35,514 nt of DNA from an uncultured bacterium (lineage in GTDB: Bacteria > Auribacterota > Erginobacteria > Erginobacterales > Erginobacteraceae): assembly GCA_937885075.1 (NCBI GenBank), contig CAKZYZ010000027.1, positions 1 to 35,514 of the forward strand, written 5' to 3'. The translations under genes and the position numbers were made by a program. Positions 1 to 35,514 of this stretch are shown here, one piece after another (within the stretch, counting starts at the first letter, position 1; each line of letters opens with the position of its first letter). The notes under the pieces are model-generated. The model was not told where the DNA came from and did no database searches. It was given only the letters and a program-made list of their open reading frames with translations.

Positions 1-28
1 CTTTCCCTACACGACGCTCTTCCGATCT
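1..28 (+). other. Illumina TruSeq adapter remnant (CTTTCCCTACACGACGCTCTTCCGATCT), not genomic
   Basis: Exact match to the 3' 28 nt of the TruSeq universal adapter/read-1 primer. The minus-strand ORF ends in the adapter-encoded peptide DRKSVV*. Confidence 0.97.
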
Positions 29-147
29 CCCATCAGCACCGGTTTCTTCCCGTATCCGGCGACGAGTCCCCGCGCGGCTAAGAGTTCCTGTTTCGGAATT
101 TTAACAAATTCCGAAACGGCTGATTTATTTTTAGAAGTTTGAATCAT
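29..147 (-). CDS. ABC transporter ATP-binding protein, N-terminal fragment (truncated by contig end/adapter)
   Basis: Peptide MIQTSKNKSAVSEFVKIPKQELLAARGLVAGYGKKPVLMG resembles the N-terminal strand of LivF/LptB-type ABC ATPases (L.A.GLVAGYGKKPVL.G). The Walker A is off-contig. The track ORF 7..300 adds repeat-derived N-terminal and adapter-derived C-terminal residues. Confidence 0.5.
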
Positions 148-300
148 AACCAATAAAGGAATATCCAGAATTTCCCTCCACTGCCTACTGCTCACTGCCT
201 GTGTTGGCGTCGAAGGTGAACAACTTTTATTATCCGCCATAGCTTTAGCGACGGAGGAAGGCACTTTAGCGCACTTTAGGCACTTTAAACTTTCTAACAC

Positions 301-954
301 CTACTCCCCAACCAGTTCCTCCTCCACCTGATCGATCAACTTTTTCAGCATGGCTACTCCATCGTCACGGAGCAGATGGGAAAGTTCAACGGTATTCTTT
401 ACTGTCCGCAATGAAGAGAGCACCTTCTTCAGTGACTGCGTCCGCTTCCGCGCCCAGGCTTCTTCCGGGTCCATCTCGGCATCACGGGCGGATTGGAGCA
501 TGCTCCTGTATTGCCGGCCGACTTCCCGGGGTTCCGCTTCTTTATCTAAAACCGCCGAACGGAGTCTGGAGTATTCATCTTCGGAGATCGCTTTCTTCGC
601 CCGGGCCATCCGGAGGACATTGACACTCTCATAATCAGGAATCTCACCCGATTCATTTTTCTCGTCCATCTTTCTGGAGAGATAGATCGGCTCTTCTCGC
701 TTTAAAAAAATATATGATTTGAGGAGTTTCCCGACAGTCGCCGAGCGGAGTTTCAGTTCTCTGGTGCAGTAACCATCAAAGGTGGAAAAATCCCATTCTT
801 TAAACAGTTGTCTCTTCTGAACCAGCGAGATAAATCTCCCCAGATCCAGCCAGTTCCCCTTAAACTTCTGTACCGCCGACAGGACCTGGAAACGGAGACT
901 CTCCGGTTCCAGTTGCTCCATCTTTTCCTCAATTTCCCGCATTGACTTCGTCAT
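301..954 (-). CDS. hypothetical protein, 217 aa, helical/charged
   Basis: Complete ORF with coding-like composition; no family recognised. Confidence 0.7.
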   Translation of the reverse strand: MTKSMREIEEKMEQLEPESLRFQVLSAVQKFKGNWLDLGRFISLVQKRQLFKEWDFSTFDGYCTRELKLRSATVGKLLKSYIFLKREEPIYLSRKMDEKNESGEIPDYESVNVLRMARAKKAISEDEYSRLRSAVLDKEAEPREVGRQYRSMLQSARDAEMDPEEAWARKRTQSLKKVLSSLRTVKNTVELSHLLRDDGVAMLKKLIDQVEEELVGE

Positions 955-1054
955 ATTTTTTCTCCGAAAAAATAGTTTTGAATTACATTAAGAAGTTTCG
1001 GTTATGTTTAACATAATCAGATTATTTTAACAGATATTATCGTAATTTTTGAGT

Positions 1055-1232
1055 GCTTTGAAAAATCCACCACCGACCCTGTGTCGGTGGAGATGTGATT
1101 GATTACTAACTCATCCAACCCACCCCAACCCCCCTCCTCCCGCGCCTGCGGCGCGGGAGGAGGGGGTGGGATTGGTCAACACAAAAAGTAGTTGCCAGTC
1201 ATATTTTCCACCGACGCAGGGTCGGTGGTGAA
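1055..1232. repeat. Composite hairpin element, copy 1 (outer CCACCGACCCTGTGTCGGTGG palindromes, central 17-bp GC stem)
   Basis: Perfect stem 1130-1146/1150-1166 with 3-nt loop, flanked by CCACCGACCCTGTGTCGGTGG (~1070) and CCACCGACGCAGGGTCGGTGG (~1206). A related copy lies inverted at ~21165-21305. Confidence 0.85.
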
Positions 1233-1309
1233 TAAAGAATAATCAGAGAGCTCAAGTGTTACAGATTATCATGTTTGATTTTATACATCGCGAATAGTAC
1301 CATTCAAGA

Positions 1310-1936
1310 ATGTTTAAGAATAATCTTAATACTGAGAAATCTCAGATGAGATTTCTCGATCGGAGTCATAAGCCGTTGATGTGTACTGTTGTGGTGTTGA
1401 TCCTGGCTTTCGCGCCCATCGGCAGGCCGATCCAGAAATTTCTTCGGGGAGAGCTTACTGCCGCGCTGGGACCGGGAGGGATGATGATATTCGTACTTGC
1501 CATCTTCCTCGGGGGCGGAATCTTCTTTATCTATACATCCCGGTTATGGAGACTCCCTCTAACAAATATACTTTCTACCGCGATCATCCTATTGGCCGGT
1601 ATCGGCTATTCCTTCTCTCTCCCTATCCCGGAAGAACGGATTCACCTGGTCCAGTTCGGCCTGCTGGGGCTATTGGCTTGCCCCAGCCTGAAAGGAAGTA
1701 ATCTCTCTGGATGGATCTGGCTCTGGAAGCCATTACTCTTTGTTTTTCTGGTCGGTCTGTCCGATGAGGTGCTGCAGTGGTTCCTCCCGGATCGCGTCTT
1801 CGATCTCAGAGATATCCTCTTCAATACCCTTGGCGGTATCTGGGGGATACTGCTGTACCTGGCAGTACAGCGAGGAGGGCGCGACAAAGCGGAGATCCCG
1901 CCGGTAGGTGGTGCATGGACCGAGGATAAAATGTAA
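1310..1936 (+). CDS. VanZ-like family membrane protein
   Basis: Motif series ERIHLVQFGLLGLL ... GLSDEVLQWFLPDRVFDLRDILFNTLGGIWG is typical of VanZ-like proteins; multiple TM segments. Confidence 0.85.
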   Translation: MFKNNLNTEKSQMRFLDRSHKPLMCTVVVLILAFAPIGRPIQKFLRGELTAALGPGGMMIFVLAIFLGGGIFFIYTSRLWRLPLTNILSTAIILLAGIGYSFSLPIPEERIHLVQFGLLGLLACPSLKGSNLSGWIWLWKPLLFVFLVGLSDEVLQWFLPDRVFDLRDILFNTLGGIWGILLYLAVQRGGRDKAEIPPVGGAWTEDKM

Positions 1937-2056
1937 ATATTCGGTAAACCCGTGCTCGTAGCGGGGTGCTGTAGCCGCGGTCGCTGACCGCGGAAGTCAA
2001 AGCCGAGGTCAACGACGTAAGATTTTAAAATACCTTTTCGAGTAAGCACAAGCTAG

Positions 2057-2908
2057 ATGCGATTATTAACACAATTATTCCTTATCCTCTCCTTCTTCGC
2101 TGATCTTGCCTTCTCATCTGAAGAACCCGGCGGAGCGTTGGAGCTGCATTTCATCGACGTTGGCTATGGGGACTCCATTCTGATTAAATCACCGGCAGGA
2201 CGGTACTCCCTGATTGATACAGGATATCCCCGGGCCTCTGAGGCACTCCTTAACTATCTCAGAGAGCAAAAAGTCGATACACTGGACTATCTGATCATGA
2301 CCCATCCCCATCCCGATCATCTGGGCGCGGCGGTCGAAGTCCTTAATAATTTCCAGGTCCATAACCTCAGGGATAACGGTCAGTCGATCGATCAGTTCGA
2401 CGAACGGCTCACTCAGAGAATGGGGAATGAATATGAAAAAAAGTTCCGGGGGCAACCGAACTACCGGACTCTTACGGCCGGGGACTCAATCAAATGGGGA
2501 GACATCATCATGGATATTCTCTGGCCGCCGATACCCCTCCCCTCCCCCGACTGGAATACCAACTCAATGGTGATAATGCTCCGCTACGGAAAATTCCGGG
2601 CGCTGCTGGCGGCTGACCTGAACCAGCGGGGAGAAAAGGAGTTGTTGAAGAATAAAGAACTTTCGCTCCGGGCCGACCTCCTGAAAGTCGGCCATCACGG
2701 CGCGGGAGATGCCACCGGTCCGGAATTCATAAAAGCCGTCTCCCCAAAATTAGCGGTCATCTCAGTCGGCAAGAACCCCTGGAGCTACCCCTCCCCGGTT
2801 GTCATCAGACGGTTGCAGGAAGCAGGCGTAAAAGTCTTCCGAACCGACCGGGACGGAAGTATCAAATTCCGATACCACCCAGATGAGGGGATAAGAATAA
2901 TGAATTAG
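2057..2908 (+). CDS. ComEC/Rec2-type metallo-beta-lactamase fold hydrolase with signal peptide
   Basis: N-terminal signal, then HFIDVGYGDSILI, IMTHPHPDHLGA, LAADL and KVGHHGAGDA motifs of the ComEC-type MBL domain. Confidence 0.9.
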   Translation: MRLLTQLFLILSFFADLAFSSEEPGGALELHFIDVGYGDSILIKSPAGRYSLIDTGYPRASEALLNYLREQKVDTLDYLIMTHPHPDHLGAAVEVLNNFQVHNLRDNGQSIDQFDERLTQRMGNEYEKKFRGQPNYRTLTAGDSIKWGDIIMDILWPPIPLPSPDWNTNSMVIMLRYGKFRALLAADLNQRGEKELLKNKELSLRADLLKVGHHGAGDATGPEFIKAVSPKLAVISVGKNPWSYPSPVVIRRLQEAGVKVFRTDRDGSIKFRYHPDEGIRIMN

Positions 2909-2949
2909 TGTACACTTCTTGCTCGTACGAGCAAGAAGTGTACACTAAT
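2904..2949. terminator. 46-bp perfect palindrome overlapping the stop codon of the MBL gene
   Basis: ATTAGTGTACACTTCTTGCTCGT|ACGAGCAAGAAGTGTACACTAAT: 23-bp arms, no spacer. The TAG stop is 2906-2908. No following T-tract, so intrinsic termination is uncertain. Confidence 0.6.
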
Positions 2950-3370
2950 GTTATCCAAGGGAAGAGAGTAATCAGTACGCAGTAATCGGTAATCAGTACC
3001 TCCAAACGTCCAACAACCAACTTCCAACTGCAAATTTTTAAGTAACCTTTGGCCTTGGCGCACACCACTTGGAAGTTGGCAGTTGGAAGTTGGTCATTGG
3101 ATATTTCTTGTCCACTGCCTACTCCCCATATGGATATCGATAAAATTCCGAAGCGGGGTCTTGACTCCCTTGGCATAACATCGTAGTGCCATTGGAATTC
3201 CGAATCAGCCAGTACTATGGCTTATCCGGAAAGCCAGTCGAAAGCGAATAACTTTTATTATCCGCCAGAGTGCTTGCACGACGGAGGAAGGCACTTTTCC
3301 GCCGGAGGCGGATCAGCCTCTGGCTGAAGCGCATTTCAAACTTTAGGCACTTTCAACTCCCCCTTCTCCC

Positions 3371-5350
3371 CTATTTCGTCACTGGAAGATCAGAACCACC
3401 GCCGAAGTAAGCCCGGGTAACACCCTTGATGGCCCAGAGACCGGTTTCCGGCCGGAAGATGCCGGTTTTTTCAAGGGCGCTGCCGGTGAAATTCCCGGTG
3501 ACCGGGATGTCCCCCCTGCCGCCGAAATAGGAACGATCCCCGTTACGGATCGCCCAGAGGCCGGTGGAACCGCGGAAGATAGCGATCTCCGCCGCCCACT
3601 GATTCTGGCCTCCGTACCAGGTATAATCACCCGGCACCGGGGTATCGCCGCTTGTGCCGAAATAGGCCCGGGTGACACCCCGGATCGCCCAGAGTCCGCT
3701 GGCGGGACGGAAGATACCGGGATCAGTTACTCCGTCTCCGGTGTAATCGGCCGGGATTGGCATATCGTCGGTCGTGCCGAAATAGGCCCGGGTCAGATCC
3801 CGGACCGCCCAGAGGCCGGTGCTCTTCCCGAAGACGGCTATATCACAGGAACCGTCGCCGTTGTAGTCCCCCGGGACCGGCATCTGATCCGCCCCCCCGA
3901 AATAGACCCGGGTAATCTCCTTAATCGCCCAGAGGCCGGTAGCGGGCCGAAAGATTGAGACATCGGCATAGCCATCCCCGTTATAATCGCCGGAGACCGG
4001 GATATCACCCGCACCGCCGAAGTAAACCCGCCCTAACCCCCGGACCGCCCAGAGACCGCTCTCGGGCCGGAAGATGGCCAGGTCGGATTCGCCATCGCCG
4101 GTATAATCTCCGGAGGAGATTACCATATATGCCGGTGTCGGCGCCGGTGACGGCGTTGGAGATGGAAAGGCGTAAGAGAAGACCGCCCCGTAATCTAACT
4201 CCCCTCCAGACATGGTTGTCCCGTAGAGAGTGTTATTCTCAAAGAGGAGAGTACACCAGGGGGAGTTTCCATCGCCGGTCTGAGCGCTGAAATCATGGAG
4301 GATGGTATATCCGCTGCCGTCATTATTCAGGGCAAATAGAACTCCTCCACCTCCGTATGGCATCCCCCCGCCCCCGTAGAGGGTTGTCCCGTAGAGCCGG
4401 CTCCCATCGGAGACCAGGGATGCCACCGGCATCATGCCGTCGCCGGTAAAAGAGGAAAAACTATGGATGTTCGTGTAATCTGATCCGTCGATATTCACGG
4501 AGAAGATCGTGCCGTAAGAGTTGGGACCTCCGAAGGTGGTGGTTCCATAGAGGCGGGTGCTGTCGGAGAGCAGTCCGCCGACCACGAATGTCCCATCTCC
4601 GGTCTGAATTCCGAACTGATGAAGGAGGGTATAGCCGCTGCCGTCAGGACTCATTGAATACAATACTCCGCCGCTGGGACCGGAAGTAACCCAGGTAAAA
4701 GCAGTCGTCCCGTATAATGACCCGGCTTCAGCGATAACATTTGAATAAGGGAGATAACCATCCCCGGCAAAATCAGGGAAGCTATGCAGAACCATACTGG
4801 AAGACCCGTTAAAATCAAGGGAGAAGACAGTCCCTCCACCGACAGTCCCTCCGTTTGAAGTTGTCCCGTAGAGCGTTGAGCCAAGACTGATCAGACCGGA
4901 CTGGGGCATCATACCGTCACCGGTATAGGCGGAAAATGAGTGGATGTCCAGATAACCGCTTCCGTCAGTCTCCAGGGAGAAGACCGTTCCATAGGAATTG
5001 GAACCATAGTAGGAAGCCGTCCCGTAGAGAGTACTCCCGTCCGAGATGATGCTCCCCTTCGGGCCGGCCGCGCCGTCACTCTGGGCGGAGAACTCCCGCA
5101 GAACCGAGTAACCTGACCCATCAGGGTTGATGGAGAATATAGTACCGTAGTCATTGGTGCCCCCGTACGTTGTCGTGCCGTAAAGAGCACTCCCATCCGA
5201 GACCAACCCACCCTGGGAACTGGATCCATCGCTGTTAGTCTGCCCGCCGAAGCTGTGCAGAATTGTGTAACCGGACTGAGCCATCCCGGCGGAGAGGCAG
5301 GCTACGGAAAAAGCCAAAACTATCGCCAGAGAAACAATTCTCTTCATCAT
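3371..5350 (-). CDS. Secreted GloVer-repeat (TIGR03803-like) protein with C-terminal six-unit FG-GAP/VCBS-like module
   Basis: Signal peptide MMKRIVSLAIVLAFSVACLSAGMAQ, seven '(L/I)HSF..GDG....LYGTT..GG...GT(I/V)FS' repeats, P/T linker, six '...GLWA(I/V)R...YFGG..D.PV' units (3371..4111). Confidence 0.9.
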   Translation of the reverse strand: MMKRIVSLAIVLAFSVACLSAGMAQSGYTILHSFGGQTNSDGSSSQGGLVSDGSALYGTTTYGGTNDYGTIFSINPDGSGYSVLREFSAQSDGAAGPKGSIISDGSTLYGTASYYGSNSYGTVFSLETDGSGYLDIHSFSAYTGDGMMPQSGLISLGSTLYGTTSNGGTVGGGTVFSLDFNGSSSMVLHSFPDFAGDGYLPYSNVIAEAGSLYGTTAFTWVTSGPSGGVLYSMSPDGSGYTLLHQFGIQTGDGTFVVGGLLSDSTRLYGTTTFGGPNSYGTIFSVNIDGSDYTNIHSFSSFTGDGMMPVASLVSDGSRLYGTTLYGGGGMPYGGGGVLFALNNDGSGYTILHDFSAQTGDGNSPWCTLLFENNTLYGTTMSGGELDYGAVFSYAFPSPTPSPAPTPAYMVISSGDYTGDGESDLAIFRPESGLWAVRGLGRVYFGGAGDIPVSGDYNGDGYADVSIFRPATGLWAIKEITRVYFGGADQMPVPGDYNGDGSCDIAVFGKSTGLWAVRDLTRAYFGTTDDMPIPADYTGDGVTDPGIFRPASGLWAIRGVTRAYFGTSGDTPVPGDYTWYGGQNQWAAEIAIFRGSTGLWAIRNGDRSYFGGRGDIPVTGNFTGSALEKTGIFRPETGLWAIKGVTRAYFGGGSDLPVTK

Positions 5351-5609
5351 ATATCTTCTCCTTTTATAAGGTTATTCCCATTGAATATATCAATTTTTTC
5401 TATATTACATAACTATAATATTACTGTAAACAAAAAAAATAGCCCCGCTGACGGCGGGGTTATTTTGTCTTTTGAAGAACGACCATCATGATTTTGTTAA
5501 AGCAATGCCGGGAAATACTTTAACAATATCCTCCTATTATATGTATTGTTTTATCTTTAAGCCAGTATATTATATTCATCAACCGATAAACATATTGAAA
5601 TAGAGAACA

Positions 5610-7742
5610 ATGAAAAGACCTGCAAAAATTGGAATATCCGCGGCTCTTGTTCTTCTGATTGCGTTACTGCTAACCGCATTGATATATCGCGATGAATTAC
5701 TTGGGTATTACTATTCCAGAGCCGGCATCTACGATCTAAAGAATGGAGATAGTGAGTCGGCATTATATCATCTGAAAAAGGCGGTGGAGGCTACTCCATT
5801 CAATTGGCAGGCGAATAAAGAATTTAACCGCTGGATGCACTATTTCGGGAAGCAAAAGGATACGGTCAATTATTATCGCCATCTGGTAAAGAAGAATCCC
5901 CACGAACCACTTTTTCATTATTTCCTGGGGATGTCTCTATTAACCTCCTGTAAATATGCCGCTGGAGTCCGCGAACTGGAAAAAGCCCGGAAGATAGATC
6001 CTGACTTTTCCCCGGCTTATTACGGTCTCGGCATTTATTACACCCTGATGGGCGACGCGAAGTTAGCTGAGGAAACTTTCCTTAAATGCCGGAAACTTGC
6101 TCCGGATTCAGAACTATCTTATCTGGGCATGGGCTATCTTAATAGGTGCCGGCGATGGGAGAATGAAGCAATCGAAGCTTATGAAATGGCTCTTGAAAAA
6201 TCCCCTGACGACTTTAAATGCCACTATAGATTGTTCGCGTTATATTCTTCAACCAGGCAGAGAGATAAGGCAATCTCGGCGATGGAGGCGGCATTATCTC
6301 TCTGCCCCTATCTGCCGCGTTCCGATCTTATCCGGGAGCAACTAAGAAAGTATTCTTCCCGGGAATTAATACAGGTATGTTCATTGCCGCCGGAACAGGA
6401 AGAGCGGATTCGAGATAATGAGAGAGTCCTTCTCGATCATTGGCAGAGAAAAGTCGAAGAAGAGATAGACCCGACCCGAGCCAACCTCATTCTGGCGAAA
6501 AAGATCTATGGCGAGTTTGATGTTGAAAAATATCTAAAAGAGATTGACCGGATGGCCGAAGACCTGGGACCGGCGATCCTATTACTCCAATCACCCCGAG
6601 AAAAGATAGACCGGATCAATCATTATCTATTCCAGGAAAAAGGATTTACCAGACCCTGGATCAGAGGCGATCCGGACGATCTGTTTTTGAACCGGGTTCT
6701 GGAAAGAAAACAGGGTAACTGTGTTGGTCTCAGTTGTCTCTATATCTCATTAGGCCGGAGGTTGAATCTCCCTATTTACGCTGTATACGCTTACCGGCAT
6801 ATTTTCTGCCGATATGATGACGGTCGGGAGAGAATAAATATTGAAACCCAATCTCATGGAGAAGAATTTCCTGATTCATCTTATCGACTTGCTCTTTCGC
6901 CACCCTGGGTTAAGAGAGGGATCTATTTAAAGAATGTGACCTCTAACGAGTTGCTGGCTATTCTGCTTAATAATCGTGGTTGGGTGTTGACGGGGAATAA
7001 ACAGTACCCGGCCGCGATGGCCGATTTTGAAGAAGCGCTCAATCTAACATCTGATATATCCGCGCTCTGGAGCGGAGTGGGTCGCGTAAGTTATTTAACT
7101 AAAAATTATGGTGAAGCAATTGATTACCTTGAAGCCGCCCTTCAATTACAGCCCGGTTATGACATAATTCTTTACCAACTGGGGAAAGCCTATAATCGGA
7201 AGTGGCTGAGGTCAAAGATGGCAATTCAGAACCTGGAAAAGGCAGTCGCGGTCACCCACAACCGTTTCAGGTCTTTTCAGGCCTTCCGGGAACTGGGGGG
7301 CGCGTATCGAAGTAATCGTAACTATGAGAAATCAGTGGAATCCTATCAGGCCGCGTTACGGTTAAAACCGGATTCAATTTCCGCCGAGTGCGGGCTGGCA
7401 TTTACCTACCGCAGGTTCAAAAAACTGAATAAATCCGAAAAACTTTACCGGGAGATATTAGAAAAAGAACCGGAGAACAAGCGGGCCTTATCAGGTCTCG
7501 GCATGACCCTGACCGATTTGAATGATCATGAAGCGGCACTGCCCTATTTCAAGAAAGTCGTCGAGGCAAGCCCCGAAGACCCTTATCCCCATTACCGGTT
7601 AGGACTCTGTTACGTCAGCCTGGGTGATATGGAAAATGCCGCAACCCAGCAAGCGATACTAAAAGACCTGAAGCCTCGATATGCGGATAAGTTGTTGCGG
7701 GCCATGGAAAAAGCAGAAGACAAGCCCATAAAAACTAAATAG
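5610..7742 (+). CDS. TPR-repeat membrane-anchored protein with internal transglutaminase-like segment
   Basis: N-terminal TM anchor and many TPR motifs. Internal 'ERKQGNCVGLSCLYISLGRRLNLPIYAVYAYRHIFCRY...INIETQSHG' resembles Transglut_core2/SirB1-type domains. Confidence 0.85.
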   Translation: MKRPAKIGISAALVLLIALLLTALIYRDELLGYYYSRAGIYDLKNGDSESALYHLKKAVEATPFNWQANKEFNRWMHYFGKQKDTVNYYRHLVKKNPHEPLFHYFLGMSLLTSCKYAAGVRELEKARKIDPDFSPAYYGLGIYYTLMGDAKLAEETFLKCRKLAPDSELSYLGMGYLNRCRRWENEAIEAYEMALEKSPDDFKCHYRLFALYSSTRQRDKAISAMEAALSLCPYLPRSDLIREQLRKYSSRELIQVCSLPPEQEERIRDNERVLLDHWQRKVEEEIDPTRANLILAKKIYGEFDVEKYLKEIDRMAEDLGPAILLLQSPREKIDRINHYLFQEKGFTRPWIRGDPDDLFLNRVLERKQGNCVGLSCLYISLGRRLNLPIYAVYAYRHIFCRYDDGRERINIETQSHGEEFPDSSYRLALSPPWVKRGIYLKNVTSNELLAILLNNRGWVLTGNKQYPAAMADFEEALNLTSDISALWSGVGRVSYLTKNYGEAIDYLEAALQLQPGYDIILYQLGKAYNRKWLRSKMAIQNLEKAVAVTHNRFRSFQAFRELGGAYRSNRNYEKSVESYQAALRLKPDSISAECGLAFTYRRFKKLNKSEKLYREILEKEPENKRALSGLGMTLTDLNDHEAALPYFKKVVEASPEDPYPHYRLGLCYVSLGDMENAATQQAILKDLKPRYADKLLRAMEKAEDKPIKTK

Positions 7743-7788
7743 AACTACGAATTTCGCGAATTACACGAAAACAGCAAGTTAAGAAGAA

Positions 7789-7970
7789 GTAAGCTTTCAG
7801 TGAACCCCGTCAACCCGTACTCATGGCCCGGTGCTGTAGCCGCGGTCGGTGACCGCGGAATTGTCGGTAGCCATCGTTGTCCGCGGTCACCGACCGCGGC
7901 TACAGGACGAAATGGTCTCCAACAAATTGTGAGTAACCATTAAGACAATTGGGTTCACTGAAAACCTATA
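7789..7970. repeat. MITE-like element, variant with GTAGCCGCGG core
   Basis: TIRs gtaagctttcagtgaacccc / gggttcactgaaa..., as at 13187 and 32229. Core TGTAGCCGCGGTCGGTGACCGCGG...CCGCGGTCACCGACCGCGGCTACA (7835-7904). Confidence 0.75.
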
Positions 7971-7988
7971 TTAACAAGGAGGACCATC

Positions 7989-8318
7989 ATGTTAGTAGTA
8001 CTTGTCTTTATTCACGTTAAGCCCGAACATGTGGAAGCATTCAAAGAGATTACACTGTATAATGCCCGTAATAGTATTAAGGAAGATGGCATTGAGAGGT
8101 TCGACATCATCCGGCAGCGTGATGATCCCAACCGGTTTGTCCTGATCGAGGTATATAGCGATCCCGATGCTCCGGGACGCCATAAGGAGACCGAACATTA
8201 CAACCGCTGGCGGGAGACAGTGACCGATATGATGGCGGAGACCCGTTATAGCATCAAATACGACAATGTATTCCCGGATGATTCCGGGTGGGAGGGAAAG
8301 GTAATCGGTGATCAGTAA
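7989..8318 (+). CDS. Antibiotic biosynthesis monooxygenase (ABM/YgiN-like) family protein
   Basis: 'HVKPEHVEAFKEIT..NARNSIKEDGIERFDIIRQRDDPNRFVLIEVYSDPDAPGRHKETEHYNRWRETV' is a typical ABM-domain pattern. RBS aaggagg at ~7977. The last residues and stop lie in a short-unit repeat. Confidence 0.9.
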   Translation: MLVVLVFIHVKPEHVEAFKEITLYNARNSIKEDGIERFDIIRQRDDPNRFVLIEVYSDPDAPGRHKETEHYNRWRETVTDMMAETRYSIKYDNVFPDDSGWEGKVIGDQ

Positions 8319-8482
8319 ACGGTAATCTGTAAGCAGTAAGGCCGGTTGTCGAGTGGGCTTTACCAATAAATGATAACCGATCACTGGTTGCCGCCTATTA
8401 TTCCTTCGCGCCTCGCCGGGTGTTGCTTCACCGATAACTGATAACTGCTTACTGATTACTGTCCTTTAATAGCAATGCTAAA

Positions 8483-9649
8483 ATGAATACAACGATACAT
8501 TTTGAATTCGCTACTTCAGGACGAATTCTCTTTGGACCGGGGACTCTCCGGGAAGTCGGCCCGATAGCGACTGGACTGGGGAATCGGGCTTGCGTGGTTA
8601 CGGGAGGGCGGCTTGATCGGGCGGCAGGGTTGATAGAGGAACTGGACCGGGCCGGGATAAGGCATATTGCTCTTCAGGTAAAGGGGGAACCAACCACTGA
8701 CCTCGCCTTGAGATTGACAGAAGAAGCCCGGGCGGCCAATTGTGACATTGTAATAGGGATCGGCGGGGGGAGTGTCCTCGATACCGGGAAGGTGGTCGCG
8801 GCGCTTCTGACCAACCGGGGGGAGTTGATGGACTACCTGGAGGTGATCGGGAAAGGAATTAAGATTGAACTTCCTCCCGTCCCCTATATCGCGATCCCCA
8901 CCACCGCCGGGACCGGGGCCGAAGTGACCCGGAATGGAGTTCTCCTCTCCCCCGAACACCGGGTCAAGATCAGCATGCGGAGCCCGATGATGATCCCCCG
9001 GGTAGCCCTGGTCGATCCTCTTCTAACGGCCTCAATGCCGCCGGCCATCACCGCCTCTACCGGCCTCGACGCCTTCACCCAGCTCTTAGAACCGTTTGTC
9101 TCCCGGAAAGCCAACCCCCTGACCGACGCGATCTGCCGGGAAGGGCTGGCCCGGGTTGCCCGATCTCTGCGCCGGGCATATCAAGATGGCGATGACATCT
9201 CGGCCCGGACGGATATGTCACTGGCCGGTCTCTTCGGTGGTATGGCCCTGGCCAATGCCGGGTTGGGAGCGGCCCACGGTTTTGCCGGGCCGCTGGGTGG
9301 AATGTTTTCGGCTCCCCACGGTGTCATCTGCGCCCGCCTCCTCCCTTTTGTGATGGAGGCTAATATCCAGACTCTCCGCCAAAGATCCCCCTCCTCCCCT
9401 GCCCTCTCCCGTTACCGTGAGGCCGCCGCGATCGTCACCGGCAACGAGAATGCCGCCGCCGAGGATGGAGTGGAGTGGGTAAATAATCTCTGTCGGGATC
9501 TGGCCATCCCCCCGCTATCCCGATTCGGAATCAAAACCGATGACATCGCAATGGTAGTGGCTAAAGCGAAGAATTCCAGCAGCATGAAAGGCAACCCGGT
9601 GGAGTTGAGCGAGAAAGGATTGGTTGAGATACTCACCCGTTCATTGTGA
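8483..9649 (+). CDS. Iron-containing alcohol dehydrogenase
   Basis: GGGSVLDTGK, TTAGTGAEVTRNGVL, HGFAGPLGGMFSAPHGVICA motifs. Confidence 0.95.
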   Translation: MNTTIHFEFATSGRILFGPGTLREVGPIATGLGNRACVVTGGRLDRAAGLIEELDRAGIRHIALQVKGEPTTDLALRLTEEARAANCDIVIGIGGGSVLDTGKVVAALLTNRGELMDYLEVIGKGIKIELPPVPYIAIPTTAGTGAEVTRNGVLLSPEHRVKISMRSPMMIPRVALVDPLLTASMPPAITASTGLDAFTQLLEPFVSRKANPLTDAICREGLARVARSLRRAYQDGDDISARTDMSLAGLFGGMALANAGLGAAHGFAGPLGGMFSAPHGVICARLLPFVMEANIQTLRQRSPSSPALSRYREAAAIVTGNENAAAEDGVEWVNNLCRDLAIPPLSRFGIKTDDIAMVVAKAKNSSSMKGNPVELSEKGLVEILTRSL

Positions 9650-9663
9650 ATCAGACTTCTATT

Positions 9664-9948
9664 TCAGGCATGAACTAACTCTCGTTTCAAATTTGAGAAA
9701 ATGTCCTCGGGGTTTTTCCCGGTTACTTCCAGGTAGAGGAAGTCAGGACAGAGATCGATTTTATCTCCCCATACCAACTCACCGGCATCTCCAATCTTGA
9801 CCTTTAGAAACTCATCATAATCGTCCCACCGAGAGAAAACACCATGACCCACAAGATCAGACAGATTAACAATTCCGCAGGTTCCATCGGCGAACGTAAG
9901 CTCAACCCGATATTGCTTCAGTATTTTTATATTAGTGATCTTGTGCAT
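9664..9948 (-). CDS. DUF2442 domain-containing protein
   Basis: 'ITNIKILKQYRVELTFADGTCGIVNLSDL...GVFSRWDDYDEFLKVKIGDAGELVWGDKIDLCPDFLYLEVTG' fits DUF2442. Confidence 0.9.
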   Translation of the reverse strand: MHKITNIKILKQYRVELTFADGTCGIVNLSDLVGHGVFSRWDDYDEFLKVKIGDAGELVWGDKIDLCPDFLYLEVTGKNPEDIFSNLKRELVHA

Positions 9949-9993
9949 GCGAAAACTCCATTTCTATAAATGAAATTGTACTCTCTAAAGCCA

Positions 9994-10039
9994 ACTTGTA
10001 GACATCTTCGGGACGATCGTCCGAAATATGTCTACAAGT
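9994..10039. repeat. 46-bp near-perfect palindrome in the DUF2442/HicB divergent intergenic region
   Basis: ACTTGTAGACATcTTCGGGACGA / TCGTCCGAAaTATGTCTACAAGT, arms complementary except a 1-nt shift and a mismatch. Confidence 0.7.
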
Positions 10040-10091
10040 CTTAAACGCGGCAGCGCCATTGCAGGCAACGCCATTGGCACTTGACAATAAT

Positions 10092-10415
10092 ATGAAGGCC
10101 ATTCTAAATGATCACTATACATACCGTGTAACCTGGTCGGAAGAGGATCAGGAATATGTCGGTCTCTGCGCGGAGTTTCCAAGTTTAAGTTGGCTGGCAT
10201 CATCCCCCGAAGCCGTGCTTCGGGGCATCCGCGGTGTTGTCGCGGATGTTGTCACTGACATGAAGAAGTCCCATGAGCCCATCCCCGATCCGGAAATCGA
10301 CAGGCAATGGGCGGCAGTAGCGAAACGGCGATTGGAGGAGTTGCGATCCGGACGTGTTAACCCGGTCCCCGGGGAAGAAGTCTTTGCCAGAATACGTCAG
10401 CAGTTTACAACATGA
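10092..10415 (+). CDS. HicB-family antitoxin-like protein with TIGR02574-like C-terminus
   Basis: N-terminal 'YTYRVTWSEEDQEYVGLCAEFPSLSWLASSPEAVLRGIRGVVADVVTDM' is HicB-like. C-terminal 'WAAVAKRRLEELRSGRVNPVPGEEVFARIR' resembles addiction-module component TIGR02574. Confidence 0.85.
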   Translation: MKAILNDHYTYRVTWSEEDQEYVGLCAEFPSLSWLASSPEAVLRGIRGVVADVVTDMKKSHEPIPDPEIDRQWAAVAKRRLEELRSGRVNPVPGEEVFARIRQQFTT

Positions 10416-10525
10416 CGCTATAGCCAATGCTGTTTGCTTCGGCCCGCGGTCAGCGACCGCGGCTACAATGTCCTTGTCCATTGGATATTTCTTGTTGGAT
10501 ATTGGATATTCTGTCTTTCCACTCC

Positions 10526-13054
10526 CTACTCCCCATCCGGTATTTTCAGCACCTGCCCAACCTTTAAGTTATGGGGACTCTTCAGCTTATCCCGATTGGC
10601 GTTAAAGATCGGTTTCCAGGGGGCGGGCCGGCCATAAACCTTCCGGGCGATCCGGGAAAGGGTATCCCCGGGACGGACCGTGTAAAGGGTATATCGGCCT
10701 TCATAGGCCTTCTCCGGTTTTGCCGGAGAGGGAGTTACTGTGATGGTAACGGCCGGCGAGAGGGTCGCCTCAGGGGCCGGAGCAGGAACAGCTTGCTCGT
10801 TCTCCCGGGCCGGAGGTTTTTCGGCTCCCCGGTTCAGGACCGTTTCAGCCTCTTCCGACTCTCCTCCGGCTAAAGACTGGTAAGCGTGGTAGCGATCCGA
10901 GATGGAGCGGACGTACTTCACCGGCTCGCTCCCCCGGACATATCCATAGCGCGCTTTATTGGAATATTCCGGCCGGGCCAGGAGCAGCATGGCTTTCTCC
11001 ACATTGTCGAACCAGGCCAGGGGATCCCAGCCTTTCTGACCGGCCAACCGCCGGGCATCGGCCAGATGACCGATCCCGGCATTATAGGCCGCCAGGGCGA
11101 ACCAGATCCGATTTAAGAGATCCGGCTTATCGTCAAATCGGTCCCGGACCCAGTCCATGTATTTTACCCCGGCATGGATGCCGATCTCCGGGTCTTCCAG
11201 CCGGGTAAAACCAAACTCTTTCCCGGTCTTCGGCATTACCTGCATCAATCCCTTCGCGCCTACCCAGGACTTAGCCTTAGGATTAAATTTACTCTCCTGA
11301 TACATCTGGGCGGCAATCAGCCGCCAGATAAAACCGTACTGCCCGGAATATTGTTTTATCAATTCGTCATAGGGCGAGATCTCCCCTCCCTTCATTACAG
11401 CATTATATTCTTCAATGACGTCGCGAACTTTTTTGGGGTTTTTAAAGTATTTCTTATAAGTAATATTATAAAATAGACCGCGATACTCTTTTTTGAGAAA
11501 TTTATTTATCGCGGCGAGGAGTTCGGTATCATCCTTACGGACCGCCCACCCCTGGGAGACCTTTCCACTGATCGGAAATATCCCCTTGATATCATCCCGA
11601 TAACTCTCTTCGATCGCCAGAATTTGAGTGTCCGCTACGGTCAGGTCATACTCACCGCGGGCCACCATATCGACAATCTCCTCCGTCTCCATCGTCTCCG
11701 GCGCATCACCTATAATCAGATCGACCCCTTCCGCCTTCAGTCTCTCCAGGCTGACCCGGTAAGAACTGCCGGGCCGGACCACCACGGTTCGGCCCTTCAG
11801 ATCTTTCGGAGTCTTCAGCTTGTTCTCATCGGATCGGGCCACCAGCATCTCCTCAGCATAGTGGGATGGCCGGGAGAATCGGATACCTTTCTCTTCCCGG
11901 TCTTTACTGATAGTCATAAAGGCGGCGATAAGATCACCCCTCCCCTCCAGGAGCCAGGGAATCAGCTGGTCATAGGCGGGGACCACTACAACTTCCAGGC
12001 GGAGATCGAGCTCTTCGGCAAACTTCTTCACCAATTCGTATTCAAACCCCAGCAGTTTACCCCGGAGGAGAAAGTAGTTGGTGGCGTTATTGGTGGTAAG
12101 GAGCCGGAGGGTTTTTCTTTTTTTAATACCGGGGAGATCATCCCGGTATATCTTATCCCGATGCCCGGATAATGCTTTTATTTCCAGAAAGTTGTTAACC
12201 GATTTAAGGAGTTCCGGGTTATCTAATCGAACCGCCCAGGCAATAGAACGCTCGCCGGTCAGATCTAAGACCGGCTTGATATCGCTCCGGTAAGTAAGCT
12301 CCACGTCCAGGACATTACTATCCGTGACCGCCAGATCCACAGTCCCCGAAGCCACCTGGTCCATAATCTCATCGTTGGTAAAACTTCCCGCCAGAATCCT
12401 AATCTTTATCCCCGGGTATTGCTTACGCAGCTCTTCCATAGTCTCCAGAAAAGAGGTCCCCTCCTGCGCCCCGACCGTCCGGCCGGAGAGATCGGATATC
12501 TTTTTAATCTTCTTCTCCTCCGCCCGGGCCACAATCTCTTCCCGGGAATAATCCAGGGGCAGAGTAAAAGATATCCGCTTTTTCCGGGAATCGGTAACGG
12601 TCAGGTTGGCGGCGATGATATCTCCCTCCCCTTTCAGGAGGGCGGGGATCAGCTCATTAAAATTATCGAGATATACCAGGACCGGTTTCAGTTTTAATGA
12701 CCGGGCTAAGTCCACCGCCAGTTCGCGACTTCGCTCTAGCGGAGACCCCTGCCGGGGAAGATAACTTCCCGGTTCACGCTGAATCAGGATACGGAGTTTG
12801 CCATCTTTCTTTATCCGAGCCAGGTCGCCGGTTTCGGCCAGGGAATTTCCCGCCGCGATGACTTCAACCGGCTCGGCTTTTCCACTATCCGACTTCTCCC
12901 CTTCCCCCCCGCAGCCCCCGGCTATAATAAGAGCAGCCAGGGCCAACCAGACCCGGATATAACTTCTATTTTTTCTCCTTCGATTGATACTTCGGGCAGT
13001 GGAGGAAAAGAGATTAGGTAAAGAATTAATTAATCTCATATCGGTACCTTTCAC
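10526..13054 (-). CDS. MltF-like lipoprotein: two tandem SBP_bac_3 domains, SLT lytic transglycosylase, LysM
   Basis: Lipobox-like LIIAGGCGG, two SBP modules (LARIKKDGKLRIL..., PGIKKRKTLRLLTT...), SLT motif 'AAQMYQESKFNPKAKSWVGAKGLMQVMP', C-terminal LysM 'YTVRPGDTLSRIARKVYGRPAPWKPIFNANRDKLKSPHNLKVGQVLKIP'. Confidence 0.93.
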   Translation of the reverse strand: MKGTDMRLINSLPNLFSSTARSINRRRKNRSYIRVWLALAALIIAGGCGGEGEKSDSGKAEPVEVIAAGNSLAETGDLARIKKDGKLRILIQREPGSYLPRQGSPLERSRELAVDLARSLKLKPVLVYLDNFNELIPALLKGEGDIIAANLTVTDSRKKRISFTLPLDYSREEIVARAEEKKIKKISDLSGRTVGAQEGTSFLETMEELRKQYPGIKIRILAGSFTNDEIMDQVASGTVDLAVTDSNVLDVELTYRSDIKPVLDLTGERSIAWAVRLDNPELLKSVNNFLEIKALSGHRDKIYRDDLPGIKKRKTLRLLTTNNATNYFLLRGKLLGFEYELVKKFAEELDLRLEVVVVPAYDQLIPWLLEGRGDLIAAFMTISKDREEKGIRFSRPSHYAEEMLVARSDENKLKTPKDLKGRTVVVRPGSSYRVSLERLKAEGVDLIIGDAPETMETEEIVDMVARGEYDLTVADTQILAIEESYRDDIKGIFPISGKVSQGWAVRKDDTELLAAINKFLKKEYRGLFYNITYKKYFKNPKKVRDVIEEYNAVMKGGEISPYDELIKQYSGQYGFIWRLIAAQMYQESKFNPKAKSWVGAKGLMQVMPKTGKEFGFTRLEDPEIGIHAGVKYMDWVRDRFDDKPDLLNRIWFALAAYNAGIGHLADARRLAGQKGWDPLAWFDNVEKAMLLLARPEYSNKARYGYVRGSEPVKYVRSISDRYHAYQSLAGGESEEAETVLNRGAEKPPARENEQAVPAPAPEATLSPAVTITVTPSPAKPEKAYEGRYTLYTVRPGDTLSRIARKVYGRPAPWKPIFNANRDKLKSPHNLKVGQVLKIPDGE

Positions 13055-13186
13055 CTGAATTCATAGTTAAAATGCCTTTCAACCCGGATCTATTCCCGCC
13101 CCGGCTTCGACACTGAAAAAGTAATAATCCCTAACGGAAGGCAGTGTATCACAAGAGAATATGATTTGCAAACTATCTTAACCAAT

Positions 13187-13301
13187 GTAAGCTTTCAGTA
13201 AACCCCGTTGCCTCGTGCTCGTAGCGGCGACCTTCAGGTCGCCATCGTGTGGCAGCCTAAAGGCAGCCGCTACGAGAGGATGGGGTTCACTGAAACCATA
13301 C
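13187..13301 (-). mobile_element. MITE-like element (~115 bp) with TIRs, nested hairpins and 7-bp flanking direct repeat
   Basis: gtaagctttcagtaaacccc ... ggggttcactgaaaccatac. Flanks AACCAAT at 13180-13186 and 13302-13308. Close in sequence to the reverse complement of 32229..32342. Confidence 0.85.
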
Positions 13302-13460
13302 AACCAATTTTCTTATTTTCTGGAGGGAAATGATTTATCGGGGGCGGACGTGAATCATCGGCGTCTATAGGACAGATAAAGAGCTGAAGAATTCCCCGAC
13401 CGGGTTACCCCCCGGATTATCCGGTGACCGGTGAAATTGATTGAAGGGCCCCTCCCTCAA

Positions 13461-15155
13461 TCAACGAGGGAGCGGGAGATCGCCGGAGTTACCAAAATAT
13501 ACCCGGGTTATACCCCGGATGCCCCAGAGACCGGAGGCCGGACGGAAGATTCCGATGGAGTTAAGGAGTTTGCCGGAGTAGTCCGCCCCGACCGGGAGGT
13601 CATCCGATGATCCGAAATAGGCCCGGGTAGCGTCACGGACCGCCCAGAGACCGGAGGCCGGTCGGAAAATTCCGGCCTCCCAGGTTCCGTTCCAGTCATA
13701 ATCCCCCGGGACCGGGCTGTCACCCGCCGCTCCGAAATATATCCGGCTGATATTCCTCATTGCCCAGAGGCCGGAGGAAGGCCGGAAGACGGCGATGTCT
13801 TTTTCTCCGCTCCCGGCATAATTACCGGGGACCGGACTGTCTCCGCTGCTCCCAAAATATACCCGGGTTACCCCCCGGATAGCCCAGAGGCCGGTTGAGG
13901 GACGAAATAGAGCGATATCCGCCGAACCATCGCCATCGTAATCTCCCGGAACCGCCTGATCCGACGGACCACCGAAGTAGGCCCGGGTAACTCCCCGGAT
14001 CGCCCAGAGGCCGGAGCCTTTACGGAAGATCCCTCCGTCGGAAGTCCCATCGCCGTTAAAATCCCCGCAGACGGGACTGTCGTCCGATCCCCCGAAATAA
14101 TACCGGCTGACCCCCCGGATCGCCCAGAGGCCGGTCGCGGGCCGGAAGAGTGCGACATCGGAACTGCCGTCACCATTAAAGTCGGCCGGAACCGTCTGAA
14201 GCAACCGTTCTATGTAATTGGTCACCAGAATTACCGGTTCGGCGGTGGCGGTGGAAAAAGCCGCTATCTCGGAAGCGTGGTTATATTCATCCAGATAATC
14301 CCCGTATGAAGTCAGATTAAGAGATCGCAGTTTTGCCAAAAGTTCCTGACACTGATCAGCCAGAGAGGGAAGTTCTCCCTGGCAATAGAGCGCGTAGATT
14401 GGAGGGAAAACTACTCCGGCCTGTATCTTGGTGGAGGGGGAAGCATTATCGAGTTCTGATTGGTTATTAAAACAACCCCCGTGAAAAGTAGGATTAAGAA
14501 TAGGGCAGTAATAAATTTTATCAAGATTTTTTAAATCATAAGGGGGGCTCATCGCCACCACACCTTTTATACCTGACCGGAGAGATTGATAGCTGGGATC
14601 TACCGCCAGCATCAGGGCCAGATGAGCACCGGCAGACTGACCGAAGTCAAAGATATTATTCGGATCGCCTCCGTTATCCGCGATATGATTAACCGTCCAG
14701 TAATAGGCATCAGCCACATCTTCAATATTGTCCGGCCACCAAGCGGCTTTCTCTGTGGTGCCGGCCAGGGTGACTTCATTAGCAGTAAGCCGGTAGTCAA
14801 TCACCACCGTAACCCACCCCTTATCCCCGGTCAGGGAGAGGGCCATATAGCTATAATGATCCCGATAGCCGGTAGTCCAGCCGCCGCCATGAATGAAGAA
14901 GACCACCGGCTGATTATTAAGAAGCACTCCTCCATCAGCGGCCCGAAAGATACTTAGCGCCCGGGCCTCATAGTTTTGCTTGCCATCCCGGCTGTCGTCT
15001 ATTAAAAAACTATCACCATAGACATAGTCCTTCCGATAAATAGAATATCGGGTATTTACTTCGGTCCAGGTCTGTTCCCCCCAATCCGCCGGCGCCGAAT
15101 TAACCAGAGAGATTGGCATAAAAAGAAGGGTGAGACTGATTATTATAGTTTTCAT
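13461..15155 (-). CDS. Secreted alpha/beta hydrolase (esterase/lipase-like) with C-terminal six-unit module
   Basis: Signal peptide, FIHGGGW oxyanion motif, DFGQSAGAHLAL nucleophile elbow, late His in YNHASEIAAF; six 'GLWAIRG...YFGG' units (13461..14186). Confidence 0.93.
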   Translation of the reverse strand: MKTIIISLTLLFMPISLVNSAPADWGEQTWTEVNTRYSIYRKDYVYGDSFLIDDSRDGKQNYEARALSIFRAADGGVLLNNQPVVFFIHGGGWTTGYRDHYSYMALSLTGDKGWVTVVIDYRLTANEVTLAGTTEKAAWWPDNIEDVADAYYWTVNHIADNGGDPNNIFDFGQSAGAHLALMLAVDPSYQSLRSGIKGVVAMSPPYDLKNLDKIYYCPILNPTFHGGCFNNQSELDNASPSTKIQAGVVFPPIYALYCQGELPSLADQCQELLAKLRSLNLTSYGDYLDEYNHASEIAAFSTATAEPVILVTNYIERLLQTVPADFNGDGSSDVALFRPATGLWAIRGVSRYYFGGSDDSPVCGDFNGDGTSDGGIFRKGSGLWAIRGVTRAYFGGPSDQAVPGDYDGDGSADIALFRPSTGLWAIRGVTRVYFGSSGDSPVPGNYAGSGEKDIAVFRPSSGLWAMRNISRIYFGAAGDSPVPGDYDWNGTWEAGIFRPASGLWAVRDATRAYFGSSDDLPVGADYSGKLLNSIGIFRPASGLWGIRGITRVYFGNSGDLPLPR

Positions 15156-15393
15156 AATTATTTAATCGTATAGTATTCAGGATTGGTTACAAAATTAGCG
15201 GCGTCGCCGCGACCTCGTAGTGCAGGACTTCATTCCTGCCTTCGTTGGGTCCCGCGGGGCACTACGAACTTATTGTCCCGATACTTTTTATTTTAAAATA
15301 CAATAAATCGGGATCCCGAAGGATTTCGGGAAAATTTCGAAGCATCCGATTATATTTAAATATACCCGAAATATTGATTCAATGCTTGCACAA

Positions 15394-15420
15394 TATTATT
15401 TTTTCGGAGAAAAAATAATA
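15394..15420 (+). promoter_or_regulatory. A/T hairpin TATTATTTTTTC-GGA-GAAAAAATAATA in the ychF leader
   Basis: 12-bp perfect stem immediately 5' of AGGAG (15421) and ATG (15436). A similar 9-bp hairpin lies at 954-974 upstream of the 217-aa ORF. Confidence 0.55.
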
Positions 15421-15435
15421 AGGAGTAAAAATATA

Positions 15436-16497
15436 ATGGCCATACAAGCCGGTCTACTGGGTCTGCCGCAGTGCGGGAAGACCACTATCTTTAACGCGAT
15501 TACCGGCGCTGCTGCTGCTGGTTTCAGCGCTACCGAGATGAACCGGGCGATCATCAATGTCCCCGACAATCGGATTGAACCACTGGTAGAACTCTATCAT
15601 CCGGAGAAGACTATCTATGCCACCCTGGAGGTCGTTGATATCCCGGGCCTCCAGGCCGGGAGCACCTCCGAAGGCGGGCGGGGAAACCGGCTGCTGGGCC
15701 ATATTAAAGATGTCAACGCGCTGCTTCATGTGGTCCGCTGTTTCGAGAGCGGCGGCGCGATTGATCCGGCCGGGGATGTGGAGATCATCGATCTGGAGAT
15801 GGTGACCGCCGATCTCCAGACCCTCGAAAATAAGATTAACCGCCTGGAAAAGAAATCCCGGAGCGGAGATAAAGAAGCCATCCGGGAGTTGGAACTCTGC
15901 CGGAAAGTCCAGAGCAGATTGGATACCGGAATCCCGGCCCGGAAACAGAACCTCTCCCAGGCCGAGCTTAAAGCCATCGCGGACTGCCACCTGGCTTCGG
16001 TCAAACCGGTTCTCTATATCGCCAACCTCGGCGCCATGGATAATGCCGATGACCCTCCGGCAAAAAAACTGCGGGAGATCGCCGCCGAAGAAGGAGCGGA
16101 GATGATAGTGGTCGCCGGAAGAGATGAAGCCGATCTGATTGAACTGGATGAGGATGACCGGCAGCTTTTCACGGAGGAACTGGGGATTACCGAATCATCG
16201 ATGGCCCGGCTGATCCGGGCGACCTACCGGCTGCTGGGGCTGATCACATTCCTCACCACCGGACCGGACGAGGTCCATGCCTGGACCTGCCGGGATGGCG
16301 ATCCGGCCCCGGTGGCGGCCGGGAAGATTCACTCCGATATGGAAAAAGGGTTTATCCGGATGGAGGTTATCCGTTACCCCGACCTGATCGAACTGGGGAG
16401 CGAGGAGGCCGCGGCCCGAGCCGGGAAGATGCGGTTAGAAGGAAAGGAATACCTGGTCCGTGATGGAGATGTGGTTGTGGTCAGGTTCAGCAAATAA
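15436..16497 (+). CDS. ychF: YchF-family (DUF933/TGS) Obg-like ATPase
   Basis: 'MAIQAGLLGLPQCGKTTIFNAITGA', 'VVDIPGLQAGSTSEGGRGNRLLGHIKDVNALLHVVRCFE', C-terminal TGS 'LITFLTTGPDEVHAWT...GKIHSDMEKGFIRMEVI'. AGGAG RBS favours the 15436 start over 15382. Confidence 0.9.
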   Translation: MAIQAGLLGLPQCGKTTIFNAITGAAAAGFSATEMNRAIINVPDNRIEPLVELYHPEKTIYATLEVVDIPGLQAGSTSEGGRGNRLLGHIKDVNALLHVVRCFESGGAIDPAGDVEIIDLEMVTADLQTLENKINRLEKKSRSGDKEAIRELELCRKVQSRLDTGIPARKQNLSQAELKAIADCHLASVKPVLYIANLGAMDNADDPPAKKLREIAAEEGAEMIVVAGRDEADLIELDEDDRQLFTEELGITESSMARLIRATYRLLGLITFLTTGPDEVHAWTCRDGDPAPVAAGKIHSDMEKGFIRMEVIRYPDLIELGSEEAAARAGKMRLEGKEYLVRDGDVVVVRFSK

Positions 16498-16527
16498 GTT
16501 ATCCCCGCCGATGGCGGGGCTAACTTA
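16495..16527 (+). terminator. Hairpin containing the ychF stop codon
   Basis: TAAGTTAtCCCCGCC-GAT-GGCGGGGcTAACTTA, 15-bp arms with one mismatch. TAA 16495-16497 is in the 5' arm. Confidence 0.6.
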
Positions 16528-16597
16528 GTGAAAAAGCGCTGAACTAACTCAATTTGAAAAATAATAATTTTCAGACAATGCGGAACCTATTCAATAA

Positions 16598-16700
16598 CCT
16601 CTAAGGAAAGCAGGAAGGCAGGAGGGGGAGTGTTTTGTGTTTTCCTGCTTTCATGCTTTCCTTAGAGGTAAAGTTGCCCGAGCGAAGTGAACGCAATGTT
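16598..16700 (+). repeat. Hairpin repeat element, copy 1 (CCTCTAAGGAAAGCAGG...)
   Basis: 26-bp arms (2 mismatches) 16598-16623/16643-16668 plus conserved tail aaagttgcccgagc.aagtga..gc.atgtt. Inverted copy at 19334-19440. Confidence 0.9.
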
Positions 16701-16771
16701 ATGGTTTGAAAAATGACTATTGCGGTTACATTGATGCAATGATAAATAATATTTCAGGAGGAGATAGTAAT

Positions 16772-17104
16772 ATGACAGAGAAAGAAGAGATGGCCGGAGC
16801 GGAGGCTATTCGCCTGGTTGATTTGATTGACTACCAGCGGGACGCGGTTGTTAGTCGGACACTGATTGACAAACCGCAGGGGACAATAACCTGTTTTGCC
16901 TTTGATAAGGGCCAGGGGTTGAGCGAGCATACCGCTCCCTTTGATGCCGTGGTCAATATTATTGAAGGCGGAGCGGAGATCACCATCTCGGGGCGCACAC
17001 AACGGGTGGAGACGGGCGAGATGATAATCATGCCGGCTAATGATCCCCACGCTTTAAGGGCGGTTGAGCGTTTCAAGATGGTGTTGACTATGATAAAAGC
17101 CTAA
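16772..17104 (+). CDS. Small cupin-domain protein
   Basis: 'FDKGQGLSEHTAPFDAVVNIIEGGAEITISGRTQRVETGEMIIMPANDPHALRAVERFKMVLTMI' cupin_2 pattern. RBS aggagg before ATG 16772. Confidence 0.93.
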   Translation: MTEKEEMAGAEAIRLVDLIDYQRDAVVSRTLIDKPQGTITCFAFDKGQGLSEHTAPFDAVVNIIEGGAEITISGRTQRVETGEMIIMPANDPHALRAVERFKMVLTMIKA

Positions 17105-17134
17105 TTCGATTTGGAAAAAAATCGAATTAGTTTT
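17101..17134 (+). terminator. Rho-independent terminator candidate of the cupin gene
   Basis: CTAATTCGATTT-ggaa..-AAATCGAATTAG followed by TTTTG. Stop TAA (17102-17104) lies in the 5' arm. Confidence 0.7.
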
Positions 17135-17384
17135 GAACCAGGATTGACGCCGTTTGCGATTTTCAGGGCTGATACCTTTTGCTATTCCCAGGGGTAACGC
17201 CCTTCGCTATTTCTTTTGAATAGCCAAAAGCTACGAACCCGAATATCCAATAACCAACTGCCAATTTTCAATTGACCTAGTGAATTTGGAAATTGGCAGT
17301 TGGAAGTTGGTCATTGGATATTCCCCTTCCCTCCTTCTCCATCCTATTTTCTCTTCACATTCTCTTGGTGTCTTTGTGGCAGAT

Positions 17385-17990
17385 TCAGACGATCCAGGTC
17401 AGGACAAAGGCGGGGGGGATATTGGCCATAACCGGCTTACTGCGATAAAAGGTAGTCGAAATTTCGTCCATTCTCCGACGGAAACGGGCCGCGAGGGGGA
17501 GCCGGTATGTATGGAGATACTGGAAGGTCCGGAAGATAGATCCGGGCGGCAGCAACCGTCGAAGATCATCCACTATCTTGATCTGGGCATTATCCTTCAC
17601 CAGGGCGAAAGGGATACTGGAGATAACAGCTTTCACCGGTTTATATCCGGAATCGAGATGGATCTGATGGGTATCTTCCGCTTGACCGACAATAACCCTG
17701 AGACCCGGGAATTGATTGTTCAGAACCTCTACAAACTTAACATCCTGCTCAATCCCAAGATAATCATCAGAATCCGGTATTATTTTATCTATATAACCGG
17801 TAAACGCACCCGTCCCCGGACCCAGTTCTATAACGGTATCACCAGGTGATAGTTCCAAGCCATTAGTCATAGCCCGAGCCAGAATCCTGCTGCTGGGACA
17901 GACCGCGCCAACGCCGATCGGATCCCTCAGGAATCTGGTTAAAAATATCCATCCTCCGTTCATATGAATTAGCGCCTCCAGCGCTAACAC
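17385..17990 (-). CDS. Class I SAM methyltransferase, PmtA-like (phospholipid N-methyltransferase family)
   Basis: 'FLTRFLRDPIGVGAVCPSSRILARAMT', 'TVIELGPGTGAFTGYI', 'AVISSIPFALV' motifs. Confidence 0.85.
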   Translation of the reverse strand: MLALEALIHMNGGWIFLTRFLRDPIGVGAVCPSSRILARAMTNGLELSPGDTVIELGPGTGAFTGYIDKIIPDSDDYLGIEQDVKFVEVLNNQFPGLRVIVGQAEDTHQIHLDSGYKPVKAVISSIPFALVKDNAQIKIVDDLRRLLPPGSIFRTFQYLHTYRLPLAARFRRRMDEISTTFYRSKPVMANIPPAFVLTWIV

Positions 17991-18247
17991 TAAAAAATAA
18001 AGACATTAAAGATCGTTGAAGACCGTTAGACGCCTCATGAAATACGGGGCAAGAGTCTTTTTTCTTAGTGTCTTTGTGCCTTTGTGGCGGATTTATCGCC
18101 CCGAGACTCAATATGAAACAACTCGGGAGAGAAAATTTCGATAGAGGGGCCTTAATGTTGAGTTTCTTTACCACTATTGGGACAAAACTTGCAACCCCTT
18201 ATTTTTTCGGTCCTCTCCCCCATTCCGAGGTATTAATCGAAGAAGTA

Positions 18248-19312
18248 TTAATCAGGGCGGGAAAAAATAAGATGGTTGGCCGTGATGGAGGAGATAAAAT
18301 TTACGGCTATAGCGCCGGTAAGCAAAAATAAACCTGGCTGTATTTTGGTGGAAATCAGCGCGTCCCCCTCGATTAGGAATACCAGCAGGGCCAATCCGAA
18401 GACATCCAGCATGGACCAGTGCGAGAGAAATCCCACTAATGCCTCTCCCCTCTTCCGGTGTACCGGATTAAATTTACCGAACCAGATCACCATTGACGCG
18501 GAAGCGGAAAGAAGCGGAAAGATAATTAGAAAGAACAGGACAACCAGAGACAGTAGCCAGGTTGCCGGGGCAAAGAGGGCTATAAAAGAGCGAAAAATAC
18601 TGTAGGTATGGCTCGACAATAAGAACTGGGAGATCTGAAGGAAGGGGATATCGATAGCGGCGATTAAAGTAGCGACCGAAAGCAGCATAAGTCCGGGGAT
18701 GATAAATCTCCGCCAACCGTTAAGCTCCGATAATCTTTTTTTAGTTAACCGAAGCGCGGCGGTGCGCGGCAATATATCGGGGTAGAGAAGCTTGTTGATG
18801 AATTCAGCAACTGCCAGACTGAGTATAATCGCGGCGAGAAAGAAATATATCCCGCTGAGCGGGGTTGTACTGATAAAGGTCTGATGATCGGTTAGAACCA
18901 GAATAATAATAACCACGAAGACATCGAGCAGTGACCATTTCCCTAAAGGTTTTACTTTCTTGAGGAGCCGCTTCCGTTCTTTGATCGAGGTACTGACAAA
19001 CCAGATATAACTTAGAACGCTAATCTTTACGAATGGGAAGATAATCGAAAAGCCCAGGATGAGCAGGGCTATGGCATAAAGCCGGGCATGCCACATCAAG
19101 GCTACCGAGTGGGGAAGACTGTATATCTTCTCGGATGAGAGGAATGTGTCTATCTTCAGGAACGGGACTATCAGAGCGATTACGTTAAAAACAAAGGAGA
19201 CCAGCAGCAGCCACGGAATCAGCTTAGTCCGCCCGGCAGAACCCAAGGAGAGAGTCCCCGGCTGGTTCAGCCTTGACCGGATCAGAACAAATATATTCTG
19301 GTTCACAGTCAT
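18248..19312 (-). CDS. Paraquat-inducible protein A (PqiA)-like membrane protein, two repeats
   Basis: Two TM modules each with 'K..GKWSLLDVFVV' / 'LSHWSMLDVFGLALLV'. Track start 19381 lies in a repeat element; MTVNQNIF at 19312 is the likelier start. Confidence 0.8.
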   Translation of the reverse strand: MTVNQNIFVLIRSRLNQPGTLSLGSAGRTKLIPWLLLVSFVFNVIALIVPFLKIDTFLSSEKIYSLPHSVALMWHARLYAIALLILGFSIIFPFVKISVLSYIWFVSTSIKERKRLLKKVKPLGKWSLLDVFVVIIILVLTDHQTFISTTPLSGIYFFLAAIILSLAVAEFINKLLYPDILPRTAALRLTKKRLSELNGWRRFIIPGLMLLSVATLIAAIDIPFLQISQFLLSSHTYSIFRSFIALFAPATWLLSLVVLFFLIIFPLLSASASMVIWFGKFNPVHRKRGEALVGFLSHWSMLDVFGLALLVFLIEGDALISTKIQPGLFLLTGAIAVNFISSITANHLIFSRPD

Positions 19313-19333
19313 GTTGTAGTCATTGTTAAAAAG

Positions 19334-19440
19334 AACATCGCCCTCACTTAGCTCGGGCAACTTTACCTCTAAGGAAAGCATGAAAGCAGGAAAATTTTAA
19401 ATACTCCCCCTCCTGCCTTCCTGCTTTCCTTAGGGGTTAT
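19334..19440 (-). repeat. Hairpin repeat element, copy 2 (inverted relative to 16598..16700)
   Basis: Reverse complement of copy 1 with few differences. Overlaps the last codons and stop of gatB (TAA in CCCCTAAGG). Confidence 0.9.
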
Positions 19441-20911
19441 ATAACTTATCTCGGAGAAGCTGATTAACCAGCCCGGGGTTGGCCTTTCCCCGGGTTGCTT
19501 TCATAATCTGGCCGACCAGAAAACCTAATGCCTGCTTCTTCCCCCCCCGGTAGTCATCTACCGGGCCCGGATTATTAGAGATTACCTCTTCAACGATCCG
19601 ATCGAGTTCTCCGGTATCGCTGATCTGGAGAAGTCCTTTCTCCTCCACGACTACCTCAGCCTCTTTCCCGGTCTTGAACATCTCGGCAAAGACCTGCTTT
19701 CCTATCTTCCCGCTGATCGCGCCTTTCTCGATCAGGGAGATAAGACCGGCCATCTGAATAGGCGATACAGGACTGTCTTTGATCTCCAGATCCGCCTCGT
19801 TAAGTTTCCCTAACAGTTCCACCATAATCCAATTACTGAGAGTTTTATATTTGGTGGTTAGAGCGGCAGCGGCTTCAAAATAATCGGCCAACTGCCTTTC
19901 CGCGGTCAGAACTCCGGCATCATACTCAGGCAATCCATACTGTTCCTGGAATCGGTCGCCGCGGGGATCAGGGAGTTCGGGAAGGGATGAGCGTATCCCT
20001 TCAATCCATTCCCTCTCCAGGACAATCGGAGTAAGGTCAGGATCGGGGAAATAACGGTAATCATGGGCCTCCTCCTTACTTCTCATGGAGAAAGTCTTCT
20101 GACTATCGGCGTTATAGAGGCGGGTCTCCTGGATAATCTCCTCCCCGCTTTCCAGCGCTTCCCGCTGCCGTTCCACTTCATAAGCTATCGCCCGCTCCAC
20201 TCCCTTGAATGAGTTCATGTTCTTTATTTCAACCTTGACACCCAGCTTCTCCGATCCGACCGGACGGAGCGAAATATTCGCGTCACAGCGAAAACTCCCC
20301 TTCTCCATATCACAGTCGCTGACATCGATATACCGCATGATAGATCGAATGGCCTTTAAATACCCGGATGCCTCTCGGGGGGAACGGAGATCGGGATCGC
20401 TGACAATCTCCAGGAGCGGGACCCCGGTCCGGTTGTAGTCGACCCCGCTGAAACCATCATTTTCGAAGTGAACCAGTTTCCCGGCATCCTCTTCCAGATG
20501 GGCCCGGGTGATACCGATTCGTCTGGTCTTCCCTTCAAGCCGGAGATCGAGATAACCGGGTCCGTTTAAAGGAAGGTCAAACTGTGATATCTGATAGGCC
20601 TTGGGGAGATCGGGATAAAAATAGTTCTTCCGATCGAACTTACTGAATTCGGAGACCTCACAGTTCAGCGCCAACCCGGCCCGGACAGCCAACTCCAGAA
20701 CCTTCCGGTTGAGCACCGGGAGGACACCGGGGAATCCCAGGCAGATCGGGCAGACCCGGGTGTTCGGCTCACCCCCCGAACCGGCCGCGCACCCGCAGAA
20801 GATCTTGGTCCGGCTCTTCAGCTGAACGTGAACTTCCAGTCCGATTACGGTCTCATATAATTTTTTCTTTGAAAAAATTAGATTTGTTTCATGACGATGT
20901 TTAGTTGTCAT
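19430..20911 (-). CDS. gatB: Asp-tRNA(Asn)/Glu-tRNA(Gln) amidotransferase subunit B
   Basis: '[23 protein letters not shown]', '[15 protein letters not shown]', '[15 protein letters not shown]', '[17 protein letters not shown]', C-terminal GatB/YqeY domain. Confidence 0.98.
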
Positions 20912-21060
20912 AATGGTAATTTCAACTATAAACTAACTTAAAAACTTTGTGCTTTGCAATTGGCGCCGGATTACTTATCTAATTTTTTCTTCGAAGAAAT
21001 TAGATTTGTTTCTGGCTGATCTTTCATTGTGATAATCCTGATTTCAACTATAAACTAACA
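20857..21060 (-). repeat. Tandem duplication of the gatB leader and first ~17 codons
   Basis: taattttttctt.gaa.aaattagatttgttt...tttcaactataaactaac occurs at ~20857-20938 (with the gatB start) and ~20978-21059. Confidence 0.85.
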
Positions 21061-21164
21061 TAATACGATTAAGGGAAACTGTAAATTAAAATTGAGTAAT
21101 GCCCCAGTTGATATTATAGTAGTATTTTCCGAACTTAGCCTTCGCTTCTTCGGCAACTAATTGG

Positions 21165-21305
21165 GGACTCCCTCACATCCCCTCCATCCCCCGCCTTCCG
21201 CGCCGGAGGCGCGGAAGGCGGGGGATGGAGGGGAGCTGATATGATCTTAGGAATCAATCACATCTCCACCGACACAGGGTCGGTGGTGGATATTTTCAAA
21301 GCACT
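21165..21305 (-). repeat. Composite hairpin element, copy 2 (perfect 26-bp stem)
   Basis: cccctccatcccccgccttccgcgcc-GGA-ggcgcggaaggcgggggatggagggg (21179-21204/21208-21233), next to CACATCTCCACCGACACAGGGTCGGTGGTGGAT..TTCAAAGCACT shared inverted with ~1055-1105. Confidence 0.9.
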
Positions 21306-21817
21306 AAACAGCAAAGCCGCCAATCCAAGGCGAAACAATCAGTGAAATCCGTGTACCCGCAAAATGACCTTCGGTCATCGCGGGTTAAAAATCCGTGGGC
21401 ACAAAGGGGCCGAGGTAGGGGAGAAAGAACGTTGACGGCCCTGCCCGCCATAGCCTTGGCGAAGGCTGGTTGACAGTTGTCAGTTGACGGGGAAAGAGCA
21501 GAGGAAGTTAGGATAGATATTCTCATCCTTTAAATTCGTGTCCCCGAAAAATGACTTCGTCATCTCGGGGTAAAAATTCGCGAAATTCGTAGTTCATTAA
21601 AAGGGCCGAGGGGGGGGAGAAATGGAATATCCAATGACCAATAACCAATGTCCAAATGCAATTTGGAAATTGGGAATTGGGAGTTGGCCGTTGGAAATTA
21701 GTTATGGGCCGAGGTAGGGGGAAACAATCAGTGTAAATCCGTGTAATCCGTGGACAAAAACAAGGGGGCGAGGCGGGGGGGAAGATAGAGTTTTACTTTT
21801 AAATCAGGACGTAACAG

Positions 21818-23476
21818 ATGGAAAATAGATTTTCAAAAAACAAGCAGCTCCGGTTCGGGACCAGCGGACTGCGGGACCAGGTTGTATATATGACGGATCT
21901 GGAATGTTATATAAATGCCCGGGGGTTTATCTCTTTCTTAATGGAACGGGGAGAACTCTCCACGGGAGGACAGGTCGCGGTTGGAGGAGACCGAAGAGAG
22001 AGCACACCGAGGATAATGGCCGCGGTGGGACGGGCGATTGAAGATAGCGGTTGCGGGATAATCTGCTGCGGCCTGGTACCGAGTCCGACCCTGGCGTATT
22101 TCGCGATGGAGCGAAAAATCCCAAGTATAATGGTGACGGGGAGCCATATCCCGGAGGATCGCAACGGGATTAAATTCACCAAGCGTTCCGGTGAAGTTCT
22201 AAAATCGGACGAGTCCGATATTCTCCGTAATGTCGACCGGGTACGGAATGAACTGTACGGTCAATCGGAAGCGGAGAGTATCTTTGATGAGGACGGCCGG
22301 TTCAAAGTATCACCGGGTTTCTTGACTCCGGACCACCAGGAAGAGGCCATCAATCTCTATATCCAGCGCTATCTGAGCGTATTCCCCGAGGACGGACTGA
22401 AAGGGATGAAACTGGTCTTCTATCAGCACTCCGCCGTGGGCAGGGATATCATTCAATCGATCTTCGAGGGGTTAGGAGCGGAAGTTATTCCGGTCAGTAG
22501 AAGTGATAAATTTGTTCCGGTAGATACGGAAAAGATCTCTCCTCAAACCAGGTTGTTTCTGGAAGAGACAGCCCGGAAACAGAAGCCATTCGCTATCATC
22601 TCGACCGATGGGGATTCTGACCGGCCTCTCCTGACTGATGAAGATGGTTTATTTCTTCCGGGGGATAAGCTCGGAGCGCTTGCTTCGCTTTACCTTGAAC
22701 CGGATGGAGCAGCTCTCCCGATCAGCTCAAATGACGGTATTGTCAGGATGTTGCGCGACAACGGAGTAACTGTCCGGCTGACCAGGATCGGCTCCCCTTA
22801 TGTCATTAAAGCGATGGTTGATCTGCTCACTGAGAATCCCTCCGGGCGGGTAGATGGCTGGGAGGTCAACGGCGGATTTCTTCTGGGAAGTCCGCGGGAG
22901 ATCAATGGTAAAATCCTTAAATCCCTTCCCACCCGGGACGCGGTTCTTCCCATTTTAGCCGTACTGCTCCTGGCGCGCCGGGAAGGGATCTCCCTTTCTG
23001 AATTAATTGATCGACACCTCCCGGCCCGATACACCCACGCCGATATCATCGATAACACCGCTCCGGGGTGCGAGAGCTATGCGCCGGAGATCGGGAAGCG
23101 GATCATCAATCTCTTTACTCCTGCCGACAGCGAGATAATCCAGGCTGAATTCTCTCAGAACTCCTGCACTATCCGTCGGATGGATGGAACAGTGCGGGAA
23201 GCGGATCAGGATGAATCCGATGGATTAAGAGAAATCAAAATCCGGATCGGAGAATACTTCAATGGTGAGAATGGATTCGGGGAGGTCATCGCGCTAAATT
23301 TTATCGATGGGGTTAAGATCACCTTTTCCAATGGGGATATCTCTCATCTAAGACCATCGGGGAACGCCCCGGAATTCAGAAATTACGCGTCAGCAAACAC
23401 GACTGAAAGAGCCGTTAAGATAGTTGAGGCGGGAAAAATAATTCTTCCCCGGATCATTGCCGATCTTAAAATATAA
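21818..23476 (+). CDS. Phosphoglucomutase/phosphomannomutase family protein
   Basis: 'LRFGTSGLRD', catalytic-loop-equivalent 'IMVTGSHIPEDRNGIKF', 'ISTDGDSDRPLLTDEDG', C-terminal 'RPSGNAPEFRNYASA'. Confidence 0.92.
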   Translation: MENRFSKNKQLRFGTSGLRDQVVYMTDLECYINARGFISFLMERGELSTGGQVAVGGDRRESTPRIMAAVGRAIEDSGCGIICCGLVPSPTLAYFAMERKIPSIMVTGSHIPEDRNGIKFTKRSGEVLKSDESDILRNVDRVRNELYGQSEAESIFDEDGRFKVSPGFLTPDHQEEAINLYIQRYLSVFPEDGLKGMKLVFYQHSAVGRDIIQSIFEGLGAEVIPVSRSDKFVPVDTEKISPQTRLFLEETARKQKPFAIISTDGDSDRPLLTDEDGLFLPGDKLGALASLYLEPDGAALPISSNDGIVRMLRDNGVTVRLTRIGSPYVIKAMVDLLTENPSGRVDGWEVNGGFLLGSPREINGKILKSLPTRDAVLPILAVLLLARREGISLSELIDRHLPARYTHADIIDNTAPGCESYAPEIGKRIINLFTPADSEIIQAEFSQNSCTIRRMDGTVREADQDESDGLREIKIRIGEYFNGENGFGEVIALNFIDGVKITFSNGDISHLRPSGNAPEFRNYASANTTERAVKIVEAGKIILPRIIADLKI

Positions 23477-23569
23477 AACTTCCGGTTTTGATTTTTTCCT
23501 CGACCTGAAATTAATATTCTATATAGTTTAAAGTTTGTTCTTATAAACCCTTTATATACAGGCAGAAAA

Positions 23570-24106
23570 ATCAGCAAAAAACTAACAGTCATACCGGAAC
23601 TTTGTTCCGGCTGCCATATCTGCGAACTGGTCTGCGCGGCAACTCACTTCGGAGTCAATAACCCGAAGAAGAGCGCGATCAGGGTCCTGATCACATATCC
23701 CCATCCCGTCATCCGGATGCCGGTTGTATGCAGTCAGTGTAAGGAACCCCCCTGCGCTGATGTCTGCCCGGTGAACGCCCTGAGCCGGATCGACGGCGTT
23801 GTCAGGCTGGATAAGGACCTCTGCATCTCCTGCTATAAATGCGTGGACGCGTGTCCCTTCGGCGCGTTCTTTGCTCACGATGACTGTAAGGCGCCGATTA
23901 AATGCGATATGTGCGGGGATAATGATCCGGCCTGTGTCGCCGCCTGCCCCAAGGAAGCCATCCGGCTGATCCCCGAGCAGGCACTGGGTGAGACCCGACG
24001 TCTGGGAAACCTGCTCAGCTATACCCATATGAAAGAGATCGAGTTCTATGAAAAGGGAGAGAAGAAGGTTATTCATTATACTGAAGTGGGGAAAGAGAAG
24101 TTGTAA
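23570..24106 (+). CDS. 4Fe-4S ferredoxin-type electron-transfer protein (AOR partner-like); start uncertain, no canonical start before first cluster
   Basis: Frame reads ...ISKKLTVIPELCSGCHICELVCAATHFG... then MPVVCSQCKEPPCADVCPVNAL...LDKDLCISCYKCVDACPFGA...CDMCGDNDPACVAACPKEA. First ATG (23717) is after the first Cys motif; the frame is open from 23492. Confidence 0.85.
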   Translation: MSKKLTVIPELCSGCHICELVCAATHFGVNNPKKSAIRVLITYPHPVIRMPVVCSQCKEPPCADVCPVNALSRIDGVVRLDKDLCISCYKCVDACPFGAFFAHDDCKAPIKCDMCGDNDPACVAACPKEAIRLIPEQALGETRRLGNLLSYTHMKEIEFYEKGEKKVIHYTEVGKEKL

Positions 24107-24390
24107 TTAATGACGAAATCCGAATGAGGAATGACGAATGAATGTCCAAATCCCAATATCCAAAGGGACAGCAGCACGTTCAAGGGCTTGGGGATTGCTT
24201 GCATTTGGCTTCGGCCTTCCGGGATTTGGCATGGTTTGGTCATCCGCCTTCCCGTCGGCGCACTATAGCGCTATGGCGGAAGCAGCTGGCGAAGAAGGCC
24301 TGGCGAAAGCACTTCGACATTTTGGTTTTGTCATTCATTCGTCATTCGTCATTCGGGTTTCGTCATTTGAATTATGGTTTCGTCATTAAC
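24107..24390. repeat. Inverted-repeat-bounded element between ferredoxin and AOR genes
   Basis: Left ttaatgacgaaatccgaatgaggaatgacgaatgaat; right attcattcgtcattcgtcattcgggtttcgtcatt...gtttcgtcattaac. Same arm family as 27065-27277. Confidence 0.8.
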
Positions 24391-24438
24391 ATTTGCAGAC
24401 AACCGACAAGATGTAGTGGAGCATCAAAAATAGATATC

Positions 24439-26271
24439 ATGATACAGAGTGGTTACTTCAAAAAGCATCTCAGAGTTGACCTGACGGCGGATAAGGCGGA
24501 ACGGCTGGATCTGCCGGATTCGTTCCTGGAGGAGTATATCGGCGGACGGGGGTTCGGCGCCAGACTGGTCTGGGATAATCTCCGCCGACATAATTTTAAG
24601 ATCGATCCGCTGGGGCCGGAGAACCTATTGGTTGTAGCTCCGGGACCATTCACCGGCGCCTACCTTCCCGCGTCCGGGAAGACCTCGTTCATTACCATCT
24701 CCCCCGCCACCGGGATCTACGGGGATTCCTCCATGGGAGGGGCATTCGGGGTTGAACTCCGACAGACCGGTGTCGATCTTCTCTCCATTACCGGACGGGC
24801 GAAGGAGCTCTCGATCCTCTTTATTGATAATGATGAAACTACCGTTATCCCCCTTCCCAGATTAAAAGGGAAGAGCTGTCTGGAAGCGGAGGGGATGATC
24901 AAAACTCATCTCGGTACTCACGGGATCAGTATCGCCGTTATCGGTGTCGCCGGGGAGAAACTGGTTAACTTCGCCTGTATCAATACCGACTGGAGCCGGA
25001 ATGCCGGCCGGACCGGGATCGGCGCGGTGATGGGCTCCAAGAACATTAAAGCGATCGTGATCCGGGGCGATAAAGACCTGCCGATCCATGATCTGGACGG
25101 ACTGATTGAGGAATCAGACCGGGCCAGCAATTACCTCCGCAAACACCCGTACTTCAAGCTCTGGCAGAGGGAGGGCTTGATGACGGTAATTGATTATGCC
25201 AACAGTATCGGGATCCTTCCCACCTATAATTTCAAGGACAGTGTCTTCTCCAAACATGAAAAGATCAACAGTCAGGTAATGCTCGACCATCACAAGATCG
25301 GGGATACCGCCTGCTTTGCCTGCCCGATGGGCTGTGGAAATATCTGCCTGGTTAAAAACGGCAAATACGCGGGAGTGGTTACGGAGGGGCCGGAATATGA
25401 GTCCTGCGCCATGCTCGGCTCCAACCTGGGAGTGGACAATTACTCGGCTATCCTTGCCGCCAACCAACTCTGCGATGAACTGGGGATCGATACCATCTCG
25501 ACCGGGAACCTGATCGGAGCGATAATAGAGGGTTATGAAACGGGAATACTCACGCTCGATGATCTGGACCGTCAGGAGATTACCTGGGGAGATGATGACG
25601 CGATCCTGGAACTTATCCGGAAGATAGCCTACCGGGAAGGAATAGGCGATATTCTGGCCGGAGGGGCAACAGCCGTTATCAAACGGTGGCCGAAAATGGA
25701 TAAGCTCATCCTTCAGGTAAAAGGTCTGGAACAGTCCGCCTATGACAGCCGGGCGGCCATCTCGATGGCCCTGGCGTATGCTACCTCCGATATCGGCGCC
25801 CATCATACCCGGGCCTGGACTATCGCCCGGGAACTGGAAGAAGGGAAAGACTGGTCGATCGAGGAAAAGATCGATCTGGTTATATACCACCAGACCCTGC
25901 GGCCGCTCTTTGATATGCTTGGCGCCTGCCGGCTCCCCTGGATCGAGCTGGGATTGAATGAACGGCATTACGAGAACTTCTACCAGCATATTACCGGAAA
26001 TATGCTGACCCTGGAGGATATGCTGGAACTTTCCCGCCGGATTTACGACCTGACCCGTCTGATCAATACGCACCTCGGGATCAGCCGCAAAGACGATACT
26101 CTCCCCTACAAGGTTAGTTCCTGCCCGGTCCTTACCGGACCCAACGCGGGAAAAGTTATCGACCCGGAGGAGTTCGAAAGAGCGCTCTCTTTATATTATC
26201 AGAAGAGAGGCTGGGATGAAGATGGCCGCGTCTCTCCTGAAGCGGCAGAATATTTTGGAAGCAAGACTTAG
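24439..26271 (+). CDS. Aldehyde:ferredoxin oxidoreductase family (tungsten/molybdopterin) protein
   Basis: 'MIQSGYFKKHLRVDLTADKAE...EYIGGRGFGARLVWD', 'PENLLVVAPGPFTGAYLPASGKTSFITISPATGIYGDSSMGGAFGVELRQTG', 'GRTGIGAVMGSKNIKAIVIRG', 'CFACPMGCGN'. The 99-aa extension in the track is repeat translation. Confidence 0.95.
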   Translation: MIQSGYFKKHLRVDLTADKAERLDLPDSFLEEYIGGRGFGARLVWDNLRRHNFKIDPLGPENLLVVAPGPFTGAYLPASGKTSFITISPATGIYGDSSMGGAFGVELRQTGVDLLSITGRAKELSILFIDNDETTVIPLPRLKGKSCLEAEGMIKTHLGTHGISIAVIGVAGEKLVNFACINTDWSRNAGRTGIGAVMGSKNIKAIVIRGDKDLPIHDLDGLIEESDRASNYLRKHPYFKLWQREGLMTVIDYANSIGILPTYNFKDSVFSKHEKINSQVMLDHHKIGDTACFACPMGCGNICLVKNGKYAGVVTEGPEYESCAMLGSNLGVDNYSAILAANQLCDELGIDTISTGNLIGAIIEGYETGILTLDDLDRQEITWGDDDAILELIRKIAYREGIGDILAGGATAVIKRWPKMDKLILQVKGLEQSAYDSRAAISMALAYATSDIGAHHTRAWTIARELEEGKDWSIEEKIDLVIYHQTLRPLFDMLGACRLPWIELGLNERHYENFYQHITGNMLTLEDMLELSRRIYDLTRLINTHLGISRKDDTLPYKVSSCPVLTGPNAGKVIDPEEFERALSLYYQKRGWDEDGRVSPEAAEYFGSKT

Positions 26272-26390
26272 GTGTTTTTTTAACCCCGTCCTCTCATAGC
26301 GGCTGCCTTCAGGCTGCCACACAGTGGCCCCGCCGTCGGCGGGGCCTCTACGAGTACGAGGCAACGGGGCGCACTGAATCATTATCATTT
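26272..26390. repeat. MITE-like element, degenerate copy, immediately after the AOR stop codon
   Basis: aaccccgtcctctcatagcggctgccttcaggctgccacacagtggcc...ctctacgagtacgaggcaacggggcgcactgaa, matching the core of 32229-32342. Confidence 0.75.
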
Positions 26391-26429
26391 TGGTGCGGGA
26401 ATAATCTTCATTATTCCTTTGTTATCTAT

Positions 26430-26659
26430 AACCTAAGTTGAACGATTATCGCGGACACGCCCGCCATAGCTTTAGCGACGGCTGGTGAAATGTGCTAAGA
26501 TTATGAGGCTGCATCGGTTGCAAAAAACGCAGACGCATTAATAAATGCGAACGAGTATTTTTGCAACCTAGTGTCGTAGCGTAGCGGAGATCCCGCATAC
26601 TTGCGGGGCAGACCATAAGATTGGTGCAGGTCGACGCATAGAATCGCTCAATTTAGGTT
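26430..26659. repeat. ~230-bp inverted-repeat-bounded element with internal hairpin
   Basis: Ends aacctaagttgaacgatt / aatcgctcaatttaggtt (16/18 complementary). Internal GGTTGCAAAAA...TTTTTGCAACC stem. Confidence 0.65.
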
Positions 26660-26685
26660 TAATTTAATAATACCCGGGGGATGAT

Positions 26686-27063
26686 ATGACGCATACAGAT
26701 ACCGAAACACTGAGGAAAGAGCTGGAGGATTTTCAAAAGGAGAAGGAGAAAATCCGCCAGCTGGTCGGGCAGATCGGCGGCAAGAACCTGGCCAAACGGG
26801 ATCGAATCATTAATATCTTATTTATCGCCCTGATCGCCATAGTATTCACCATCGATATCTTACGCTACTTTACCTCGTTTTACATCCCCCTCCCCCCCCT
26901 GCTCCTGATAGACCTGGGGGTATTCCTGGTCTCAATCAAAATAATCTGGATGATCCACAAGCAGAGCAAGGTCGAACATTTTCAGTTCTGGATACTCTCA
27001 GCGATGGAGTGGAGGCTGAATGAGATCATAACCGAACTGAAAGAACACCATAAGAAACAGTAA
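26686..27063 (+). CDS. Hypothetical small membrane protein (two TM helices)
   Basis: Complete ORF: charged coiled N-terminus, two hydrophobic segments. Confidence 0.7.
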   Translation: MTHTDTETLRKELEDFQKEKEKIRQLVGQIGGKNLAKRDRIINILFIALIAIVFTIDILRYFTSFYIPLPPLLLIDLGVFLVSIKIIWMIHKQSKVEHFQFWILSAMEWRLNEIITELKEHHKKQ

Positions 27064-27064
27064 C

Positions 27065-27277
27065 GTTAATGACGAAATCCGAATGAGGAATGACGAACGA
27101 ATGACGAAGCCCGAATGACCATAAGACTTGGGCGGGGGTGACTATTACGCCTTTCTGGACCGCCAGAGCTCAAAGAACGATGGCTGGGTCGCGCCTTAAA
27201 AGGGGCTGAGGTAGGGGGATTAGTCATTCATCATTGGGATTTCTTTCGTCATTCCTCATTCGGATTTCGTCATTAAC
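27065..27277. repeat. 213-bp element with perfect 33-bp terminal inverted repeats
   Basis: GTTAATGACGAAATCCGAATGAGGAATGACGAA (27065-27097) and exact reverse complement (27245-27277). Confidence 0.92.
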
Positions 27278-28105
27278 ATTATTTAACTTTCCAGATAATT
27301 CAGGGATTCGAAGATACCGCCTCCCCTCCTCCTCTCTCCCCCACTTGATACAGCCATTTCCATAGATCCGGCATTTTTTTCTGAGTTCCGTCACTGCCTG
27401 CTCCCTCTGTTCTACACTTAATATTTCCTTCTCCAACAGATTAACAATCGATTGGATCCGAAACCGGTCCATCCCGACCCGATATATCACGGAGACCTGA
27501 TCCGCTCTTCCACCTTCCTTGAAAGTCAGCGGTTGATCAACCAGCAGAAAGGGATATTGGAGGGATGCCCTCAGCCAGAGATCATAATCTTCGCAGCAGG
27601 GTAATCTTTCATCGAAATAGCCGATATTATCAAATAGCTCTCGACGGGCTATTACAGTTGACATGCTTACCATGCACATGGAGAGAGACCTTTCAAATAT
27701 GTATCCGGGGAGTTTTTCGTGTTTCTTCTTCTGCCGCAGCAGTTCGCCATTTCTATACCAGACCTCCCCTGTATGAGAGATAAGGTATCCCGGTTCCTCT
27801 TCCATGGCCTCAACCTGGATAAGCAGTTTATCCGGATGCCAGCGGTCATCCGAATCAAGAAAAGCCACCAGGTCCCCCCGGCTCAATTCAATCCCCCGGT
27901 TCCGGGCGGCAGAGGGGCCTTGATTATCCTGCTTGAGATAAACCAGGGAATCCCCATAACTTCTGATCAGGTCAATAGTATTGTCAGTAGAACCATCATC
28001 TACCACAATCAACTCAAAATCCCGGTATGTCTGAGAAAGAACCGAATCAATAGCAGCCTTCAGAAAATCGCATCGATTATAAGTTGGAATAACTACTGTG
28101 ATCAT
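27224..28105 (-). CDS. Glycosyltransferase family 2 protein (C-terminal tail repeat-derived)
   Basis: 'MITVVIPTYNRCDFLKAAIDSVLSQTYRDFELIVVDDGSTDNT...ARNRGIELSRGDLVAFLDSDDRW'. C-terminal NDEIRMRNDERNPNDE is translated from the 27065-27277 repeat. Confidence 0.95.
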   Translation of the reverse strand: MITVVIPTYNRCDFLKAAIDSVLSQTYRDFELIVVDDGSTDNTIDLIRSYGDSLVYLKQDNQGPSAARNRGIELSRGDLVAFLDSDDRWHPDKLLIQVEAMEEEPGYLISHTGEVWYRNGELLRQKKKHEKLPGYIFERSLSMCMVSMSTVIARRELFDNIGYFDERLPCCEDYDLWLRASLQYPFLLVDQPLTFKEGGRADQVSVIYRVGMDRFRIQSIVNLLEKEILSVEQREQAVTELRKKCRIYGNGCIKWGREEEGRRYLRIPELSGKLNNVNDEIRMRNDERNPNDE

Positions 28106-28271
28106 AAAATGAGCCCCGCCGACGGCGGAGCAACTTTTATGTTTTGAACAATGACCATCATAACCAGATTCCTGCGACACCGAAAATTGCCCAATCATCC
28201 TAATCGAAATTATTTATGTTACCGGCGATAAGATTTTATGATATATTTATTTGTTGCTATAATAGATTAAT

Positions 28272-28319
28272 GTTGGTCGTTGTTCAAAACTAAATTAGCG
28301 ACCAACGGGAGCTAATTTA
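28272..28319 (+). promoter_or_regulatory. Structured leader / possible H-type pseudoknot over the RBS of the REC-PAS-kinase gene
   Basis: Stem TAAATTAGC (28291-28299)/GCTAATTTA (28311-28319) holds GGGAG in its loop/3' edge. Loop GACCAAC (28300-28306) is complementary to upstream GTTGGTC (28272-28278). TATAAT at 28258-28263. Confidence 0.45.
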
Positions 28320-29794
28320 TGACCTATCGACCCATAATCCTCATCGCCGATGATGATCCCGCCTGGCGGGATCTGGTAAAACTCTGGTTCCCGGAGGAAG
28401 AGTACATCCTGGAATCTGCCGGGGACGGGGTAGAATGCGTTAGACAGGCATTGCAGCTGAATCCTGATATAATCTTACTGGATGTTATGATGCCCAATAT
28501 GGACGGTTTTGAAGTCTGCCGTATCCTCCGCCGCGAACCGGAATTGGCCGAGATTCCAATTATAATGCTTTCCGCTTCCGCCGATCCGAACACGCACCAG
28601 CAATGTATCGAAGCGGGCGCGGATGATTTTATCCCAAAACTGATTGGCCGGCACGAGTTTCAGGCCCGGATTCGATCCATAACCAGGCTTAACCGATACC
28701 GAATACTGCTGGCCGAACGCGAACGTTTTAAATGGGTGATCGACCAATCTGAAGATGGGTTTTTAATTCTAAATGAGAAGAATGAACTGATCGACGCCAA
28801 TCCCCGGGCACGTTTATTCCTTGGTCTGCCGAGAGATCCCAGTCTGCCGCCAGGACTTCATTTTCTTGAGCTCGCCGGAAAAGAATATCGATTTGAGCCC
28901 GAGATCGCCTGGGCCGGATGGATGGATGAGATTCATAAGCCATCTCCATCCAAACGCTACCTGATCCGGCCTCAGACTGAGAACTCCGAGGCGTTCTGGC
29001 TTGAGGTATCGGTGCTGGAACAGGCTTCCGGAGATAAAGTTAACCGCTTGATCCGACTCCATGATGTTACCGAGGAGAAGAAAGGACTCTGCCGAATTCA
29101 CTCTTTTGAATCGGCTATATCTTATAAATTTCGAACCCGTCTGACGGGGATGGTCAGCATAATCAACACTCTGGCGCGGAAAGACATCGAACTCGAACAA
29201 TCGGAATTCAGCGAACTCTTTCAAGTTGTGGTAAGTAATGCCCGCATCCTCCAGGATGAATTGATCGAGATATTGAAGTATCTGGAATCCCCCAATCTCC
29301 TCTACTCCGATACCGGTTTCCACTTTGATCAGCTAAAAGCACTTGTCATGCAGATCAGTGATGGTCTGGGAATAGCTCCTCCCCGCATCGATGAAGTTAA
29401 GGATCATGCCAGAGTGCAGACCGTGATCTCCGATCTGGCAATGGAGTCAATATTATGGGAACTCTTCCAGAACTCTAAAAAATTCCACCCCGCGAAACTT
29501 CCTGAAATAATAGTCACCCTGGATCGCCCTGATCCCGGGAATATCATAATCCGAATCACCGATAACGGAATCTCATTATCTCCCGGCCAACTCAGCCGGG
29601 TCTGGAGCCCTTACTACCAGGGAGGCTCATTTCTCTATGAAAAATCAGAAGGCCTTGGTTTGGGACTCCCGACCATAGCTTCTTATGTCTGGCATTGGGG
29701 GGGAAGATGCCGTCTCTATAACCGGGAAGACCAACCGGGGGTAGTAGTGGAACTGGTTCTACCGGTAAAAATGGGGAATGGACCGCCCCTGTAG
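28319..29794 (+). CDS. Response-regulator receiver/PAS/histidine-kinase-like hybrid with degenerate H-box
   Basis: REC: IADDDPAWRD...LLDVMMPNMDGFEV...IIMLSA. PAS-like ERFKWVIDQSEDGFLILNEKNELIDANPRA. HATPase ILWELFQNSKKFH, IRITDNG, EGLGLGLPTIASYVWHWGG. H-box position reads SYKFRTRLTG. Confidence 0.93.
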   Translation: MTYRPIILIADDDPAWRDLVKLWFPEEEYILESAGDGVECVRQALQLNPDIILLDVMMPNMDGFEVCRILRREPELAEIPIIMLSASADPNTHQQCIEAGADDFIPKLIGRHEFQARIRSITRLNRYRILLAERERFKWVIDQSEDGFLILNEKNELIDANPRARLFLGLPRDPSLPPGLHFLELAGKEYRFEPEIAWAGWMDEIHKPSPSKRYLIRPQTENSEAFWLEVSVLEQASGDKVNRLIRLHDVTEEKKGLCRIHSFESAISYKFRTRLTGMVSIINTLARKDIELEQSEFSELFQVVVSNARILQDELIEILKYLESPNLLYSDTGFHFDQLKALVMQISDGLGIAPPRIDEVKDHARVQTVISDLAMESILWELFQNSKKFHPAKLPEIIVTLDRPDPGNIIIRITDNGISLSPGQLSRVWSPYYQGGSFLYEKSEGLGLGLPTIASYVWHWGGRCRLYNREDQPGVVVELVLPVKMGNGPPL

Positions 29795-30002
29795 CCGCGG
29801 TCGCTGACCGCGGAATGGGGAGTAGGCATTGGGCAGTAGACTGCATTGGTAAGCAGTGAGGCAGGAATATCCAATCAAGTTTCTCTTAGTTGTCTCTGTT
29901 TTAATTCGCGTAATTCGCGCAATTCGTAGTTTATTAAAGGGTCCGAGGTAGAGGGATCAATTGACCGGGCCCCGGGTTCCGCGGTCAACGACCGCGGCTA
30001 CA
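29790..30002. repeat. 213-bp element bounded by 26-bp inverted repeats TGTAGCCGCGGTCGYTGACCGCGGAA
   Basis: 29790-29815 and reverse complement 29977-30002 (25/26). Each end is itself palindromic (CCGCGGTC.N.GACCGCGG). Confidence 0.88.
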
Positions 30003-30024
30003 ATGCCGGACCACCACCCATTCC

Positions 30025-31416
30025 CTATTCCTCATTAGATAGACCTGACTTAACCACCGGAATATCTCCAATTGTACCAAAATAAACTCTGCTTAATCCT
30101 CTGATTGCCCAGAGTCCGGATCTTTCGCGGAAGATGGCGATCTCAGAAGTTCCCGTGCCCCGGTAATCGGATGGGACCGGTTCATCAGTGCTTGACCCAA
30201 AATACACCCTGGTTACTCCCCGGATCACCCACAAACCGGAACCTGGACGGAAGATCCCGATCACGGAGGTTCCGTTCCCCTGATAATCGGAGGAGACCGG
30301 GATATCGGAGAGTCCTCCGAAATAACCCCGGGTAACTCCCCGAATCGCCCACAATCCGGAAGCAGCGCGGAAGATCGCCGGGTCGGCCGAACCGTCACCG
30401 TTATAATCTCCAGGCACCGGCTCATCATTCACCCCCCCGAAGTAGGCCCGGGTAACTCCCCGAATCGCCCAGAGGCCGGAGGTCCCCCGGAAGATTCCGA
30501 TATCACATGAGCCGTCTCCGTTATAATCAGCCGGTTCGGGTTCATCACCGGCACCTCCATAGTAAACCCTGGTTAATCCCCGGATCGCCCATAATCCGGA
30601 AGCAGCGCGGAAGATCGCGATATCGTAAGTTCCATCGCCATTATAATCTCCCCGAACCGGCCAATCCCCTCCCCCTCCGAAATATACCCTGGTAGCGTTC
30701 CTGATCGCCCAGAGCCCGCTGCCCGGCCGAAAGATCCCGACCTCCACCGGTCTCGGGGTTGGGCTGAATTGAGGTGTCGAAGTGCGAACCGGGCTCAGAG
30801 TTGGGCTGGGAGAAGGAGGGGTTGGCTGTATCATGGTCGGAGTCGGGGCAATTGAAGGTGTTGGCGATGCGGTCGCTGACGGTATGGGAGATGGCGTGGG
30901 GGTACTAGGCAAATCGATGGCTAGGTCACGCTCGATCGCGAACGTACCGGCTTCAAAGTTTAAGGTGGGATCGGCCGCGAACTCACCAACCCGGACAGTA
31001 ATATAAATCCGATAAAAGATAGTAGCCCCAGTAACCAAACCTTCAGAGAGCTCCCCAGGTGAATCAGGGTCGTCCCCAAAGATATTGAGTGCGTAAGCAT
31101 GATCATCCGCCATCTGCTGGGTAATCCCGATCACACCAACCAAGATATCATCCGTACCGTTATTCCAGAACGCACCTGTCTCATCTCCTACTTCCGGAAT
31201 ATAATTATTATAATAACCATCCACGGATGTGAAATACCCGCCGGTAGCCATCATCTTAAGTTGAGTCGGACTGCCGGTATTGGGAACCGCATTATAATGC
31301 CCCTCGAAGTAGCCTGGAGAAGGAGTAGGAACCGGAGTCGGCGTGATCTGGCCCATGGCAGCGGTAGCCGGGAGTAAAAACACAGAAATAATTAATGAGA
31401 GTGAAATATCTTTCAT
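30025..31416 (-). CDS. Secreted protein: unknown N-terminal domain, P/T linker, C-terminal six-unit module
   Basis: Signal peptide, novel domain (FEGHYNAVPNTGSPTQLKMMATGGYFTSVDGYYNNYIPEVGDETGAFW...), linker, six units (first lacks the DYNGDG loop; 30025..30747). Confidence 0.9.
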   Translation of the reverse strand: MKDISLSLIISVFLLPATAAMGQITPTPVPTPSPGYFEGHYNAVPNTGSPTQLKMMATGGYFTSVDGYYNNYIPEVGDETGAFWNNGTDDILVGVIGITQQMADDHAYALNIFGDDPDSPGELSEGLVTGATIFYRIYITVRVGEFAADPTLNFEAGTFAIERDLAIDLPSTPTPSPIPSATASPTPSIAPTPTMIQPTPPSPSPTLSPVRTSTPQFSPTPRPVEVGIFRPGSGLWAIRNATRVYFGGGGDWPVRGDYNGDGTYDIAIFRAASGLWAIRGLTRVYYGGAGDEPEPADYNGDGSCDIGIFRGTSGLWAIRGVTRAYFGGVNDEPVPGDYNGDGSADPAIFRAASGLWAIRGVTRGYFGGLSDIPVSSDYQGNGTSVIGIFRPGSGLWVIRGVTRVYFGSSTDEPVPSDYRGTGTSEIAIFRERSGLWAIRGLSRVYFGTIGDIPVVKSGLSNEE

Positions 31417-31534
31417 GAGTTTAGAAGTTAGCTTTGCAATTGCGGGAGCAAATTATATCCGCAATTATCGGGAATGGGGGTCTCTTCCCACAGAAGTTTT
31501 GGAATTACGCACCAGGGAGAAACTTAGCGCTTGC

Positions 31535-31640
31535 AACACAACCTCGTAGCGGCTGCCTTCAGGCTGCCACACGATGGCGACCTGAATGTCGCCGCTACAA
31601 GCGCGGAGATAACGGGGTTCACTTAAAACCTACACATTAT
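31535..31640. repeat. MITE-like element, left-truncated copy
   Basis: ctcgtagcggctgccttcaggctgccacacgatggcgacctgaatgtcgccgctacaag...aacggggttcacttaaaacctacac; left TIR missing. Confidence 0.7.
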
Positions 31641-31704
31641 CACACCGCTATCTATACCAACTCCAAGATTGTTCAAGACTAACCCGATTTATGAATAAAT
31701 CGGG

Positions 31705-32145
31705 TTAAACCAATTCAAGGCTACCTATTCTCTCCTCGTGTTCTTCGGTCTTTGCAATAAACCGGTCCATCTTCCGATCATGCTCATTAATTCGTTCCCG
31801 GTTCTCATCCACTTTCCTTCCCGCTTCCTCTATTTCTTCTCGATTTTTATCAATGGATTCCCGGTTCTTACTAATCTCTTCCCGGTTCTTACCAATCTCT
31901 TCCCGGTTCTTAACAATCTCTTCCCGGTTCTTAACAATCTCTTTCCGGTTGCCGGCGATCTGATCGCTTAGGTTCGTTGACACCAGGTCTAATTTGGTAT
32001 TTATGGCTATGTGGTTCGTGTCAACCTTATCAGCAAGTCGGTCTATTTTCCCATCCAGCAACTGAAAACCTTCCGCAATAATATCTAATTTTTGATCCAT
32101 CTGCTCCTGGAGGATTTCGAATCTTTCTTTTTCGCTTTCAGTCAT
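31705..32145 (-). CDS. Coiled-coil protein with 21-bp/7-aa KNREEI(x) tandem repeat
   Basis: 'GNRKEIVKNREEIVKNREEIGKNREEISKNRESIDKNREEIEEAGRKVDENRE'; complete ORF. Confidence 0.8.
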   Translation of the reverse strand: MTESEKERFEILQEQMDQKLDIIAEGFQLLDGKIDRLADKVDTNHIAINTKLDLVSTNLSDQIAGNRKEIVKNREEIVKNREEIGKNREEISKNRESIDKNREEIEEAGRKVDENRERINEHDRKMDRFIAKTEEHEERIGSLELV

Positions 32146-32228
32146 AATTAATTCCCTATATTTTAATGTCTTGAAACAAAAATATAGCAGTTACAATCAA
32201 ATAAATCAAATCTTACTTTAAAAAATAC

Positions 32229-32342
32229 GTAAGGTTTCAGTGAACCCCGTCCTCTCGTAGCGGCTGCCTTTAGGCTGCCACACGATGGCGACCTGAAGGT
32301 CGACTCTACGAGCACGGAGCAACGGGGGCACTGAAACCTTAC
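32229..32342 (+). mobile_element. MITE-like element (~114 bp) with perfect 14-bp TIR ends and 8-bp flanking direct repeat
   Basis: GTAAGGTTTCAGTG...CACTGAAACCTTAC. Flanks AAAAATAC at 32221-32228 and 32343-32350. Confidence 0.9.
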
Positions 32343-32441
32343 AAAAATACGAGGTCCAAGAAATAACCAAACACAAAAGCTTCGCTTTCGCCCAGCTCCG
32401 GCATCCGGCACTTTTAACTTTTTACTTTTGTATTTTAACTT

Positions 32442-34595
32442 TTACTTCGTAACCGGTATATCCCCCTCCGAACCAAAATAAACCCTGGTTGCTCCTCTAA
32501 TCGCCCATAGCCCTGAATCCTCCCGGAAGATGGCTAAACCGGAAGTTCCATCCCCGGTATAATCCGCCGGTTCCGGACGATCCCGGCAACTGCCGTAATA
32601 AGCCCGGGTCATGCCTCGAATAGCCCAGAGACCGGTACAGGGACGGTAAATGCCGATATCCGCGGTCCCATCTCCGCTATAATCCGCGGTAGCCGGACGA
32701 TCACCCTCGCCGCCAAAGTAAACCCGGGTCACCCCCTGGATCGCCCAGAGGCCGGAAGACGACCGGAAAAACGCGATTTGAATACCGCCATCACCTCGAT
32801 AATCCCCGGCTACCGGCCAATCGTCAACCCCACCGAAATATATTCTGGTCCGGCCCCGAATCGCCCAGAGACCGGAAGCCTCCCGGAAGATCGCGATATC
32901 CGCTCTCCCGTCGCTGTCATAATCGCCGGGGATCGGGATATCTCCATATCGGCCGAAGTAGGACGGATCGGAACCCCAGACCGCCCAGAGACCGGATGAT
33001 GGTCGAAAGATCGCCATATCAGTACTTCCGTTTCCATCATAGTCCGCCGGAACCGGCAGATCGGAGTTTCCCCCGAAATATAACCGGGTTATATCCCGGA
33101 CCGCCCAGAACCCCGAGAGTCCCCGATAAATAGCGATATCGACCGTCCCGTCACCGTTATAGTCTCCCGAACCGATAGAGTACATTTCCGGCGAAATAGT
33201 CGGACCGCAGGTGGGCGTCGGAGTAACGGTAACCGTCGGACTCGCCGTAGAACCGGGAGTCGCGGTAATCCGTGGTGATGGTGTCGGACTGACCGTAGCT
33301 GAAACAGTTAAACTGGGACTGGGAGACGGCGGCGGCGAAAGAGTCGGGGATGGGGTTGGCTCTGGAGTTGGAGTCCGTGAAGGAACAACCGTGGGAGTAA
33401 CGGTTAGAGTCGGCGCGGGCGTAGGAGGAGAAGTCGGAGTCACGGAGAAAGTAGGCGTGGGCGACGGGATTACCGGCGATGGCGCTACGGCTGTAGCGGT
33501 CGGTGTGGCGCTCGGGGACGGGGCAGGAGTTGAGGTTGGAGTCGGAGTGATTGATGGAGATGGAGAACTTGATGGGGTCGGAGTGGGAACCGGTGTTGGG
33601 GTGGAATATACCAGATACGCGGCCTCACAGGCCACCCGGGCGGATGTATATCGGATCCGCATGTAACCACTCTCCCCCCAGCTATCCCCCCAGGAATTTC
33701 GGAGAATCCAGCATCCTCCCCCTCCTTCCGGAGGTGTATCATCCCAACCTACCAGGGCGATGATATGGTCGGTAGGGGTCTCATAGCAGGGATAAGAACC
33801 ACAGGTTGTTTTTAAGTCCTCATAAACTCCGCTGCTGTAGGCGGAAAAGGCACCAATGGACACTACCGCGGCATCAACCACCCCATAGGTCATAATCGCG
33901 GTCTTGATCGCGGTAACGTCATTACAGGAGATCCTATGCCATGAGGAGAAGGCCGTGGTCTGATCGCCCCAGTGGGTACACCCCGGATCGCCCTCCACAT
34001 AGGGGAAGTCGGCCTCATTCGCCACCCCTTCAACAGTCAGAGCGGTGAGTTCCGCGTAATCATAATCGGACCCCTTACAGCCGAAGAAATGGGGGTTATA
34101 CGCCGCCAGCCTCCCCAGGCACCAGATGATGTATGACTCCGAGAAATCGACGCAGTTCCCGTCATAAAGCCCCATGGCAAAGTTGTAAGTCCCTTCGGCC
34201 GAAGCGCAGGCGCCAAAGGCGTAACAGGAGCCGCAGCCTCCCTGATCGCGGATCGGTCCGATGTAAGAGTGGCCATTGTAATCCCGCCAATCAAACTCTT
34301 CCGGAGGGTCAACCGTCCCCAATCGTCCGGCCAGAGGACCAATCCCGGTGGTCTGAACTGATCTGCGGGGAACAGTAGAAGCATGGCGGCTGAAAAAACG
34401 GCTCTTCTCTTCCGGAGTAAGAGAGAATATCGGGTTATCGCTTACGGTAAAGTCATACCCGTTATGGTCGATCTTGTACCGAATCTCCTCCAGCGTATCG
34501 TCCGGCTGAAAAGGGAGAATACTCTCCGGCGAGGCAGCAAAAGCGGTCAGGGTAAAAATAAAAAAGATGATTGTTGTGAGGACAAGATTTTTCAT
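32442..34595 (-). CDS. Secreted papain-like (C1A) cysteine protease, long P/T/S linker, C-terminal six-unit module
   Basis: '[35 protein letters not shown]' (Gln, Cys), '[12 protein letters not shown]' (His), '[20 protein letters not shown]' (Asn). Six units (32442..33167). Confidence 0.96.
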
Positions 34596-34718
34596 TTCTA
34601 CTAAACAGATAGATATGAAGTAAAAAGTTAAAATGCAAAAGTTAAAAGTTTCGCTTTCACCTCGATGCCCTGTACTTTTTACTTTTAACTTTTATGTTTT
34701 TACTTTGTTTTTAAGCTT

Positions 34719-35514
34719 TTACTTTGCTCTTATCGGAATATCGTTTAAAGTTCCAAAATATATCCGGGTCACGCCCCGGATAGCCCAGAGGCCTGATGCC
34801 TCCCGGAAGATCCCGATTGAATCGGTATTATTGCCGATATAATCACCCGGAACGGGTCTATCCGAACCACCCCCGAAATATGACCTGGTCACGCCCCGGA
34901 CTGCCCAGAGACCGGAGGACGGTCGGAAGATCCCGACCGACCATTGACCGTTACTACCATAATCCCCCGGAACAGTCTCGTCAGTGGAAGACCCGAAATA
35001 TATCCGGGTCACACCCCGGATAGCCCAGAGTCCGGATGAACCGCGGAAGATCCCGATATTTCTGTTCTCATCTCCGGCGTAGTAACCGGAGACCGGTATA
35101 TCGCCAGTTCCCCCAAAATAAGCCCGGGTTACCCCACGAACCGCCCAGAGGCCCGATGCCTCCCGAAAGATCCCGATATCCGAGGTCCCGTCTCCATTGT
35201 AATCTCCCGGTGCGGGAAAGTCGGTATCACCACCGAAATAGGAACGGGAGACTCCCCGGACCGCCCAGAGACCGGATGATCCCCGGAAGATCGCGATATC
35301 GGAAGTTCCATTGCCGTCATAATCTCCCGTGACCGGCTGGTCGTCATAGCCTCCGAAATAGGCCCTGGGTATTCCCCGGACAGCCCCGAGGCCCGATGTC
35401 TCCCGAAACATCGCGATAGCCGGGGTCCCATCTCCATTAAAATCCGGGTTGGGGAGGGGGGGGGTGGGGGTGGGGAATGGGGGCGCCGGAGGCCGGGCGG
35501 TTGGCACCGAAGTG
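34719..35514 (-). CDS. C-terminal part of a fifth six-unit-module protein, truncated at the window end
   Basis: Six units (34719..35447) preceded by a P/T linker. The frame stays open to 35514, so the N-terminal domain is off-contig. Track 'M' at 35507 is GTG inside the linker. Confidence 0.9.
   Translation of the reverse strand, partial: TSVPTARPPAPPFPTPTPPLPNPDFNGDGTPAIAMFRETSGLGAVRGIPRAYFGGYDDQPVTGDYDGNGTSDIAIFRGSSGLWAVRGVSRSYFGGDTDFPAPGDYNGDGTSDIGIFREASGLWAVRGVTRAYFGGTGDIPVSGYYAGDENRNIGIFRGSSGLWAIRGVTRIYFGSSTDETVPGDYGSNGQWSVGIFRPSSGLWAVRGVTRSYFGGGSDRPVPGDYIGNNTDSIGIFREASGLWAIRGVTRIYFGTLNDIPIRAK

Follow-up and report, generated by a model that had tools for sequence, protein, structure and literature searches.

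The non-coding element at 13187-13301 of the window, the 35,514 nucleotide stretch of DNA analysed here, is very probably a non-autonomous MITE with IS66-type ends that carries an interchangeable REPIN as cargo. The data presented establish a mobile frame with a fixed 8 bp target duplication, an empty site, IS66-like ends and a REPIN core that is modular. The enzyme held to act on REPINs is the HUH transposase RAYT, which is different from the IS66 machinery, and one small DNA appears to serve two unrelated transposition systems as substrate. IS-derived MITEs and REPINs are each already known; neither an IS66-derived MITE nor a MITE with REPIN cargo was found in the open-access literature.

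The first-pass annotation had described a 115 bp, non-coding, MITE-like element with terminal inverted repeats, and its coordinates were right. The inverted repeats of the window copy are identical at 17/20 positions, AACCAAT stands on either side, and the element, which sits between two minus strand genes, overlaps no ORF of at least 60 aa. Nowhere else in the window does a 7 bp direct repeat directly border an inverted repeat matching at 16/20 or better with a spacing of 60-300 bp, and 20 shuffled windows contained no such site. The element, its neighbours and the other family copies in the window are as follows:

10526-13054, minus strand: 842-aa solute-binding/transglycosylase/LysM protein, neighbour of the element
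13180-13186, unstranded: left target-site duplication, AACCAAT (7 bp, where the family normally has 8)
13187-13206, plus strand: left terminal inverted repeat GTAAGCTTTCAGTAAACCCC, common to the 192 genome matches
13207-13217, plus strand: long-arm frame GTTGCCTCGTG between terminal repeat and REPIN, from the frame comparison
13218-13276, unstranded: REPIN core (CTCGTAG...CTACGAG) made of two REP hairpins, inverted and each with a GTAG tag (halves 13218-13243, plus, and 13251-13276, minus)
13226-13243, plus strand: REP hairpin type A, GGCGACCTTCAGGTCGCC
13251-13268, minus strand: REP hairpin type B, GGCTGCCTTTAGGCTGCC on the minus strand, one central mismatch
13282-13301, minus strand: right terminal inverted repeat, GTATGGTTTCAGTGAACCCC read on the minus strand
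13302-13308, unstranded: right target-site duplication AACCAAT
13461-15155, minus strand: 564-aa esterase-like protein with FG-GAP repeats, neighbour of the element
7789-7969, plus strand: 181 bp copy with the same terminal repeats and another REPIN (type E, CCGCGGTCGGTGACCGCGG), target-site duplication 5/8
31518-31633, minus strand: degenerate copy keeping the REPIN and one terminal repeat
32229-32342, minus strand: second complete copy, 114 bp, with a perfect 8 bp target-site duplication AAAAATAC

The interior had been described as an inverted pair with two hairpins in a cloverleaf-like fold. The pair CTCGTAGCGG/CCGCTACGAG is indeed present inside the element, and of the hairpins the first (GGCGACC-TTCA-GGTCGCC) is perfect while the second (GGCAGCC-TAAA-GGCAGCC) pairs with a central A-A mismatch, but the core they make up is a REPIN, which had gone unrecognised: GTAG precedes each of the two inverted hairpins of 13218-13276. 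A cloverleaf RNA is rejected, as the minimum-energy RNA fold is a single long hairpin (-67 kcal/mol, z = -9.2) and an Rfam search of the window returned no family at its gathering score. The statement that the window holds no transposase stands for the two families searched, IS66 and Y1, neither of which gave a match there. Among the neighbours, the 13461-15155 protein has in common with a protein of another locus (L079 2208-3383) an FG-GAP-like repeated tail and its motifs, whereas their N-terminal domains differ, being esterase-like in the former and, by eye, rhodanese-like in the latter, which suggests a reused C-terminal module.

The element belongs to a multicopy family. BLAST recovers about 45 close copies in its own genome and weaker ones in a further two genera of this bacterial family, and the end pattern GTAAGNTTTCAGTRAACCNCG, at up to two mismatches, gives 192 matches genome-wide against none for the reversed control; these end matches would put the family at roughly 100 copies in its own genome. 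Target sites were compared for 77 distinct two-ended copies from this genome and two relatives, the statistics covering the retrieved regions. The copies are 64-287 bp long, mostly 114-118 bp, and over the 8 flanking bases on each side 22/77 agree at 8/8 and another 18 at 7/8 (40/77 in total), where swapped flanks give a null of 0.06% for 7/8 or better. Repeat lengths other than 8 are not in excess among the 77 copies, and the target sites of the family have no strong consensus. The 7 bp duplication originally claimed thus holds for the window copy, which AACCAAT does flank, but not for the family, which duplicates 8 bp. Among the 77, a perfect 7 bp case is seen in the window copy alone, where it is probably an 8 bp duplication minus one base.

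The 37/77 copies without a clear duplication are attributed to decay, recombination or assembly chimeras. Illumina adapter has been assembled onto contig ends beside several copies (L047 1-139, L026 left of 171, the right end of L108 and the left end of L208), so part of the apparently absent duplications are assembly artefacts. In one copy (L106 2344-2482, C203 from 19323 to the contig end) the end of a group II intron interrupts the element (Rfam RF00029, 56 bits). Two further copies, L033 (C15) and L088 (C417), have only one flank in common, and their inner cores are also unlike, which suggests that copies recombined at the element, that strains are mixed or that the contigs are misassembled.

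An empty site was also found. The copy on contig C211 (L047 272-386) lies within a different repeat, flanked by the duplication TGTTTCGC, and its flanks, joined over one target copy, match contig C119 (L118 2028-2147) at 94% over 120 bp. On this alignment C119 can be called an empty site for the C211 insertion that is paralogous, not allelic.

The REPIN and the frame around it are separable. Within the MITE frame of the window element, five or more types of REP hairpin (A, B, C, D and E) occur in various pairings, and each main core type (A/B, C/B, D/D and E/E) has copies flanked by target-site duplications. Conversely, the REPIN unit is found with identical borders outside this frame (L090, L091, L093-L095, L200 and C10 of G001, a genome from a sister genus of the same bacterial family in which the MITE is also present). 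Different REP hairpins in one frame and one REPIN in different frames point to repeated exchange of cores. A copy in G002 has the same MITE ends and an 8/8 duplication and no REPIN. Two copies of 64/65 bp also have no REPIN (L099 and L102); these keep CTCGT...CG remnants and have no target-site duplication, and are read as probable deletions, not empty ancestors.

Furthermore, a second MITE family, with IS66-like ends (GTAACACTTTAGCTCTTTGAAATT) and perfect 8 bp duplications, is represented at five loci of the window's own genome, G000 (L229, L231, L233, L234 and L239, on C86, C267, C91, C124 and C193, respectively). It too contains REPIN cores, of A/B type in L229 and D-like in L231 and L234, and its first 15 bases agree at 13/15 with the ends of an IS66 element resident on C145 of the same genome.

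The enzymes expected to act on REPs are encoded in this genome, which has 20 Y1 transposase matches. Both Y1 genes tested with NCBIfam (C207 and C219) pass the cut-off for REP-associated tyrosine transposases, and they are bordered by REPs on both sides, of type D on C207 and type E on C219; both types also ride in MITEs. A RAYT gene bordered in this way by the window copy's A/B hairpins was not found. TnpA-REP has been reported to cleave REPs at CT (PMC8266576), with which the REPIN borders, CT...GTAG, agree, a point that is suggestive only. The reading frame of the C219 RAYT (L175 1578-2144) itself contains an in-frame type E REP.

The ends of the MITE, which begin GTAAGC, were compared with those of IS66 elements. 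Reference ends were obtained by an unbiased search for inverted repeats with 8 bp duplications around ten annotated IS66 transposases on plasmids, and 9/10 of these elements have exact 8 bp duplications and ends starting GTA. A published element, ISDge4 of the ISBst12 group, likewise has the end GTAACTGCTCAGCA and an 8 bp repeat (PMC12898284). A profile of the distant ends fits the MITE ends weakly beyond the initial GTA (p about 0.06-0.13); taken alone such a profile is weak evidence, and the IS66 case therefore rests on a near neighbour in G001 and on the 8 bp duplication. This neighbour is a complete IS66 element (C98, 828-3704) encoding TnpA, TnpB, a DUF6788 protein and TnpC, of which TnpA, TnpB and TnpC exceed their NCBIfam cut-offs. 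Over 20 bases the two ends of this element do not differ (GTAAGCGTCCGGTGAACCCA); they agree with the MITE end at 16/19 and with a MITE variant on C130 at 17/19. No other stretch among the 125,490 positions of the IS66 loci scored above 14/19, and the match lies exactly at the element borders.

The first-pass annotation had proposed looking for duplications at other copies, for empty sites and for a transposase whose ends match. Duplications and empty sites are borne out by the 40 duplicated copies and the paralogous C119 site, and the matching transposase in part, by the sister-genus IS66: an autonomous element with exactly these ends was not found in the genome of the window, which is 87% complete and in 434 contigs. 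As a direct partner, the IS66 resident on C145 was considered and rejected, its ends (GTAATAGTTTAGC) matching the window MITE family at only 8/15, and the unpaired ends inspected in this genome proved to be truncated copies, an adapter junction and the group II intron copy.

Several other accounts of the same DNA were weighed. The inner hairpins might simply belong to the MITE itself, with those found outside the frame being MITE remnants that have lost their ends, and no role for REPINs or RAYTs. The A/B cores are indeed found mostly within the frame, and several copies are remnants with one end left, but exactly the same core borders recur in unrelated flanks, including those of the second terminal repeat family with its own perfect 8 bp duplications, and the five or more hairpin sequences found in the frame are not simply interconvertible by point mutation. 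As RAYT genes are also bordered on both sides by types D and E, and the G002 copy combines the same ends and an 8/8 duplication with the absence of a REPIN, this account is quite improbable. An immobile frame, whose terminal repeats form a palindrome targeted by RAYTs for REPIN insertion, has a precedent in the REP dimers described as lying regularly inside palindromes in Anabaena variabilis and Halothiobacillus neapolitanus, in the relevant passage of PMC3733652. A stationary palindrome is nevertheless already contradicted by the 8 bp duplications around 40/77 copies, and would not be expected to come with an empty site, with an IS66 whose ends match or with a duplication-flanked copy lacking the REPIN, making this explanation highly improbable.

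It is also unlikely that the MITE belongs to another transposase family that duplicates 8 bp and that its likeness to IS66 ends is coincidence. Such a coincidence would sit well with the failure to find an autonomous partner in the window's own genome and with the poor fit of the distant profile beyond GTA, but it would have to explain a 16/19 match to both ends of a complete IS66, exactly at its borders, in a MITE-carrying genome of the same bacterial family, as well as the match of the second MITE family to the C145 IS66 at 13 of its first 15 bases.

Against the preferred reading, a MITE with IS66-type ends and REPIN cargo, stand the 37/77 copies with no clear duplication, the 7 bp duplication of the window copy, the weak fit of the distant profile, and the failure to find either an autonomous element with these exact ends in the window's genome or a RAYT bordered by A/B hairpins. 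For this reading the following mechanism is proposed. An IS66-type TnpA/TnpB/TnpC set acting in trans, as the first-pass annotation had supposed of the transposase, would recognise the GTAAGSTTTCAGTRAACCCC ends and insert the element with an 8 bp duplication, and the REPIN would be copied as cargo with each MITE transposition. The embedded REPIN could in principle also move alone through the action of a RAYT, and cores may be exchanged when a RAYT inserts them into the frame or when copies recombine. A fuller scheme can be put forward only tentatively: IS66-type MITEs could shuttle REPINs, with RAYTs inserting them into the centre of the palindrome, perhaps while it is single-stranded, the IS66 machinery copying the composite with 8 bp duplications, REPIN types being swapped between MITE families, and DDE and HUH enzymes jointly amplifying the result.

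The elements resemble several known systems. Like the IS66 family, which has TnpA/TnpB/TnpC, GTAA-type ends and 8 bp repeats, the MITE has a GTAAG start, an 8 bp duplication and, in the sister genus, the 16/19 match, but it has no coding capacity, is only 64-287 bp long and has an interior unrelated to IS66 genes. As in REPIN/RAYT systems, two inverted GTAG-tagged hairpins form one long hairpin and RAYTs are flanked on both sides by REPs of types that this MITE family carries; the REPINs of PMC3116915 are free-standing, whereas the REPIN of the MITE lies within a transposon that has terminal repeats and target-site duplications. MITECca01 of Cardinium, derived from an IS982 element (PMC9769881), is likewise short, non-coding and multicopy, with IS-like ends and a transposase supplied in trans; the MITEs described here differ from that type in their probable IS66 parentage and in having an interchangeable second mobile repeat as core. 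REP dimers within longer palindromes were reported in 2013, in a passage that gives no mechanism (PMC3733652). The GTAG-15 repeats of A. variabilis and CGTC-1 repeats of H. neapolitanus covered there are also REP dimers central in a longer palindromic frame; that passage calls the frames target palindromes and leaves target-site duplications unmentioned, whereas the frame here is a mobile element. For one case, the MITE family suggests why REP dimers such as those of that passage can be central in longer palindromes.

RAYTs cleave REPs in vitro, and the mechanism of REPIN dissemination has been described as unresolved (PMC8266576). REPINs carried inside a conventional transposon with diagnosable target-site duplications would have a second route of spread, and their movement would become datable against MITE insertions.

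Beyond these two MITE families, a third small repeat, with ends AGGCTGTCCGATAAA, lies inside the loop of REP hairpin A with CTTCAG duplicated, apparently at the same insertion spot in four copies (L118 1969-2138, L047 152-439, L202 and L205). The C211 copy of this repeat has a further IS66-type MITE nested within it.
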